From: Cloacibacterium sp. TD35
GTDB lineage: Bacteria; Bacteroidota; Bacteroidia; Flavobacteriales; Weeksellaceae
Reading direction: 5' to 3'
Assembly: GCF_028864635.1 (NCBI RefSeq)
Contig: NZ_CP104850.1
Span: 371,001 to 435,000 of the forward strand
Length of the DNA stretch: 64,000 bases
Shown: one piece after another, positions 1 to 64,000 of the stretch
How the letters are laid out: each line of letters begins with the position of its first letter
Position numbering within the stretch: the stretch's first letter is position 1
Made by a program: the position numbers and the translations under genes
The notes under the pieces: model-generated
What the model saw: only the letters and a program-made list of their open reading frames with translations
The model's database searches: none
Told to the model about the DNA's origin: nothing

Positions 1-1529
1 GCTTGAGCAATATCATAGATATCTACATAATTACCGAAAACTGCTGGCGTATTGACATCCGTACTTTCAATTGGTGTTCCTGTAAAACCTAAATAGGTAG
101 CATTGGGTAAGGCATCACGCATATATTTGGCAAAACCGTACACGATTTTTTTACCAATTACATTTCCGTTCTCATCCTTATCATCAACCGTTTTCGCACT
201 AAAACCATACTGTGTACGGTGGGCTTCATCGGCAATTACAATAATATTTTCTCTGGTAGATAAAGTTTCAAAAACGTTTCCTTCTTCCGGTTGAAATTTT
301 TGTATCGTCGTGAAAATTACCCCTCCAGAATTTACCTTCAATAAGTCTTTCAATTGCTTACGATCCATCGCTTGAACAGGATCTTGACGCAATAATTGTT
401 TCGAAGCCGCAAATGTGTCAAATAATTGATCGTCTAAATCATTACGGTCGGTTATTACTAAAACCGTTGGATTATCTAATGCCAATACAATTTTCCCTGT
501 ATAGAACACCATAGACAAAGATTTACCCGAACCTTGTGTATGCCAAACCACACCCCCTTTTCGGTCACCTTCAGGTTGGTTTTTCACGCCTGGTAAACCG
601 TAGCTTTCTGGGGATTCTTTTACTAGATAATCTGAAGTTTGCTTTGAGATAAATCCAGAAGCTCTTTTTGTAGATTCTACCGCACGATTTACGGCATAAT
701 ATTGATGATAGGCTGCTAATTTCTTTACCGTTTGTACAGTAACAATTCCATCAGCGTCTTCTTTTTTAAATTTTTCGAAAACCACAAAATGTCTGACCAA
801 ATCCAACAATACGCTTGGTTGCAACATTCCTTTAATCAATGTTTCTAATTGGCTGATTTGTTTAGAAGCTTCGTTGATACCATCTGTAGTTTTCCAAGCC
901 ATAAAACGGCTCAAACCTGCCGAAATGGTTCCTGCTTTTGCTTCCAAACCATCAGAAATAACCGAAAAAGCATTGAAAGTAAACAATGATGAGATCATTG
1001 TTTTGTAGGTTTCTATTTGGCGGAAGGCAGACTGAATGGTGGTTTTATCATCCGTAGCGTTCTTTAATTCAATCACAACCAATGGTAAGCCATTGACAAA
1101 CAGAATAATGTCTGGTCTTTTATTGACTCCGTTTTCTATGATTGTGAATTGATTGACTACTAAAAATTCGTTGTGTAACGGATTTTCGAAATCAATTAAA
1201 AACACACGATCCCCTCGTTCCTGTCCATTCACCCGTTTGGTCACCGGAATACCTTCTGTCAATAAACGATGAAAGGTTTCGTTATTGGATAACACATCAG
1301 GCGAAGCAATACGCAAAATTTGCTTTACAGCATCTTGTTGTGCATCTACAGGAATATTAGGATTTATACGGCGAACCGCATTTTCCAATCGTTGTTTTAG
1401 CACCACTTCTTCAAATGATGTTCTTTCCAGATTTCCTGCATCAGGAGCTAAATGAACGCCATTGATATAATTATATCCCTGGTGTTTTAATAATGTTATA
1501 GCGAGTTGTTCGATTTCGTTTTCGGTCAT
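1..1529 (-). CDS. hsdR: Type I restriction endonuclease subunit R (HsdR), N-terminal ~509 residues, cut by the window edge
   Basis: This is the motor and nuclease subunit of a type I restriction enzyme: it translocates DNA using ATP and cleaves unmodified DNA in complex with HsdM and HsdS. Reading the minus strand from an ATG at 1529 gives an open frame to the window edge. A PD-(D/E)xK nuclease domain is visible (D140, then ELK with E154 and K156), followed by the QxxxY motif at 171-175 that is typical of HsdR. Next come the helicase Walker A HTQGSGKS (330-337) and the DEAH box (434-437). The C-terminal half lies outside the window. It begins 9 bases after the HerA-type gene and is probably the last gene of the same transcript. 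Because it has no stop in the window it is easily missed. Confidence 0.95.
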   Translation of the reverse strand, partial: MTENEIEQLAITLLKHQGYNYINGVHLAPDAGNLERTSFEEVVLKQRLENAVRRINPNIPVDAQQDAVKQILRIASPDVLSNNETFHRLLTEGIPVTKRVNGQERGDRVFLIDFENPLHNEFLVVNQFTIIENGVNKRPDIILFVNGLPLVVIELKNATDDKTTIQSAFRQIETYKTMISSLFTFNAFSVISDGLEAKAGTISAGLSRFMAWKTTDGINEASKQISQLETLIKGMLQPSVLLDLVRHFVVFEKFKKEDADGIVTVQTVKKLAAYHQYYAVNRAVESTKRASGFISKQTSDYLVKESPESYGLPGVKNQPEGDRKGGVVWHTQGSGKSLSMVFYTGKIVLALDNPTVLVITDRNDLDDQLFDTFAASKQLLRQDPVQAMDRKQLKDLLKVNSGGVIFTTIQKFQPEEGNVFETLSTRENIIVIADEAHRTQYGFSAKTVDDKDENGNVIGKKIVYGFAKYMRDALPNATYLGFTGTPIESTDVNTPAVFGNYVDIYDIAQ

Positions 1530-1538
1530 GGTACAATA

Positions 1539-3659
1539 TTATTTTTCTGATTCTCCTTCACTGTCATTTTCTCCTAACCAACGGCTAACTGTTTGTTCGT
1601 ATGGTATTATTTCATCACCTAACCAATTTTCAATATATCTAGGGTTATGACTGTTAGGAGTTGGATAAACATCATCAATTCTAACTTGTATAGGTGCACG
1701 TACACAATCACCTGTGATAATTGCATGTTGCTGTGGAATAACTGGTAACTGGTCTAAAATATCGGCATTAGCACTAGAAACTAAACCACGAATATATTTT
1801 TGATCTTCTGGATTTTGTAGACGATGAATAATGAATGAATTACATTGCGATAAAACTGTTTTTGATAATTCAGATGGTCTTTGACTACTCACAATTAATG
1901 AAATTCCATATTTTCTCCCTTCTCTTGCTATTCTTTCAAACACAGTTTTAGCTACTGAATATTTATTCTCAGCAATATAATTTTGAGCTTCCTCTAAAAC
2001 TATGACAATGGGATATTTTCCTCTGTCCGCAGGAACAAAATATGAAACAAACTCCAATATAATTCTTCCTAATAATGCTGTAACCGTTTCCAATACTTCA
2101 AATGGAAGTTGAGAAACATCTATAATATTTACTTGATGGGCTCTCGTTTTATCATAGACTGTAGAAGTATCATTATATTTCTTAATAAAATGTTCTTCTG
2201 TTTCTTGTGAAAAAACATTATTATAATCTCCTAAAAGAAAAGCTAGAAATTGTGGTAAGACATTTTTATTTATTTCTTCTGTATTCTTTAACATCAAAGG
2301 AATTGCCATTCTTTTATCGTTTAAAAAACTGTTCATTCTTAAACGTAAAGTAGAGATAAATTCATTAAGCCTCGCGTTTCCAGAACCTTCATTTTTTATA
2401 GCTGCATCTAAAAATTTAGTACACAATTCTTGATAACTAAAATATATTGGTAAATCTATATTTTGAGAGCTTGTAATTTGTGTTTCTGTAGCTTCTTCCA
2501 TCAATACATTTAAACGATCTTGAATATTTCCTATGATTGGCGTTTGTAATGCAGCATTATTAAAATTTATTTCTGCTCCTAAATTTGATACTAAGTCAGC
2601 CAGTTCATTATCAAAAGGTCTTATAGCTTCTGCAATATTTAAGATTTCATTATTTACCAACCACTTCCATCTACCAAAATCTTGATATCCTGTTCTTTTC
2701 TTTATATCTTCATTTGAAAATGTTCTTATACTCTCCAAATCAGCTGTTAAATTTAAAGGAAGAACCAATCTAGCAATACTTTCTTCACTATTTTTTGCTA
2801 AACCAATTGCACTATTTAATAACGGAGCTTGAGTAGCATCACTTGGATTTAATAAAGCTCTAAAATCTGACCAATTCATTAACCAATAAGGAACCTGAAC
2901 ATTATCTTCACCACCATAATAGTTTGCATTAATTAATTTCAATTCTTCCTTAGTCTCAGGTGTCATCTTTTCAAGAATTTCATCATTAGGTAAAAAGGCA
3001 TCTTTATATTCTCCATTGGTATCGAAAATTACAATATGTGCATTTTTTAACGAACCACCATTGTAATCATATTTGAAAAGATTTCTAAGGATTGAAGTCA
3101 ATGTACAAGATTTACCTGAACCTGTATTACCTAGAATTGCAGCATGCTTAACAAAAAATTGATCTGGTGAAATCTTTACCTGATAATCAGAAAATGCTGG
3201 TGATGTTCCAACAGGAAGATAAAAATCTTTTTCAAATTCTATTTTATCCTTGTCGATCTTATCATCAAAAATATGCTGTAAATCTTTTTCAGTAACGTAC
3301 CAAACTGGATTATCTAATGTTGGAAAGTTATATACGCCTTGAATAAATTTCTCGCTATTCCCATTTTTTGAAATTGTACCCAACATCGTAGCCGAAATAT
3401 ATCGAGCGGATGTTGGTAAAGATATTGAAGTTGAATTCTTACCAAATTCAACCTCTTCTTTCATTGTTACACGGGTAATTAATGCAACCACTCGATCTGC
3501 ACCTACCGGTATAATCAAATAGGAATTAATACGAGCTATTTCATAAACATCCAAAACTCCACTTTTATATGTTCCTCTAAGGTCTTCCTCAATTTTAATA
3601 AAAACTCTAAAATTATCTACTGAAAGAACTCTACCTATAATTCTATTGTTACTACTCAT
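1539..3659 (-). CDS. HerA-type (DUF87) ATPase, partner of the SIR2 gene in a defence pair
   Basis: This 706-residue protein belongs to the HerA/FtsK-like hexameric ATPases. An N-terminal beta-rich HAS-barrel-like region (about 1-110) precedes the ATPase core, with Walker A GNTGSGKS at 177-184 and Walker B VIVLEEAQ ending near 559. A sensor-like SSQRPSELSKT follows. HerA proteins are DNA translocases. When paired with SIR2 they form a described antiphage module in which the two proteins make a large complex that depletes NAD. The start lies 18 bases after the SIR2 stop, which indicates co-transcription. The gene is noticeably more AT-rich than hsdM, suggesting a separate origin. Family assignment is firm; the defence role rests on the known pair. 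Confidence 0.88.
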   Translation of the reverse strand: MSSNNRIIGRVLSVDNFRVFIKIEEDLRGTYKSGVLDVYEIARINSYLIIPVGADRVVALITRVTMKEEVEFGKNSTSISLPTSARYISATMLGTISKNGNSEKFIQGVYNFPTLDNPVWYVTEKDLQHIFDDKIDKDKIEFEKDFYLPVGTSPAFSDYQVKISPDQFFVKHAAILGNTGSGKSCTLTSILRNLFKYDYNGGSLKNAHIVIFDTNGEYKDAFLPNDEILEKMTPETKEELKLINANYYGGEDNVQVPYWLMNWSDFRALLNPSDATQAPLLNSAIGLAKNSEESIARLVLPLNLTADLESIRTFSNEDIKKRTGYQDFGRWKWLVNNEILNIAEAIRPFDNELADLVSNLGAEINFNNAALQTPIIGNIQDRLNVLMEEATETQITSSQNIDLPIYFSYQELCTKFLDAAIKNEGSGNARLNEFISTLRLRMNSFLNDKRMAIPLMLKNTEEINKNVLPQFLAFLLGDYNNVFSQETEEHFIKKYNDTSTVYDKTRAHQVNIIDVSQLPFEVLETVTALLGRIILEFVSYFVPADRGKYPIVIVLEEAQNYIAENKYSVAKTVFERIAREGRKYGISLIVSSQRPSELSKTVLSQCNSFIIHRLQNPEDQKYIRGLVSSANADILDQLPVIPQQHAIITGDCVRAPIQVRIDDVYPTPNSHNPRYIENWLGDEIIPYEQTVSRWLGENDSEGESEK

Positions 3660-3677
3660 AAAAGGCTGTTTTACAAA

Positions 3678-4967
3678 TTAAAAAGGTAAATCATCGGGAG
3701 CATCTGAATCTTGTTTAGTATTCGAATCTGATTCTACTATTTCATCTTGCGTAATAATATCATTTTCTTGAACATCTTGATCATTCTTTTTGGTAGGATA
3801 AATTTTTTCCATTGTTTCCGCCACATAAACTATTTCATCCTCTTCATATAAATCAGGCATAATTTTATCTACAAAACCTACAAAGGTTGATTGATCTGCA
3901 ACTGTCTGATCTAAAATAATAATTCTTCTATCCCCCAAAGCCTTTAATTTTTCTATTTCTGATTTAGGATCAGCTGTTGGAGCAAAGTTGGCTATAATTA
4001 AAGTAAAAGAAGGAATAGATAATGCTTGCTTAATAATATCATTTATATGCTCATCATAAAAAGAATATCCTACACAAATCAACACTGATTGTGGCTGATT
4101 AATAGCTTGAGAAAATTGTCTGAATAATTCCGAGTATGGTAAATCAAGCGTGAAAGATTTTTTACTTACACATGGATAAATCATAATTTCATTATTTTCA
4201 TCAATAGTAAAATTATCATTTAATGGAATCTCTTTAATTCCGTAAGTATTGGATACATTAGGTGGTGTAGAAACCCAAGATAATGAACCATGCATTTTAT
4301 AATATCTTAAGACCTTTTCTGCTCTATGTACTTTACCTATTGCACTTTGCCCAGGGTAATACAAATCGTAGTCATATACTTCTGGTCTAAAGAATCTGTT
4401 ATGTACTCCCATAAAACCATTTATATAGTGCACTCCTAAATTATCTAAAGCATAATCAAATGCCATATCATAATTAGTTGTAAAGAGGTTTGCTCTTCTT
4501 AGATGAACAGGTCTTTGTAACAGTTTCTTGACTAATACCTCATGATAATGATATCTGTTTTTCTGAAGCTTTGAATCAGATGTATAATATTCATTAATGG
4601 TTGTTTTATTCGTATCACATTGTTGAAACAACCACTGTTGCATTTTAGTAATTGATTTATTTATATCACAAACACATGTACCTTTTTTCTCTCCAAGATA
4701 TCTATCTGCTTGTAAACAATTGATTAAATCTTCAAAAGAAGGCTCTGCATCTTCTCCAAAATAACGAGTTATTTCAGTTGAACATTGATCTTTTAATGAT
4801 TGGGGAATTGTTCTAATTACAGGAGCTCCTAAATGAAAACTTGAACCGGCACCGAATAAGAAACTAACATTTTCTAATTCAAGATATTTTTTAACTTTTA
4901 GTTTAATACTTTCAATTGTTTCTGTCATGATTTGTTTAATGGATTTCTTAGCTTTGGTTAATAGCAT
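3678..4967 (-). CDS. SIR2-family (SIR2_2-like) NAD-binding protein, effector of SIR2-HerA defence
   Basis: This 429-residue protein has the sirtuin-like NAD site: GAGSS at 39-43, TTNYD at 163-167 (Asn165) and the catalytic-type His in MHGSL (His226). Further on, GYSFYDEH near 302-309 is typical of bacterial SIR2-like domains of defence systems. In such systems the domain usually hydrolyses NAD rather than deacetylating proteins. The tail (about 370-429) is acidic and low in complexity, and could contact the HerA ring. An alternative start at Met14 would remove a Lys-rich leader. It sits 36 bases after hsdS and 18 before the HerA gene, so the pair is inserted inside the hsd operon. NADase activity is inferred from the family. 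Confidence 0.87.
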   Translation of the reverse strand: MLLTKAKKSIKQIMTETIESIKLKVKKYLELENVSFLFGAGSSFHLGAPVIRTIPQSLKDQCSTEITRYFGEDAEPSFEDLINCLQADRYLGEKKGTCVCDINKSITKMQQWLFQQCDTNKTTINEYYTSDSKLQKNRYHYHEVLVKKLLQRPVHLRRANLFTTNYDMAFDYALDNLGVHYINGFMGVHNRFFRPEVYDYDLYYPGQSAIGKVHRAEKVLRYYKMHGSLSWVSTPPNVSNTYGIKEIPLNDNFTIDENNEIMIYPCVSKKSFTLDLPYSELFRQFSQAINQPQSVLICVGYSFYDEHINDIIKQALSIPSFTLIIANFAPTADPKSEIEKLKALGDRRIIILDQTVADQSTFVGFVDKIMPDLYEEDEIVYVAETMEKIYPTKKNDQDVQENDIITQDEIVESDSNTKQDSDAPDDLPF

Positions 4968-5003
4968 TAAGGAGCTGAATTGGCTAACAACTCCTTTATA
5001 TTT

Positions 5004-6161
5004 TTATAACTTCACCCGCATCTCGCCACTCATTAACTTAGGCAATAAGGTATCGCGAAGTTGGGTTAGGGTTTGGATTTGCTGTTGATTAGCTCCAATC
5101 TTATTAAAATACTCTTTAACAAGTTCATGAAACTGATGAATCACCTCAATATTAGGTTTTTTAAACTTTAAATCCATTAAATGTGGTACTTTAATACTTG
5201 GTTGTACTCCGCCAATATCAAGGTTTAAAATATCTTCTTTGTTGATTTTTAAGAAAAGATAAATGAAATATGGAGAAATATTATCAGAACGTAAACCAAT
5301 TAAATTTTGAGCGATACACCCAATATTTGATGTAAAAATTGAAAAGACGCCAATTGTACCTACTGTAGAAACAATTACATCATTTACTTTTAAATGTTTT
5401 CTAAACCAAGAATTATATGTTTCCTCAACAACATACTTTCTGATAACATTATAATTAACTAAGCAATCAGATGTATTAATTGCATTCACCTCTATTAATG
5501 GATATGCTGTTTTATAATCTACAGTTGGTGGTGTTTTACCTCTATTATCTACAACTAAATCTATTATTGAACCTAATGAAACTTCCTTCCAATCCTCTTT
5601 CGCATCCACTATAAACCACTGACGGAATAATGTTTCCGCCAATGCCTCTAAGGTTTGGTTTTGTTGGTGTAATAAGTCGATTTTATCATCCAAACTCGAC
5701 AATACCGATGCAATGGCTTTTTGCTCGGGAAGTGGGGGAAGTTGGATTTCAAAATTTCTAATAGCATCTTTATCGCCTCTTGGCATTTTCGCTCCTTTAG
5801 ATGTCAGAACTGTATATTCTGTAAATTCAGGATTACATAAAATATAGTAAAGAAATTTTGAAATAATATTTTCTTTAGCTCTAAAAGTTAAAACATCCTG
5901 AGAAACAGTACCGTCAAATTTAGCGTGCCATACTTTTTTGAAATAAGTTCTGATGTTTGAAAATAATATATCATTCTCTACAAAAGCATTTACTGTATTT
6001 GTTGTAGGCAATTTCTCAGCATTTTGAACTCCACCAAAATCATTGATCATATTTTCTGTTGAAATATAATTTTCTAATGTTGCATTTTCGATAGGTGTCT
6101 TTGTTGAAATAATATCACTAATATCCCCTAATTGAACTTCTTTCCACTTATTCTCCATCAT
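5004..6161 (-). CDS. hsdS: Type I restriction-modification specificity subunit S
   Basis: HsdS reads the bipartite DNA target for both methylation and cleavage. The 385 residues show the standard layout. Target recognition domain 1 (about 1-140) is followed by a conserved spacer containing [20 protein letters not shown] and a coiled coil. Domain 2 begins at WKEVSLGSI (about 190), and the distal helix ends in [16 protein letters not shown]. Its start overlaps the end of hsdM by 14 bases, implying coupled translation. Both recognition domains are more AT-rich than the conserved spacer and than hsdM, consistent with the usual domain swapping of HsdS. The recognised sequence cannot be read from the protein. 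Confidence 0.93.
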
Positions 6162-7698
6162 TCGTCAATTCAATTTTTAACAAATTTTCAGCAATCATTG
6201 CATTCAATTCCGCTTCTTTGGCTAATTGTTCTTCCAAAGTTGCTTTCAGGGAAGTAAAACGCTCTACAAAGTTGAAATCGTCTTCTTCATCCGGTAAACC
6301 TACATAACGCCCAGGTGTTAAGACATAATCCAACTCTGCAACTTTAGACACCGGCACCGAAGCACAGAAACCAGCTACATCTTCGTATTGCCCATCGACA
6401 TTACGCCAATTATGATAAGTAGAAGCAATTAAGTCGATATCCTCTTTACTCAGCTCACGGTTTCTACGGTTGATGAGATGCCCTAAATTACGCGCATCAA
6501 TAAACAAGATTTCGTTTTCGGTATTACGGAATTTGGCATTCGGTACTTTCTTACGGCGCATAAACCATAAGGCCGCAGGAATTTGAGTATTCAGGAACAA
6601 CTTGGCTGGTAAGTTCACAATACAGTCAATCAAACCTTCTTCGATTAATTTTTTACGGATCTCGCCTTCACCTGAAGTTTTAGAGGTTAAGGCTCCTTTT
6701 GCCAATACCACACCTGCTTGCCCTGTTGGTGCTAAGTGATGGATGAAATGTTGCAACCAACCAAAGTTGGCATTCCCTACGGGAGGTGTACCAAACTGCC
6801 AACGCGCATCGTTACGCAATAAATCGCCCGACCAATCACTCACATTAAACGGAGGATTGGCAATGATATAATCGGCTTTTAAATCTTTATGTGCATCGTT
6901 CAAAAACGAACCTTCTGAGTTCCATTTTACGCCCGTAGAATCAATCCCACGAATGGCTAAATTCATCTTCGCCAAACGCCAAGTGGTTTGGTTGGATTCT
7001 TGTCCGTAAATCGAGATATCATCAATTCTTCCCTGATGGTCTTCCACAAACTTTTCCGACTGCACAAACATACCACCCGAACCACAACACGGATCGAAAA
7101 CACGGCCTTTATAAGGTTCTAGCATTTCTACCAATAACTCTACTACCGAACGTGGCGTGTAGAACTGTCCACCTTTTTGACCTTCAGCCAAAGCAAACTG
7201 ACCTAAGAAATATTCGAAAACATGTCCTAACACATCGGCAGAACGCTCCTGCGTATCGCCAAAGTCAATATTCCCAATCAAATCTATTAAATCGCCTAAG
7301 CTTGTAGGATCCAAATTTTGTTTGGCATATACTTTTGGTAAAATACCTTTTAATTGTGGGTTTTCCGCTTCAATAGCATCCATTCCGTCATCTACAATTT
7401 TACCAATAGTTGTTTGCTTTGCACTAGATTGTAAAAACGACCAACGCGCTGAAGGTGGCACAAAGAATACGTTTTCTGCCGTGTATTCTTCTCTGTCTTC
7501 CGGATCAGCTCCTTGATCAATCTGTGCGGTTAAATCAGCATGTAATTTCTCAAATGCAATTGATATATATTTTAAGAAAATCAATCCAAGAACCACATCT
7601 TTATACTCCGCAGCATTAATATTTTTACGCAACTTATCCGCTGCTTTCCATAAGGTTTTCTCTAAAGGTTCTTCAACCGTTTGTTTTTTCTTAGCCAT
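6148..7698 (-). CDS. hsdM: Type I restriction-modification DNA adenine methyltransferase (HsdM)
   Basis: This 516-residue N6-adenine methyltransferase has an N-terminal HsdM helical domain (about 1-150). The SAM-binding motif I is [10 protein letters not shown] (about 202-211) and the catalytic motif IV is NPPFNVSDW (about 281-289). Both are intact, unlike the methylase-like part of the fusion gene upstream. Length is normal for HsdM. It is separated by 82 AT-rich bases from the response-regulator gene and overlaps hsdS by 14 bases. A TAAATTTG sequence 31 bases before the ATG (7729-7736, minus strand) could be a local -7 promoter element, so hsdM may be transcribed both from the upstream unit and on its own. 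Confidence 0.95.
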
Positions 7699-7780
7699 AA
7701 ATTTTATTTATCGAAATAAATATAAAGTCAAATTTAAACCTTTATATTGTAATTAAAAGTATTATATTAGAATTAATCAA

Positions 7781-8962
7781 TTAGATTTTAATACATTTTA
7801 CCCTATTTTTCAAAAGATTAGTGCCATTGGGAGTATATTCTTCTATTTCAACTTGCACAGGTAATTCTTCAATAAGAGAATGATTGGTAACTAAATGTGG
7901 TGGTATGAAAATATTATCTCCCCCCTCATCTGGTTTAAAAAAAGCGAAGCCTTTATGGGGATTAATATTGATGACCTTACCACAAATGTAGACTTCGTTA
8001 TGTTTAGCCTCCTCAGTTTCTGTTTCCACTTTTACCCAATTCTCTTTTTTAGGATTTGAATCTACATACATTTTAAACCATATCAAGACATCTAATAGTT
8101 GAAAAGAAATACTTTTCAAAAGATAAGTAGTTCTTATGGTCTTAACATAATTATCAATTTCTGACCTATGTGAGCCAGCTTGTGTTATAGATAAAATACT
8201 GCGTAAGTATGAAGCAATCTGTTTCGGAAGATGTGTTTCTTGAAGATGCTTGTGTTGTTTGTATACAGCGTCGGTATTCTCATATTGGTCTTGACCAGCA
8301 AGGAAAATACTCGTTTGATTTAAAGCGACACTTGGTGTAACAAATTCAGAAGGCAGTAAATTGAATTTATTGAATGCTATAAAAAGGTCTTCGACTACTT
8401 TTCGAATAGCGTTGAAATAATTGTCAATGTTTGTATCATCATTGACTTTGAGTAGGTTCAAAATATCTTGACCTGCAAACTCGCCAATGTACTTTTCTGT
8501 ACATACGTCAAACACTCTTTTGTAATTGTGACGAATTTGAGTATCTTCCTGTTTTGCAGCAGCAGTCCTTATATCTGAAAACAGTCTGTCAATTTCCTCG
8601 TCACTACCTTTTTTGTAAACATTGGTAAAGGCCTTTTTGAAGGTTTTGTCTTCATAAGCTTCGGCTTGCCCTGTCAGTACAAATACTTCAAACTTCTTTT
8701 TAATTTGAAGTAATCTTTCTTTGGCTCTATGCACATTGTAGGTGTCTTCCGTTCCTTGGACATCATCTTCATTTTCAAAAAATTTAGCGTCTAATAGCAC
8801 GCCATCATAAAAAGGATAATTCCTTTCTAATTCATCCATGCCACTATTCAAAGACTTGAATGGAATCAGGTTTATGCCATTTCTTTTTGCACGGCCTTTA
8901 GTTCCAGTTAGTGTTTCATGCTCATCGTCTATCCACAATATATTATAAAATATGTCCTCCAT
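7781..8962 (-). CDS. Response regulator with unusual output: receiver, helical middle region and cold-shock-like C-terminus
   Basis: The first ~130 of 393 residues form a receiver domain with all catalytic residues: the acidic pair Asp12-Asp13, phosphoacceptor Asp58 in GVLLDAKF, Thr97 in VLTGQ, and Lys117 or Lys118. There is no DNA-binding HTH. A mostly helical region (about 150-310) follows; its IRKVVEDLF and later LRSILSITQAGSHR segments loosely recall DUF4145/HEPN helices, but an exact R(X4-6)H motif is absent. Residues 322-393 resemble a cold-shock/OB fold, with a GKV strand, KGFAFFKPDEGGDNIF and a terminal strand. The start is 2 bases after the stop of the kinase fusion, so the two are surely a cognate pair. 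The output role, RNA or single-stranded DNA binding, is inferred. Confidence 0.82.
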   Translation of the reverse strand: MEDIFYNILWIDDEHETLTGTKGRAKRNGINLIPFKSLNSGMDELERNYPFYDGVLLDAKFFENEDDVQGTEDTYNVHRAKERLLQIKKKFEVFVLTGQAEAYEDKTFKKAFTNVYKKGSDEEIDRLFSDIRTAAAKQEDTQIRHNYKRVFDVCTEKYIGEFAGQDILNLLKVNDDTNIDNYFNAIRKVVEDLFIAFNKFNLLPSEFVTPSVALNQTSIFLAGQDQYENTDAVYKQHKHLQETHLPKQIASYLRSILSITQAGSHRSEIDNYVKTIRTTYLLKSISFQLLDVLIWFKMYVDSNPKKENWVKVETETEEAKHNEVYICGKVININPHKGFAFFKPDEGGDNIFIPPHLVTNHSLIEELPVQVEIEEYTPNGTNLLKNRVKCIKI

Positions 8963-8964
8963 AA

Positions 8965-11430
8965 TTAATTAATCAATTTTATTGGAAATTGGAATTTGAA
9001 CTTCACCAAAAAGAATGGGTCTTCATTCAGTGAAAGTATCCAATCCGGGTTGTTAAAATCACTAGCAATTCTGTGTATATCATAACCACCTAAACCACTG
9101 CCATTGTTAGAATCGGCTGTCGAGTATTTGGTTATAAACTTCTCCCTGTCAAAATTCTTCGGAAAAGGTTTGCCGTTATTTCTGATTTCCATTACTAAAG
9201 AATCATCAACTTCGGTCAGTTCAATAATTACTTCGTTGCCTATAGCTTTTTTATCAAATGCATACTTATTGGCATTTGTGAGAATGTTATCCAGCAATGT
9301 TTTGAAAAGCGTTTTGTTAGCATAAATGCCTCTTTCTTTGAGTTTTTCACCTTTTAATAAAAACTTCTTTATTGTGAAGTGAAAGCCGTTATTAGACAGT
9401 TCGTTGACGGTACTATTAATATCTGACAGCGAAATAATTTGTTTTTCGTACTCGGACAATACAAGTCCGTTTTCACCCTTTTCAAGCACATCTGTAATGA
9501 AGTTTACATCACGCTTGATTTCCTTAAGGGCTGATAAAATATCAATATCATAGAAATCGGAAAATACTTTGTTCAATTCTTCAAAATCGTTCTTTTTCTT
9601 GGTTAAAAAATCCAACAAGTTGTCAGACCAATCCAAAATATTTTGTCTAGGTCTTCCCAAAGTATGCTTTAATGATGCAAATTCATTGAACTGCTTTATC
9701 GTCTTACCATGAACCAAGGCATTACGTTCTTCTTGCAAGCTTTTAATCTTATCAGATAACTCATTAATAACCTGAACTTTAGCACGCTGCTCTTCTAATG
9801 AAGGTAATTTAATTACTACCTCAAGTAAATCTTTCTGTCGAATAAAAGGTATAGTAGCTCCTAAACGGTAGGAATCTAATTGATGATTAACATATTCCGA
9901 CTGAAGCTCATTGATTAAATAAGCTTTATCAACAATTTCTTCATTAACTTTAAATGAAAAAATATCCTGACTTCTAAAAATAGGCTCATCTTTGAACTCA
10001 AAAAAAGTTGGCTTTAAAGAACGCCAACGCATAGCAAGCAGTAAGCATGATTCTGAGACAATATGAATGTCAGATCTCCTCAGTTCTGTCTCTTCCACAT
10101 TTGAAATATCAAGTGTAAAATCCACTTTATCGTCTTTTAAATCACGGATGCGAATTAATTTGCCTGATTCTGGTAAGTTTCCTCTTTGGCCTCTAACTAA
10201 CTCTAGAATATCACCTAGCTTTACTAATCTTTCGTTTTCTTCAAAAATGATTTCATTAAGAAAATATCTTGGTACGCTTAGGCTATATTCATTCGAAATG
10301 ATTTGTTCATTACTCACAAACCTAATAAACTCTGAATCAATTCTAGTATTATGTATTAGCTCACTGAGTTTATTATCATTTAGAATCTTTCCTTGACCAT
10401 CTTTTTCTTCAACAAATTCACTGGCATCAACAAAGCGAACCAATCCTGATTTTTTCTTATTTTTGTTAAGCATCAGAATCACAAGGGGAATTCCTGTATT
10501 TGATAATAATCCTCCTGGCAATGATATAATAGTATCTAATACATCTTGTTGAATCAATTCTCTTCTTAATTGCTTTTCATATCCTTCTCTAGACAAGAAA
10601 CCCAGTGGTAGTATAGATATTAAATTACCCTTAGAATCGAGAGATTCCAGTCCCCTTTCAATTAAAAACTGTTCAACTGAATTTACATTATGATAGTTTC
10701 TGTCAAATTTCATATTAAACGGTGGATGAGCAATAACTAGATCAAATTTTTCATTTGATGAAGGCCAATTCTTTGTAGAATCAACACATACATAATTTGA
10801 AAGACGAAGTTTATTATGCGCTAATAGACGAAGTGTTCCTAATGCCCAAGATTCCTCAGAGATTTCTTGACCTAAATAAGCTATTTCTTTGTCAAGACAC
10901 ACACCAAATGAAGCCAAGCCTGCAAAAGGATTAAAAACTTTGGCATCTTTTTTTAAATCAGCTAAACTAGACATTAAACGTGTTAACTCAACAGGTTGAA
11001 TAAATTCACCAGCATATCTGCCCTGAGATTTAGAAATTTTATACAAAATATCTTCAAAAAAACTTGGAAAATAATCAACTAGCATCTTTCTATCTAATTG
11101 AAAAAATTGAAATAAAAATATATCAAATGGTTGATTAAAAAGATTAGTCAATGAATTGTTAAGCGTATCAACAATTTGAATATATGCTTCCTTAGTCTGG
11201 GAATTTAAAACTGAATTAACAATGAGCGATTTTAATTTATTTAAGTCAAAATCATCTGTAAAAGAACCTTCATTTATTACACCATCTTTATATAATGATA
11301 TCAATAATAATGTAATCTGAACAGAGTCACTTGTATTGTTGAATTTTGAGTTATATCTAAATGAATTTAGAATACCTATAACTTTAAAAGATAACACATC
11401 AACTGGATTTGAATAAACTATATTTACCAT
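8965..11430 (-). CDS. HsdM-like methylase fold fused to an HsdS-like recognition domain and a histidine kinase
   Basis: Three modules are joined in 821 residues. Residues ~1-395 look like an N6-adenine methylase: motif I position NPFAGLASFG (167-176) and motif IV position AHPPF (234-238). Both depart from the HsdM consensus, most strikingly His in place of the catalytic Asn of NPPF. Residues ~400-560 resemble one HsdS target-recognition domain, starting at LVKLGDILELVRG and ending in LPSLEEQ plus a coiled coil. Residues ~570-821 are a histidine kinase: H-box-like SLKHTLGRP with His589, N-box LLDNILTNANKYA (712-724), G1-like NNGKPFP (751-757) and G2 GSGLGGYDI (777-785). No transmembrane segment is seen, so the sensor is cytosolic. 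It sits 2 bases before its response regulator. Domain calls are good; function is unproven. Confidence 0.85.
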   Translation of the reverse strand: MVNIVYSNPVDVLSFKVIGILNSFRYNSKFNNTSDSVQITLLLISLYKDGVINEGSFTDDFDLNKLKSLIVNSVLNSQTKEAYIQIVDTLNNSLTNLFNQPFDIFLFQFFQLDRKMLVDYFPSFFEDILYKISKSQGRYAGEFIQPVELTRLMSSLADLKKDAKVFNPFAGLASFGVCLDKEIAYLGQEISEESWALGTLRLLAHNKLRLSNYVCVDSTKNWPSSNEKFDLVIAHPPFNMKFDRNYHNVNSVEQFLIERGLESLDSKGNLISILPLGFLSREGYEKQLRRELIQQDVLDTIISLPGGLLSNTGIPLVILMLNKNKKKSGLVRFVDASEFVEEKDGQGKILNDNKLSELIHNTRIDSEFIRFVSNEQIISNEYSLSVPRYFLNEIIFEENERLVKLGDILELVRGQRGNLPESGKLIRIRDLKDDKVDFTLDISNVEETELRRSDIHIVSESCLLLAMRWRSLKPTFFEFKDEPIFRSQDIFSFKVNEEIVDKAYLINELQSEYVNHQLDSYRLGATIPFIRQKDLLEVVIKLPSLEEQRAKVQVINELSDKIKSLQEERNALVHGKTIKQFNEFASLKHTLGRPRQNILDWSDNLLDFLTKKKNDFEELNKVFSDFYDIDILSALKEIKRDVNFITDVLEKGENGLVLSEYEKQIISLSDINSTVNELSNNGFHFTIKKFLLKGEKLKERGIYANKTLFKTLLDNILTNANKYAFDKKAIGNEVIIELTEVDDSLVMEIRNNGKPFPKNFDREKFITKYSTADSNNGSGLGGYDIHRIASDFNNPDWILSLNEDPFFLVKFKFQFPIKLIN

Positions 11431-11457
11431 AAAAAAAACTCTTTTCTAATTACTCTG

Positions 11458-11482
11458 CAAATGTATTTTTAATTAGTGCACT
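11458..11482 (-). promoter_or_regulatory. Putative promoter and operator of the kinase-fusion operon
   Basis: On the minus strand TACATTTG (11458-11465) fits the Bacteroidetes -7 consensus TAnnTTTG and lies 27 bases before the ATG at 11430. Just upstream, at 11475-11482, is the perfect palindrome AGTGCACT, placed where a repressor would block the promoter. The WYL regulator gene ends 10 bases further on and is a natural candidate to bind it. No convincing -33 TTTG is present. Confidence 0.4.
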
Positions 11483-11491
11483 GAATCTGCA

Positions 11492-12490
11492 TTAATAATT
11501 ATTTTTCATCTTTTCAATTCTACTTTTCATCTTTTCCACAAAAGAAGCAGGTTCTAAAACCTGTAAACTTTCACCATAGGAAAGCAATAATGATTCTAAT
11601 TCATAATTAGGGATTACTTTTATTATAACACGATGTATATTGTCTTCAAACTTATAGGCTTGTGATGGATGTAGTGGTTTTGTTTTGATATAGGGAACTA
11701 AAGTTTCTGCAATTTTAATTTTTATGGTTTCCACTTTTGCTTCTGGAATGGATACCCCTACAATATCATCGAAATATTCATTAAAATCTATGTCACTTTT
11801 TTCATAGGTTTTATTGGTTTCCTTAATAGAAATAATTCTGTCTAAAGCCAAGTTTGTTAGTGTTTCGAAATTGGGAGACTTACCAAATAAAAACCAACGC
11901 TTGTTGAATTGTTTCAAATGATAAGGACTTAATTCGTAAGTTACACTATTTTCATTTTTAAACGTTTTGTATTCAATTGCAACTACTTTTTTGTAAATGA
12001 TAGCGTTGTATAACTCAGAGATAAAGGATTTGCCTTCTAAGTATTCGTTCTCTTCAAAACTCATCACCTTATCTGAGTTTTTATTTAGTTTGAATTCGGC
12101 ATCTAATCGTGTCCCTAACTCATCAATCCAATCATATTGTGGCATTCCTTTGAATCTACTCAAGGTAAGTAAAGCTTCTTTTAATTGAAAAGCTTCAGTT
12201 TCATTTAAAGGTTTATTTGATATAGAAAAGTTTGGATCTTCATAGCGGTAATACACTTTTCTACCTTCTTTTGTTTTTTCTAATTCAATTGACCACCCCT
12301 GTTCACTTTCCATGAATCGGATATCATCATACAATTGTCTTTTTTTAATTCCTTCTTGTTTACCTGTGAACTCGTAAATAGCATCATTACATGCATCTAC
12401 TAAATCTTCAATGGCAAATCTTTTACCAGGATTTCTAAAACACTTGTCTAATGTATTATATCGAATTTGAGCATGTTTATTAGTTGCCAT
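11492..12490 (-). CDS. WYL-domain transcriptional regulator of the defence operon
   Basis: This 332-residue protein has an N-terminal winged-helix-like region (about 1-75) and a WYL domain (about 150-225) with the characteristic HLKQFNKRWFLFGKSP and LDRIISI segments, plus a C-terminal WCX-like extension. WYL proteins such as BrxR/CapW act as ligand-sensing repressors of defence islands, and the WYL fold can bind nucleic-acid fragments or nucleotides. It is the first gene of the defence cluster, 61 bases upstream of the methylase-kinase fusion and on the same strand, so it most likely controls that operon and itself. Ligand and direction of control cannot be read from the sequence. Confidence 0.88.
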   Translation of the reverse strand: MATNKHAQIRYNTLDKCFRNPGKRFAIEDLVDACNDAIYEFTGKQEGIKKRQLYDDIRFMESEQGWSIELEKTKEGRKVYYRYEDPNFSISNKPLNETEAFQLKEALLTLSRFKGMPQYDWIDELGTRLDAEFKLNKNSDKVMSFEENEYLEGKSFISELYNAIIYKKVVAIEYKTFKNENSVTYELSPYHLKQFNKRWFLFGKSPNFETLTNLALDRIISIKETNKTYEKSDIDFNEYFDDIVGVSIPEAKVETIKIKIAETLVPYIKTKPLHPSQAYKFEDNIHRVIIKVIPNYELESLLLSYGESLQVLEPASFVEKMKSRIEKMKNNY

Positions 12491-12509
12491 AGAAATTTAT
12501 GTCTATTCA

Positions 12510-12517
12510 CAAAAATA
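12510..12517 (-). promoter_or_regulatory. -7 promoter element upstream of the WYL regulator
   Basis: The minus strand reads TATTTTTG, a full match to TAnnTTTG, 19 bases before the WYL gene start at 12490. This allows the defence operon to be transcribed independently of the mobility genes upstream. The -33 box is not clear. Confidence 0.45.
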
Positions 12518-12597
12518 CAAAACCAAACCACAATAAAAAACGGAAAGCTATAAAATAACTAACAATGTACCATAAAACGAATTAAAATTAATGAAAA

Positions 12598-13239
12598 TCA
12601 CTTTCTTTTGTCGGTAGAGTTTAGGTCGTAGCCGAAAAGATTGAACATTTCTCTCATTCGGGAGCGGAGCCTGTTTCCGTAGATGGATTCTATTTCTGCT
12701 GCAGAAAGATTGGTGGTGAGGTGTGTGATAAGTCCTTTTTCTTTGAACAGGTCATAGCGTGTGAGGAGGATTTCTGCCATTACATTGCAGTCGTTTCCGT
12801 AATACTTCGATGAGGTTTCAATGCCTAAATCGTCAAAGCAATAGACTTTGGCTTTTCGAGCATCGTGGGTGAAGTTTCCTTTGGAGTAGTTCTCTAGGAT
12901 TTGATAGCCCGACTGCATGAATTCTGAAACGATTTGGCGTGTGGAGACTATACCGAATTTGTTTTTGTTGCCTATGAATTTTTGCATGAGCTTGAATAAG
13001 GTGGTTTTTCCGCAACCGATAGGACCAGAAAGGAGAATTCCTTTTTGGAGGTCGAAGTCCATTTCTTTGGCCACTAAATCGTCTTGGAGCATCCATGCAA
13101 TGGTGGCGAAGACTATGGGTTTTTCTTCGTCTGGAATGAGGTAGTTTTTACCGATAAACTGGGAAGCGAATTTTTTGAATTCTGGAATGATTTTGTAATA
13201 ATCATAACGGGTTTCTATGGGTGGTGTAGGAAAGTTCAT
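12598..13239 (-). CDS. DnaC/IstB-like AAA+ ATPase of the mobile element
   Basis: This 213-residue single-domain AAA+ protein has Walker A GPIGCGKTT (about 70-78), Walker B VYCFDDLG (about 131-138), a sensor I region THLTTN and an arginine-finger candidate in RLRSRMREM. That pattern is typical of DnaC-like helicase loaders and IstB ATPases. Next to a DnaD-like gene and an integrase, a role in element replication or helicase loading is the best reading; an IstB-type transposition helper is less likely because no IstA transposase is seen. It starts with ATG immediately after a run of hexamer repeats, and ends 107 bases before the WYL gene. Confidence 0.75.
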   Translation of the reverse strand: MNFPTPPIETRYDYYKIIPEFKKFASQFIGKNYLIPDEEKPIVFATIAWMLQDDLVAKEMDFDLQKGILLSGPIGCGKTTLFKLMQKFIGNKNKFGIVSTRQIVSEFMQSGYQILENYSKGNFTHDARKAKVYCFDDLGIETSSKYYGNDCNVMAEILLTRYDLFKEKGLITHLTTNLSAAEIESIYGNRLRSRMREMFNLFGYDLNSTDKRK

Positions 13240-13244
13240 AGAGT

Positions 13245-13298
13245 GAGGTTGAGGTTAAGGTTAAGGTTAAGGTTGAGGCAGTGGTTGAGGTTGAGGTT
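13245..13298. repeat. Nine hexamer units of RAGGTT between the DnaD-like and DnaC-like genes
   Basis: Consecutive six-base units read GAGGTT twice, AAGGTT three times, GAGGCA, GTGGTT and GAGGTT twice on the plus strand. They fill the whole spacer and include the stop codon of the upstream gene. In the transcript (minus strand) the leader of the DnaC-like gene is therefore almost free of G and unstructured. Copy-number change by slippage is plausible but unproven. Confidence 0.85.
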
Positions 13299-14223
13299 AG
13301 AGGGGTTCTTTGTAGCTTTTATTGGTGGTGGCTTGGAGATTATTGCGTTTGCCTTCGGCTCCGCCGAAGCTTCGGTGATTTAAATTATCATTAAATTTTT
13401 TGGAGTTTTTGAGCCAATTGCGTGCAGCTGCTTCCCAATTTTTCATTTTGGATTTTCCACCCACGAGCCAGCCGTTGGATTCGTAGTGGTCAAAAAATCT
13501 TTCGGCTTCTGAAAGCGGTGTGTCTTTTTCTTCAAAAAAAAGTTTTACCTCAGCAAAGGTGGGTGGGATTTTGGGAGCTGATATTGGCGAAAGTTTCTTT
13601 TTGCCTCCATAATGATTATTTTTTTCGATATGAGTCGGCGAAAGCTTTGCGCTTTTCTTTTCGCGCAACTTTTCTTTTTCTTTAATTTTTTGAGATAGTG
13701 ATTTTGGGACAATTTCTTGGAAAGGAATTGCAGGTAAAAAAGCTTGTTTAAAATTTGAACTGGTCTCGGGTGTGGTAATACTATGTTTATTGTTTATATT
13801 GTTTATATAGTTTATAGAAGGCTCCAATGCTTGTTCAATACCTGTTCCGATTTTGATATGGTGCTGGTTCAATGCTTGTTCAGAGCTTGTTTGATTTTTA
13901 GCATGGTAGCTGTTCAAATTTTGTATTTCTGTATCTTCAAAATTGAATAGATTTACCATGCTTCCTTTGTAGGGATTGAATGAAGGTAAATATTCGATAT
14001 ATCCAAAATCTTGAAGGTCTTTGATGCACTTGTGGTAAGTACCGTAAGCTGCAATTTTACTGAGCTTCATCATTTCATGTCGTGAAATGCTTATTGGGTT
14101 CTGGAAGTGGTTGAGGTTCCAGAACTGAAATAAAGCAAGGTATAAGCTGATGTGTGTGGGGTTAAGGCGTGAGTCTTCGTGGATTTTTTCGTAAAATCCT
14201 GTAAGGTGGCGGATGTAGTTCAT
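13297..14223 (-). CDS. DnaD-like winged-helix replication protein of the mobile element
   Basis: The N-terminal ~110 of 308 residues form a winged-helix domain (LNPTHISLYLALFQFWN, then RHEMMKLSKIAAYGTYHKCI, then a YIEYLPSFNP wing) like those of phage and plasmid replication initiators. A low-complexity Lys/Ser/Asn-rich linker follows. A C-terminal segment near 225-285 (TFAEVKLFFEEK, FFDHYESNGW, MKNWEAAARNW) is shared by many phage-type replication proteins. The gene lies directly upstream of the DnaC-like ATPase, a common initiator plus loader arrangement. Near its 3' end the DNA carries a short GC-rich inverted repeat (13353-13369) that encodes SFGGAEG. The DnaD relationship is inferred from pattern rather than alignment. 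Confidence 0.62.
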   Translation of the reverse strand: MNYIRHLTGFYEKIHEDSRLNPTHISLYLALFQFWNLNHFQNPISISRHEMMKLSKIAAYGTYHKCIKDLQDFGYIEYLPSFNPYKGSMVNLFNFEDTEIQNLNSYHAKNQTSSEQALNQHHIKIGTGIEQALEPSINYINNINNKHSITTPETSSNFKQAFLPAIPFQEIVPKSLSQKIKEKEKLREKKSAKLSPTHIEKNNHYGGKKKLSPISAPKIPPTFAEVKLFFEEKDTPLSEAERFFDHYESNGWLVGGKSKMKNWEAAARNWLKNSKKFNDNLNHRSFGGAEGKRNNLQATTNKSYKEPL

Positions 14224-14229
14224 TTTTAT

Positions 14230-14257
14230 GTTGGGAGTTGGATGTTGGGTGATGGAT
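14230..14257. repeat. Four heptamer units (GTTGGAT-like) in the leader of the DnaD-like gene
   Basis: The plus strand reads GTTGGGA, GTTGGAT, GTTGGGT and GATGGAT in direct succession between the HTH gene stop and the DnaD-like gene start. Like the hexamer runs in the two neighbouring spacers it gives a C/A-rich, G-poor transcript leader. Closely related heptamers occur inside menE at 30731-30758. Confidence 0.8.
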
Positions 14258-14259
14258 GA

Positions 14260-14520
14260 TTAATTTTTGGACTGGAGAAGCTTTTCAATATCCTCATAGT
14301 TGTAGTATAGTGTACCTCCTACTTTAGAGTAACGGAGAGTGCCATTAATCCTCATGTTTTGGAGAGTTCCTGAGGAAATTTTGAGGAGTGCTTTTACATC
14401 TGCGCTTCGGAGCCATTGTTTTTGGCTGTTTGACTTTGGGAGGAGTAAGTTTTTGAGTTCTTGTAATAGATCATTTTTGAACTCTTGAAGGTCTTCTTTG
14501 GTAACAATTTCTAGTGCCAT
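14260..14520 (-). CDS. Small helix-turn-helix protein, excisionase-like (HTH_17 type)
   Basis: This 86-residue protein has a short N-terminal helix (EDLQEFKNDLLQELKNLL) that may mediate dimerisation. It is followed by a MerR/excisionase-type HTH with WLRSADVKALLKISSGTLQN and a wing RYSKVGGTLYYNYEDIEKLL. Such genes are standard companions of Bacteroidetes integrases and RteC regulators, and act as excision factors or regulators of mobile elements. It lies between rteC and the DnaD-like gene, on the same strand. Excision activity is not demonstrated. Confidence 0.78.
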   Translation of the reverse strand: MALEIVTKEDLQEFKNDLLQELKNLLLPKSNSQKQWLRSADVKALLKISSGTLQNMRINGTLRYSKVGGTLYYNYEDIEKLLQSKN

Positions 14521-14533
14521 AATTAAAAAGTTT

Positions 14534-14553
14534 AGGTTAAGGTTAAGGTTAAG
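14534..14553. repeat. Three AGGTTA hexamers in the leader of the small HTH gene
   Basis: AGGTTA is repeated three times, followed by a partial unit, 13 bases upstream of the start codon of the HTH gene. It is the same type of unit as the nine-copy array at 13245-13298. Confidence 0.85.
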
Positions 14554-14562
14554 TTGGTTTAG

Positions 14563-14594
14563 AATTCCGGCAATGATTATTCATCCCCGGAATT
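14563..14594. repeat. Inverted repeat AATTCCGG/CCGGAATT in the rteC-HTH spacer
   Basis: Perfect 8-base arms (14563-14570 and 14587-14594) are separated by 16 bases. It lies between rteC and the HTH gene and could be an operator for an element regulator, though no binding protein is identified. Confidence 0.5.
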
Positions 14595-14629
14595 GTTTAC
14601 GGCGAAATTGTGCTGTTTTGGTAAGATTT

Positions 14630-14656
14630 ATTCACAACGGAGACTGCGTTGTGAAT
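14630..14656. repeat. Perfect 10-base hairpin ATTCACAACG/CGTTGTGAAT at the 3' end of rteC
   Basis: The arms 14630-14639 and 14647-14656 flank a seven-base loop, just after the rteC stop on the minus strand. On the plus strand a T-run follows, so as a simple terminator it would suit plus-strand transcription. On the minus strand it may instead be an attenuator or binding site. Confidence 0.5.
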
Positions 14657-14662
14657 GATTTT

Positions 14663-15505
14663 TTAGAAATTTTCGTCTGTTTCCTCCATTCTTAACAGAA
14701 GTTTATCTTTGAGGGTATTAATAAATTTGGCTCTGTCGTCTTTTCGGGTTCTGATGTCTAGGAACATACGCCTGTATTGTCCTAAATCTACATTGAAGGT
14801 TTCTTGGAATTGGTCTGCAATGTCTTTAACATTAGCGGTTCCGTTGTTGAAAACGCCTTCGGTTTGGAGGGCGTAGATGAGTTCAATAAGGGCGACTTTT
14901 GGAGCCGTCCATTGGAGTTTGGAGGTTTGGGTTGAAAGATAGCAGTTTAATGCTTTTTCAAGTTCTAGAATCTTTTTATCAATGTAAATAGACAAAAGGT
15001 CGTTTGCCATGATTAAAGCGACTTTGTAATCATGTGTAGTGGAGAATTTTGAGTCTAACTCAAAATTATAATTGTTGAGGTTGATTTTAAAATCTACATT
15101 TCCTCTCAAAAAATATTTTTCATCTAGGAAAGTGCTATTCGTACGGTAGTATTGATAAAAATCTAAATTCTTATCAAAGAAATCTTTTATGTTAGCCTGT
15201 TCAGCCTCATAATATTTTTTGAGGATTGATGCACCTCCTAGTGGGGCTTGGGAAGCAATTCTGTAAATAGCCATGTGATAATATAGCTTGGAAGTGAATT
15301 GCGGTTTTATGGATTTAAAAAATAAAATTTCTTCATGCTTAGATTTAAATTTATGCTTAATGACCATTTTTTTGAGCTGCTCTAGAGTTTTGAGAATGAC
15401 TTTGATAATTTCTTCGGATTTTTGAAGAATGTTATCAAACTCAGATTCTAAAAATTCAATTTGTCCATTAAGCTCTCTTAAGAGATCAATAGATTTAGTT
15501 TCCAC
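14663..15505 (-). CDS. RteC-domain protein, regulator of conjugative-transposon excision
   Basis: This 280-residue RteC-family protein has the conserved stretch FFKSIKPQFTSKLYYHMAIY (about 63-82) and a helical C-terminus with WTAPKVALIELIYALQ and the final FLDIRTRKDDRAKFI block. In CTnDOT-type elements RteC activates the excision operon. Here it is located between the integrase and the small HTH gene, as expected. The start codon is GTG (15503-15505 on the minus strand). No RteA or RteB two-component genes are visible, so the element is a reduced or different type of integrative element. Confidence 0.88.
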   Translation of the reverse strand: METKSIDLLRELNGQIEFLESEFDNILQKSEEIIKVILKTLEQLKKMVIKHKFKSKHEEILFFKSIKPQFTSKLYYHMAIYRIASQAPLGGASILKKYYEAEQANIKDFFDKNLDFYQYYRTNSTFLDEKYFLRGNVDFKINLNNYNFELDSKFSTTHDYKVALIMANDLLSIYIDKKILELEKALNCYLSTQTSKLQWTAPKVALIELIYALQTEGVFNNGTANVKDIADQFQETFNVDLGQYRRMFLDIRTRKDDRAKFINTLKDKLLLRMEETDENF

Positions 15506-15761
15506 AGTTAATTTTTGTTTTTAAGGGTGCTAAAAATATAATTTTAACGATAATGCAACAAAAAAAATTAAAAAATATTATCAACAATAATAAATGAATT
15601 TTATTAATTATTCATAATCAATTAATTATGATAATTAGAAATATTCGTTAATACATAGCATTATATTGAAAATATAACAATGTTGTTATATTATATATTA
15701 AAGTTGCTTTATTAGACTGGTTTGAAGCCGTTTGGATTTTTACCAAAAAAGAAAATGAAGA
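15506..15761. other. AT-rich spacer between rteC and the integrase gene
   Basis: This stretch of 256 bases is extremely AT-rich and has no convincing gene. It contains many short TTATTA/TAATAA-type inverted runs near 15580-15640. It presumably holds the rteC promoter and possibly integrase-binding sites, but no individual site could be assigned. Confidence 0.5.
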
Positions 15762-17006
15762 TTAAGAAATCTTCATTTTTAGTTCTTTTTGGGCTAATTT
15801 TTCTTTTAAGATATTCATGTCGTTGCTGACTTTGGAATCCAAAATTTTAGCGTAGTGCTGGGTCATTCTAATACTTGTGTGACCTAACATCTTACTAACT
15901 GTTTCGATTGGTACACCATTATTTAGAGTTACTGTTGTGGCAAAAGTGTGTCTTGCTGCATGAAAAGTTAAATCAAATTCTATATCACATAGAGTAGAAA
16001 TTTCTTTTAAATACTCATTCATTTTTTGATTGCTTAAAATTGGGAGGACTAAATTTTGGTTTAAACATTTAGGATTGTCTTTATATTTGGTCAAAATATT
16101 TTCTGCAATTGGCAAAAGTGGTATGCTTGCATCAACTTTAGTTTTTGTTCTTTTGATTTTAATAAATCTCGCTCCACTAATGTTTGTAGATATATCATCA
16201 TATTTTAGATTCTTAATATCAACATACGCTAAACCCGTGAAACAGCTAAAGATGAAAACATCTCTAACAAAGGACAGCCTTTCACTTTTAAATTCTTTGT
16301 CAATTATTGACTCTAACTGCTCCTCACTCAGAAAGTTTTTGTCTACTGGCTGTAGCTTTGTTTTGTAATTTATAAAAGGGTCTTTATTTATCCATTCATT
16401 ATCAATACAAAGTTTTATGATTTTTCGGAAGTTTTTCAAATATTTTACAGAAGTATTATTACAACAGTTTCTTATGGTTCTAAACCATAAGTCATAGTAC
16501 GAAATAAATTCTGGTTTGATATTTTTGACTTCCATATCTGAAATGTTGTATTTCCATTTCATAAACTCTATAGTGTGTTTTAATGAAGTTTCATATCTCT
16601 TCCATGTTCCAAATGAGTATGTTTTTCCAATAAGAGAAAACACCATCTTATTGTGTTCCTTGAAAACTTCTACAAGGGTAATTGCTTTTTCATCAATTCC
16701 CAAAAATTTATTCTTTAGTGTTTCTGCAGTAACCTCCTTATTAGCAAAAATAAGTTCATTGTAACTTGAAAAAACTTTTAGTTTATAGTTGTCAATTAAT
16801 GAATTGATAGCTTTTGCCTGTTGACTATTTCCTTTTAGTTTACCAGATTTAGAACACCATGAAGCTGTTGGGATAGTTTGCCCAGTTGATATTTCAGAGC
16901 GTTTTCCTCTAACTGTAATACGTAAATAAATGGCTGATAGTTCTGGATTGCTTTTTGTTTTCTTTGCGTAGAAAATTAAATTGTAGTGGTTCATGTGTGG
17001 TGACAT
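15762..17006 (-). CDS. Tyrosine-type site-specific integrase (Bacteroidetes CTn/IntDOT-like)
   Basis: This 414-residue recombinase has an N-terminal arm-binding domain (about 1-105), a SAM-like core-binding domain (about 110-210) and a catalytic domain. Visible catalytic residues are Lys in the KRTKTK beta-hairpin (about 285-290), HAAR at 349-352, His376 in GHTS, and the nucleophile Tyr385. At the usual Arg-I position the sequence is CFTGLAY (255-261), without Arg, a known peculiarity of IntDOT-like enzymes. An alternative start at Met5 is possible. The gene start lies 240 bases from the tmRNA 3' end, which points to tmRNA as the integration target. Confidence 0.92.
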   Translation of the reverse strand: MSPHMNHYNLIFYAKKTKSNPELSAIYLRITVRGKRSEISTGQTIPTASWCSKSGKLKGNSQQAKAINSLIDNYKLKVFSSYNELIFANKEVTAETLKNKFLGIDEKAITLVEVFKEHNKMVFSLIGKTYSFGTWKRYETSLKHTIEFMKWKYNISDMEVKNIKPEFISYYDLWFRTIRNCCNNTSVKYLKNFRKIIKLCIDNEWINKDPFINYKTKLQPVDKNFLSEEQLESIIDKEFKSERLSFVRDVFIFSCFTGLAYVDIKNLKYDDISTNISGARFIKIKRTKTKVDASIPLLPIAENILTKYKDNPKCLNQNLVLPILSNQKMNEYLKEISTLCDIEFDLTFHAARHTFATTVTLNNGVPIETVSKMLGHTSIRMTQHYAKILDSKVSNDMNILKEKLAQKELKMKIS

Positions 17007-17186
17007 TTAAGGGTTATAAATTTATTTTTGACCCAAAGAACCTACAAGATGTTCAATCATTGAAATGGCTTTGTATAAGCAGTTTCAAGAGAGGTAGGTG
17101 AGTACTTTGGTGATTTTTTGATACTCACCGGATCACTCTATTTAAAGATTGATTTATTATGGTAATATTTGTTATTCGAGAAAATA

Positions 17187-17222
17187 AAAAACCCTTTAAA
17201 AATCTAAGTTTTAAAGGGTTTT
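17187..17222. terminator. Hairpin terminator downstream of tmRNA
   Basis: AAAACCCTTTAAAA and its exact complement flank a short loop, with A-rich and T-rich sides. This bidirectional rho-independent terminator ends tmRNA transcription before the integrase promoter region. It may mark the chromosomal or element side of the junction. Confidence 0.8.
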
Positions 17223-17245
17223 AGTAAAATTTGAATTTTACATTG

Positions 17246-17642
17246 TGGAGTTGGAGGGATTCGAACCCTCGTCCAAACAAGCAATACGCAAGCTTTCTAC
17301 ATGCTTATTTTGCTATTGGTTTTCGTCGTAAAGCAGACAGCAAACAGCCAACTTTACGCTTATCTTCTAAAATTTTCGTTCCCGAACCGAAGTTTTTCGG
17401 GACTTATTTCCGCATTTTCTATGCCTCGGAATCGAACGTCGCAGAACAGAACTTTCGGGAGACATCTTGTTTCCTTACTATACTTCGGGAAAAAAGCTAA
17501 TCCTACTAAGCTTCGGATTAAGCAGCAAGAGCAAACTCTTCGTTGCCAGTTAAATTCTGTAGCAAGGGATTAAAGAGATCGCGCTACGGTTCTCTGCATG
17601 CTTACTTACCCATTGGTCTTGCTGTCGAAACCAGTCAACCCC
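17246..17642 (-). ncRNA. ssrA: Transfer-messenger RNA (tmRNA)
   Basis: Read on the minus strand, the 5' end GGGGTTG pairs with CAACTCC at the 3' end to form the acceptor stem (one G-U pair), followed by a discriminator A. The CCA tail is not encoded. The 5' part contains GACTGGTTTCGACAG and the 3' part has the T-loop GGGTTCGAATCCC, both diagnostic of tmRNA. The resume frame (17547 down to 17518) encodes the tag GNEEFALAA and a TAA stop, close to the GENNYALAA-type tags of other Bacteroidota. tmRNA with SmpB rescues stalled ribosomes and marks the truncated protein for proteolysis. The gene is intact although the integrase lies next to its 3' end. Confidence 0.95.
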
Positions 17643-17656
17643 AATTTTTAAGTATG

Positions 17657-17664
17657 CAAATATA
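17657..17664 (-). promoter_or_regulatory. -7 promoter element of tmRNA
   Basis: TATATTTG on the minus strand matches TAnnTTTG and sits 15 bases upstream of the predicted mature 5' end at 17642, appropriate for a short precursor leader. Confidence 0.55.
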
Positions 17665-17736
17665 AGCAAAAAACATACCTAAATTTTAATTCTGTATTTC
17701 TTTTATTGTGGCGCCAAATTTCCGCCTTCCGTTCCC

Positions 17737-17777
17737 GCTATTTTTGTGCGGCGGCTTCGCCGCCGCACAAAAATAGC
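17737..17777. repeat. Perfect 19-base GC-rich inverted repeat upstream of tmRNA
   Basis: The arms 17737-17755 and 17759-17777 are exact complements around a TTC loop, with a core of GCGGCGGC/GCCGCCGC inside an otherwise AT-rich spacer. Flanking GCGCC and GGGGCGC segments may extend the fold. It resembles the dispersed GC-rich palindromes of flavobacterial intergenic DNA. It lies between tmRNA and a plus-strand gene, in a spacer with no other gene (17643-17932). Confidence 0.75.
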
Positions 17778-17932
17778 TCCACTCAAGTCGGGGCGCAATT
17801 CCGTTATCATTAGAACTTTTTAACCAAATTTTGAAAATTCACCTCTTAAAAACTCATAAAAAAGTTAATCTCGGTTAAAGTTGTTTCAGCAATCAAATTT
17901 CAAAATAATTTTGAGACTGCTAATCATAACCT

Positions 17933-18661
17933 ATGAAGAAAACTCTACTCCTATTTTTATTCATTTTCGCCCATTCTTTTCATGCTCAAGAATACGTTTT
18001 TGGCAAAATTACATCAGAACAAAACATAGAATTATCCGGAGTTTTAATCCTCAACACCAGAACAGACGAAAAAACATATTCAGACAGCGATGGCAATTTT
18101 ATGATAGCTGCAAAAAACAATGATGCGCTACGATTCGTAAAACAAAAATTCGATAGAATTACCTATTTCGTAAAACCCGAAGATTTAAAAAACTCTATAA
18201 AAATCACGCTTATAAAATCCGTTGTAGAAATAGAAGAAGTAGAAATTAAAACAAAACTCACAGGCAATTTAAGAGAAGATGCAAAAAGAGTAGAATCTGT
18301 GAGAAAAGTAAAACTCAATAAAGAAATTTCTAAATATATTGCTGAAAAATCTGACCCAGAAATTATAAAACCAAGAGGCGGTGAATTTGTACAACCAGTT
18401 GGGCAAGGTTTTTCTGTAGGAAAAGTTTCTAATCAGGCAGACCAAATAGATTTAGCCGAAGATTTTCTAGAAATTCTTGGCGAAGATTATTTTACAGATT
18501 TAGGACTTAAAAAAAGTGAAATTTCTGCATTCATTTTTCATGTAATGAACGGATTAGATTTAAAAAACGCCTATAAATATGGTTATTTAAAAGGAATCGA
18601 TATTGCTCAGTTCAGAAAACAAGCAGAAATAAAAATCTATGATTTTAGAAAGTTAAAATAA
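17933..18661 (+). CDS. Secreted protein with carboxypeptidase-like regulatory domain
   Basis: This 242-residue protein has a signal peptide ending at HAQ (residue 19). A beta-sandwich of the CarboxypepD_reg-like type follows (about 20-100: VFGKITSEQNIELSGVLILN, then SDSDGNFMI). This fold is common on exported Bacteroidota proteins and TonB-dependent receptors. The C-terminal half is charged and mostly helical, without a recognisable enzyme motif. It is a conserved hypothetical cell-envelope protein; it is transcribed divergently from tmRNA and is not linked to the island. Confidence 0.72.
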   Translation: MKKTLLLFLFIFAHSFHAQEYVFGKITSEQNIELSGVLILNTRTDEKTYSDSDGNFMIAAKNNDALRFVKQKFDRITYFVKPEDLKNSIKITLIKSVVEIEEVEIKTKLTGNLREDAKRVESVRKVKLNKEISKYIAEKSDPEIIKPRGGEFVQPVGQGFSVGKVSNQADQIDLAEDFLEILGEDYFTDLGLKKSEISAFIFHVMNGLDLKNAYKYGYLKGIDIAQFRKQAEIKIYDFRKLK

Positions 18662-18734
18662 TATGGAATTGAATTTGATGTATTATTTTTTGTAAATTTA
18701 ATGTTATCAAATCACCACCTAAAATCACAATTTT

Positions 18735-19466
18735 ATGAACAAAAACATTATCGCCATTGCTGTTGCTTCTTTGGGCTTCATCATTGGGTTTGGCTTATTA
18801 GGAAGCGCCATCAAAAACCGAAACAAATCAGAAAACACCATTTCTGTTACCGGTCTTGGAACCAAAAAATTCACTTCGGACCTCATCACTTGGAGCGGAA
18901 ACTTCTCCAGAAATAGTTTTGAACTGAAACAAGCATATGATGCACTTTCAAACGACCGAAAAATTATTGAAAACTATTTGATTTCTAAAGGAATCCCTAA
19001 AACCGAAATCGTTTTTTCGGCGGTAGATATTCAGAAGCAATATAATTATGTTTCGGAACCTAACGGAGGTGGCCATCAGACTTTTGCTGGCTATCAGTTA
19101 ACTCAATCGGTTTCATTAGAAAGTAAAGATGTGGCAAAAATTGAAAATCTCTCAAGAAACATTACCGAAATCATCAATCTTGGGATAGAATTTACCTCAT
19201 CAAAACCAAGTTATTTCTACACAAAACTAGCCGAAGTAAAACAGGAAATGATTGCCAATGCAACAAAAGATGCTAAAGAACGTGCCGAAAAAATCGCAGA
19301 AAATGCAGGTTCAGAATTGGGAAATCTTAAAAAAGCAACAATGGGTGTTATCCAAATTACAGCTCCTAATTCCAATGAAGATTTTTCTTACGGCGGAACT
19401 TATAATACTCAATCAAAAGAAAAAGAAGCGAGTATTACAATTAAATTAGAATATGAAGTAGATTAG
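18735..19466 (+). CDS. SIMPL (DUF541) domain protein
   Basis: This 243-residue protein has an N-terminal membrane anchor (NIIAIAVASLGFIIGFGLLG) and a periplasmic SIMPL/DUF541 domain, recognisable by SVTGLGTKKFTSD near the start and a C-terminal EKEASITIKLEYEV strand. The family includes bacterial 26-kDa periplasmic proteins and forms cage-like oligomers in some species; its function is unsettled, with links to oxidative stress. It is separated by 73 bases from the preceding gene and probably has its own promoter. Confidence 0.82.
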   Translation: MNKNIIAIAVASLGFIIGFGLLGSAIKNRNKSENTISVTGLGTKKFTSDLITWSGNFSRNSFELKQAYDALSNDRKIIENYLISKGIPKTEIVFSAVDIQKQYNYVSEPNGGGHQTFAGYQLTQSVSLESKDVAKIENLSRNITEIINLGIEFTSSKPSYFYTKLAEVKQEMIANATKDAKERAEKIAENAGSELGNLKKATMGVIQITAPNSNEDFSYGGTYNTQSKEKEASITIKLEYEVD

Positions 19467-19474
19467 TTGAAATT

Positions 19475-19987
19475 TTATATTTCGTAGACAACTTCGTGTA
19501 TTTCCTTAATGCAATTTTCTAAATTTTCAGGCTCGAAATTTGCCATTAGAAATAAATTTACAACACTTTTACCTTCGCCATAACTCGGTTGAAGGTAATT
19601 TTTTTCTATGATGCTAAAACCATTTCTTTCATAAAAACGCAATCTTCTTTCTGCAATTTCTGAAAGTGAATCTGGCTCAGTTTCTAAAATGAGCTTTTCG
19701 AATTTTTCTTGCAAACTTTCCAGAATTTTTTCTCCAAATTTTTGATTTCTAAATTCCTCAAAAACTTCGAAATGTTCTAAAAAATAAAATCCCTGAAGCT
19801 CCCAGATCACGCAGTATCCTATATTTTCATCTTCGTGATTAATGGAATAAACGAATGCGTCAGGATTCTCGGCTAAATCTAGAAATTGGTCTTTGCTACG
19901 CCTCTCTTCTTCGGGAAAAGTTTTTTCGTAGCGGTAGAAAATTTTAGAAATTTTCTTGCGGTTTTGTAATTCTTCGAACCAAATCAT
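19475..19987 (-). CDS. GNAT-family N-acetyltransferase
   Basis: This 170-residue GNAT-fold protein carries a motif A-like segment FEEFRNQKFGEKILESL (about 75-91), where the acetyl-CoA pyrophosphate loop is expected, and the later RLRFYERNGF motif common in GNAT enzymes. The substrate is unknown. Its ATG overlaps the stop of the PspC-like gene by one base (TAATG), so it is the third gene of a translationally coupled operon. It converges with the SIMPL gene, the two stops being 8 bases apart. Confidence 0.82.
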   Translation of the reverse strand: MIWFEELQNRKKISKIFYRYEKTFPEEERRSKDQFLDLAENPDAFVYSINHEDENIGYCVIWELQGFYFLEHFEVFEEFRNQKFGEKILESLQEKFEKLILETEPDSLSEIAERRLRFYERNGFSIIEKNYLQPSYGEGKSVVNLFLMANFEPENLENCIKEIHEVVYEI

Positions 19988-20223
19988 TACAAATCGAATA
20001 CATTAGGTCTTCTGGTGATGAAAATATCTTTTACCCAAAGTGTAAATGCCATCATAAGATATACTAAGAAGAAAAAACCAGCTGTGGCAAAAGTGGAATA
20101 AATGAAAAATACACGCAATTTAGAAACAGGAATTCCTAGCCTGCTCCCAAACCTTGTGAGCGTTCCGAACCATTCGTGTTCTACTCTGTGTCTTAAATCC
20201 GTAATTATTTTGGGCTCTTTCAT
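19987..20223 (-). CDS. Short PspC-domain membrane protein
   Basis: This 78-residue protein has the PspC layout: a short cytosolic part with an FGSRLGIPVSKLRVFF motif, then a hydrophobic segment (IYSTFATAGFFFLVYLMMAF), and a cytosolic tail. PspC proteins sense or respond to inner-membrane stress. The small solitary form is common in Flavobacteria without the rest of the Psp system. Both ends overlap neighbouring genes by one base (TAATG), indicating coupled translation with the MazG-like and GNAT genes. Confidence 0.85.
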   Translation of the reverse strand: MKEPKIITDLRHRVEHEWFGTLTRFGSRLGIPVSKLRVFFIYSTFATAGFFFLVYLMMAFTLWVKDIFITRRPNVFDL

Positions 20224-20549
20224 TATTTTAATTTCTCATTATTTTGATGACGGTCAAAATCTCTTTCAGTTTTTACTTTCATCTTTTTATCAAAAGCGGT
20301 TTGTAAATCTACACCAGTTTGGTTTGCCAGGCACAAAGTTACAAAAAGTACATCTGCTAATTCTTCGCCTAAATCTTTAGATTTGTCAGATTCTTTTTCG
20401 CTTTGTTCACCATATCTTCTGGCAATAATTCTGGCAACCTCTCCTACTTCTTCGGTTAACATTGCCATATTCGTTAATTCATTAAAATAACGAACACCAA
20501 TGGTTTTTATCCATTCATCAACTTGATTTTGTAGAATTTTTATTTCCAT
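20223..20549 (-). CDS. MazG-like nucleotide pyrophosphohydrolase
   Basis: This protein of about 108 residues belongs to the all-alpha NTP pyrophosphatase superfamily, with LTEEVGEVARIIARR and GEELADVLFVTLCLA supplying the acidic metal-binding residues. Such enzymes hydrolyse (d)NTPs to monophosphates for pool cleaning. The preferred start is the ATG at 20549 (MEIKILQ); a TTG 12 bases upstream extends the frame but abuts the stop of the preceding lipoprotein gene. Its stop overlaps the pspC start in a TAATG. Confidence 0.85.
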   Translation of the reverse strand: MEIKILQNQVDEWIKTIGVRYFNELTNMAMLTEEVGEVARIIARRYGEQSEKESDKSKDLGEELADVLFVTLCLANQTGVDLQTAFDKKMKVKTERDFDRHQNNEKLK

Positions 20550-20561
20550 AATTTTTCTCAA

Positions 20562-21962
20562 TTATTGATACGCTCCAATTGTAGGATTAGTAGTTCTGTT
20601 CACTTTTACAATATCTAGAGGAACCAAAGCTGCTATAGAAGCCTTTCCCTTCGTTTTTGCAGGAGACGCAATTTTTACTCTCAGATTCATTTTTTGGGTA
20701 AAGTAATTCTCAAATTTTGGATCTTCATTTTTAATGGAATTCACAATTTTTGCATTCCCGTCCCAAATGAAACCTGCATTTGCAGCTTCAAATTTCACCA
20801 AACAATTCTCGATGAAATAATTAAATGTTTGTCCAGAAGTTGGCTTGAACTGAATCGCGTTATTTCTTTCGGTGTAAACAATAGAATTTTGAAGATTCAA
20901 TGTTAAAGCGCCTTGTTCTGTAGAAGTTCCGTTGTTATACTCATTAGCAGCATAAATTCCGAAACTTGGCAAACTGCTATTTAAATTCCAATAATTAGCA
21001 AAAGTAGCATGTAAAAATGTATAATTTCCGCCTTTGAAAATTCCTAAATTCGCTTGTCCACAGTTATTGATTACCAAATTTTCTGCTTGAACGGTTGCAT
21101 TAATTCCTAAAATTCCAAAATCTTGAAATGTATGAACAATCGTGTTTTTAAGCGTAGCAGAAGCGTGATTGAGTTCTAAACCAGTCGTTCCACCAATAAT
21201 TTTAGCATATTTTAAATTGGCAATTGCACCTTGTTCTAACTTAATTCCATCCCAGTTAAGTGGAAGAGTGTCATATCTCGCATCATTTCTGTCTCCACGG
21301 AAAATAACTTCTTTGCCTAAATCTCCATTTGCAATCAATTGAGCATTTTTCCCGATTTTCAAATTAGCATTTTTATGAAAATACACTTTTGTGCCCTCAG
21401 AAATAGTAAGTGATTTTCCATCGGCCAATTTTAAATCGCCATAAATAATTTTCGCTTTCGTATTGTTCCAAGAAGTATTGTCCGTTAAAATCTTCGGACT
21501 GGTTTCGGTAGAAATATAAAATTCCACATCTTGAACTACTGACAGCAAAGTCACGTGTTGATTCGCTACTGGCGATTCTATTTGAATTCTTTCTTCGGCA
21601 ATCGCTTCTGGAGCATTTGCAGTAGGAGCAATTTCTACAAAAATATAAAGACTGTCTTTTTTACGAAGGGGCACATTGGTAAATTCTGTCCCTGCTTTTC
21701 CGTCTACATTAATTCTGTATAGTGAAGTATTACCTGATTCTAGATAAATTTTCGGGATAGAAATATCTTTATTTTCGTCGTTATAGATTTTTACAGCATA
21801 GGTTTCGCTTCTCACCTGATTGTAAACAGTGTCTAAAACCAAAGTATCTACTGAAAATCTAAGTTTTTTGCTTGGCGCATCGAATGAGATTTCATCTCTG
21901 TTACAAGAAATGACAAAAAGAGCCAACCAAAACCCGAAAAAAAGAAAATATTTTGTCTTCAT
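20562..21962 (-). CDS. Beta-helix lipoprotein
   Basis: This 466-residue protein has a lipoprotein signal peptide (FGFWLALFVISCNRD, Cys near 20). An N-terminal immunoglobulin-like region (about 35-140) with KDSLYIFVEIAP is followed by a right-handed parallel beta-helix region (about 160-440) made of repeated short strands such as GDLKLADGKSLTI and KIGKNAQLIANG. It is exported and probably surface- or periplasm-anchored; no enzymatic residue is evident. It begins the operon that continues with the MazG-like, PspC and GNAT genes, though a functional link is not obvious. Confidence 0.75.
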   Translation of the reverse strand: MKTKYFLFFGFWLALFVISCNRDEISFDAPSKKLRFSVDTLVLDTVYNQVRSETYAVKIYNDENKDISIPKIYLESGNTSLYRINVDGKAGTEFTNVPLRKKDSLYIFVEIAPTANAPEAIAEERIQIESPVANQHVTLLSVVQDVEFYISTETSPKILTDNTSWNNTKAKIIYGDLKLADGKSLTISEGTKVYFHKNANLKIGKNAQLIANGDLGKEVIFRGDRNDARYDTLPLNWDGIKLEQGAIANLKYAKIIGGTTGLELNHASATLKNTIVHTFQDFGILGINATVQAENLVINNCGQANLGIFKGGNYTFLHATFANYWNLNSSLPSFGIYAANEYNNGTSTEQGALTLNLQNSIVYTERNNAIQFKPTSGQTFNYFIENCLVKFEAANAGFIWDGNAKIVNSIKNEDPKFENYFTQKMNLRVKIASPAKTKGKASIAALVPLDIVKVNRTTNPTIGAYQ

Positions 21963-22061
21963 GGAAGTATTAAAATAAGCGTAAAGTTAATGAAAAAAGC
22001 TGAACTGTTTCTAAAAACGAAAAAACGGGAAAATTTCTTTCATAAAAAACTTAATACGCTA

Positions 22062-22092
22062 TTTGTCAATTCAAAAAATATTTTTATTTTTG
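22062..22092 (+). promoter_or_regulatory. Promoter of the bL31 gene
   Basis: TTTG at 22062-22065 and TATTTTTG at 22085-22092 are separated by 19 bases, an excellent match to the Bacteroidetes sigma-A consensus TTTG-N19-TAnnTTTG. The ATG of bL31 follows about 80 bases later, leaving a leader that could hold a control site. Confidence 0.72.
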
Positions 22093-22172
22093 CAGTCTAA
22101 AATTAAGAATAATAAAAGCAGTGCCATTACACGCAATTATTATCAACTAAAATTTAAAAAGACAATAAAGAT

Positions 22173-22424
22173 ATGAAATCAGGAATTCACCCAGAAAATT
22201 ATAGATTAGTTGTATTCAAAGACATGAGTAATGACGAAGTGTTTCTTTGCAAATCTACAGCTGAAACTAAAGATACTATTGTTTACGAAGGTACAGAATA
22301 TCCATTAATCAAAATGGAAATATCTTCTACTTCTCACCCATTCTACACTGGTAAAGTAAAATTAGTAGATACTGCAGGTAGAGTAGACAAATTCATGAAC
22401 AAATACAAAAAATTCGCTAAGTAA
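22173..22424 (+). CDS. rpmE2: Ribosomal protein bL31, type B
   Basis: This 83-residue protein begins [19 protein letters not shown] and contains [12 protein letters not shown], both highly characteristic of bL31. It lacks the CxxC zinc-binding residues, which makes it the type B (zinc-independent) form, the usual one in Bacteroidota. It is a component of the large ribosomal subunit at the inter-subunit bridge. It is monocistronic, with a strong promoter upstream and a hairpin terminator 26 bases downstream. Confidence 0.96.
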
Positions 22425-22450
22425 TTTAGCCGATTTTTTCATAATAAATC

Positions 22451-22480
22451 AGTCCTTCAAAAATTTTGAAGGACTTTTTT
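22451..22480 (+). terminator. Terminator after bL31
   Basis: Perfect arms AGTCCTTCAAAA and TTTTGAAGGACT are followed by a run of T. The rest of the spacer to 22665 holds only low-complexity sequence with ACGCAAAGACGCAA-type words common in flavobacterial intergenic DNA. Confidence 0.88.
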
Positions 22481-22665
22481 TGTAAATTTGTTTACAATCA
22501 ACGCAAAGACGCAAGAAAAAATAAAAATTGAAACGTTTTAAAGGCGCCAAGAAAAATTTGTTTAAAGACAAATTCTTTGCGACTTAAAAGACTAACGCTG
22601 ATAAAAAATTGTTTTGCGCCATTGCGTTAAAATTTTTGAATTTAAATTTTAAATCTTGAATTAAA

Positions 22666-23826
22666 ATGCAACTTATATTTTCTGATGCTCAATTTTGGGG
22701 AGATTTCCTTCCGCTTACTTATACCAAACCTATCGCAGAACTTAGAACAGGAATTCTTACGTTTTCTGAACGTTGGCAAAAACTGCTAGATTCTTCAGAA
22801 GTTTCTTACATCACCGAAGATTATCTTCAAAAAAAATATAAATCCTACGAAAAGAAAGAAAGTTTACTGATTACTCCAAATTTTCTTCCTTCGGAAAGTG
22901 TTTTGGCTCAAATTAAAAATTTGCAACTGGGAGAAGCTTTGATTTATGAAAACGAAGTTTTAGCGGCTAGATTAAACATGGAAAACTTCTCACTTTCGCA
23001 GATTGAAAAAATGACAGACATTACCGAAGAACTGATTTTCTTTAAAAAATCTACGGATTTATTTTCTCTAAATGACAAAGCGATTGATTTTGATTTTGAA
23101 TTGGTGACCAAAGGGAGAACTTCTGCTCCACTTTCTGAAACCAATGGATTTTTAGGCAAAAAAGAAGATTTATTTATAGAAGAAGGTGCCGAGATAGAAT
23201 TTGCCACGCTTAATTGCAAAACTGGGAAAATCTACATCGGCAAAAATGCAGAAATTATGGAAGGTTCTGTAGTTAGAGGAAGTCTCGCACTTTGTGAAGG
23301 CTCTAAAATTAATATGGGTTCTAAAATTTATGGAGCTACAACCATCGGTCCACATTCTAAAGTAGGTGGTGAAGTGAATAATATCGTTATCTCTGGTTTT
23401 ACCAATAAAGGTCACGAAGGTTTTGTAGGAAATTCTGTGATTGGCGAATGGTGCAATCTTGGAGCAGACACCAATTCTTCTAACCTCAAAAACAATTACG
23501 CAGAAGTAAAACTCTGGAGTTATCCATCCAAAAAATTTGTAAAAACTGGACTTCAATTTTGTGGATTAATTATGGGAGACCATTCTAAAACAGCCATTAA
23601 CACTCAATTTAATACAGGAACTGTAGTGGGAGTTGGCGCTAATATTTTCAAAAGTGGATTTCCACCAAATTTGATTGAACATTTTTCTTGGGGCGGATTT
23701 AAAGGAGATGAAAAATTCAGATTAGAAACTGCCTATGAAGTTGCAGAAAAAGCTATGGCAAGAAGAAAAATAACTTTAACTGAAGAAGATAAGGAAATTC
23801 TGAAATGGGTTTATGAGAATTGTTAA
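22666..23826 (+). CDS. GlmU-family putative sugar nucleotidyltransferase with left-handed beta-helix
   Basis: The protein has 386 residues. The N-terminal half (about 1-150) begins LIFSDAQFWGDFLPLTYTKP, followed by AELRTGILTFSERW, a pattern found in Bacteroidota GlmU-like proteins. The C-terminal half (about 175-340) is a left-handed beta-helix of hexapeptide repeats (IYIGKNAEI, INMGSKIYG, TTIGPHSKVGG), as in acyl- and acetyltransferases. This suggests activated-sugar synthesis or an acetyltransferase for envelope glycans. It is not the housekeeping GlmU by sequence pattern, and its precise substrate is unknown. Confidence 0.78.
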   Translation: MQLIFSDAQFWGDFLPLTYTKPIAELRTGILTFSERWQKLLDSSEVSYITEDYLQKKYKSYEKKESLLITPNFLPSESVLAQIKNLQLGEALIYENEVLAARLNMENFSLSQIEKMTDITEELIFFKKSTDLFSLNDKAIDFDFELVTKGRTSAPLSETNGFLGKKEDLFIEEGAEIEFATLNCKTGKIYIGKNAEIMEGSVVRGSLALCEGSKINMGSKIYGATTIGPHSKVGGEVNNIVISGFTNKGHEGFVGNSVIGEWCNLGADTNSSNLKNNYAEVKLWSYPSKKFVKTGLQFCGLIMGDHSKTAINTQFNTGTVVGVGANIFKSGFPPNLIEHFSWGGFKGDEKFRLETAYEVAEKAMARRKITLTEEDKEILKWVYENC

Positions 23827-23898
23827 TTTTTTGAACACAACAATTTAAACTATTGCGTTATCATTTCGTAGGAATCAAAACACGTATAAAATAAATAC

Positions 23899-23934
23899 AA
23901 GCCGCTTTCAAAATATTTGAAAGCGGCTTTTTTA
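23899..23934 (+). terminator. Terminator after the GlmU-like gene
   Basis: Fourteen-base perfect arms (AAGCCGCTTTCAAA and complement) around ATA are followed by a T-run, giving a strong rho-independent terminator. Confidence 0.88.
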
Positions 23935-24018
23935 ATTAAAAATCAAGAAAATAAAAAATTTTTATTTCTGATGTAATATTTTTCCGACCTTCGTTGTCTT
24001 ACCTATAGAAACTAACCT

Positions 24019-24528
24019 ATGAACCAAGAAACATTTAAGAATACTGTATTTGTTTTGAAAGACGAGATGTATCGTTTTGCAAAGCGATTCTTGGTGAGTA
24101 GTGACGAAGCCGAAGATTTGGTGCAGGATTTAATGCTGAAATTTTGGCAAAAAAAAGATGAATTGGTACATCTTAATTTAAAATCTTATGTACTAAAATG
24201 TGTGAAAAACGAGTGTCTCAATAAACTGAAACACGAAACGGTGAAACAGAATTTTGCAGATTTTCAGCTTCATAGAAGTGAGCTCTACAAAATGGAAACC
24301 AATAATCTGAAAGAGAAAATTTTAGAATTTATCAATGCGCTCCCCGAAAAACAGAAATTGGTTATTCACCTGAAAGATGTAGAAGAATATGAAGTCTCGG
24401 AAATATCGGAGATTTTAGAAATAGAAGAAAATGCAGTGAGAGTGAATCTGATGAGAGCCAGACAAAAAGTAAAAGAACAGATTAACAACCTGTTAGCGTT
24501 TGAAAATAGAAAAATTCAAAACATTTAA
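24019..24528 (+). CDS. ECF-type RNA polymerase sigma factor
   Basis: This 169-residue protein has the sigma-70 region 2 pattern (EMYRFAKRFLVSSDEAEDLVQD, then LMLKFWQ; about 12-45) and region 4 (about 110-160) with LPEKQKLVIHLKDVEEYEVSEI and an HTH. There are no regions 1 or 3, as in ECF factors. The next gene encodes a membrane-anchored protein of anti-sigma type, then two DUF4252 proteins, forming a regulatory operon. The regulon and signal are unknown. Confidence 0.9.
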   Translation: MNQETFKNTVFVLKDEMYRFAKRFLVSSDEAEDLVQDLMLKFWQKKDELVHLNLKSYVLKCVKNECLNKLKHETVKQNFADFQLHRSELYKMETNNLKEKILEFINALPEKQKLVIHLKDVEEYEVSEISEILEIEENAVRVNLMRARQKVKEQINNLLAFENRKIQNI

Positions 24529-24539
24529 AACACTAAACA

Positions 24540-25178
24540 ATGAACCCAAATATAGATAAAGAATACCAAAACATATTCCAAGAACTGAAGGAAGAAAAAA
24601 TGGATTGGAATTTCGAAGATTTCTTGAAAAAAACCGAAGAAAAACCAAATGAAACTAAAAGAATTCCTTTGAAAAAAGGATCTGGTGGCGGCAGTCAAAA
24701 ATGGTATTGGATGGCTGCAAGTTTGGTTACGCTGTTTGGCATGATGATGTTTTTTAACCCAGACATTACAGAACCAACTTTGAAACCTATTGCTTCTAAT
24801 AACAGTAATCCCTCACAAAAACCAACGCAAACAAAAACCACTAAAATAACTGAAAATCAAAACTTTAACAACAATTCAAACACCACCAAAGTTGCTGAAA
24901 ACAACGTAAAACCAACTAAAAAAATAAATCACGAGTTCAGAAATGAACATCAAAATATTGCTTCCCAACCATCTACAAACGTAAAAAATTCTACTGAAAT
25001 TCTAGAAAATCCAGCAGAAGAATACAGCGCTGATTATGTAATCGTTAATGGCAAAAAAATCTATAACGAAGAAGAAGCAATCGATATTACGAAGGACGCA
25101 TTTCAACTTTTCGCGAGTAACGTTACCAAAACTATAAACCAGGCAGAGCCTATCAAAAATTTATCTATTAACTTTTAA
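24540..25178 (+). CDS. Putative anti-sigma factor with one membrane segment
   Basis: The N-terminal ~55 of 212 residues are cytosolic and acidic/amphipathic (ELKEEKMDWNFEDFLKKTEE). A single membrane helix (WMAASLVTLFGMMMFF, about 57-72) follows, then a long Asn/Thr/Lys-rich periplasmic region. The end has a conserved-looking YVIVNGKKIYNEEEAIDI segment. Position 11 bases after an ECF sigma gene and this topology suggest an anti-sigma role, but no zinc-binding HxxxCxxC signature is present. The function is inferred from context. Confidence 0.65.
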   Translation: MNPNIDKEYQNIFQELKEEKMDWNFEDFLKKTEEKPNETKRIPLKKGSGGGSQKWYWMAASLVTLFGMMMFFNPDITEPTLKPIASNNSNPSQKPTQTKTTKITENQNFNNNSNTTKVAENNVKPTKKINHEFRNEHQNIASQPSTNVKNSTEILENPAEEYSADYVIVNGKKIYNEEEAIDITKDAFQLFASNVTKTINQAEPIKNLSINF

Positions 25179-25191
25179 AAAAATTAATACA

Positions 25192-25758
25192 ATGAAAAAT
25201 ATTATCACATTCCTATTCCTTATGTTTTTGCCAGTGTTTGCTTTGGCTCAAACTGAAAAATTAGACGCTATTTTTGAAAAATATCAAGAAGCAGAAGGCG
25301 TAACTTCTATTAAGATTGCTAAACCAATGTTCAGGCTGCTCAATAACATCAATATAGATGATGCAGATATGGACAAAATTAAACCGCTTATTAGTAAAAT
25401 GAATGGTTTAAAAATTCTTATCATGGAAAAACCTGAAACGGCAGAAAAACCTACCGCTGCTCAATTAGCTGCCATCAATGAAGCAAGTAAAGTAAAAAAT
25501 GAAATTCTAGCTGCAGTAAAAAATCTGAAATATGATGAACTCATGACGCTAAACAGTAAAGACAATAAAATCAAGTTTTTAGCAGCAGATACAAGTTCTA
25601 ATTTACTGAATAACATGCTATTAACCATTTCTTCTGAGGATGAAAATATCTTGATGATGTTAGACGGACAAATCTCTATGGACGATGTTTCTAACTTGAT
25701 TAATGACGTTCAAAAAGAAGATAAAGCACCTAAGACACCAGAAAAACCTAAAAAATAA
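25192..25758 (+). CDS. Secreted DUF4252 protein
   Basis: This 188-residue protein has a clear signal peptide (FLFLMFLPVFALAQ) and a DUF4252-like body with ISKMNGLKILIMEKPE and LNSKDNKIKFLAADTS. The family is confined mainly to Bacteroidota and is of unknown function. It lies 13 bases downstream of the anti-sigma-like gene and is very likely co-expressed. A Pro/Lys-rich tail ends the protein. The gene that follows encodes a related lipoprotein. Confidence 0.78.
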   Translation: MKNIITFLFLMFLPVFALAQTEKLDAIFEKYQEAEGVTSIKIAKPMFRLLNNINIDDADMDKIKPLISKMNGLKILIMEKPETAEKPTAAQLAAINEASKVKNEILAAVKNLKYDELMTLNSKDNKIKFLAADTSSNLLNNMLLTISSEDENILMMLDGQISMDDVSNLINDVQKEDKAPKTPEKPKK

Positions 25759-25838
25759 ACACTAAAATCGCCATTGTAAAATAGAACTTTTGAAAATGGC
25801 GATTCTCTTTCAACCATTGTCAACTAAAATTAACACTT

Positions 25839-26351
25839 ATGAAATCATTTCTAAAACTTATAGCAATTTTTACCATTTTGGTCTCTCTTCAATCTTGTAT
25901 TGTAACTGAAAAGTCTCTCTACAACGAAGAAACAAAAGGAAACGCAACCGTTACCAAAATAAATGTTCCGATGTTTATAGTAAAACCTTACATCAAAAAA
26001 GCATTAAGAGAAGACGGTGAATCAGAAGAAGTTATTCGCCTTATCAAAAAAATCAGAAAAGTAAAAGTTTACACCGTACAAAATGCTTCTGATAAAATGG
26101 TTACCCAATTTTCTAGACAATCTTTTGGTAGCAATTTACAAGAATTGATGAGTGTAAACAGCAAAGATTCTAAAATTAAAATTATGTCTGCAATTACAGA
26201 TTCAGAAACAATGATTAAGGATTTACTGATTACCGTGAGAGATGATAAAGAATTGGTTTACGTAAAAGTTTTAGGAAAATTCTCTTTGGATGACATCTCA
26301 AGAATCGCAGAATTATCGAAAAAGAATAAAGATACCGTTGCAAATAATTAA
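25839..26351 (+). CDS. DUF4252 lipoprotein
   Basis: This 170-residue protein has a lipobox LVSLQSC (Cys20) and a body paralogous to the previous gene, sharing the pattern LMSVNSKDSKIKIMSAITDSE with its neighbour's NSKDNKIKF. It is thus an outer-membrane-anchored partner of the secreted form. A short intergenic segment of 80 bases repeats part of a GGCGATT motif in inverted form and may attenuate transcription. It is the last gene of the sigma-factor operon. Confidence 0.78.
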   Translation: MKSFLKLIAIFTILVSLQSCIVTEKSLYNEETKGNATVTKINVPMFIVKPYIKKALREDGESEEVIRLIKKIRKVKVYTVQNASDKMVTQFSRQSFGSNLQELMSVNSKDSKIKIMSAITDSETMIKDLLITVRDDKELVYVKVLGKFSLDDISRIAELSKKNKDTVANN

Positions 26352-26355
26352 AATA

Positions 26356-26384
26356 AAAACTGCCTCAAAAAGGGCAGTTTTTTT
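26356..26384. terminator. Bidirectional terminator between the DUF4252 operon and the phosphatase gene
   Basis: AAAACTGCC and GGCAGTTTT form a hairpin with a seven- to eight-base loop and a T-run on the plus-strand side. It serves the DUF4252 operon and, from the other strand, the convergent phosphatase gene, whose stop lies inside this region. Confidence 0.78.
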
Positions 26385-26952
26385 AATACAATAAATGATA
26401 AATTTTCACTTTTTTATCATTTTCAAAAAAATTGACAATATAAATGTCATTAAATTTTTCGTCTGGAATATCTTTGAACAAAGGTTGCTGAATAAATTCA
26501 TTAAGCAAAACTGGGTTGGTATTAGAATGTCCTGAAATAATATTGACTTCTGTTTTTTTAGTCAAATCATTTTTCACAAATTCAGAAATTTCTCTCGGAT
26601 TGTAAATCTTCAAATCTAATTTTTTCTCTAAAATCAAAGGCTCTAAAGTTTCTCGAGTTCTGAAAAAATCTGTGCTAAAAGCATTCTGAATTTTTACTTT
26701 TTTGAATAGTTGAGCTAAATGTTTTGCCCTTTTTTTTCCTGCTTCAGAAAGATGAGGATTTTTGCCATTATTTTCTTTCTCACCATGTCTTACGATAATA
26801 TAAACCAAGGCTTTTTTATCAATACTTTGCTTTATATTTTTAGATGTCGCTTTACCCACAAAAACAGTATCTACTTTTTGCTGTGCAAAAGTAAAATTGA
26901 AGTCCAAAAAAAATAATAAAAGAAAAAAAGAAACAGTTCTCATTATTTTCAT
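26383..26952 (-). CDS. Secreted histidine phosphatase (SixA-like)
   Basis: This 189-residue protein has a signal peptide (FFLLLFFLDFNFTFAQ). The catalytic RHG motif is in YIIVRHGEK (about 52-60). Further conserved features are LSEAGKKRAKHLAQLF, FSTDFFRTRETLEPL and the second catalytic His in ISGHSNTNP (about 140-148). This is a branch-1 phosphoglycerate-mutase-like (RHG) phosphatase. Most of its relatives hydrolyse small phosphate esters or phospho-proteins; export to the periplasm makes a signalling role in the cytosol unlikely. Confidence 0.87.
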   Translation of the reverse strand: MKIMRTVSFFLLLFFLDFNFTFAQQKVDTVFVGKATSKNIKQSIDKKALVYIIVRHGEKENNGKNPHLSEAGKKRAKHLAQLFKKVKIQNAFSTDFFRTRETLEPLILEKKLDLKIYNPREISEFVKNDLTKKTEVNIISGHSNTNPVLLNEFIQQPLFKDIPDEKFNDIYIVNFFENDKKVKIYHLLY

Positions 26953-27092
26953 AAAGTAAAATTATCTTACAAATCTAAAATAAAATTTTAAATCAGTTTA
27001 CACGACATATTTTGTCGCATAACCATATTATCTTTGTCGTAGAAAAGAAGAAAATAACGAAATTTTCTTTCTATGTATAAACAAATTAATTG

Positions 27093-27100
27093 TATTTTTG
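27093..27100 (+). promoter_or_regulatory. -7 promoter element of recA
   Basis: TATTTTTG matches TAnnTTTG 17 bases upstream of the recA ATG. A weak TTTC lies 21 bases further upstream. No LexA-type palindrome is visible, consistent with Bacteroidota in which recA is not under a classical SOS box. Confidence 0.5.
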
Positions 27101-27116
27101 ATAAAATTTAAGAAAA

Positions 27117-28115
27117 ATGAGCAGTATAGACGATAAGAAAAAAGCACTCGCATTAGTCCTCGAAAAAATGGATAAAACCTACGGAAAAGGTACCGTAATG
27201 AAAATGGGAGACAATGCAGTAGAAGAAGTAGAAGTAATTCCTAGTGGTTCACTTGGTTTAGATATTGCTTTGGGAGTTGGTGGTTATCCAAAAGGAAGAG
27301 TCATCGAAATTTACGGTCCTGAATCTTCAGGTAAAACCACACTTACTATGCACGCGATTGCAGAATCTCAAAAACAAGGCGGAATTGCAGCTTTTATAGA
27401 TGCAGAACACGCTTTTGATGCGGTTTATGCTAAAAAATTAGGAATAGATGTAGAAAATTTAATTATTTCTCAACCAGATAATGGTGAACAAGCATTAGAA
27501 ATTGCAGATAATTTAATCCGTTCTGGAGCGATTGATATTGTGGTAATCGACTCTGTGGCAGCATTGACCCCAAAAGCTGAAATTGAAGGAGAAATGGGTG
27601 ATTCTAAAATGGGATTACATGCTAGATTAATGTCTCAAGCTTTGAGAAAATTAACAGCTACAATTTCTAGAACAAAATGCACCGTAATTTTCATTAACCA
27701 GTTAAGAGAAAAAATTGGCGTAATGTTCGGAAATCCTGAAACAACCACTGGTGGAAACGCACTGAAATTCTATGCTTCGGTAAGAATTGACATCAGAAGA
27801 AGTGGTTCTCCTATCAAAGTAGGCGAAGATGCTGTAGGAAACCGCGTGAAAGTAAAAATTGTTAAAAACAAAGTTGCTCCGCCGTTTAAAAATACAGAAT
27901 TCGATATTATGTACGGTGAAGGAATTTCTAAAGTAGGCGAAATTCTAGATTTGGGTGTCGAGTTTGATATTGTTAAAAAATCTGGTTCTTGGTTCAGCTA
28001 TGGCGATACGAAACTAGGACAAGGTAGAGACGCAGTAAAAGAATTACTAAAAGATAATCCTGAACTTTTAGAGGAGCTTTCTGAAAAAATAAAAGAGGCT
28101 ATTAAAAACAAATAG
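27117..28115 (+). CDS. recA: Recombinase RecA
   Basis: This 332-residue protein is full-length RecA, which forms filaments on single-stranded DNA and carries out homologous pairing. The Walker [10 protein letters not shown] (67-75), the FIDAEHAFD segment, [16 protein letters not shown] (Walker B) and [22 protein letters not shown] (loop 2 area) are all present. The acidic/Lys-rich C-terminus is short. It is monocistronic, with a GC-rich hairpin downstream and a convergent alkyltransferase-like gene beyond. Confidence 0.98.
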
Positions 28116-28133
28116 TTTTTTGAGCTGTTAAAT

Positions 28134-28164
28134 AACCCGGCGCGAGCTTTGCTCGCGCCGGGTT
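28134..28164 (+). terminator. GC-rich hairpin after recA
   Basis: Fourteen-base perfect arms AACCCGGCGCGAGC and complement flank a TTT loop, followed by GTTTTATTTATTTTTT. This is a strong terminator, unusual for its very high GC in this AT-rich genome, and may belong to the same class of palindromes as the one at 17737-17777. Confidence 0.78.
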
Positions 28165-28220
28165 TGTTTTATTTATTTTTTTAAATTTTTTGAATGCACT
28201 TTTTTGACCAATTCCTTTGT

Positions 28221-28535
28221 CTACAAATTAATTTCTTCTAAAGGATTCCAAAAAATTTGCTTGAAATTCTGAATTTTATTTCCTTTTACTTCTACTCCTT
28301 CTTTGGCTAACTTTTCTGTAAATTTTGGAATACAACTTTCTGCAGAAATAATTCCACAAGCGCTACAAACTCTATGTGCTGGGAAATCTTCTTCATAATG
28401 TCGTAAAGCATTCCCAACATGACGAGAATGATTAGGAAAACCAACTGCTTTAGCAATCGCTCCATAAGTAGTTACTCTGCCTTGAGGAATCATCCTGATG
28501 ATTTCAAAAACTTGTTGTTTGAAGGTTTCGTTCAT
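28221..28535 (-). CDS. Alkyltransferase-like (ATL/MGMT-family) protein lacking the active cysteine
   Basis: This 104-residue protein has the MGMT DNA-binding fold: IPQGRVTTYGAIAKAVG with the recognition helix (about 16-32), then SRHVGNALR. The usual active site PCHRV reads PAHRV (about 53-57), so the alkyl acceptor Cys is replaced by Ala. Proteins of this type bind O6-alkylguanine without repairing it and hand the lesion to nucleotide excision repair; UvrC is encoded elsewhere in this window. It converges on recA. Confidence 0.85.
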   Translation of the reverse strand: MNETFKQQVFEIIRMIPQGRVTTYGAIAKAVGFPNHSRHVGNALRHYEEDFPAHRVCSACGIISAESCIPKFTEKLAKEGVEVKGNKIQNFKQIFWNPLEEINL

Positions 28536-28563
28536 TGAATAAATTTAAATAAAATTAACAAAA

Positions 28564-28589
28564 AAACGCCCAAAATAATTTGAGCGTTT
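28564..28589 (-). terminator. Terminator after the deoxyhypusine-synthase-family gene
   Basis: AAACGC-C-CAAA pairs with TTTG-A-GCGTTT with one mismatch, and an A-run on the left gives the U-tract for minus-strand transcripts. Confidence 0.7.
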
Positions 28590-28625
28590 ATATAACTTTC
28601 AGCGTCTAACTTTCGTCTTCTTGCT

Positions 28626-29603
28626 TTATGAATTTTCTAAAATATATTTGAAAATTAAAGGTGCACAAATTGTAGCATCACTTTCAACGATGAACTTCGG
28701 TGTAGTGATATCTAATTTACCCCAAGTGATTTTTTCGTTTGGAACAGCTCCAGAATATGAACCATAAGAAGTGGTAGAATCTGAAATCTGACAGAAATAG
28801 CTCCAGAATGGGATGTCGTGCATTTCCATATCCTGATACAACATTGGCACTACACAAATTGGGAAATCTCCTGCAATTCCTCCCCCAATTTGGAAGAAAC
28901 CAACTCCTTTACCACCGCTATTTTTTGGATACCAATCTGCTAAAAACATCATATATTCAATTCCAGATTTCATGGTAGAAGGTTTTAAATCTCCTTTAAT
29001 ACAGTAGCTTGTGAAGATATTACCCATCGTAGAATCTTCCCAACCAGGTACTACAATTGGTAAGTTTTTCTCTGCTGCAGCAATCATCCAAGAATTTTCT
29101 CTTGGGATTTCATAGTACTGTTCTAGAACTCCAGAAAGAATCATCTTGTACATATATTCGTGCGGAAAATATTTTTCTCCTTTAGCTTCTGCATCTTTCC
29201 AAATTTCATAAATATGTTTTTGCAATCTACGGAAAGCCTCTTCTTCTGGAATACAAGTATCCGTAACTCTATTTAAACCTCTTTCCAATAAATCCCACTC
29301 TTCTTGAGGAGTAAGATCTCTGTAATGAGGCACTCTTTCGTAGTGAGAATGTGCTACCAAATTCATTAAATCTTCTTCTAAATTCGCACCAGTACAAGAG
29401 ATAATATCTACTTTGTCTTCACGAATCATATCTGCCAAAATTTTTCCCATTTCTGCAGTAGACATTGCTCCAGCAAGAGTAATCATCATTTTACCTCCGT
29501 CTTTTAGGTGTGCTACATAACCTTTTGCAGCATCTACTAAAGCAGCAGAATTAAAATGCAAATAATATTTTTCTATAAATTCGGTAATCGGTTTATTGCT
29601 CAT
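28626..29603 (-). CDS. Deoxyhypusine-synthase-family protein
   Basis: This 325-residue protein has the deoxyhypusine synthase fold. It carries the NAD-binding regions ITLAGAMSTAEMG (about 41-53) and DIISCTGANLEED, plus PIVVPGWEDS, and a C-terminal ITWGKLD whose Lys matches the catalytic lysine in the SWGKIR motif of the eukaryotic enzyme. Bacteria lack the eIF5A substrate. Related bacterial proteins transfer aminobutyl groups to polyamines (homospermidine synthase type), which is the likelier activity. Its promoter is a perfect TATCTTTG at 29621-29628. The physiological product cannot be told from sequence. Confidence 0.88.
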   Translation of the reverse strand: MSNKPITEFIEKYYLHFNSAALVDAAKGYVAHLKDGGKMMITLAGAMSTAEMGKILADMIREDKVDIISCTGANLEEDLMNLVAHSHYERVPHYRDLTPQEEWDLLERGLNRVTDTCIPEEEAFRRLQKHIYEIWKDAEAKGEKYFPHEYMYKMILSGVLEQYYEIPRENSWMIAAAEKNLPIVVPGWEDSTMGNIFTSYCIKGDLKPSTMKSGIEYMMFLADWYPKNSGGKGVGFFQIGGGIAGDFPICVVPMLYQDMEMHDIPFWSYFCQISDSTTSYGSYSGAVPNEKITWGKLDITTPKFIVESDATICAPLIFKYILENS

Positions 29604-29620
29604 TTTTATAAGAATTTTTG

Positions 29621-29628
29621 CAAAGATA
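29621..29628 (-). promoter_or_regulatory. -7 promoter element of the deoxyhypusine-synthase-family gene
   Basis: TATCTTTG on the minus strand lies 17 bases before the ATG at 29603. The same octamer plus GCA precedes argS and the second type IX substrate gene. Confidence 0.6.
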
Positions 29629-29786
29629 AGGTTTTTAAAGAGAAGTGAGAAGTGGTACTCACGAAGTTTTAATCCAATGAATTGATTAAAACATAATATC
29701 TAAAAGCCAAAATTCCTTTTTGAAATTTCGTTAATTTCGTTGGGTCAAGATGGCTGTATTTGGGTAAGAACTTTTTATTGAATCGG

Positions 29787-30209
29787 TTAACAATTCGGAA
29801 AACTGACTTTTTCATATTTAATACTTGAATTTTCTATTTTCTTTCTTTTCAGAGAGCTTTTTTTGCTTTCTAGGCGCTTTTCTACTTTTGCTCGGCTTGG
29901 CTTGGTTGCAATTCTTTTCTTCGGAACGATGAGCGATTTATTTACCAGTTCCTGAATCTTTTCAATCGCAATTTTTTTATTTTGCAATTGTGTTCTGCTT
30001 TCAGAAACTGTAGTTTGAAGAATTCCTTCTGCATTAATTTTGTTTTTAAGCTTCAACAAAATTCTTTCTTTTTCACTTTCTGTAAAAACCGCAGAATCTT
30101 CTACCTTCCATAGTACTGTTACAGAAGTTTCTACTTTGTTTACATTTTGTCCGCCACTTCCGCTACTTCTAGAAGTTTTGTAAGAAAGCTCTTGCGCGAA
30201 AGACTTCAT
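29787..30209 (-). CDS. arfB: Alternative ribosome-rescue factor ArfB (YaeJ-like peptidyl-tRNA hydrolase)
   Basis: This 140-residue release-factor-like protein has the catalytic GGQ in SSGSGGQNVNKVETSV (about 15-30) and the basic C-terminal tail (KRIATKPSRAKVEKRL, then KKSSLKRKK) that enters the empty mRNA channel of stalled ribosomes. It lacks the codon-recognition domains of RF1/RF2. It acts as a back-up to tmRNA, which is also in this window. Its ATG overlaps the menE stop by one base (TAATG), giving translational coupling in the argS-menE-arfB operon. Confidence 0.93.
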   Translation of the reverse strand: MKSFAQELSYKTSRSSGSGGQNVNKVETSVTVLWKVEDSAVFTESEKERILLKLKNKINAEGILQTTVSESRTQLQNKKIAIEKIQELVNKSLIVPKKRIATKPSRAKVEKRLESKKSSLKRKKIENSSIKYEKVSFPNC

Positions 30210-31228
30210 TAATAAATCAATTTTAAAATTTCTTTCCTTAAAACCTTACCGTTTTCCGCTCTTGGGAATTTCTCTAAAAATAAGATTTCTTTAGGAATAT
30301 GAAACTTGCTTGGAAATTCTAAATTATAAATTTTAGACTTTAGAAGTTCTTCATTTTTTCCTTCGATGACTAAAACCAATTTTTCGCCAAAAATTTCGTC
30401 AAATTTCCCAATAAAAACTAAATCTTGAGTAACATATTTCTTAACCAAGCTTTCTAATTCTTCGGCAAAGATTTTTACTCCTCCAGAATTAATAACATTG
30501 TCAAATCTCCCTAAAAATTTGAATTGCTTTTCATTCAGCAATTCTACAATATCATTAGTTTGCAAAATTTCTGGATTAAGTTTTGGTGCGAAAATTTTCA
30601 AACAGTTTCTTTCATCTACAGATATTTCAACATCATTAAAAATCGTAAAATAATTTTCCTGAACTGGCGAAATTTGCTTCAAAGCAATATGAGAAAGCGT
30701 TTCGCTCATCCCATAAGTCTCAAAAATTTTGTTGGATGATGGATGTTGGATAACAGATGTTAATTGAGATTTGAGATTTTCTGAAACGGCCGCTCCTCCA
30801 ATGATAAGGTTTCTGATGAGATGAATATTTTCTATTGAATTTTGAACCTGCAAGGGAGTCATCGCGCAAAATTCTACATTTTCATAAATTTTAGGAGTAG
30901 AACTGGGTACAGAAATAATAATTTTCAGCTTTCTTTCGATAGCTCTCACTAGCATCATTTTACCAGAAATATACTGAACTGGCAAACAAAGCAAAGCTGT
31001 ATCCCCTTCTTTCAATCCTAAAAAATCGCATGTCATTTTCGCAGAGCTGAGCATTCTCTTTTTTTCGATTTCAAAGACTTTCGGAATTCCTGTAGAACCC
31101 GAAGTTTGAACCGAAACGGTTTCAGAATGAGAAAACCAATCTTGCAAAAAAGAAATCACCTTTTCCTCGAATTCATTCTCTGGAAAAAGTGATTCTATAT
31201 TGATATTTTTAGAAAAATCAAAAATCAT
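30209..31228 (-). CDS. menE: O-succinylbenzoate-CoA ligase-like AMP-binding enzyme
   Basis: This 339-residue ANL-superfamily ligase, shorter than typical acyl-CoA synthetases as is usual for Bacteroidota MenE, has the P-loop TSGSTGIPKVFE (about 43-54). ETYGMSETLSHIALK (A5 motif, about 167-181) and the C-terminal domain hinge with GRFDNVINSGGVKI (A8, about 241-254) and NGKVLRKE are also present. MenE forms OSB-CoA in menaquinone biosynthesis. Inside the gene a set of four GTTGGAT-like heptamers (30731-30758) encodes VIQHPSSNK. It is 1 base from argS and overlaps arfB. Confidence 0.88.
   Translation of the reverse strand: MIFDFSKNINIESLFPENEFEEKVISFLQDWFSHSETVSVQTSGSTGIPKVFEIEKKRMLSSAKMTCDFLGLKEGDTALLCLPVQYISGKMMLVRAIERKLKIIISVPSSTPKIYENVEFCAMTPLQVQNSIENIHLIRNLIIGGAAVSENLKSQLTSVIQHPSSNKIFETYGMSETLSHIALKQISPVQENYFTIFNDVEISVDERNCLKIFAPKLNPEILQTNDIVELLNEKQFKFLGRFDNVINSGGVKIFAEELESLVKKYVTQDLVFIGKFDEIFGEKLVLVIEGKNEELLKSKIYNLEFPSKFHIPKEILFLEKFPRAENGKVLRKEILKLIY
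30731..30758. repeat. Four GTTGGAT-type heptamers inside menE
   Basis: The plus strand reads GTTGGAT, GATGGAT, GTTGGAT and AACAGAT. The same units occupy a leader in the mobile element (14230-14257). In menE the run is translated as a surface-type loop, without disturbing the frame. Confidence 0.7.
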
Positions 31229-31229
31229 T

Positions 31230-32987
31230 TTACATTCTGTTTACCACATTAATTCCCAATAAATTTAAGGATTTTTTGATGGTTTTTGCGGTTAAATCTG
31301 AAATTTGGAGTTTGAATTGCTTAGCATTTTCGTCTTCCAAAGTCATCACAGGATTGTTTTGATAGAAAGAATTATACGTTTTAACCAAATCGTAAACGTA
31401 ATTCGCAACTTGAGCCGGGCTTAAAGTTTCTGCAGCTTTTTCTACAACGTCTTTAAAATTAGATAATTGCATGATTAATTCTTTCTCTGAAGCATTTGGC
31501 TGATAACTTCCAAAATCTGCTTCTACAAAATTTGCTCTATTCAATAAAGATTGAATTCTAGCATAAGTGTATTGAATAAAAGGCCCTGTATTTCCATTGA
31601 AATCGATACTTTCTGCAGGGTTAAAAAGCATTTTCTTTTTAGGATCTACTTTCAACATAAAATATTTCAAAGCACCTAAACCTACAATTTCGTAAGATTT
31701 TTCTTTTTCTTCGCTTGTTAAACCTTCTAATTTTCCTAATTCTTCCGATTTTTCTTTAGCAGTAAGATACATTTCTTGCATTAAATCATCTGCATCTACC
31801 ACTGTTCCTTCACGAGATTTCATTTTGCCTTCAGGCAATTCTACCATTCCGTAAGAAAGGTGATACAATTGGTTTGCCCAATCGTAGCCTAATTTTTTCA
31901 GAATTAAAAACAATACTTGAAAGTGATAATCTTGTTCATTACCAACGGTATAAATGAGTTTTTGAATGTCATTTTGTTTGAAACGTTCTACTGCAGTTCC
32001 CAAATCTTGCGTCATGTACACAGAAGTTCCATCACCACGAAGAACGAGTTTTTGATCAAGTCCATCTTCAGTTAAATCAATCCAAACAGAATTATCTTCT
32101 TTTTTGAAGAAAACACCTTTTGCCAAGCCATCTTCGATGATGTCTTTTCCTAAAATATAGGTATTGCTTTCGTACTGAACTTGGTCAAAATCAACACCTA
32201 GTCTTTTGTAGGTCTCGTTGAAACCTGCATAAACCCATGAGTTCATTTTCTCCCAAAGTTCACGAACTTCTGGTTTATTTTGCTCCCAATCTAAAAGCAT
32301 TTTTTGAGCTTCAAGAATTATTGGCGATTGTTTTTTTGCAGCTTCCTCATCTAAACCTTGTTCTTTAAGCTCAGAAATTTGGGCTTTATAATTTTTATCA
32401 AATTCTACGTAATAATTCCCAACCAATTTATCTCCTTTTAAACCAGTAGTTTCTGGGGTCTCCCCTTTACCAAATTTTTCCCAAGCGAGCATTGATTTAC
32501 AAATATGAATCCCTCTATCATTGATGATTTGAGTTTTTACCACATTGTAACCTGCTTCTTTAAGAATTTGAGCGACAGAAAAGCCTAATAAATTGTTTCT
32601 GATGTGCCCTAAATGCAATGGCTTATTGGTGTTCGGTGAAGAATATTCTACCATTACGGTTTGATTCTTATTTTCCTTTACGTCAAACTGAGATTTTATT
32701 TCTTTGAAATTCTGAACAAACGCTTCGTTATTCATTGATAAATTCAAGAAACCTTTTACAACATTAAAGTTGTCGATAACTCCTTGATTTTTTAATTCTT
32801 CTCCTAACTCATTGCCTAAAACATCTGGACTTTTCTTTGCCAACTTTACCAAAGGAAAAATAACCACTGTGAAATCTCCTTCGAAATCTGTTTTGTTTTG
32901 TTGTACTTCTAAAGTAAGATTTTCAATTTGATAATTGATTTTTAAAATCTCAGAAATAGAGTTTTGTATATGCTGTTTAATATCCAT
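31230..32987 (-). CDS. argS: Arginyl-tRNA synthetase
   Basis: This 585-residue class I synthetase has the N-terminal ArgS-specific domain (about 1-100), the HIGH signature in PLHLGHIRNN (about 118-127), the KMSKS equivalent KMKSREGTV (about 392-400) and the C-terminal anticodon-binding domain (about 470-585) ending MGINVVNRM-like. It charges tRNA-Arg in the cytosol. It is the first gene of the argS-menE-arfB operon, with a TATCTTTG promoter element 16 bases upstream. Confidence 0.97.
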   Translation of the reverse strand: MDIKQHIQNSISEILKINYQIENLTLEVQQNKTDFEGDFTVVIFPLVKLAKKSPDVLGNELGEELKNQGVIDNFNVVKGFLNLSMNNEAFVQNFKEIKSQFDVKENKNQTVMVEYSSPNTNKPLHLGHIRNNLLGFSVAQILKEAGYNVVKTQIINDRGIHICKSMLAWEKFGKGETPETTGLKGDKLVGNYYVEFDKNYKAQISELKEQGLDEEAAKKQSPIILEAQKMLLDWEQNKPEVRELWEKMNSWVYAGFNETYKRLGVDFDQVQYESNTYILGKDIIEDGLAKGVFFKKEDNSVWIDLTEDGLDQKLVLRGDGTSVYMTQDLGTAVERFKQNDIQKLIYTVGNEQDYHFQVLFLILKKLGYDWANQLYHLSYGMVELPEGKMKSREGTVVDADDLMQEMYLTAKEKSEELGKLEGLTSEEKEKSYEIVGLGALKYFMLKVDPKKKMLFNPAESIDFNGNTGPFIQYTYARIQSLLNRANFVEADFGSYQPNASEKELIMQLSNFKDVVEKAAETLSPAQVANYVYDLVKTYNSFYQNNPVMTLEDENAKQFKLQISDLTAKTIKKSLNLLGINVVNRM

Positions 32988-33002
32988 TTTCTATATTTTA
33001 TG

Positions 33003-33010
33003 CAAAGATA
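33003..33010 (-). promoter_or_regulatory. -7 promoter element of argS
   Basis: TATCTTTG followed by GCA on the minus strand, 16 bases before the ATG at 32987. The susD terminator hairpin occupies the position where the -33 box would lie. Confidence 0.6.
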
Positions 33011-33020
33011 ATAAATAAAA

Positions 33021-33046
33021 AAACCACCCGAAAAATCGGATGGTTT
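33021..33046 (-). terminator. Terminator after susD-like gene
   Basis: AAACCA-C-CCG pairs with CGG-A-TGGTTT; the run of A to the left supplies the U-tract on the minus strand. It ends the SusC/SusD operon just upstream of the argS promoter. Confidence 0.75.
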
Positions 33047-33069
33047 TTATTGTATTTATTTGAAATAAA

Positions 33070-34521
33070 TTAGAATTTATCCCAGAATAGTTTTGTAAGT
33101 GCATTATCTCCACCAATAGCTGTAGCAGCAGCTTTTACATTAGCAGGATTTAATACATATTCTTGATCAGAATAAGGTAATCTTACTGGCACTCCATCAA
33201 GTCTTGAGTTTGCTGGGTTAACCATAACTGGATTATCTAATCTTCTGATAAAGTTCCATGAAGCAAAAGCTTGATCACCAAACATTGCTATGAAAGCTTC
33301 CTTACCAATTGACGCCTTCCAATTTACAGCATCATAAACAACAGTTGCTTTATATGCTGTAGCAGCTGCTGTAGAAACACCATACTGATCCATAGATGCT
33401 TGAATAGCACTTGAGAATAATGTAGCAGCAGTACCACCAGCATTATAACCTCTTGCAGCCGCTTCAGTTCTTAAGAACATTACCTCAGCATAAGAAAGCA
33501 AAGTAATAGGACCTGATGCAGAAGAGAAATACTTACCTGCGTCTTTATTTCCTAGATTTGCGTTCTGTTTATAGCTGTTTAAAGAACCAAAAGTCCCTCC
33601 TGGATATTGACCTGCATTTGCTCCTTCTGAAGCAGGGTTAAATAAGATTGGAATTCTTGGGTCTGAATTAGCATTCATATAATCCATTACAAGTTTAGTT
33701 GGTACAAAATCATATCTACCTGAAGCAACCAACTCATCATGGAAAGGTGATTTAAATTGAGAACCGTCAAAAGACATTGCATAATTATCAGCGTTAGAAG
33801 CTAAAACGCCCGAAGAAATAGCACTTTCTGCTGCAGCTTTAGAAGCCGCAGGATCTACATCTGCTAAGTTCATCGCTAATCTCAATTTAATTGAGTTTGC
33901 TAATTTTTTCCATTTAGCCATATCACCATGATATGCATAATCTGAAGAATAACCGTCTTCACTAGTGTTAATTTTTGCAATAGCAGCATCTAATCTAGTT
34001 AATAAGCTAGTATAGATAGTTTTTGCATCATCATACTTAGGAGATAAAATTTGTGGAGCTTTTAGAGCTTCTGAATATGGAATATTACCATAAGTATCAA
34101 CTAAAACTTCCCAAGCATAGATAGAAGAAATTTCTAAAGTTGCCCATTTGTTGTTTTGAACAGCTGGAATATTTCCTTCTTTTTCTAACTGTAGCATAGC
34201 ATCACTATAATTCTTAAGAACTCTATCGTACATTCTATTAAAGAAGTTTCTAGGCTGGTTTCTAGTAACTAAATCATAGTTCGTTTCATCAGTATATGTA
34301 GTCTCTGCAATTTGTTGTGTTAAGAAAACAAAGTTTCCTTGGTTAACGTTTGGAGATGCAACATAATAAAATTGCTGTTGCTGAGCGGTTGCCAATAATA
34401 AATAAGAAGGCAAAGTTTGGGGATGTTTGGGATCAACATTTAAAGCAGTAATATCTCTTTCACAAGAAGTAACACCTAATGCTGCTACTGCCATACCCAA
34501 TATTAATATTATTTTTTTCAT
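33070..34521 (-). CDS. SusD/RagB-family nutrient-binding lipoprotein (SusD_like_2 type)
   Basis: This 483-residue protein has a lipoprotein signal peptide with Cys19 in ALGVTSCERD. The TPR-rich body includes LQQ/QIAETTYTDE and VLVDTYGNIPYSEAL, segments typical of SusD-like outer-membrane proteins of the SusD_like_2 family. These form the lid of SusC transporters and capture the ligand at the cell surface. The partner SusC gene lies 18 bases upstream on the same strand. No neighbouring glycosidase or peptidase is seen, so the substrate (glycan, peptide or other) cannot be inferred. Confidence 0.9.
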   Translation of the reverse strand: MKKIILILGMAVAALGVTSCERDITALNVDPKHPQTLPSYLLLATAQQQQFYYVASPNVNQGNFVFLTQQIAETTYTDETNYDLVTRNQPRNFFNRMYDRVLKNYSDAMLQLEKEGNIPAVQNNKWATLEISSIYAWEVLVDTYGNIPYSEALKAPQILSPKYDDAKTIYTSLLTRLDAAIAKINTSEDGYSSDYAYHGDMAKWKKLANSIKLRLAMNLADVDPAASKAAAESAISSGVLASNADNYAMSFDGSQFKSPFHDELVASGRYDFVPTKLVMDYMNANSDPRIPILFNPASEGANAGQYPGGTFGSLNSYKQNANLGNKDAGKYFSSASGPITLLSYAEVMFLRTEAAARGYNAGGTAATLFSSAIQASMDQYGVSTAAATAYKATVVYDAVNWKASIGKEAFIAMFGDQAFASWNFIRRLDNPVMVNPANSRLDGVPVRLPYSDQEYVLNPANVKAAATAIGGDNALTKLFWDKF

Positions 34522-34539
34522 TTTCTTAGCTTAATTTAA

Positions 34540-37500
34540 TTAAAATTTGATCGTAAGATTAACACCAATATCTCTAGTAGTAGGTAATAAACCAATTGAT
34601 TGACCTACACCTCTAAGACCACCTCCTGTACTTGCTTCAGGATCTGCATATGGCATATTTTTACTAATAATCCAAAGGTTTCTACCTATTAAAGAAACTT
34701 TAGCCTCTTGAATAAATGTTCCTGCTAATAAAGATTTAGGAATTGAATAACCAATACTTGCTTCTCTTAATTTAACAAATGATTGATCATAAACAAATCT
34801 TTTCTGTGGCATTCTAGCATAACCATCTAATGAACCAAATGCAGATGGATCAGCTGTTACAGTAGTGTTTACATTTCCATTTGGATTAACACCTGACCAT
34901 ACTACACCATTTTCTCTCATGTCTCCAACTGCTGTTTCTGCGTATAGACCAGTTGCAAGACCATAATACATGTCTGTAGAGAAAATATCACCACCATGTC
35001 TCATATCAATTAAGAATGAAGCTGAGAAATTTTTATAGCTAAATGAGTTTCTCATACCACCAATCCAATCTGGATTAATGTTTCCGATCACTTGGTTAGC
35101 ATTTCTTAAATAATAACCAGTAGTAGCACTGATTACAGGCTGACCGTTTAAATAAACATAATCTCTACCAATTAGCGTACCAAAAGCTTTACCTTCTGTA
35201 GCGTTTAATGATACACCTCCTTGATATGAATCCATAAGTAGGTTAGTAATATCATTTGTTTCATCGTGATATAATTTCACAACTTTGTTTTCGTTTTTAG
35301 ACCAGTTTAAATCTAAATTCCATTTAAAATTATTTGTTTTAACTGGCACTAAACCTAACTGAACTTCAATACCTTTATTATCAATCTGTCCTGCATTAAT
35401 AACTTTTTTAGTATAACCTGTACTCGCAGAAATTGGTAATTCGATAATTTGATTGAATGTTTTTGTTTGATAAGCCGCAATATCTAAAGTAATTCTATTA
35501 TTGAATAATGAAGCTTCCATACCTACTTCTACCTCTTTTGATCTCTGAGGAAGTAGGTTTTGTTCAGCTAAAGTTAATGGATTTAAATAAATTCCTGTAG
35601 GACCTCCAGCTCCATTAAAAATTCCTGCAGAAGTGTATGTATTGGCCAACTTATAAGGAGTAGTAGAACTACCAACTTCTGCATAGTTAGCTCTCACTTT
35701 CCAGAAACTTAACCAAGATGGATCTACTAATTTTGATAAAATTAATGCTCCAGTTACAGAAGGATAACCATATACGTTATTTCCTTTTTTAAGGTTAGAG
35801 TTTTTATCTACTCTATAGGTTGCATCTAAATAGAAAGTTTGTTTATAGTCAAAAGATGCAGTAGCATATCCACTACTTGTAACGTATCTCCATGCAGTTT
35901 CTGCAGGAGCTACCACTGGATTCAAAGAGTTTGATAAAGAATATAACCCTGGAACAACCAATCCTCCTTCAGTAGATGCATAAAGATTATCTCTTGTATT
36001 TCTTCTTACGTTACCTCCTACTACACCACTTACATTAATATCATCTGTGATGTTAAATTTATAGTTTGCAAATAAATCGAAGTTTGCTTCAGTATCAGTA
36101 AAGTTTTGTCTTGAATAACCAGATGAAACTGCGTTACCAGAAGCTCCAAAACTTTGAGATAAAGAACCAACTGCTAATCTTTGCTCAAGTAACATAGTTA
36201 AATAATCGTATGATACTTTACCTGTAATACTCCAATTTTTATTGAATTCGTACTTTAACTGAGCATAACTAAAGTTTCTAGTTCTATCATCAGAGTTAAA
36301 GTTTTGATATCTTTGGAAATATGGGTTATTCCAGAAAATAGGGGTTCCATCTCCTGATGAAATTCTGTTCCAAGTTACGTTACTGAATGCAGGACCAAAA
36401 GCGTTTAAATTTCTAAAATAAGCATCTTTTTGCTCTAAAACATCTACGTTTACTTGCCACCACTGTCTGAAACCAGAAAGTAAGTTATCACTATATCCTG
36501 TTTCATTACGACCAACTGTATTTTGTTTTGTAATAGTTGTATAAACAGTTGAACTTAATTTATCAGTGAAATAGTAATTAAATTTTGCTGATAAAGTGTT
36601 TTTCTTTAAATCAGAGTTTGGCATAATACCGTTAGAAATCATATTGTCAAAAGATAAAGCAACATTGTTTTTTGCATCACCTTTTTCTAATGAGATAGTA
36701 TTCACAAAACTCATAGCAGTTTCAAAGAATTTCACTGGAGTATTTTTAGCAGCTACCCAAGGTCTTGCTTTACCATAGTTAGCAGAAGTTGGGTCAAATG
36801 AATCCCAATGATACACTAATAAATTAGGATCAAACTTAGGTCCCCAAGAAGCATCCTCTGCAAAGTTCACATAATAATGACCGTCTGATGCTGGATCTTC
36901 AGTATAGAATGATGGATCATACCCACCACCATATTTATTTTGATATTCTGGAAATGTAGATTTATCAACCTTACCTGTTTGAACAGAAGAAGATAATGTT
37001 ACACCCCAAGATCCATCTTTTTTACCTTTTCCACTTTTTGTAACAATAACAATTACCCCATCAATACCTCTTTCTCCGTATAGTGCAGAAGCAGCAGCTC
37101 CTTTAAGAACGTTAATTGAAGCAATGTCTTCCTGATTGATATCAGATAAAAAGTTACCATAATCATAAAACCCAGAAAGAGTATTGTTATTTACAGGAGA
37201 ACCATCAATAACGATTAATGGAGAACCTCCACCTAGTGACTTATAACCTCTAATTAAAAGGTTAGATGAACCACCAAAGTTATTATTGGTCTGTACTTGT
37301 AAACCTGCAACTTTACCTGACAATTGAGAAGCAACGTTACCAGTATTGGTAGTTCCTCCCACTAATTCTTCAGCTTTTACCTCTTGTGAAGCATACCCCA
37401 AAGATTTTTTCTCTCTTTTAATACCCAAGGCTGTAACTACTACACCTTCGATATCTTTTGTCCCCGCTGTATCTACTTTTGCTTTTTGAGCGTATGTAAC

Positions 37501-37554
37501 GCTAAATGAAGCAGAAAGAACAACAGCTAAAACGCTTTTTGTTAGTTTCTTCAT
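34540..37554 (-). CDS. SusC/RagA-family TonB-linked outer membrane transporter
   Basis: The protein has 1004 residues. A signal peptide (VLAVVLSASFSVTYAQ) is followed within 20 residues by the plug domain: GVVVTALGIKREKKSLGYA, SLGGGSPLIVIDGSPVNN and INVLKGAAASALYGERGIDGVI (about 30-180). A 22-strand barrel ending in LTIKF comes next. The usual N-terminal CarboxypepD_reg domain is missing, which is a recognised short form of SusC. It works with the SusD lipoprotein just downstream to import an unidentified nutrient using TonB energy. Upstream DNA has only a poor -7 match (CATTTTTG on the minus strand). Confidence 0.93.
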   Translation of the reverse strand: MKKLTKSVLAVVLSASFSVTYAQKAKVDTAGTKDIEGVVVTALGIKREKKSLGYASQEVKAEELVGGTTNTGNVASQLSGKVAGLQVQTNNNFGGSSNLLIRGYKSLGGGSPLIVIDGSPVNNNTLSGFYDYGNFLSDINQEDIASINVLKGAAASALYGERGIDGVIVIVTKSGKGKKDGSWGVTLSSSVQTGKVDKSTFPEYQNKYGGGYDPSFYTEDPASDGHYYVNFAEDASWGPKFDPNLLVYHWDSFDPTSANYGKARPWVAAKNTPVKFFETAMSFVNTISLEKGDAKNNVALSFDNMISNGIMPNSDLKKNTLSAKFNYYFTDKLSSTVYTTITKQNTVGRNETGYSDNLLSGFRQWWQVNVDVLEQKDAYFRNLNAFGPAFSNVTWNRISSGDGTPIFWNNPYFQRYQNFNSDDRTRNFSYAQLKYEFNKNWSITGKVSYDYLTMLLEQRLAVGSLSQSFGASGNAVSSGYSRQNFTDTEANFDLFANYKFNITDDINVSGVVGGNVRRNTRDNLYASTEGGLVVPGLYSLSNSLNPVVAPAETAWRYVTSSGYATASFDYKQTFYLDATYRVDKNSNLKKGNNVYGYPSVTGALILSKLVDPSWLSFWKVRANYAEVGSSTTPYKLANTYTSAGIFNGAGGPTGIYLNPLTLAEQNLLPQRSKEVEVGMEASLFNNRITLDIAAYQTKTFNQIIELPISASTGYTKKVINAGQIDNKGIEVQLGLVPVKTNNFKWNLDLNWSKNENKVVKLYHDETNDITNLLMDSYQGGVSLNATEGKAFGTLIGRDYVYLNGQPVISATTGYYLRNANQVIGNINPDWIGGMRNSFSYKNFSASFLIDMRHGGDIFSTDMYYGLATGLYAETAVGDMRENGVVWSGVNPNGNVNTTVTADPSAFGSLDGYARMPQKRFVYDQSFVKLREASIGYSIPKSLLAGTFIQEAKVSLIGRNLWIISKNMPYADPEASTGGGLRGVGQSIGLLPTTRDIGVNLTIKF

Positions 37555-37613
37555 ATCAAATTAAATTTTTCATTGATACAAAAATGCGAAACATTATTAA
37601 CATATACAAACTT

Positions 37614-37648
37614 TTTGTTAAAAAAACCCTAAAGAATCGTTAACTTTG
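37614..37648 (+). promoter_or_regulatory. Promoter of rnhB
   Basis: TTTG at 37614-37617 and TAACTTTG at 37641-37648, 23 bases apart, fit the Bacteroidetes promoter pattern at the upper spacing limit. The only in-frame start codon after it is TTG at 37677. Confidence 0.5.
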
Positions 37649-37676
37649 TAATGTTTTCAATAACGCAATTGATTTT

Positions 37677-38273
37677 TTGTTAAAATTTATAGAATTGATA
37701 AAAAAATGGTCTGAAAATTATATCGAGGCGGGGTGCGACGAGGTAGGAAGAGGGTGCTTATGTGGCCCTGTAGTGGCTGCAGCAGTGGTTTTAGACGATA
37801 ATTTTGAGCAAAAATTAGTTAACGACTCAAAAAAACTAAATTTTAAAACTCGTTTAGAATTAGATGATTACATCAAAAACAATGTAAAAGATTATGCAAT
37901 TGCAGAGCTTTCGCCAGCATTTATTGACCAACATAATATTCTCAACGCAAGTATACATGCCATGCATAATGCGCTGGATAAACTTACAATAAGACCAGAA
38001 TTAATTTTAGTAGATGGCAATAAATTTCACCCCTATAATTTCATTCCCCATCAGTGTATTGTAAAGGGGGATTCTAAAGTATTATCTATTGCTGCGGCTT
38101 CTATTCTTGCTAAAAACTATAGAGACCAACTCATGATTCAGTTGCATGAAGAGTTTCCTGAATACGGTTGGAATAAAAATATGGGGTATGCTACTAAAGT
38201 TCACATAGAAGCTTTGAAGAAATTTGGCCCCACGAAATATCACCGACAATCTTTTAGATTAAACTATGATTAA
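37677..38273 (+). CDS. rnhB: Ribonuclease HII
   Basis: This 198-residue enzyme cuts the RNA strand of RNA-DNA hybrids and single ribonucleotides. The active-site GCDEVGRGCLCGPVVAAAVV (about 20-39), LVDGNKFHP, KGDSKVLSIAAASILAK and the final YATKVHIEALKKFGPT block are all family hallmarks. The frame contains no ATG between the upstream stop (37641) and the catalytic region, so translation starts at TTG 37677, which follows a matching promoter. Confidence 0.95.
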   Translation: MLKFIELIKKWSENYIEAGCDEVGRGCLCGPVVAAAVVLDDNFEQKLVNDSKKLNFKTRLELDDYIKNNVKDYAIAELSPAFIDQHNILNASIHAMHNALDKLTIRPELILVDGNKFHPYNFIPHQCIVKGDSKVLSIAAASILAKNYRDQLMIQLHEEFPEYGWNKNMGYATKVHIEALKKFGPTKYHRQSFRLNYD

Positions 38274-38281
38274 AAACAATA

Positions 38282-38311
38282 AAAAGTCGGTTAATTTTTA
38301 ACCGACTTTTA
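38282..38311. terminator. Bidirectional terminator between rnhB and yidC
   Basis: AAAAGTCGGTTAA and its complement flank TTT, with A-rich and T-rich flanks, serving both convergent genes. Confidence 0.88.
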
Positions 38312-38327
38312 TTTATTTTAAACTGAA

Positions 38328-40133
38328 TTATTTTTTATTTGGCTTTTTGCGTTGCTCTTCTTGCATTTTTTGTTGCTCTTGAGCTTTTTCCATCATTTCA
38401 CGCATACGTTTCTGGAATTTTCCTTCTGGTTTTGGCGCTTTAGATTTATTTTGTTGAATCTGAGCATGAATTTTCTTTTCATCTAAAATCCAATATTTAA
38501 TCGCAAGGATAATTAATATATTTAAAGCATTCGAAACAAAATAATACCAAGAAAGTCCAGAAGAAGAGGTGTTCAAGAAGAAGAAGAATGTAATTGGGAA
38601 AATATACATTATAATTCTCATATCTGGCATTCCTTCTTGCTGTGGTTGTTGCATTTGCCCAGAAGTCATAATTGTATAAATCAAAACTACGATGGTACAT
38701 GCTACTGCAAAAATACTGATGTGCTCCCCGATTAATGGAATATGGAATGGCAATTTAATTAAATCATCATAAGCAGTAAGGTCATTAGCAAACCAAAATC
38801 CTTTTCCTCTCAAGTCAATCATATTCGGGAAGAAACGGAAAAGCGCATAGAAAATAGGAATCTGAACCAGTGCTGGTAAACAGCCTGCCATTTGATTAAT
38901 TCCAGCTTTTCTGTATATTTCCATAGTCGCTTGTTGACGCTTCATTGCGTTTTCTTGACCTTTAAATTTCTCTGTGACTTCTTCTATTTCCGGCTTTACC
39001 ACCTTCATCATAGCACTTAATTTGTGCTGCTTAAACATCACTGGAGACAAGATAAGTTTAGTTGCAATAGTCATTAAGAAAATTACCCAACCTGCTGCAA
39101 TTCCCCAATCTGACAACCAATTATATACTGGCACAAAGAAAATTCTGTTCAAGGTGCCAATGAAACTCCAACCTAGAGGTAATATCGTATCAAATTCTTT
39201 CCCTTCAAAAGTTTTAAGCAATGGCAAATCTAATGGCAAGAAATACCATTTGAAATTTTGATTCAATTCATTTCCTGCCAATTTTACCTGACCATCAAAA
39301 TTGAATTTTTTCAAAAACGCTCCTTTTTCTATTGTTTCTTGAGTTCCTTTAGCGTGTGTGAATCCATTACTAGACTCTATAATTGAAGTGAAAAACTGCT
39401 GTTTTACCGCTAGCCAATTTAAGGTTTCTTCTGGCTCTTCAAATCCGTTTGTATCATAATCGGTAGAACCATAATTATCAAAAGCGTAATTAAATTCTGA
39501 ATGGGTTTGCTCTTGCGAACGCCCTTTTTCCATTCCTCTTACAGTGTAATTCCAATGGAAATCTGCATTTTCGTCTGTAACTATAGCAGATAACCCTTGG
39601 GTTCTAACATTAAAATCTAAAGTATAATTATCTAAAAGCTGATACACGTACTGAATTGTTGCACCAGAAACTTGAGCGGTCATGGTAACAGCATTATCTT
39701 TTACGCTAGGCACAAAAACTAGATCTTTTGTATTAAAAATCTTTCCCGTTTTGTCTTTAAACTGAAATCCGTAGCTAGAATTATTTTTTTCTATTAAATA
39801 AAGTGGCAAATCGTGTTTATCGGTTTTAGCATTATAAGCTTTGTATTGATTAATTTCTACAGACGAAAGCTGCCCTCCTAAACTTACAAATTCTAAGGTA
39901 AGCTCTTTATTTTTTACGGTAACATTTTTAATTGTAGCCGCGTTTATTGTAGCATTAATATTGTTAGCAATTGTTTTAGAAGCTACTTTTTGCTCTGTTT
40001 TTGCTTTAGCATCTGCTACTTGTTTTTCGTCTGATTGTTTGTTTTGAAAATAAAACATGAAAGCCATCAAGATGGCAGAAAAAATCACAAAACTAATCAG
40101 TTGATTTTTATCTAATCCGTTATTCTTTTGCAT
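38328..40133 (-). CDS. yidC: Membrane protein insertase YidC
   Basis: This 601-residue inner-membrane protein has an N-terminal membrane anchor (LISFVIFSAILMAFMFYF), a large periplasmic beta-sandwich (about 60-330) and the conserved C-terminal core of five membrane segments (from WGIAAGWVIFLMTIATKLIL to LNILIILAIKYWIL). A basic, Gln-rich cytosolic tail ends in KKPNKK. YidC inserts and folds membrane proteins with or without SecYEG. It is transcribed from the same strand as pyrG upstream, which has its own terminator. Confidence 0.96.
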   Translation of the reverse strand: MQKNNGLDKNQLISFVIFSAILMAFMFYFQNKQSDEKQVADAKAKTEQKVASKTIANNINATINAATIKNVTVKNKELTLEFVSLGGQLSSVEINQYKAYNAKTDKHDLPLYLIEKNNSSYGFQFKDKTGKIFNTKDLVFVPSVKDNAVTMTAQVSGATIQYVYQLLDNYTLDFNVRTQGLSAIVTDENADFHWNYTVRGMEKGRSQEQTHSEFNYAFDNYGSTDYDTNGFEEPEETLNWLAVKQQFFTSIIESSNGFTHAKGTQETIEKGAFLKKFNFDGQVKLAGNELNQNFKWYFLPLDLPLLKTFEGKEFDTILPLGWSFIGTLNRIFFVPVYNWLSDWGIAAGWVIFLMTIATKLILSPVMFKQHKLSAMMKVVKPEIEEVTEKFKGQENAMKRQQATMEIYRKAGINQMAGCLPALVQIPIFYALFRFFPNMIDLRGKGFWFANDLTAYDDLIKLPFHIPLIGEHISIFAVACTIVVLIYTIMTSGQMQQPQQEGMPDMRIIMYIFPITFFFFLNTSSSGLSWYYFVSNALNILIILAIKYWILDEKKIHAQIQQNKSKAPKPEGKFQKRMREMMEKAQEQQKMQEEQRKKPNKK

Positions 40134-40209
40134 TACTTTAATTTAAGATTTGAAATTTAAGATTTGAGATTTAATTTTCTCAAATAGCATTCCTTTTTAA
40201 TTTGGGTGA

Positions 40210-40217
40210 CAAAAATA
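40210..40217 (-). promoter_or_regulatory. -7 promoter element of yidC
   Basis: TATTTTTG on the minus strand, 77 bases before the yidC ATG. The leader between contains tandem ATTTAAGATTTGA-type low-complexity repeats (40140-40175). Confidence 0.4.
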
Positions 40218-40250
40218 TGAATTTTTTGTCAGATTGTCATTTCTAAAAAA

Positions 40251-40277
40251 TTAAACTCTCAAAAAATGAGAGTTTAA
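40251..40277 (-). terminator. Terminator after pyrG
   Basis: TTAAACTCTCA and TGAGAGTTTAA form a perfect hairpin, with A-rich flank giving a U-tract for minus-strand transcripts. Confidence 0.75.
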
Positions 40278-40280
40278 GAT

Positions 40281-41888
40281 TTATTTTTCTGTAGCTGCTT
40301 TTACCAAAGCTATAAATAGCGGATGTGGCGTCGCTACAGTACTTTTATATTCTGGATGATACTGAACGCCTATATAAAAAGGATGATCCTTCAATTCTAG
40401 CGTTTCTACTAATTTAGTATCTGGATTAATTCCCGAAGCATACAAACCATTTTTCTCAAAAGCCTCTAAGTAATCTGAGTTAAACTCGTAGCGATGACGG
40501 TGTCTTTCGGTAATATTTTTGTTTCCGTAGATGTCTATTAATTTAGTATGAGGTTTTAATTGACACTTCCAAGCGCCCAGCCTCATCGTTCCGCCTTTAT
40601 CTACAATATTTTTTTGCTCATCCATCAAAGAAATGACTGGATTTTTAGTCGTTAAATCAAATTCTGCAGAATTGGCATCTTTTAATCCCAAAACATTTCT
40701 CGCAAATTCGATGGTCATAATCTGCATTCCTAAACAAATGCCCAAAAGCGGAATTTTATTTTCTCTAGCAAATTTTGCAGCAAGAATTTTCCCTTCAATT
40801 CCTCTATCACCAAAACCTGGAGCGATAAGCATCCCATCAATTCCTTTGAAACTTTCCGCTAAATTTTCTTCGGTTAAATCACCACTGTAAACCCATCTCA
40901 GTTTCACTTCAGTATCTTGCGAAGCTCCTGCATGAATAAAGGCTTCGGCAATAGACTTGTAAGAATCTTGAAGCGAAACATATTTTCCAACTAAAGCAAT
41001 TTCTACTTTTTTCTTAGGATTTTTATATTTTTTGAGGAAGTTTTTCCAATCTTTTAAATCAGATTCTTGATTCACTGGCAACGCCAATTCTTTAAGAACT
41101 ACCTCATCAAATTTTTGTTTTTGTAATTCTAGCGGAACTTGATAAATCGTTTCTACATCTATACTTTCGATTACATTTTCTGCAGGAACATTACAGAATT
41201 GCGCTAACTTAGCTTTAATTTCTTTGGTAATTTTATGCTCTGTTCTGCACACCAAAACATCTGCTTGAATACCACTTTCCATCAATTGTCTTACAGAATG
41301 CTGAGAAGGTTTGGTTTTCAATTCGCCACTTGCTGCAAGATAAGGAAGCAAGGTAAGATGAATTACCATAGAATTATTTTCGCCGAGCTCCCATCTTAAT
41401 TGGCGAACACTTTCTATATAAGGCAGTGATTCTATATCGCCCACTGTTCCGCCAATTTCTGTAATGATGATGTCGTAATTTTCTTTGGCAAGAATTTTTA
41501 TTCTGCGTTTAATTTCATTAGTAATATGCGGGATTACCTGAACGGTTTTGCCTAGAAAATCTCCTTTTCTTTCTTTTTCTATTACGGTTTGATAGATTTT
41601 TCCTGTAGTAACGTTATTATTCTGAGAAGTGGCAGAATCTAGAAATCTTTCGTAGTGACCCAAATCTAGGTCAGTTTCTGCGCCATCTTCAGTTACATAA
41701 CATTCTCCATGCTCATAAGGATTAAGCGTTCCTGGGTCTATATTAATGTAAGGGTCAAGCTTTTGGATGGTTACAATAAATCCTCGGGATTTTAAAAGCA
41801 GGCCAAGAGAAGCCGAAACAATGCCTTTTCCCAAAGACGAAGTTACACCTCCTGTCACAAAGATGTATTTAGTATTCTTTTTACTCAT
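40281..41888 (-). CDS. pyrG: CTP synthase
   Basis: This protein of about 535 residues converts UTP and glutamine to CTP. The N-terminal synthase domain carries TGGVTSSLGKGI (P-loop), LDPYINIDPGTLNPYEHGE and EIGGTVGDIES. The C-terminal glutaminase domain has the nucleophile elbow GICLGMQ and the His-Glu pair in YHPEYKS. The preferred start is the ATG at 41888 (MSKKNTKY); an in-frame TTG at 41906 lies inside the -7 promoter box TAACTTTG and so cannot be translated from that promoter. Confidence 0.97.
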   Translation of the reverse strand: MSKKNTKYIFVTGGVTSSLGKGIVSASLGLLLKSRGFIVTIQKLDPYINIDPGTLNPYEHGECYVTEDGAETDLDLGHYERFLDSATSQNNNVTTGKIYQTVIEKERKGDFLGKTVQVIPHITNEIKRRIKILAKENYDIIITEIGGTVGDIESLPYIESVRQLRWELGENNSMVIHLTLLPYLAASGELKTKPSQHSVRQLMESGIQADVLVCRTEHKITKEIKAKLAQFCNVPAENVIESIDVETIYQVPLELQKQKFDEVVLKELALPVNQESDLKDWKNFLKKYKNPKKKVEIALVGKYVSLQDSYKSIAEAFIHAGASQDTEVKLRWVYSGDLTEENLAESFKGIDGMLIAPGFGDRGIEGKILAAKFARENKIPLLGICLGMQIMTIEFARNVLGLKDANSAEFDLTTKNPVISLMDEQKNIVDKGGTMRLGAWKCQLKPHTKLIDIYGNKNITERHRHRYEFNSDYLEAFEKNGLYASGINPDTKLVETLELKDHPFYIGVQYHPEYKSTVATPHPLFIALVKAATEK

Positions 41889-41903
41889 TAGATTAGGTTT
41901 GTG

Positions 41904-41911
41904 CAAAGTTA
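41904..41911 (-). promoter_or_regulatory. -7 promoter element of pyrG
   Basis: TAACTTTG on the minus strand, 15 bases before the preferred ATG. Its location decides against the longer TTG-started reading. Confidence 0.55.
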
Positions 41912-42043
41912 ATGGATTTTGACTAAAGTCCCAAAAAAGAAATTTACAAGCCTAAAGAAAATGCACCCCTAAAAATACGCAAAATGCATTATTTAGGGTT
42001 TCAGGCACAACTTTTATCTTTATCGCCACACAAAAACACAACG

Positions 42044-44836
42044 ATGAAAACAAATTTCTACTCTTTAATACTTCTGGTATTAATTAAAATCTGCTATTCA
42101 CAGAATTTAGGCGACTACAGAACTATTGCCTCTGGAAATTGGGAAGACACATCTAATTGGCAAATATTTACCGCTTCAGGATGGACTGCAACCAATCAGT
42201 TCCCGGGCCAAACTAATGGAAACTACACCGTCAATATAAATGACACCCATACGATAACGGTAGGAAATTATACTAACGGTAATAACAGCGGCCCAACTTT
42301 GACCAAATCTTACAACATTGGAAACTTGAACATTTTAGGGCAACTTACCTTAAATATTAATTTAGAATTAAATAATACAAGTCATCTTACCCTTGATGCT
42401 GGAACGGTACTTTGGAACCAAAATAATGTTTACTTAAAACTAAAACAAAACGCAGAGGTAAAAATCATAAATACTGGAAATAACACCTGCACCAGTAGTA
42501 ATGGGATAAATGGCTTTGGGTTCATTGGAGGAAACTGTTCCAACCAAACATCATTAATAATAGGGTCAATAACCTATACGAATTGTGCAGGCAGTGGTAA
42601 TTCTATAGCGGGCACTTTTTGTGATGTAAATCAAGCAGGTGGCACTATGGATGCCACTCCCGTAGCATCTTCTACAAGCATTTGTTACAATGCTAATATT
42701 AATAACAGCGTTACCCTTACCGCGAACAGTAACAGTAATATTTCTGAGCCCAAAACATACACTTGGTACTTAGATAGTTTCCCATCAAATTTTTCTGGCT
42801 TTTCATCTCAAAATAGCCAGACACTAACCATAAACAATTTAATTCCAGGAACCTACACCTTTAGATTAAAAATAAGCATCACAAAATCTGGAATTACTTA
42901 CAGTGCTGAAGGGCAGGTTACAATAACCGTTTATCAACCCATCACTCCTGGAAAACTCAATGATATAAATTACTGCAGCAAATACAGCTCTATAAAAACA
43001 CTTACTTTATCTGAATATTATGGAAATATCATTAAGTGGCAAACCTCCACTGATAAAAATTTTCTAAACAATGTAAATGATATATCAAATAACACCAACA
43101 CTCTTACTATAGATAATATTACAGACCAAGAGCAATATTATAGAGCTGTTCTAACCAATGGAAGCTGCTCCGGATACTCTGCTGTTGCCACTGTTAAAAA
43201 TACCTTTACTACATACAATGGTAATTGGAGTAATGGCTTACCAGACCTCACAAAAAAAGCAATATTTTTTAATAGCTACACCTTGGCATCGGATTTAAAC
43301 GCTTGCTCCATAGAAATAAAAAACAATGCAGAAATTACCATACCAACAGGTAAAAACCTAACCATAGATGGAGAAATCGAATTAAATTCTGGGAATATAA
43401 TAGTAGAAACAGATGCCAATCTCATTCAGATTAATGAATATTCTAAAAATTTAGGCAACATTTTAGTCAAAAGAAAAGCAACACTCAAAAGATTGGACTA
43501 CAACAATTGGAGCGCTCCTGTAAGCGGACAAAACCTGAGAAATTTCTCTTCAAACACACTAGAAAACAGATTCTATGTACATAATGAAAGCAATGGTTAC
43601 TACGACGGCATATTTGTAAAAAACCTATATCCTAACAATAGTGTTAGCCTTACTCCTTTAGAAGATAAAAACACCTATATTTTCGAAAAAGGCAAAGGCT
43701 ATGTTATTAGATCACCAAACAATTACACCACCAATTTTACAACTTTTGATTGGACTTTCACAGGAAACCCTAATAACGGAATCATTGAAGTTCCTATCCA
43801 TAAAGACAATCAGGGACTTAATCTCATAGGAAACCCATATCCTTCTAATATAAGCTTTGAAGCTTTTTACCAAGAAAACAGCAATTTAATAGAGCCTATT
43901 GCCTATTTCTGGACAAATACTAACCCAAACCCAACCATGATGCAAGGTGCAAGTTATGACGGCTCAAATTATGCTATTAGAAATCTTACCGATGGAGTTC
44001 CTGCCTATAATCAAGATATTTCTGAAAGACCTACAGATGCAATTACCATTGGCCAAGGATTTATCATCAGAAAGACAAATTTGGGAAATTCTAATTTAAC
44101 ATTTAACAATCGCATGAGAACCCCAAATAAGGGCAGATTCTTTAATGCAAGAACCATGAACGTTGAATCACATAAATATTGGCTCAAATTAATTACGCCT
44201 GCTAAAAATTTCAATACTATATTAATTGGATACGTAAAAGGAGCTACAAACGGCATAGACAAAGGATATGACACAGAAGGCATTCAAAAATCTTCTGATA
44301 TGTTTTACTCTGTACTGGAGGACAAAAAACTTTTAATACAAGGATTGTCAAATACCTTTAGCACGAATGATAAAATTCAATTAGGCGGTATATTTTATGA
44401 GCCTGGTAATTATGAAATTTCTTTGGCACAAGTGGAAGGCGTTTTTAAAAATAATCAAAAAATATATTTAAAAGACAAACAAACAAATACTGTCGCTAAT
44501 CTTTCTGAAAGTTCTTACAAATTTTATTCAAAATCAGGAGAAATTAATGACCGATTCGAAATTGTCTATAAAACAGACGGAACATTAAGTTCCGTAGATA
44601 TAAATTCAAATAGAAATACTCTTATTTACGAACAATTAGAAGATATAATCATAGAAAATAAAGCAGAAAAAATAATTTCTTACCAAGTTTTTGACGCTTC
44701 TGGAAAACTGTTGTACAGCACAAAATTAAACCAGAACAAAGCAGCTATAAACAAAAATAGATTCCAAAAAGGAGTAGTGTTTTTCAGTGTAAAATTGAAT
44801 GACAAGACCTTCACAAAATCCTTTTTAATTAAATAA
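42044..44836 (+). CDS. Large secreted protein with type IX secretion C-terminal sorting domain (first of a tandem pair)
   Basis: About 930 residues from ATG 42044, which starts a good signal peptide (FYSLILLVLIKICYSQ); an upstream in-frame ATG at 41984 would mask it. The N-terminal ~380 residues include a Cys-containing beta region and a PKD/Ig-like domain. The C-terminal ~500 residues carry ANLIQINEYSKN, GNPYPSNISF and FWTNTNPNPTMMQG, shared with the next gene. The end, from VFDASGKLLYSTKL to TKSFLIK, is a type A T9SS sorting domain, so the protein is exported across the outer membrane and anchored or released. No catalytic motif was recognised. Confidence 0.82.
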   Translation: MKTNFYSLILLVLIKICYSQNLGDYRTIASGNWEDTSNWQIFTASGWTATNQFPGQTNGNYTVNINDTHTITVGNYTNGNNSGPTLTKSYNIGNLNILGQLTLNINLELNNTSHLTLDAGTVLWNQNNVYLKLKQNAEVKIINTGNNTCTSSNGINGFGFIGGNCSNQTSLIIGSITYTNCAGSGNSIAGTFCDVNQAGGTMDATPVASSTSICYNANINNSVTLTANSNSNISEPKTYTWYLDSFPSNFSGFSSQNSQTLTINNLIPGTYTFRLKISITKSGITYSAEGQVTITVYQPITPGKLNDINYCSKYSSIKTLTLSEYYGNIIKWQTSTDKNFLNNVNDISNNTNTLTIDNITDQEQYYRAVLTNGSCSGYSAVATVKNTFTTYNGNWSNGLPDLTKKAIFFNSYTLASDLNACSIEIKNNAEITIPTGKNLTIDGEIELNSGNIIVETDANLIQINEYSKNLGNILVKRKATLKRLDYNNWSAPVSGQNLRNFSSNTLENRFYVHNESNGYYDGIFVKNLYPNNSVSLTPLEDKNTYIFEKGKGYVIRSPNNYTTNFTTFDWTFTGNPNNGIIEVPIHKDNQGLNLIGNPYPSNISFEAFYQENSNLIEPIAYFWTNTNPNPTMMQGASYDGSNYAIRNLTDGVPAYNQDISERPTDAITIGQGFIIRKTNLGNSNLTFNNRMRTPNKGRFFNARTMNVESHKYWLKLITPAKNFNTILIGYVKGATNGIDKGYDTEGIQKSSDMFYSVLEDKKLLIQGLSNTFSTNDKIQLGGIFYEPGNYEISLAQVEGVFKNNQKIYLKDKQTNTVANLSESSYKFYSKSGEINDRFEIVYKTDGTLSSVDINSNRNTLIYEQLEDIIIENKAEKIISYQVFDASGKLLYSTKLNQNKAAINKNRFQKGVVFFSVKLNDKTFTKSFLIK

Positions 44837-44935
44837 AAAACACCGTTTTAAAACAAAATAAACACTATCTATTAAAAAAATATATAAAAATAATAATATA
44901 AGATGATAAAAATCATTTGGTTATAAAAATTTTTT

Positions 44936-44943
44936 TATCTTTG
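44936..44943 (+). promoter_or_regulatory. -7 promoter element of the second type IX substrate gene
   Basis: TATCTTTG followed by GCA, preceded at 16 bases by TTTG (44916-44919). It lies 18 bases before the ATG at 44962, which is the natural start codon of the broken frame. Confidence 0.5.
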
Positions 44944-44961
44944 CAGCGCAAACGAACAACG

Positions 44962-47225
44962 ATGAAAAAATTCTTATCTCATTTTTGATGATAGGGTACT
45001 CTCTGGTGGCGCAGTCACAAACTTGTACACCTACCAATCAACTCATGTTTTATCAAGACTTTGAGACAAATCAACCCACTTTACCAGAATCATCTAATGT
45101 GGGCTTATCGCACCACATTACTGCAGGTCAGGTTTTCGGAACAAAAGCAATGGCAATTCACAATTCAACAACTGCTCTATCAGGAACATATGGCCCTGTG
45201 AATGCTTCTTTTGCTACCGATGTAAAAGTATCAATTAACTTTTTACCAATTCTAGTGGGATACAATGGAAACAAAAATTTTGTCTCATTAGGTGACGATT
45301 ATCTTAGTGTTTTGGTTTCACTAAACAATGGTCAGACTTGGAGCAGAGAAATCGTAATGTATAGTAATGAAGAAGAATTAAAATATGATTTCAGTTCGAT
45401 TGTTTCACAATCTTTAACCTATAAAGGAACTGGCCTTTATGACTTAATAGCTTTAACAAGCAACAATAAAGTAAATAAAGTTGAACTTTTATTTCCTAAT
45501 GGCACAGATTTATCAAAACTTGCTATAAGAGTTGAGGGTTTAATTAACAAAAAGAAAAATGACCCAGACAAACACTGGGTTTTTGATAATATCTTCATTG
45601 AAGGAAAATTCGTAGAAACTAAAACTTGGAACGGAAGCACTTGGGTAGCTTTATCTAATCCTAAGAAAACACTTCCTCCAACCAGTACAGAAAAAGTTGT
45701 AATAGACGCAAACTACACCACTCAAAACAATGGTAGTTTTACCGCATGTGAATGTACAATTAATTCTGGCAAAACATTAACTATTAATCCAGACACTTAT
45801 GTTTCTGTTTATAACGACATTACAAACAATGGAATTGTAAATGTTTTGGATGACGCGAATCTCATTCAGGTTAATGACAATGGTAAGTTTACAGGAAACC
45901 CTATAAAGGTTAATAGATCAACTAAGCTTAAAAAGAACGAATACAACTATTGGGGCTCACCAGTAAGCAACCAGAATTTATTAAGCTTTTCACCTAGCAC
46001 TTCTACAAGTGGATTTTACACATATAATGAATCTACAGATCTTTTTGCTAGGGTAACTCCTGGATCAAATAGTTTTGCATCAGCAAAGGGTTACGCTATA
46101 TTAGCTCCAAGCAATTATACAACGAGTTCTAATACTGTATTTAATGGAACTTTTACAGGAACTCCTAATAACGGAATTCAAACAATACAAATTTCTAAAA
46201 ACAAGAATGGGAATAATCTAGTTGGAAACCCATACCCATCAAACATCAGTTTCAGAAAACTATACGAAGCCAATAGCTCTATTATTGAGCCTATAGCATA
46301 TATATGGACCAACACCAACCCTAACCCTACTAAAATGCAAGGGTCTAATTACAGTGGAGCAAATTATGCAATTGTAAATCTATCTGGAGGGATTCCTGCA
46401 CTTAATTCAACAGACAAACCAACTGAGACTATTTCTGTAGGGCAAGGATTTATTATTAAAAAGTCAAATCCAGGAACTTCAAACTTGGTATTCAATAATA
46501 ATATGAGAATTTCTACAAAAAGTAAATTCTCAAATGCAAGATTACCTCTTCTAGATCAACCTAAAGTTTGGCTTAAACTTACTACACCTGCACAAAACTT
46601 TAACACCACACTTATTGGATATATACAAGGAGCTACTGACGATATTGATAACGGGTATGACACTAAGCCAATGTACAAAACGTCTGACATGTTTTACTCA
46701 GTTGTAAACAGTGAAACACTTGTTATTCAAGGAAAAAGCAATAATTTCAGCATTGATGACAAAGTTCAACTGGGTGCAGTGTACTACGAACCTGGAAACT
46801 ACGAAATATCAATTGCTCAAGTAGAAGGAATTTTTAATGGTGCACAAGATATATATTTAAAAGACAATCAGCTCAACAAGACTGTAAACCTTTCTCAAGG
46901 ACCATATCACTTCCAAGCAGAAACAGGAGTTGACAACACTCGCTTCGAAATCGTTTACAAAACAGATTCTACTCTTGGAGTAGATAACTTTTCTAAAACT
47001 AAAGAAACTGTAGTTTACAAAAGCGCTGAAAACATTATTGTAGAAAATAATTCAAACAAGATTACTTCGGTTCAAGTTTTTGATGCTACAGGGAAATTAG
47101 TTGCTTCAGCTAAACCAAATAGCAATCAATTCAGCATTGAAAATTCTAAATTCCAAAAAGGATTAGTAATCTTCAAGATAAGTCTCAATGACAAAATAGA
47201 AACTAAAAAATTCTTAGTAAAATAA
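44962..47225 (+). pseudogene. Type IX secretion substrate with a frameshift in its signal peptide (second of a tandem pair)
   Basis: The long frame (746 residues from an inner TTG/ATG at 44985-44990) lacks a normal signal peptide. An ATG at 44962 with a matching promoter starts MKKFLSHF and then hits TGA at 44986. One extra T in the T5 run at 44982-44986 would join the two into MKKFLSHFLMIGYSLVAQS, a typical signal peptide. The body has a Cys-rich start (QTCTPTNQ), a central region, then the same C-terminal ~480 residues as the previous gene, including YIWTNTNPNPTKMQG, and the sorting domain ending in TKKFLVK. Either the base call is wrong or the gene is switched off. Confidence 0.7.
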
Positions 47226-47228
47226 AAT

Positions 47229-47260
47229 AAAAACTCCCGAAATATTTCGGGAGTTTTTTT
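47229..47260 (+). terminator. Terminator after the tandem type IX substrate genes
   Basis: AAACTCCCGAAA and complement around a two-base loop followed by seven T; also just upstream of radA. Confidence 0.88.
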
Positions 47261-47329
47261 ATTGGTATTCATTTCTTTTTCCTTTCAAAAATTCTGTAAA
47301 TTGCAACATCATTTATCAATTATAAATCT

Positions 47330-48679
47330 GTGGCAAAAATAAAAACTGCATACTATTGTCAGAAATGTGGAACGCAATATCCGCAATGGCACGGACAATG
47401 CAAAAACTGTGGAGAATGGAATACCCTAGTAGAAGAAATCGTAGAAAAAAAATCTTCTCATTATGACATTCTAGGAAGCGGGAAACAAAAAATCATTAAC
47501 ATTACCGAAGTAGAAACAGGAACAGAAATTCGTCTGAAAACCGTTTCAGAGGAACTAAACCGTGTTTTAGGAGGCGGAATTGTTCTAGGCTCTGTTATCC
47601 TCATCGGTGGCGAACCTGGAATTGGTAAATCTACGCTCCTACTCCAGCTTGCCTTGAAAATGAAGAAGAAAATTCTGTATGTTTCTGGTGAAGAAAGTGC
47701 TTCGCAAATTAAAATGCGTGCCGACAGAATTACTGACATTCAAAACCCAAACTGTTTCCTCTATACCGAAACTTCTATCGAAAAAATCTTGATGGAAGCC
47801 AAAAATCTACAGCCAGATTTGATGATTGTAGACTCTATTCAAACTCTACAATCACAATTGCTCGAAAGTGCTGCAGGAACCGTTTCACAGATTAGAGAAT
47901 GTTCTGGAGAATTGATAAAATTTGCCAAAGAAAAAAACATTCCTGTTATTTTGGTTGGTCACATTACCAAAGACGGACAAATTGCCGGGCCAAAAGTTTT
48001 GGAACACATGGTAGATGTAGTTCTTAATTTTGACGGAGACAGAAATCACCTTTTTAGATTGCTAAGAGCTCAGAAAAACCGTTTTGGCTCTACTCAAGAA
48101 ATAGGTATTTATGAAATGGTGACTCAAGGTTTAAAAGAAATTAAAAATCCATCGGAAATCTTAATCACCAAAAAATTTGAAGAACTTTCTGGGAATGCAG
48201 TTGCCGTCACTATAGAAGGAAACAGACCCATGCTTTTAGAAATTCAGGCTTTGGTTTCTACTGCCGTTTACGGAACTCCGCAACGCAGTTGTACTGGTTT
48301 TGATAGCAAAAGACTGAACATGCTTCTTGCTGTTTTAGAAAAACGTGCTGGTTTTATGTTGGGCGCAAAAGACGTCTTCCTCAATATTACCGGTGGAATA
48401 AAAACTGATGATCCAGCCCTTGACTTGGCGGTAATTGCAGCAGTATTAAGCAGTAACGATGATTTATCCATTTCAGAAAAATATTGTTTTGCTGGTGAAA
48501 TAGGTTTGAGTGGAGAAATTAGACCCATTCCTCAAATTGAACAAAGAATTTCTGAAGCAGAAAAACTAGGCTACGAAAAGATTTTTGTATCAAATCTCAA
48601 CAAAATTCCTAAAAGAAAATTCGGAATTAGAATAGAAGAAGTAAGTAAAATAGAAGAGTTCCACGAAAAACTTTTTTAA
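47330..48679 (+). CDS. radA: DNA repair protein RadA
   Basis: This 449-residue RecA-like branch-migration helicase has a four-Cys zinc finger at its start (CQKCG and CKNCG), Walker A GGEPGIGKST (about 93-102), the RadA-specific KNRFGSTQEIG motif (about 248-258) and a C-terminal Lon-protease-like domain (about 300-449) with FAGEIGLSGEIRPI. The start codon is GTG at 47330. It promotes strand exchange intermediates processing together with RecA. Confidence 0.96.
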   Translation: MAKIKTAYYCQKCGTQYPQWHGQCKNCGEWNTLVEEIVEKKSSHYDILGSGKQKIINITEVETGTEIRLKTVSEELNRVLGGGIVLGSVILIGGEPGIGKSTLLLQLALKMKKKILYVSGEESASQIKMRADRITDIQNPNCFLYTETSIEKILMEAKNLQPDLMIVDSIQTLQSQLLESAAGTVSQIRECSGELIKFAKEKNIPVILVGHITKDGQIAGPKVLEHMVDVVLNFDGDRNHLFRLLRAQKNRFGSTQEIGIYEMVTQGLKEIKNPSEILITKKFEELSGNAVAVTIEGNRPMLLEIQALVSTAVYGTPQRSCTGFDSKRLNMLLAVLEKRAGFMLGAKDVFLNITGGIKTDDPALDLAVIAAVLSSNDDLSISEKYCFAGEIGLSGEIRPIPQIEQRISEAEKLGYEKIFVSNLNKIPKRKFGIRIEEVSKIEEFHEKLF

Positions 48680-48804
48680 AGAACACTAAAAATTTATTTT
48701 GCTATTTTGAGCATTATTTTTTCTTTTTTTCAACTCAATAATTTTCATTAAATTTGAAAAAAGGGCGAATAATTAAATTTTCGCTTCTAAATTTTTTAGA
48801 TTAA

Positions 48805-49425
48805 ATGAATTTCCTTGCACATACTTACCTTTCTTTTACCGACGAGCAAATCGTGGGGAATTTGATTGGTGATTTCATTAAAAATAAAAGTCGAGATCAC
48901 TTATCAGAAGGGATTCAGCAAGGAATTACGTTGCATAGAGCTATTGATGCTTTTACAGATGTTCACCCAAAAGTTTTAGAAGCAAAAACTGTTTTCCAAC
49001 CAATTGTGAGGTTGTATTCTGGTGCTTTTGTAGATGTGGTTTTTGATTATTTTTTAGCCAATGATAAAAATGTAAAATCTGACAAAGAATGGCGTGATTT
49101 TACCGCTCATGTTTATCAAGTTCTCAATAAGCACGAAGCTATCTTACCTGAAAATTTCAGAAAAGTCCTTCCTAGAATGGAAAAAGACAATTGGCTCTAT
49201 AATTATCGTTTTGATTGGGGAATGGAATACAGCATTAATAATGTATTGAATAAAGCAAAATATCTGGACAATTCTATTCCTGTGTATGGTTTTTTCCAGC
49301 ATCACAAAGAGTTTTTGCGCTCTTGCTACGAAGAATTTTTTCCAGACTTACAACAGTTCTGTATTTCCCTGAATGATAATTTTAAAACATCTGATACAGA
49401 TATCGATCCGGATAGTTTAGTTTAG
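48805..49425 (+). CDS. Acyl carrier protein phosphodiesterase (AcpH/DUF479)
   Basis: This 206-residue protein of the HD-like AcpH family begins MNFLAHTYLSFTDEQIVGNL with the metal-binding GDFIKNK and HRAIDAFTDVHP motifs (about 23-54). It also has FDYFLA and, later, YRFDWGMEYSI. AcpH removes the phosphopantetheine arm from ACP; the bacterial role beyond E. coli is less clear. Its 3' end overlaps the convergent DUF6702 gene by 44 bases. Confidence 0.87.
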   Translation: MNFLAHTYLSFTDEQIVGNLIGDFIKNKSRDHLSEGIQQGITLHRAIDAFTDVHPKVLEAKTVFQPIVRLYSGAFVDVVFDYFLANDKNVKSDKEWRDFTAHVYQVLNKHEAILPENFRKVLPRMEKDNWLYNYRFDWGMEYSINNVLNKAKYLDNSIPVYGFFQHHKEFLRSCYEEFFPDLQQFCISLNDNFKTSDTDIDPDSLV

Positions 49426-49882
49426 AACTTTTTCTTTCGCCATTTACAATAATGTGTACAATATTCATTTGATCATCAAAAAAACTGTACAATAGACTCA
49501 CTGCCGTTTCTACTTTTTTTGGCATTTCTGTCGCTTCAGATTCTAGATAAACATTGACAGATTCTTTATCTTCTTCAAAACCTAAATAATTGATTTTTAG
49601 AAATTTATTATTTGATTTCAATTTAAAATATTCTGCAAAATAATTTTCTAGAGCTTGGTCTAATCCTGCTTTACTTTTTTCCTCACCAAAATGTAACGTT
49701 TTATTATACTTGGCATTAAGACTATTTTCTAAATCGTCTAAGAAAAATTTGGCAGAAATCTCAAAAGTTTTGGTTTTTGTATTATAATTAATTTCCACCG
49801 AACCTACGTGATAAGGATGAATAGGTTTTGCTGAAACTAAAAAAGCCAGTAAAAAAGTAAAAAGTAAGAAGATTTTTTTCAT
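49382..49882 (-). CDS. DUF6702-family secreted protein
   Basis: This 166-residue protein has a signal peptide (IFLLFTFLLAFLVSAKP) and a KPIHPYHVGSVEINYNTKTK start typical of a Bacteroidota family of unknown function (DUF6702), which is usually encoded beside a HupE-like membrane protein and an M1 peptidase, as here. It may be a peptidase or metal-transport accessory. It overlaps the AcpH-like gene convergently by 44 bases and is divergent from the HupE-like gene. Confidence 0.75.
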   Translation of the reverse strand: MKKIFLLFTFLLAFLVSAKPIHPYHVGSVEINYNTKTKTFEISAKFFLDDLENSLNAKYNKTLHFGEEKSKAGLDQALENYFAEYFKLKSNNKFLKINYLGFEEDKESVNVYLESEATEMPKKVETAVSLLYSFFDDQMNIVHIIVNGERKSSKLNYPDRYLYQMF

Positions 49883-49946
49883 GCGTTTATTATTTCAAAA
49901 TCTGTTCCGAAATTAATGATTATTTTCGTAACTCAAATTTTAAAAC

Positions 49947-50522
49947 ATGCAAGATTTTTTATTTTATCTACAACTAGGTTGGGAACACATCATTTCAAAA
50001 GACGCTCTAGATCATCAATTATTCATTTTGGCGCTCATTGCTATTTTCAGTTTTAGAGATTGGAAAAAAGTTTTAATTCTAGTAACTGCATTTACGATTG
50101 GGCACTCTTTAACATTGGTTTTAAGCGCATTAGACGTGTTCAGATTTCCTTCTGATTGGGTAGAATTTTTAATTCCTTGCACTATAGTTTTCACGGCTTT
50201 AGACAACATTATTTTTTCAAAAAATGAGAAAAAACTAATACAACTTAATTATTATTTAGCATTATTATTCGGTTTAATTCACGGAATGGGTTTTGCCAAT
50301 TCTGTAAGAATGATGCTCGCAAGTGAACAAGACATTACTTTACCCTTGTTTGGATTTAATGTTGGACTTGAATTAGGGCAAATTGTAGTCGTAGCCATCG
50401 CACTATTCATACATTATATTTTCTCAGAGATTTTAAAGCTTTCTAATAAAATTTGGATTTACATTATATCTGTTCCCATCTTCATTTTCGCTCTAAAAAT
50501 GGCATTAGAAAGGGTTCCATAA
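49947..50522 (+). CDS. HupE/UreJ-like membrane protein
   Basis: This 191-residue protein has about six membrane segments (LFILALIAIFSF, then VTAFTIGHSLTLVLSA, then FLIPCTIVFTALDN, LALLFGLIHGMGFANS and two near the end). The conserved His residues in TIGHSL and LIHGMGF are typical of HupE/UreJ proteins, which are thought to transport nickel or cobalt. It sits between DUF6702 and the M1 peptidase; the combination recurs in Flavobacteria, so metal supply to the metallopeptidase is a possible but unproven link. Confidence 0.82.
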   Translation: MQDFLFYLQLGWEHIISKDALDHQLFILALIAIFSFRDWKKVLILVTAFTIGHSLTLVLSALDVFRFPSDWVEFLIPCTIVFTALDNIIFSKNEKKLIQLNYYLALLFGLIHGMGFANSVRMMLASEQDITLPLFGFNVGLELGQIVVVAIALFIHYIFSEILKLSNKIWIYIISVPIFIFALKMALERVP

Positions 50523-50596
50523 CCAATTTTATCTGCATAAAACAATAATAACAGTTATTTTTCATAAAAAAAACATGCTTAATTGTAACAAATTTT

Positions 50597-50604
50597 TATA
50601 TTTG
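50597..50604 (+). promoter_or_regulatory. -7 promoter element of the M1 peptidase gene
   Basis: TATATTTG, a full consensus match, 31 bases before the ATG at 50636. Confidence 0.5.
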
Positions 50605-50635
50605 TTAACAAATCAATAAAATTTAAAAATTTATA

Positions 50636-53020
50636 ATGAAAAAAGTTCTAAGTATTTTTGTTTTTCTTTACGCTTTCGTAAGTACTTCTGCCCAAAATCA
50701 CCAGAATAATCCTGGGAGCAATCATGGGAATAAATTCGAACAATTAGGTACTATTTTACCTACGCCAAACAGTTACAGAACCGCTTCTGGAGCACCTGGC
50801 CATGAATATTGGCAACAACGTGCTGATTATGAAATCAACGCTTATTTAGATGAGGAAAAGCTTAACTTAAAAGGTTCAGAAACAATTACTTATTACAACA
50901 ACTCACCAGACGAATTAGAATATCTTTGGTTACAATTAGATGAAAATGACACGAGCAACACTAAAGATGCTGGTTATCAATCTTCTTCTACTCTAGCTAA
51001 ACAAATTTCATCTGATAGATTAAAAGCTACTGAATTACCCGTAAAAGATAATGGCTTTGGGATTAATTTAGAAAAAGTAACTGATGCTAATGGTAATGCG
51101 CTTGCTTATGTGGTAAATAAGACCATGATGAGAATAGATTTACCTAAAAAACTAAAAAAAGGTGAAATTTTTAAATTTAAAATTGACTGGAATTATAACA
51201 TTCCTGACAGAATAAAACAAGGAGGAAGAGGCGGTTATGAATTCTTCCCAGAAGATGGTAATCACCTTTTTACCATGACACAATGGTATCCTAGACTTTG
51301 TGTGTATTCGGACAATCAAGGTTGGCAAAATCACCAATTTACAGGTCGTGGAGAATTCACCCTTACTTTTGGAAATTTCAAAGTAAATATGAATGTTCCT
51401 GCTGATCATATTGTAGCTTCTACAGGTTCTGGAAAAAATTTCTCAGAAGTTTTAACCGCAGAACAGTTTGCAAGATGGCAAAAAGCTCAAAACACTAAAG
51501 AACCTATAGAAATTGTTACACTAGACGAAGCTAAAAAAGCAGAAAAATCTAAATCAAAAAACAGAAAAACTTGGACTTTCGAAGCAGAAAATGTAAGAGA
51601 TTTCGCATGGACGTCTTCTAGAAAATTCATTTGGGACGCAATGCCTCAATTGATTGAAGAAAATAACAATAAGGTAATGTGTATGAGTCTTTATCCTAAA
51701 GAAGCATACAATTTATACAGAAAATATTCTACTAAAGCTGTAGCTCATACGATTAAAACGTATTCAGAATTCACGATTCCATATCCATATCCTGTAGCAC
51801 AATCTATAGAAGCGTCAAACGGTATGGAATATCCTATGATTTGTTTCAACTATGGTAGAACAGAAAAAGACGGAACCTATTCAGAAGGAATTAAAAACGG
51901 AATGATTGGAGTAATTATCCACGAAGTAGGACATAATTTCTTCCCGATGATTATCAATTCAGACGAGAGACAATGGTCTTGGATGGATGAAGGCCTTAAT
52001 ACCTTCGTAGAATATCTTACCGAAGAACTTTGGGACAATAAATTCCCTTCAAGAAGAGGACCAGCTCACACCATTGTGAACTACATGAAATTGCCAAAAG
52101 ATCAATTAGAGCCTATTATGACCAATTCTGAAAACATTATTCATTTCGGCCCTAATGCTTACGCAAAACCTGCAACTGGTCTTAATATTTTGAGAGAAAC
52201 CATCATGGGAAGAGAACTTTTTGACAAAGCTTTCAAAACGTATTCTAAGAGATGGGCATTCAGACATCCTGAACCTGCAGATTTATTCAGAACTATGGAA
52301 GATGCGTCTGGAGAAGATTTAGATTGGTTCTGGAGAGGATGGTTCTACAGCACAGATGCAGTAGACATAGCCATAGACAAAGTTACTGTTGCAACTCCAG
52401 ATTTTGATGGACAACCACAAGCTAGAGATTTTAAATATAAAGTAGACGAACCACAAGTAAATGATTTCGAAGATATTTCTAAAATCAGAAATAAAGAGGA
52501 CAAAAAAATTACTTTCAAAACTGATGAAGATCAATCTTTAAGAGACTTCTATTGGAGATATGCAAGAGGTTTAGAAAAAGTAGACGCTCAAAAAGAATAC
52601 ACCATAAAAGGTGAAGCTCCGAAAAATCTTGACACTAAAGAAAGAGAAAACCTAAAAAATATCACAGGTTACCAAATTGATTTCGCAAACAAAGGAGGAA
52701 TGGTAATGCCTCTTATTTTAGAATTCACTTTCGAAGATGGAACTAAATTAAACGATAAAATCCCAGCGCAAATCTGGAGACATGACGAGAAAAAAGTTTC
52801 TAAAACATACTATTTTGACAAAAAATTAAAGTCAATTCAATTAGACCCAATGTTAGAAACTGCCGATATTGATACAACTAATAACCTATGGACTGCTGAT
52901 AAAGTTACACCAGAAGGCACTTCTAAATTCCAAGTGTTCAAACAGAACCAAGAAAACAGAAGAAGAGGAGCTGCTGCTGGAATGGTAAACCCAATGCAAG
53001 CCGCAGGAAAGAAAAATTAA
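50636..53020 (+). CDS. Secreted M1-family metallopeptidase (gluzincin)
   Basis: This 794-residue protein has a signal peptide (VLSIFVFLYAFVSTSAQ) and an N-terminal beta-saddle domain (about 65-330). The catalytic domain carries the zinc motif HEVGHNFFPMIIN (about 428-440) and the third ligand in WMDEGLNTFVE, 18-19 residues later. The exopeptidase motif reads GMEYPMI in place of GxMEN, which suggests altered substrate preference. A Lys-rich C-terminus includes Gln/Asn repeats. It probably degrades peptides outside the inner membrane. Confidence 0.92.
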   Translation: MKKVLSIFVFLYAFVSTSAQNHQNNPGSNHGNKFEQLGTILPTPNSYRTASGAPGHEYWQQRADYEINAYLDEEKLNLKGSETITYYNNSPDELEYLWLQLDENDTSNTKDAGYQSSSTLAKQISSDRLKATELPVKDNGFGINLEKVTDANGNALAYVVNKTMMRIDLPKKLKKGEIFKFKIDWNYNIPDRIKQGGRGGYEFFPEDGNHLFTMTQWYPRLCVYSDNQGWQNHQFTGRGEFTLTFGNFKVNMNVPADHIVASTGSGKNFSEVLTAEQFARWQKAQNTKEPIEIVTLDEAKKAEKSKSKNRKTWTFEAENVRDFAWTSSRKFIWDAMPQLIEENNNKVMCMSLYPKEAYNLYRKYSTKAVAHTIKTYSEFTIPYPYPVAQSIEASNGMEYPMICFNYGRTEKDGTYSEGIKNGMIGVIIHEVGHNFFPMIINSDERQWSWMDEGLNTFVEYLTEELWDNKFPSRRGPAHTIVNYMKLPKDQLEPIMTNSENIIHFGPNAYAKPATGLNILRETIMGRELFDKAFKTYSKRWAFRHPEPADLFRTMEDASGEDLDWFWRGWFYSTDAVDIAIDKVTVATPDFDGQPQARDFKYKVDEPQVNDFEDISKIRNKEDKKITFKTDEDQSLRDFYWRYARGLEKVDAQKEYTIKGEAPKNLDTKERENLKNITGYQIDFANKGGMVMPLILEFTFEDGTKLNDKIPAQIWRHDEKKVSKTYYFDKKLKSIQLDPMLETADIDTTNNLWTADKVTPEGTSKFQVFKQNQENRRRGAAAGMVNPMQAAGKKN

Positions 53021-53045
53021 ATCTTAAATAATTGATATAACCCTG

Positions 53046-53075
53046 AAGCCACTCACAAAATTGAGTGGCTTTTTT
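53046..53075 (+). terminator. Terminator after the M1 peptidase gene
   Basis: AAGCCACTCA and TGAGTGGCTT around a six-base loop, followed by TTTTT. Confidence 0.88.
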
Positions 53076-53205
53076 CTGCCAAAATTTCACTTCATTTTGA
53101 GAAAATCTGCCAAATTATCTTTCAATTTTGAATTTATAATGAAGAATTACTATTGGCACAGAATTGGAGAATTCCATCACAGAAAATTTAAAAATAATTA
53201 TACAT

Positions 53206-53484
53206 ATGTCAGTAAATTTTAAACCATTAGCAGACAGAGTTTTAGTAGAACCTGTACAAGCAGAAACTAAAACAGCTTCAGGAATCATCATCCCTGATAC
53301 CGCAAAAGAAAAACCACAAGAAGGAACTGTAGTTGCTGTTGGCAACGGAAAACCAGACGAACCTATGACAGTAAAAGTTGGTGATAGAGTTCTTTACGGT
53401 AAATATACCGGTTCAGAATTAAAACTAGACGGTAAAGATTATTTAATTGTAAGAGAAGGTGATTTATTAGGAATCATTGGCTAA
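53206..53484 (+). CDS. groS: Co-chaperonin GroES
   Basis: This 92-residue GroES starts at ATG 53206 ([16 protein letters not shown]); an upstream in-frame ATG at 53164 would add 14 residues unlike any GroES. The mobile loop [28 protein letters not shown] and the final DLLGIIG are all present. It caps the GroEL ring during protein folding. It is followed 73 bases later by groL in the standard operon. Confidence 0.97.
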
Positions 53485-53545
53485 TCCAAGAATCAAGAAA
53501 TTTTAAAAAATTTAAAAGTCTAGGCTCTTGTGTCTAGTATCTTAA

Positions 53546-55186
<1,641 letters not shown>

Positions 55187-55212
55187 TAGCAATTCGCTAA
55201 AACAATAAATTT

Positions 55213-55247
55213 TAAAATCCGTTCAATTTTTTTGGACGGATTTTTTA
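55213..55247 (+). terminator. Terminator after groL
   Basis: AAAATCCGT and ACGGATTTT pair around a loop containing a T7 run, followed by TTTATTTC. Confidence 0.78.
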
Positions 55248-55378
55248 TTTCAAAAATTTTTCAGGAAATTAGACCAATAATTCAAACTAATGAAACACCC
55301 AGCTTAAAATGTATTTTACAGACAAAAGCATGATTATGGGTGTTCCATCTGACCATTAAAAACAATAAAAATAATCAG

Positions 55379-58300
55379 ATGAAACCATACATCGCCATCA
55401 ATGCTTCTGCCGGTTCTGGTAAAACCTACACTTTGGTACAAAGAGTGTTGATGATTTGCCTTGAAAATCCATATCAAAAAGACGCTATCCGTCATATTTT
55501 AGCGCTTACGTTCACCAATAAAGCAGCCAACGAAATGAAGGAGAGAATTCTTTCTTGGCTCAAAGAATTTACGCAAGAAAACTACTCTGAAAACAATAAA
55601 TTGCTCGGAATTCAACAAAAATTTGAAGAGCAAGGCAAGAAAATTACCTTAGACGATTTGCATCAGCGTTCGCAAAAAGTGCTGGATTATATTTTGCACA
55701 ACTACTCTACATTAAACATCGGTACGATTGATAAATTCAACGCAAAATTGGTGAGAAGTTTTTCTTACGAATTGGGTTTAGCGCAAAATTTTAACTTAGA
55801 AATTCAGCCAGAACCTTTCTTGATTGAAGCGGTAGATCAAATGCTCAATAAAATTGGCGAAGATGAACAAATTTCTGAAGCGTTCTTGGACTATGTAAAT
55901 TACAGCCTCGACCAAAACGAACGTGTAAACATTAATAAAACCCTACTCGATTCTGCTAAAGAATTTGTGAATGATAAACATTATCATTGGCTTGAGCAAA
56001 ATAAAGATTTTGATTGGAAATCTTACGAAAGCACCAAAAACAACATCAGAAAAGAAATTAAAGAGCTCAAGGAAAGTTCTAAAAAGATTGCCCAAGATTC
56101 TTTAGATTTAATTCAAAATAATGGTTTAGAAATCGAAGATTTTGCAGGTGGACAAAAAAACGGAATAGCTATATTCTTTAAAAAATATATTTCTAATTCC
56201 GAACCTTTACTTTATGAATCAGAAGAAAAAGAAAATAACACATTAGAAAACTTTCAAAAGGGAGCTTCGGGAAAAGGCAAAAGCAAAGAATCTGAAATCT
56301 TCTCAATTCTAGAAACTTTAATTGAAAACCGCAGAAAAATCATTCAAAATTATATTCTCGGAGAGAAAAAAGAGAAAATTTTGCGTGCATTGTTGCCTTT
56401 GAAAGTCAATAAAGAAATTCAAGACCAATTGCAACTCATAGAAGATGAAAATGATTTGGTTTTATTATCAAAATTCAATGTACTCATCAACGAAAATCTT
56501 CGAAACGAGCCTTCTGCATTCATTTATGAAAAAGTAGGAACACAATTTCAGCATTATTTCTTTGATGAATTTCAAGATACTTCCGCTTTGCAATGGATGA
56601 ATTTTCTTCCACTCCGCGACCACAATATCGCTACCGAAAATAGTAGTTTTACGTTAGTTGGCGACCCAAAACAAAGCATTTACAGATTCCGTGGCGGGAA
56701 TGCAGAAATAATGCTGGATATTATCAATAAAAAAGATTTTTCACCCATTGAAGTAGAAATTGAAACGCTTCAACAAAACTTTAGAAGTGCGAAAAACATT
56801 GTGAAATTCAACAATGAATTGTATCATTTTTACGGAAGTTACCTGAATGAAGAACACGCCAAATTATTCGGGAAAGATGCTGAACAAAGCGCATATTCAG
56901 AAAAAGAAGGTCGAGTAAAAGTTCATTTTTTAGAAAATGATGTTAAAGAAACCTATTACCAAGATTGTACAGAAAAAATGCAACAGGATTTGCAAGAGTG
57001 TATCAATAATGGTTTTGAGTTTTCAGACATCACCATTCTTTGTCGAGGAAATAAAGACATTTTCAATTTTTCTAAATTGTTGGGAAACCTGAAAGTGAAT
57101 TACAAAGGCGAAGAAACGTACATTAAAACCATTTCGGAGAAAGGTTTAACGCTCGAACTTTCGGGAACGCTTCGTGCTTTGATTCAATTTTTATATTGGG
57201 AAACGTTTCCTAAAAATAGAAGATTTCTGGTAAAAATGATGTACGAATTAAACAAATCTGGCAGAATAACAATGCAGGATTTTTCGTTAGAAATGAAGCA
57301 GATTTTAGACATCGAAAACAAAAAAGACATTGAAATTTTCATCAAAGAAAAATATAAAGTTGCGCTAAAACAAGAAGATTTTCCTCATCTTAATTTGTAC
57401 AATTTTATAGAATATTACATTCACGAATTTTCGGTAAAAGATAAAGAAACCGATTTCTTGCTTAATTTTTTAGAATTGCTTTACAATTACACCCAAAATG
57501 CAGGCGCAACGCTGAAAGATTTTCTCAATTTTTGGGAAGAAGAAGGCAAAAACACGAGCATTCAGGCTTCAGAAAATATAGATGCCATTCAATTGATGAC
57601 CATTCACAAAGCGAAAGGTTTAGAATTCCCGATTGTATTTCTTCCGATGGAAAATGCGCACAAAGATGGCAAAATTCAGGATTGGTTTTCTTTGGAAGAC
57701 AGTACAGAACTGAAATCGGTAAATATTGGAGGTTTCGAGAAGAAATTGCAAACCTATGATGAAGAAATTTCTGAATTTAACGAAGAGAATACTTACAAAA
57801 ACTTCATTGACCGATTATGTCTGCAATACGTTGCCACAACTAGACCTGTAGAACAGTTGTTTCTTTACGTTCAAAGACCTTCAAAAGACAGTAAAACGGG
57901 AGTAGAAAAACCATCAAATATTGAAATTTATGAATTTTTAAAATCTAAAAACACAGAAAATGTAGACAGTTTTGATGTTTTTAAAATTGATGAAAATACG
58001 CTGAAAAAACAAAGCAAAAAAGAAGAAAAACAACACGTTTCTCAACAGATTTCTTCTTTGACTCAAAAGCATGAGAAATCTGCAAACATTACTATTGCCA
58101 CACCTTCCAAAAACTACCAAGAAAGAAATGAAAAGGTAAGAAATGGAATTTTCACCCATGAAATTTTAGCAAAAATCAACACCAAAAATGATGTAGAAAA
58201 AGTATTGAAATCTTATTTTTTAGAAGGATTAATCACTGAAACTGAAAAATATGAAATCGCCGAAAGGATTTTTGAAATCATTGAAAAACACCCGAAATAT

Positions 58301-58519
58301 TTCTCAGAAAATCAAGAAATTTTAAGCGAAAGAGAATTGATGATTGAAGGGAAAACTTATAGACCAGACAGAATGGTGAAAATAAATGACGCTTGGTTTA
58401 TCATCGATTTTAAAACGGGAAATCCGGCAGAAAAACATCTAAAACAAATTGATTTATACCAATCTGCAATGGAAAATCTTGGTAGAAAAATTGGTGGAGC
58501 TGAATTGATTTATTTGTAA
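55379..58519 (+). CDS. UvrD-like helicase with C-terminal nuclease (AddA/RecB-like)
   Basis: This protein of about 1046 residues starts at ATG 55379 (MKPYIAINASAGSGKT); a 13-residue longer reading begins at an earlier ATG. Superfamily 1 helicase motifs are visible: Walker A ASAGSGKTYTL (about 9-19), the DEFQDTSALQW motif II (about 400-410), VGDPKQSIYRFRGG (motif III) and LMTIHKAKGLEFPIVF (motif V). The C-terminal end has the nuclease signature PDRMVKIN, then WFIIDFKTG, and QIDLYQSAM. It acts in double-strand end resection and repair; the AddB-type partner is not in this window. Confidence 0.92.
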   Translation: MKPYIAINASAGSGKTYTLVQRVLMICLENPYQKDAIRHILALTFTNKAANEMKERILSWLKEFTQENYSENNKLLGIQQKFEEQGKKITLDDLHQRSQKVLDYILHNYSTLNIGTIDKFNAKLVRSFSYELGLAQNFNLEIQPEPFLIEAVDQMLNKIGEDEQISEAFLDYVNYSLDQNERVNINKTLLDSAKEFVNDKHYHWLEQNKDFDWKSYESTKNNIRKEIKELKESSKKIAQDSLDLIQNNGLEIEDFAGGQKNGIAIFFKKYISNSEPLLYESEEKENNTLENFQKGASGKGKSKESEIFSILETLIENRRKIIQNYILGEKKEKILRALLPLKVNKEIQDQLQLIEDENDLVLLSKFNVLINENLRNEPSAFIYEKVGTQFQHYFFDEFQDTSALQWMNFLPLRDHNIATENSSFTLVGDPKQSIYRFRGGNAEIMLDIINKKDFSPIEVEIETLQQNFRSAKNIVKFNNELYHFYGSYLNEEHAKLFGKDAEQSAYSEKEGRVKVHFLENDVKETYYQDCTEKMQQDLQECINNGFEFSDITILCRGNKDIFNFSKLLGNLKVNYKGEETYIKTISEKGLTLELSGTLRALIQFLYWETFPKNRRFLVKMMYELNKSGRITMQDFSLEMKQILDIENKKDIEIFIKEKYKVALKQEDFPHLNLYNFIEYYIHEFSVKDKETDFLLNFLELLYNYTQNAGATLKDFLNFWEEEGKNTSIQASENIDAIQLMTIHKAKGLEFPIVFLPMENAHKDGKIQDWFSLEDSTELKSVNIGGFEKKLQTYDEEISEFNEENTYKNFIDRLCLQYVATTRPVEQLFLYVQRPSKDSKTGVEKPSNIEIYEFLKSKNTENVDSFDVFKIDENTLKKQSKKEEKQHVSQQISSLTQKHEKSANITIATPSKNYQERNEKVRNGIFTHEILAKINTKNDVEKVLKSYFLEGLITETEKYEIAERIFEIIEKHPKYFSENQEILSERELMIEGKTYRPDRMVKINDAWFIIDFKTGNPAEKHLKQIDLYQSAMENLGRKIGGAELIYL

Positions 58520-58539
58520 CTTCGTGAAAAATTAATACC

Positions 58540-59016
58540 ATGAAAAAATTATTATTTTTCCTTGCTTTGTCTTTTGTTCAAATGAGTTTTGCTCAAAATT
58601 CAACAAGCATATATTCCAAAGAAAAAGCGCCTTTAGTGATTGCAAATGGAAACAAAACTTATCTTTATGCCTGTGCCTTAAATGTCAATAACATTTTAAC
58701 TATTAATGTTTTTAAAGGAGAAAAAGCAACTCAATTATTTGGTGAGAAAGGTAAAAATGGTGTTTTAGAAATGAATTTTAAACCTGAAACTCAATTTTTA
58801 AATCTCCAAAATTTTTACACCGAGTATAACATTTCAAAAGCAGACCAATTCTTACCTATCGTTCTCAACAAACATTTCGTAGATGAAAAAGATTATCTCC
58901 TTTTAGATAAATCAGCTGTTCTTTCTGTAAAAATCTTAGAGGAACAACCATTTGTAGAACCTGTTCTTTTGCCAAAAGGAAAAGCCATTTATATTGAAGC
59001 AATGGAAACAAAATAG
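58540..59016 (+). CDS. Secreted protein with TonB-plug-like motif
   Basis: This 158-residue protein has a signal peptide (LLFFLALSFVQMSFAQ). Most of it is unfamiliar, but VFKGEKATQLFGEKGKNGVL (about 65-84) follows the pattern of the plug domains of SusC-like receptors (VLKGxxAxxLYGxxGxNGVI), without any barrel. Such isolated plug-like domains occur in small Bacteroidota envelope proteins. It follows the AddA-like gene by 20 bases, perhaps in one transcript, though there is no clear functional link. Confidence 0.6.
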   Translation: MKKLLFFLALSFVQMSFAQNSTSIYSKEKAPLVIANGNKTYLYACALNVNNILTINVFKGEKATQLFGEKGKNGVLEMNFKPETQFLNLQNFYTEYNISKADQFLPIVLNKHFVDEKDYLLLDKSAVLSVKILEEQPFVEPVLLPKGKAIYIEAMETK

Positions 59017-59095
59017 TAGAGAAAAAATAATTAAGATGGTTGTATGAAACGTTAAAATCTCGAAACTCGTATCGCCAACCTCAAATCTTTTTCAC

Positions 59096-59103
59096 TATTT
59101 TTG
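59096..59103 (+). promoter_or_regulatory. -7 promoter element directly before uvrC
   Basis: TATTTTTG ends only 4 bases before the ATG at 59108. With the usual distance to the first transcribed base the mRNA would start at or next to the ATG, giving a leaderless transcript. Confidence 0.5.
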
Positions 59104-59107
59104 TTCA

Positions 59108-60898
59108 ATGAATTCAAACCTCGAACTTCAACTCAAAACGCTTCCTTCAGAACCTGGAGTTTACCGTTATTACGATAAAAACGGACAACTTTTGTATGTA
59201 GGAAAAGCTAAAAATTTGAAGAAAAGAGTGCTTTCTTATTTCAATAAAAATCAAAACGGTTACAGAACCAGAATTATGGTTTCTAAAATCGTGAGATTAG
59301 AAACGACCGTTGTAAACTCTGAATATGACGCACTTTTATTAGAAAATAATCTGATAAAAGAGCATCAGCCGTTTTACAATGTCATGTTGAAAGACGACAA
59401 AACCTACCCTTGGATTTGCATTAAAAACGAAAATTTCCCACGTGTTTTTCTGACCAGAACCATCATCAAAGATGGAAGTGAATATTACGGACCTTATGCT
59501 AAAGTTCGTCCAGCAAAAATTTTATTGGAAACAATTAAAAATTTGTATAAAATTCGTTCTTGCAATTTAGATTTGGCTCCCCAAAAAATTGAAGACGGAA
59601 AATATAAAGTTTGCTTAGAATACCACATCAAAAATTGCAAAGGTCCTTGTGAAGGCTTAGAAAGCCTGGAAAGTTATGATGAAAAAATAGACGCCATCCG
59701 TGGAATTATCAAAGGAGATTTCCGAAAGGCAAGAAAATATTTAGAAGACGAAATGTTTCGTTTTGCTGCCAATTTAGAATTTGAAGCAGCACAAACCGTA
59801 AAAGAAAAATTAGATATTTTAGATGATTATCAAGCGAGAAATACCGTTGTAAATCCAAACATAGACGATGTAGATGTTTTCGGAATGACCAGTGATGAAA
59901 CCGCTGCTTATGTGAATTTCTTCAAAATCAGAAACGGAAATATTGTACAAAGTTTCACGACAGAAATCAAAAAAATGCTGGAGGAGACAGATGAAGAAAT
60001 TTTGGAAGAAGCTTTGATAGAAATTCGTCAAAAATTTGCTTCAGAATCCAAAGAAATTTTGCTTCCTTTTCATTTGAATATAGAAATCCCGAATATAAAA
60101 CTCATCGTTCCAAAAGTGGGAGACAAAAAGAGAATAGTAGAACTTTCTGAAAAAAATGCCAAAGAATACAGACTGGAGAAACTAAAACAAGTACAGATTG
60201 TAGATCCGGAAAGACACACTACAAGAATTATGGCAGAAATGCAAAAACTGCTCAGAATGCCGGTGGAACCAAGACATATAGAAGGTTTTGACAACTCCAA
60301 TATTCAAGGAAGTAATCCTGTTTCTGCGTGTGTAGTTTTCAAGGATGGAAAGCCTAGTAAATCTGATTATCGAATTTTTCACGTAAAAACAGTGGAAGGT
60401 CCGAATGATTTTGCGACGATGGAAGAAGTGATTTACAGACGTTACAAAAGAATGCTGGATGAAGGAGAAAATCTTCCGCAATTGATTTTGATAGATGGTG
60501 GAAAAGGTCAACTTTCGTCTGCGGTGAAAAGTTTGAAATTATTGGGTTTGTATGGAAAAATAACTATTGTAGGAATTGCAAAACGTTTGGATGAAATTTT
60601 CTTTCCAGAAGATCCAATTCCGTTGTATTTGGATAAAAAATCTGAAACACTAAAGGTTTTACAGAGAGTAAGAGACGAGGCTCACCGTTTTGGCGTAAAA
60701 CATCACAGAACGCGCAGAACCAACAACACCATAAAATCTGAATTAGAAGAAATTCCTGGAGTGGGCGAAAAAACGATAGAGCTCCTTCTGAAAAAACTAA
60801 AATCCGTAAAACGGGTAAAAGAAGCCAACCTAGAAACTCTGGAAGAAATTCTTGGGAAAGCAAAAGCTAAAGTAGTTTGGGAGTTTTTTAATCAATAA
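59108..60898 (+). CDS. uvrC: Excinuclease ABC subunit C
   Basis: This 596-residue protein makes the two incisions in nucleotide excision repair. The GIY-YIG nuclease reads GVYRYYD and LLYVGKAKNLKKR (about 17-40). A UvrB-binding UVR motif lies near 205-240 (FEAAQTVKEKLDIL). The C-terminal RNase H-like nuclease has IEGFDNSNIQG and IDGGKGQL (about 393-465), followed by two helix-hairpin-helix elements (EEIPGVGEKTIELLL). All domains are intact. The start ATG is fixed by its promoter four bases upstream. Confidence 0.97.
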   Translation: MNSNLELQLKTLPSEPGVYRYYDKNGQLLYVGKAKNLKKRVLSYFNKNQNGYRTRIMVSKIVRLETTVVNSEYDALLLENNLIKEHQPFYNVMLKDDKTYPWICIKNENFPRVFLTRTIIKDGSEYYGPYAKVRPAKILLETIKNLYKIRSCNLDLAPQKIEDGKYKVCLEYHIKNCKGPCEGLESLESYDEKIDAIRGIIKGDFRKARKYLEDEMFRFAANLEFEAAQTVKEKLDILDDYQARNTVVNPNIDDVDVFGMTSDETAAYVNFFKIRNGNIVQSFTTEIKKMLEETDEEILEEALIEIRQKFASESKEILLPFHLNIEIPNIKLIVPKVGDKKRIVELSEKNAKEYRLEKLKQVQIVDPERHTTRIMAEMQKLLRMPVEPRHIEGFDNSNIQGSNPVSACVVFKDGKPSKSDYRIFHVKTVEGPNDFATMEEVIYRRYKRMLDEGENLPQLILIDGGKGQLSSAVKSLKLLGLYGKITIVGIAKRLDEIFFPEDPIPLYLDKKSETLKVLQRVRDEAHRFGVKHHRTRRTNNTIKSELEEIPGVGEKTIELLLKKLKSVKRVKEANLETLEEILGKAKAKVVWEFFNQ

Positions 60899-60900
60899 AA

Positions 60901-60928
60901 AAAGCATCAATAAATTGATGCTTTTATT
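60901..60928. terminator. Bidirectional terminator after uvrC
   Basis: AAAGCATCAA and TTGATGCTTT flank TAAA, with T- and A-rich sides for both uvrC and the convergent hypothetical gene. Confidence 0.88.
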
Positions 60929-60929
60929 T

Positions 60930-61700
60930 TTATTTTGCTGTAAAAATTTCTTTCTTATAATTCCCATCACTGGTTGGGATTTCTATCACTAGATTTCCGT
61001 TTTCTGAGTAACCTAAAGTAGAAGTTCCGTTTTCTAAAGTGACTCTGTAAACATCTGCCTTTGTAGTATTTTTAAACGTAGCAAAAGGAACAGAACTGCT
61101 AGAACTTACCAAGATGAATTGGTCTTTAGAAATTTGTACTTTTTGAAAATTTACACTTCCGTTAGAATATAATTCTGTTTTTTTAGATGCTACACTTGTG
61201 TTTTCTGAAGATCCAATTGGCTTTATCTCTTGTTTGTCAGTAACTTTAGGAACTTCTGAGTGAATAGTACCCTTAATATCAATAGGTTTAGGATTACTAA
61301 CTGCAATATTTTCTAATGAAGTTTTCAAAGCATCTTGATAACCTAAATCGAATTCTTTGTACATGGAAGTAGCCTTGATTTCAAAAACTAATTTTTTTTC
61401 ACAATCAAAAAATTGTAGTTTAACTCTATTTCTAAACATATTAGAATCATTAAGCAATTCTGCACTTAAAACTTTACAGAGATTTTGTCTCAATTCTAAA
61501 GGCCAATTCACTAATTCTTCTTGTATCACTTTATACTTTTTCCCTTCTAAAGCTTTTTTCAAAAGGGTATTGAGATTATATTCATTTGCTTCAAAATCTT
61601 TGAATTTTTTGGGAACATAAATGTATTCGTAATCGGTAATATTTTGAGCAGAAAATATCAGGGTGAAAAACAAGAAAGCAAGTGCAAATGATTTTTTCAT
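60930..61700 (-). CDS. Secreted hypothetical protein
   Basis: This 256-residue protein has a signal peptide (FALAFLFFTLIFSAQ). Its N-terminal part (about 17-135) contains YIYVPKKFKDFEANEYNLN and resembles small periplasmic beta-alpha proteins of Chryseobacterium relatives. A Pro/Thr/Glu-rich linker follows, and then a beta-rich C-terminus with FATFKNTTKADVYRVTLENG. I do not recognise a family with known function. It is exported; no motif suggests catalysis. Confidence 0.7.
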   Translation of the reverse strand: MKKSFALAFLFFTLIFSAQNITDYEYIYVPKKFKDFEANEYNLNTLLKKALEGKKYKVIQEELVNWPLELRQNLCKVLSAELLNDSNMFRNRVKLQFFDCEKKLVFEIKATSMYKEFDLGYQDALKTSLENIAVSNPKPIDIKGTIHSEVPKVTDKQEIKPIGSSENTSVASKKTELYSNGSVNFQKVQISKDQFILVSSSSSVPFATFKNTTKADVYRVTLENGTSTLGYSENGNLVIEIPTSDGNYKKEIFTAK

Positions 61701-61842
61701 TGTGAGAATTTTTAGTGAAGTAAATGTAAAAAATAATTAAGTTCTAATGAAATTAATTTTCTGAAAAACGTGCTTACGAAGAAATGTAAGTGAAAAATAG
61801 CCCTGATTGAGCCTTTGTTTGAGCTCTTTTTGTTTTTATAGA

Positions 61843-61866
61843 TTCCTCGACTTCGCTCAGAATGAC
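61843..61866. repeat. Dispersed intergenic word (CCTCGACTTCGCTCAGAATGAC type)
   Basis: This stretch in the gene-free spacer 61701-61932 matches a phrase that I know to be scattered through intergenic DNA of many Flavobacteria. It is followed by GCGAGTGGCGAAAGCAGG, another common phrase. Only one copy of each lies in this window, so repeat status rests on outside knowledge. Confidence 0.3.
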
Positions 61867-61932
61867 AAAAAACAAAAAAGCGAGTGGCGAAAGCAGGTGA
61901 AAATGTAATTATAAACTGAAAACAGGTTGCTT

Positions 61933-63012
61933 CTAATATCTAAAATCCCTCATATCCAGTTTCAGAGAAAAGAAATTTGAAAAATAATTACTACCACCAA
62001 TTCCAGTATTGGTGATGGCGTAATCTAGGGTAAGTCCCTTGTATTTGATACCAATTCCGGCGCTTGGTTGCATAGAAACTTTGCGTTTTAGGTCTTCGAT
62101 ATCGGTAACAGTTTGAAATCTATTGAGACCAGCTCTTACAAAAATCATTTTCTGGAAACTGAGTTCCGCACCAATATATGGCGAAATACTCGCAAAATCG
62201 GTAGAAATTACTGCGGCGGTTTTGGCAAAATCTACATTAAGACCAGCTTCTGGCAATAATTCTAAATCTCTATTGATTTCAAAATTTTTTGAAACGCCTA
62301 GATTCAATTTAGGCATGGTAATTTCCATTTTATCTTTTGGAGCGGGATTGAATTCTTCTCCATTTACTACTGCTGACAATTCTTTTTGGTTGATGCTCCA
62401 AAAATTCACTGTAGTAGTGGCATCTCTCAACATTGCTCCAAATTGGTAACCAGAATCCGCACGATAAATGGCTCCTGCATCAAATCCAAAACCAAAACCA
62501 TTGGCAAATTTCCCAATATTTCGGTAAACGATTTTGGCATTAATTCCCACGCTTAATTTTTGGTTTCCACCAGGGCGAAAAGCATAAGAAATAATTCCTG
62601 CATAATCCGAAGTGGAAAATTTAGAAATTTTATCATAATCGATATTCCCTTCGGAATCTATCATCTGAGTAGTGTTCAAAATATTATCAACTCCCAATCT
62701 CACAATAGAAATTCCCAAAACTCCGTCTTTAGAATCGAGCGCTTTGGTAAAAGAAATATAATCGTATTTAGCAATAGATTCGAAATATTCTGCGTGCATT
62801 GCTGCGCCTTGCCAATCGCTTTCTACTTCTGTCAAACCAGCAGGATTCCACATAGGTGCATAGACATCATTCTGATTAGAAATCACAGCTCCTCCCATTG
62901 CTAAACCTCTGGCTCCAGCTCCAATGTTAAGAAATTCGTTAGAATATTTTCTGACGATTTGTGCGTTGCCAATAACTGACAAAAAGGTTAAGAGAAGTAA
63001 ATATTTTTTCAT
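61933..63012 (-). CDS. PorV/PorQ-family outer membrane beta-barrel protein
   Basis: This protein of about 359 residues starts at ATG 63012 (signal peptide YLLLLTFLSVIGNAQ); a TTG three bases earlier is not needed. The N-terminal FLNIGAGARGLAMGGAVISN and MWNPAGL segments are diagnostic of the PorV/PorQ (FadL-like barrel) family. Further strands end in SLKLDMRDFRY. PorV shuttles type IX secretion cargo to the attachment complex; paralogues called PorV2/PorQ are common, so this one need not be the main PorV. Two type IX cargo genes are encoded in this window. Confidence 0.87.
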   Translation of the reverse strand: MKKYLLLLTFLSVIGNAQIVRKYSNEFLNIGAGARGLAMGGAVISNQNDVYAPMWNPAGLTEVESDWQGAAMHAEYFESIAKYDYISFTKALDSKDGVLGISIVRLGVDNILNTTQMIDSEGNIDYDKISKFSTSDYAGIISYAFRPGGNQKLSVGINAKIVYRNIGKFANGFGFGFDAGAIYRADSGYQFGAMLRDATTTVNFWSINQKELSAVVNGEEFNPAPKDKMEITMPKLNLGVSKNFEINRDLELLPEAGLNVDFAKTAAVISTDFASISPYIGAELSFQKMIFVRAGLNRFQTVTDIEDLKRKVSMQPSAGIGIKYKGLTLDYAITNTGIGGSNYFSNFFSLKLDMRDFRY

Positions 63013-63027
63013 CAAATTTGTTTAATA

Positions 63028-63927
63028 TCACTCTTGAGTGTTTTCTAATGTTACTTCTTTGGAGTTTTTTCTGGCTTTAATGACTCCATTAATAACAATT
63101 GCTAAAATCATAACCAAAGAGGCTCCATAAAAAACGGCACTCATTTTTTCTGATTCTCCAAAGATAAAAAATGCCAATATAATTCCATAAATAGGCTCTA
63201 AATTCACTGTAAGAATAAGAGTAAATGGTGAAATATACTTCATTAAATTTACTGACTCAAACATAGGATATGCTGTAAAAACACTCGCCAATAAAGTTAA
63301 TAACGCTAAATCTCGATAACTTATTTCGCCAATTTGAGAAATTTGTCCAGAAAAGACATAATACAAACTTATCACCAGCCAACCTCCGAAAATTTCATAG
63401 AAAATAATATTTCCAGATGATGTTTTGCCATATAATTTTCCGTTAAAAACTGAAAAAATCGTTCCGAGTAAAGCACAAATTAACCCGTAAATAATTCCTA
63501 ATTTATACTGAAATTCTACTTTGAAAATTAAGGAAATACAAATCACTATCACCACTCCCATTATAATCTCCGAAACATCTATTTTTCTTTTAAAAATAAG
63601 AGGTTCTAGTAGTGCGGCAAACAAGGTAGATGTTCCCAGACAACTCAGTGCAATAGATACATTAGACACTTTAATAGAACTGAAAAAAAACAACCAGTGA
63701 AATGCCATTAAACTACCTACTCCTACTAGTTTCAAGAGCATTTTTTTAGAAACTTTTATGTTGTCTTTTTTGATAATTCTAATAAATAGATAAAGAAAAA
63801 CCGAAGCAAAAAGCATTCTATAGAAAACCAAAACTTCTGCATTCGCATGAATCAGTTTTCCCAAAATTGCTGTAAATCCCCATAAAAAAACAATCAGATG
63901 TAGCCTAAAAGTAGAATTTTTATACAT
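63028..63927 (-). CDS. EamA/DMT-family transporter
   Basis: This 299-residue protein has ten predicted membrane helices in two EamA repeats (from LHLIVFLWGFTAILGKLI to MILAIVINGVI), the usual layout of drug/metabolite exporters. The conserved Pro/Gly-rich SLEPIYG-like segment reads VNLEPIYGIILAFFIFGE in the second repeat. The substrate is unknown. It lies 15 bases upstream of the PorV-like gene on the same strand and could be co-transcribed with it. Confidence 0.88.
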   Translation of the reverse strand: MYKNSTFRLHLIVFLWGFTAILGKLIHANAEVLVFYRMLFASVFLYLFIRIIKKDNIKVSKKMLLKLVGVGSLMAFHWLFFFSSIKVSNVSIALSCLGTSTLFAALLEPLIFKRKIDVSEIIMGVVIVICISLIFKVEFQYKLGIIYGLICALLGTIFSVFNGKLYGKTSSGNIIFYEIFGGWLVISLYYVFSGQISQIGEISYRDLALLTLLASVFTAYPMFESVNLMKYISPFTLILTVNLEPIYGIILAFFIFGESEKMSAVFYGASLVMILAIVINGVIKARKNSKEVTLENTQE

Positions 63928-63944
63928 ATCACAAATTTTCAGTA

Positions 63945-63952
63945 CAAAAATA
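63945..63952 (-). promoter_or_regulatory. -7 promoter element of the EamA transporter gene
   Basis: TATTTTTG on the minus strand, 17 bases before the ATG at 63927. The remaining 48 bases to the window edge hold no gene. Confidence 0.45.
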
Positions 63953-64000
63953 TCATTAATTTTCTATTTATCACTGGGTTTCCTCAAATCATTCCTATAA

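What the first reader, a model, noticed from the sequence alone, without database searches (positions are those of the whole stretch)
7781..11430. A two-component pair whose sensor is a methylase-like/target-recognition/histidine-kinase fusion
The 821-residue protein joins an HsdM-like fold, one HsdS-like recognition domain and a complete histidine-kinase module. The next gene, 2 bases away, is a response regulator with all phosphotransfer residues but no DNA-binding HTH. Histidine kinases normally carry membrane or PAS sensors; here the sensing half looks built to read DNA sequence and SAM or methylation status. Placed in a defence operon, this suggests a phosphorelay triggered by foreign DNA. 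Domain content is seen in the sequence; the mechanism is inference. I know of the phosphorelay defence system Detocs, but not of this architecture.
Basis: partly seen in the sequence, partly recalled or inferred. Interest (0 to 1): 0.93.

Follow-up and report, generated by a model that had tools for sequence, protein, structure and literature searches.

The report
Pseudo-methylase sensor kinase guarding restriction operons
Beside a bacterial DNA-restriction operon sits a sensor kinase built from an altered copy of the restriction system's own DNA-reading enzyme, next to a response regulator; the pair recurs across Bacteroidota and would likely sense interference with restriction and switch on backup defences, although no signalling has been tested.

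Summary
Window 8965-11430 (-) encodes an HsdM-like domain, one HsdS-like recognition domain and a histidine kinase core; two bases on, 7781-8962 encodes a receiver, an orphan helical domain and a cold-shock domain. Of 31 loci fetched, 28 show both genes, adjacent on one strand in 28 of 28. His589 is kept in 28 of 28 fusions; HsdM and HsdS lie nearby in 19 of 28. The window operon is a complete type I system with SIR2 and HerA genes and a WYL regulator.

Two results change the interpretation. Motif IV of the fusion's methylase is canonical NPP[FY] in only 5 of 28, against 19 of 19 HsdM proteins of the same loci (window: HPPF). The fusion co-varies with its regulator, not with HsdM, and its recognition domain shows no match to the partner HsdS. 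It therefore probably does not read the sites that the operon marks as self. I favour a guard: a pseudo-methylase whose DNA cleft gates a kinase, triggered by anti-restriction proteins or loss of restriction. This is inferred and untested. The closest printed precedent found, HEF_HK/Response_reg_2, is a different family.

The parts
8965..11430 (-). fusion sensor kinase, 821 aa: HsdM-like, HsdS-like recognition domain, histidine kinase
10255..11076 (-). N6_Mtase domain, residues 119-392; motif IV is HPPF (residues 235-238, 10717-10728)
9796..10230 (-). single HsdS-like target-recognition domain, residues 401-545; an HsdS-type spacer helix follows
   Evidence: Methylase_S 477-571; 5ybb_D and 3okg_A
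8968..9795 (-). spacer helix, DHp-like H-box (His589 at 9664-9666) and HATPase_c kinase core, residues 546-821
   Evidence: HATPase_c; kinase structures 9m08, 4i5s; conserved H/N/G1/G2 residues
7781..8962 (-). response regulator, 393 aa
8555..8962 (-). receiver domain, residues 1-136 (Asp58 at 8789-8791)
   Evidence: profile hit to 3jte; Foldseek receivers; D13, D58, K118 invariant in 27
7988..8554 (-). orphan helical middle domain, residues 137-325, invariant R187, E191, H265
   Evidence: alignments; no known family found
7784..7987 (-). C-terminal cold-shock/OB domain, residues 326-393, absent from short forms
   Evidence: weak Pfam S1CSD-TOTE-2, below cut-off; Foldseek CspA-like matches
11477..11491 (.). 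inverted repeat TGCA-N7-TGCA before the fusion gene; probable WYL operator (inferred)
   Evidence: 17 of 27 upstream stretches; 1 copy in the window, 43 in the genome
11492..12490 (-). WYL regulator
   Evidence: Pfam WYL and WCX
6148..7698 (-). HsdM, motif IV NPPF
   Evidence: Pfam
5004..6161 (-). HsdS
   Evidence: Pfam Methylase_S, 2 stretches
3678..4967 (-). SIR2-family defence protein
   Evidence: PADLOC SIR2 4.6e-88
1539..3659 (-). HerA helicase
   Evidence: PADLOC HerA 8.9e-170
1..1529 (-). 5' part of HsdR; the whole gene is G000:C1:369320-372529, 1069 aa, crossing the window start
   Evidence: 96% identical to the annotated HsdR of a Myroides plasmid

Best explanation
The two genes encode a sensor kinase with a type I methyltransferase-like front half and an adjacent response regulator, a predicted two-component pair that travels with type I restriction operons in Bacteroidota and would most likely act as a guard that senses interference with restriction and signals to the operon's backup defences. 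Shown: the domains, the conserved kinase and receiver residues, the strict pairing, co-variation of the pair, decay of the methylase catalytic motif, and independence from the partner HsdM and from the partner's recognition domains. Inferred: the methylase/recognition half dimerises like a half-HsdS enzyme, with the kinase's dimerisation helices continuing the spacer helix, so occupancy of the DNA cleft sets kinase activity. Inferred: the trigger is an anti-restriction DNA mimic or a DNA state that appears when restriction fails. Inferred: His589 passes phosphate to Asp58, and the regulator acts through its orphan helical domain (and, in long forms, its cold-shock domain) on co-encoded effectors such as SIR2-HerA, not through DNA binding. 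Transcription of the operon is probably set separately by the WYL protein at the TGCA-N7-TGCA repeat.
For: Pairing 28 of 28, same strand, gap -35 to 12 bases in 27 (in the 28th, L005, the fusion gene is split). H589 28 of 28; N719, N751, G753, G779, G781 27 of 27. Motif IV NPP[FY] in 5 of 28 fusions against 19 of 19 HsdM. Pair distances correlate (rho 0.49-0.64, n=27, p=0.0005); kinase-HsdM rho -0.12 and regulator-HsdM 0.06 (n=19). Recognition domain not matched to partner HsdS. HsdM and HsdS in 19 of 28; other defence genes nearby: DUF3644, GmrSD, McrBC, PLD/UvrD, NACHT. Best Foldseek match of the fusion model is 7eew, a methyltransferase crystallised with the DNA mimic Ocr. Precedent: PrrC is held by a type I system and released when phage T4 deploys Stp (PMC3710099, passages).
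Against: No phosphotransfer, DNA-binding or infection data. 101 of 120 near sequences keep the motif IV Asn, so catalysis may matter in that clade. The recognition domain is well conserved in near relatives (74-82% between OWN and L002-L005, against 44-48% for the methylase half), which would also fit reading a fixed DNA site. The kinase part has a weak correlation with HsdS (rho 0.23, p 0.02). 9 of 28 loci show no HsdM/HsdS pair in the stretch fetched (some end soon after the regulator), and L042 is a type III CRISPR locus with no type I genes seen, so there is nothing of type I to guard there. The structure models are poor for the kinase half and the regulator (mean pLDDT 64.6 and 60.0).
Confidence: 0.4

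Rival explanations
1. Foreign-DNA sensor: the recognition domain binds a fixed bipartite site; unmethylated copies on incoming DNA would turn the kinase on and the regulator would activate effectors.
For: Recognition domain and methylase fold retained; 101 of 120 near sequences keep the motif IV Asn; recognition domain 74-82% conserved in near relatives.
Against: Recognition domain uncoupled from the HsdS that marks self; motif IV canonical in only 5 of 28, HPPF in the window, so self could hardly be protected at the fusion's own site there.
Confidence: 0.25
2. Expression or establishment controller: the pair would sense SAM or methylation competence and delay HsdR or effector activity when the mobile operon enters a new host.
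For: Likely mobile DNA (RteC gene beside the operon; a Myroides plasmid copy); motif II Glu is 120 of 120 in near sequences and 23 of 28 in the loci; WYL adjacent in 17 of 28; R-M control was also proposed for HEF_HK/Response_reg_2 (PMC8011034, discussion).
Against: Regulator has no recognised DNA-binding HTH; no co-variation with HsdM (rho 0.06); motif I is lost in L039-L041; the WYL protein and its likely operator already offer transcriptional control.
Confidence: 0.2
3. Epigenetic switch: in members with NPP[FY] the fusion would be an active methylase that also reports its own methylation state.
For: NPPF or NPPY in 94 of 120 near sequences.
Against: Window has HPPF; of the 28 loci fusions only 5 have NPP[FY].
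Confidence: 0.1

Closest known systems
HEF_HK / Response_reg_2 (PF19191/PF19192; PMC8011034)
   Same: soluble kinase-like and receiver-like pair, adjacent genes, enriched beside restriction-modification genes
   Different: that kinase mostly has an N-terminal HATPase_c_3 (paraMORC-like) and sits mostly with type II C5 methylases; a term search of its text found no N6_Mtase, fusion or fused; our proteins do not match either Pfam model
Type I methyltransferases, incl. 7eew and paired half-S forms (PMC3874165, passages)
   Same: HsdM fold plus recognition domain; paired identical recognition domains read symmetric bipartite sites
   Different: here a histidine kinase is appended and motif IV is often lost
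PrrC with its type Ic system PrrI (PMC3710099, passages)
   Same: backup defence tied to a type I system and released by anti-restriction
   Different: PrrC is an ABC-HEPN nuclease; no phosphorelay
Detocs (recalled)
   Same: phosphorelay in phage defence
   Different: no methylase or recognition domain in its kinase (recalled, not tested here)
CapK/CapS (PMC13373217, passages)
   Same: GHKL kinase encoded upstream of immune operons
   Different: HTH-STAS-GHKL kinase acting on a Ser of a STAS-wHTH repressor

Membership tests
two-component system | kinase with H, N, G1, G2 boxes | tested here: met
   120 of 120 aligned near sequences; H589 28 of 28 and N719, N751, G753, G779, G781 27 of 27 in loci
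two-component system | receiver with acidic pair, phospho-Asp, Thr/Ser, Lys | tested here: met
   D13, D58, K118 invariant, D12 at least 90%, T or S at 97, in 27 aligned
two-component system | adjacent cognate genes | tested here: met
   28 of 28 loci that show both genes
two-component system | His to Asp phosphotransfer | not testable with these tools
   needs an assay
type I N6 methyltransferase (HsdM) | HsdM fold | tested here: met
type I N6 methyltransferase (HsdM) | catalytic motif IV [ND]PP[FY] | tested here: not met
   HPPF in the window protein
HEF_HK / Response_reg_2 | match to PF19191 and PF19192 | tested here: not met
   neither listed for the window proteins at E up to 1, nor for 27 regulators at 0.1 or 36 fusions at 0.001
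MADS | NCBIfam MAD2/MAD5 cut-offs | tested here: not met
   HsdM 62 of 720 bits; HsdS 35 and fusion 22 of 400 bits
Detocs | Detocs gene set | tested here: inconclusive
   no Detocs name among the PADLOC hits shown (only the best 25 of 86 shown for the fusion); I did not check that the library holds Detocs models
PrrC-type guard | ABC-HEPN nuclease | tested here: not met
   no such domain in the ten proteins scanned; HsdR was not in that scan
PrrC-type guard | activation by anti-restriction | not testable with these tools
   needs an experiment

The most novel reading that the evidence does not exclude
Bacteria have turned a copy of their own type I methyltransferase into an integrated decoy wired to a phosphorelay: phage or plasmid anti-restriction proteins that jam the restriction enzyme's DNA cleft also hit the decoy, whose kinase then fires co-encoded abortive effectors; the cassette is plug-in and is exchanged between restriction, McrBC and even CRISPR loci.
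Probability: 0.25. Interest if true: 0.92.

Novelty: new variant of a known kind. Interest (0 to 1): 0.78.

Why it matters
It would be a histidine kinase whose sensor is a DNA methyltransferase/recognition module, placing two-component signalling inside restriction-modification. It makes a concrete question testable: can bacteria sense the inhibition of restriction and escalate to abortive effectors? The pair is easy to find by sequence, recurs in many genomes, and has clear residues to mutate.

Tried and rejected
HEPN output domain: the regulator's middle domain looked DUF4145-like by eye (R...E...H), but comparison with one DUF4145-bearing sequence gave probability 0.1, Pfam gave nothing convincing and the PDB profile search gave one hit at E 0.28. 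No support; not pursued.

TGCA-N7-TGCA as the fusion's own recognition site: attractive, because a half-S dimer would read a symmetric bipartite site, but it follows WYL adjacency better. It is exact upstream of the fusion in 15 of the 17 loci with WYL adjacent, 16 with L055, whose fusion start was called too far upstream; L005 has one mismatch. The WYL HTH is better conserved than the rest in many site-bearing loci, for example 0.67 against 0.37 in L002, but not in L032, L031 or L035. Against the WYL reading: L034 and L035 carry the site without an adjacent WYL; and of 30 WYL loci, the 5 beside a fusion all have a site but only 2 of the other 25 do (L061, L067; most of the 25 are WYLs below 42% identity). 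A WYL operator is more likely; not proven, and a fusion site is not excluded.

Phage origin: one search gave one partial kinase match in viral contigs and none (one pattern set each). MT835483 is an unverified 'Bacteriophage sp.' scaffold with the pair and a type I operon; it may be bacterial.

Detocs, MADS and HEF_HK as names for the system: see membership test. One search found no solved structure for the WYL protein at E <= 0.01.

One search shows only methyltransferases because that domain fills the list; the absence of kinase rows there means nothing.
Full report
What is there. The window is part of a 2.6 Mb single-contig genome; the closest named relative found is Cloacibacterium normanense (L001). 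On the minus strand an operon runs WYL regulator (11492-12490), fusion kinase (8965-11430), response regulator (7781-8962), HsdM (6148-7698), HsdS (5004-6161), SIR2 (3678-4967), HerA (1539-3659) and HsdR, which crosses the window start (G000:C1:369320-372529, 1069 aa). It is therefore a complete type I restriction gene set with SIR2 and HerA genes between HsdS and HsdR and a two-component-like pair in front.

The regulator. D13, D58 and K118 are invariant in 27 aligned relatives, with T or S at 97. The middle domain has invariant R187, E191 and H265 and matched no known family. The cold-shock domain occurs in long forms; short regulators of about 300 aa lack it. Its Pfam matches are below cut-off in the window protein. 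The regulator model is poor (mean pLDDT 60.0), but receiver and cold-shock parts find their kinds.

Distribution. 789 proteins match the fusion query and 778 the regulator query at E <= 0.001; the best 120 of each are listed. All 120 fusion rows (window in place of P0001) were used for conservation counts. With a profile of 27 regulators, genomes with a match at E <= 1e-12 number 13 of 395 in the phylum sample, and, read from the tables, 14 of 395 in the class sample and 7 of 296 in the order sample. At E <= 0.001 searches give 26 of 395 and 31 of 296, but many of those rows are receiver-only or cold-shock-only partial matches. Named hosts seen include Sphingobacterium, Flavobacterium, Olivibacter, Lacihabitans and Weeksella, Myroides and Aliifodinibius. 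Genomes of other phyla were not searched.

Pairing and context. I examined 31 loci, chosen as the stronger regulator or fusion hits; weaker or partial hits were not fetched. Three were dropped from the pair counts: L044 (fusion in fragments), L048 and L053 (regulator at a contig end, so that the fusion is cut or missing). OWN and L001 are close relatives, and so are L002, L003 and L005, and L045 and L046, so loci are not all independent. In the remaining 28, the regulator directly follows the fusion on the same strand in 28; the gap is -35 to 12 bases in 27, and in L005 the fusion gene is split. HsdM and HsdS both lie in the fetched stretch in 19 of 28; in 16 of these HsdM is the next gene after the regulator (my reading). 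A WYL gene lies in the stretch in 21 of 28, within 100 bases of the fusion in 17. Other genes nearby include GmrSD in L034 and L035, McrBC and a reverse transcriptase in L056, NACHT in L043, DUF3644 in L001, AAA/PLD/UvrD in L040, a HerA-like protein in L003 and Cas10, Csm, Csx1-like and Cas6 genes in L042.

Kinase kept, methylase decayed. In the 28 fusions H589 is kept in 28, and N719, N751, G753, G779 and G781 in 27 of 27 (L005's first piece ends before them). Motif IV is NPP[FY] in 5 of 28, or NPP[FYWL] in 8 of 28 plus one SPPF. In the 19 HsdM proteins of the same loci it is NPPF or NPPY in 19 of 19. The HsdM test took the first such motif anywhere in the protein, while the fusion test read an aligned column, so the fusion test is the stricter one. 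In the near clade the decay is mild: N235 in 101 of 120, S in 11, H in 6 including the window, T in 2. Motif I is lost in some distant members (L039-L041).

A plug-in pair. Distances of the fusion's parts correlate with the regulator (rho 0.49 kinase, 0.61 recognition, 0.64 methylase; n=27, p=0.0005, the floor of 2000 permutations). Kinase against HsdM gives -0.12 (p 0.93) and regulator against HsdM 0.06 (p 0.23) (n=19). Kinase against HsdS gives a weak 0.23 (p 0.02), and regulator against WYL 0.28 (p 0.05, n=20). The window and L001 have 99-100% identical fusions but HsdM at 81% and HsdS at 34%. The window and the Myroides plasmid have HsdM at 96% but fusion at 23-33% and regulator at 28%. 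At DNA level the strong similarity to the plasmid begins at window 7711, just past the regulator, and runs through HsdM at 89%. So a module boundary lies right after the regulator, and the pair is a unit that is combined with different restriction cores.

Recognition domain not tied to HsdS. For 19 loci, the BLAST score of the fusion's recognition domain against its own HsdS ranks on average 10.4 of 19, with 10 expected by chance. Its distance correlation with HsdS is 0.17 (p 0.09). If the fusion discriminated foreign from self by methylation, its site should be one that the operon methylates. This weakens the foreign-DNA reading and leaves a guard of the restriction machinery as my preferred mechanism. 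The evidence is indirect: specificity was judged from sequence similarity, not measured. PrrC gives a precedent for a type I-linked backup released by anti-restriction (PMC3710099, passages). Symmetric bipartite sites of paired identical recognition domains are listed in PMC3874165 (passages).

Promoter element. An exact TGCA-N7-TGCA lies in the 110 bases before the fusion in 17 of 27 loci (L056 was left out because the contig begins inside the gene). It occurs once in the 64 kb window and 43 times in the 2.6 Mb genome, so about 0.002 would be expected per 110 bases. In 15 of the 17 loci with an adjacent WYL it is exact, 16 with L055. I read it as a WYL operator; results against that are told under Tried and rejected.

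Comparison with print. Ten searches were made of open PMC papers; aimed at the architecture. Judged from titles, abstract starts and the passages read, none described a methylase/recognition/histidine-kinase fusion; subscription papers and preprints are not held. The nearest is PMC8011034 (outline, parts 1-3 of 7 of the text, the discussion, and passages): a soluble kinase-like/receiver-like pair beside restriction genes, but with different domains and Pfam models that our proteins do not match. PMC12839542, PMC12255303, PMC7159879, PMC7641849, PMC13373217, PMC11229360, PMC3710099 and PMC3874165 were read by passages only.

Verdict. The architecture and pairing are solid. That it signals is predicted from conserved residues. 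The trigger and output are inference; guard 0.4, foreign-DNA reader 0.25, expression controller 0.2, epigenetic switch 0.1.

Noticed in passing
L042:6759-9974 (G066): A 763-aa protein whose C-terminal part matches the fusion profile over the end of the recognition domain and the kinase (probability 97.6), followed by a related regulator, lies inside a type III CRISPR locus between Csm/RAMP genes and Csx1-like and Cas6 genes.
   Followed up: partly
window 11477-11491 and upstream of the fusion in relatives: Conserved inverted repeat TGCA-N7-TGCA before the fusion gene, probably a WYL operator.
   Followed up: partly
window 7988-8554: Regulator middle domain with invariant R187, E191, H265 and no known family found.
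   Followed up: partly
window 1539-4967: SIR2 and HerA genes sit between HsdS and HsdR; the close relative L001 has a DUF3644 gene there instead.
   Followed up: partly
window 12598-15505: A DnaC-like AAA protein and a 308-aa unknown precede WYL here and in L001 and L037, and precede the fusion directly in L034; RteC of conjugative transposons lies further upstream at 14663-15505.
   Followed up: partly
L056:3403-9077 (G289): The pair is followed by an AAA protein, McrBC and a reverse transcriptase.
   Followed up: no
L044 (G660), L005: Fusion gene broken into pieces; in L044 the regulator also has a stop before its cold-shock part, in L005 it is full length.
   Followed up: no
L031 (MT835483): An unverified record named Bacteriophage sp. 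from human faeces carries WYL, fusion, regulator, HsdM, HsdS and HsdR.
   Followed up: partly
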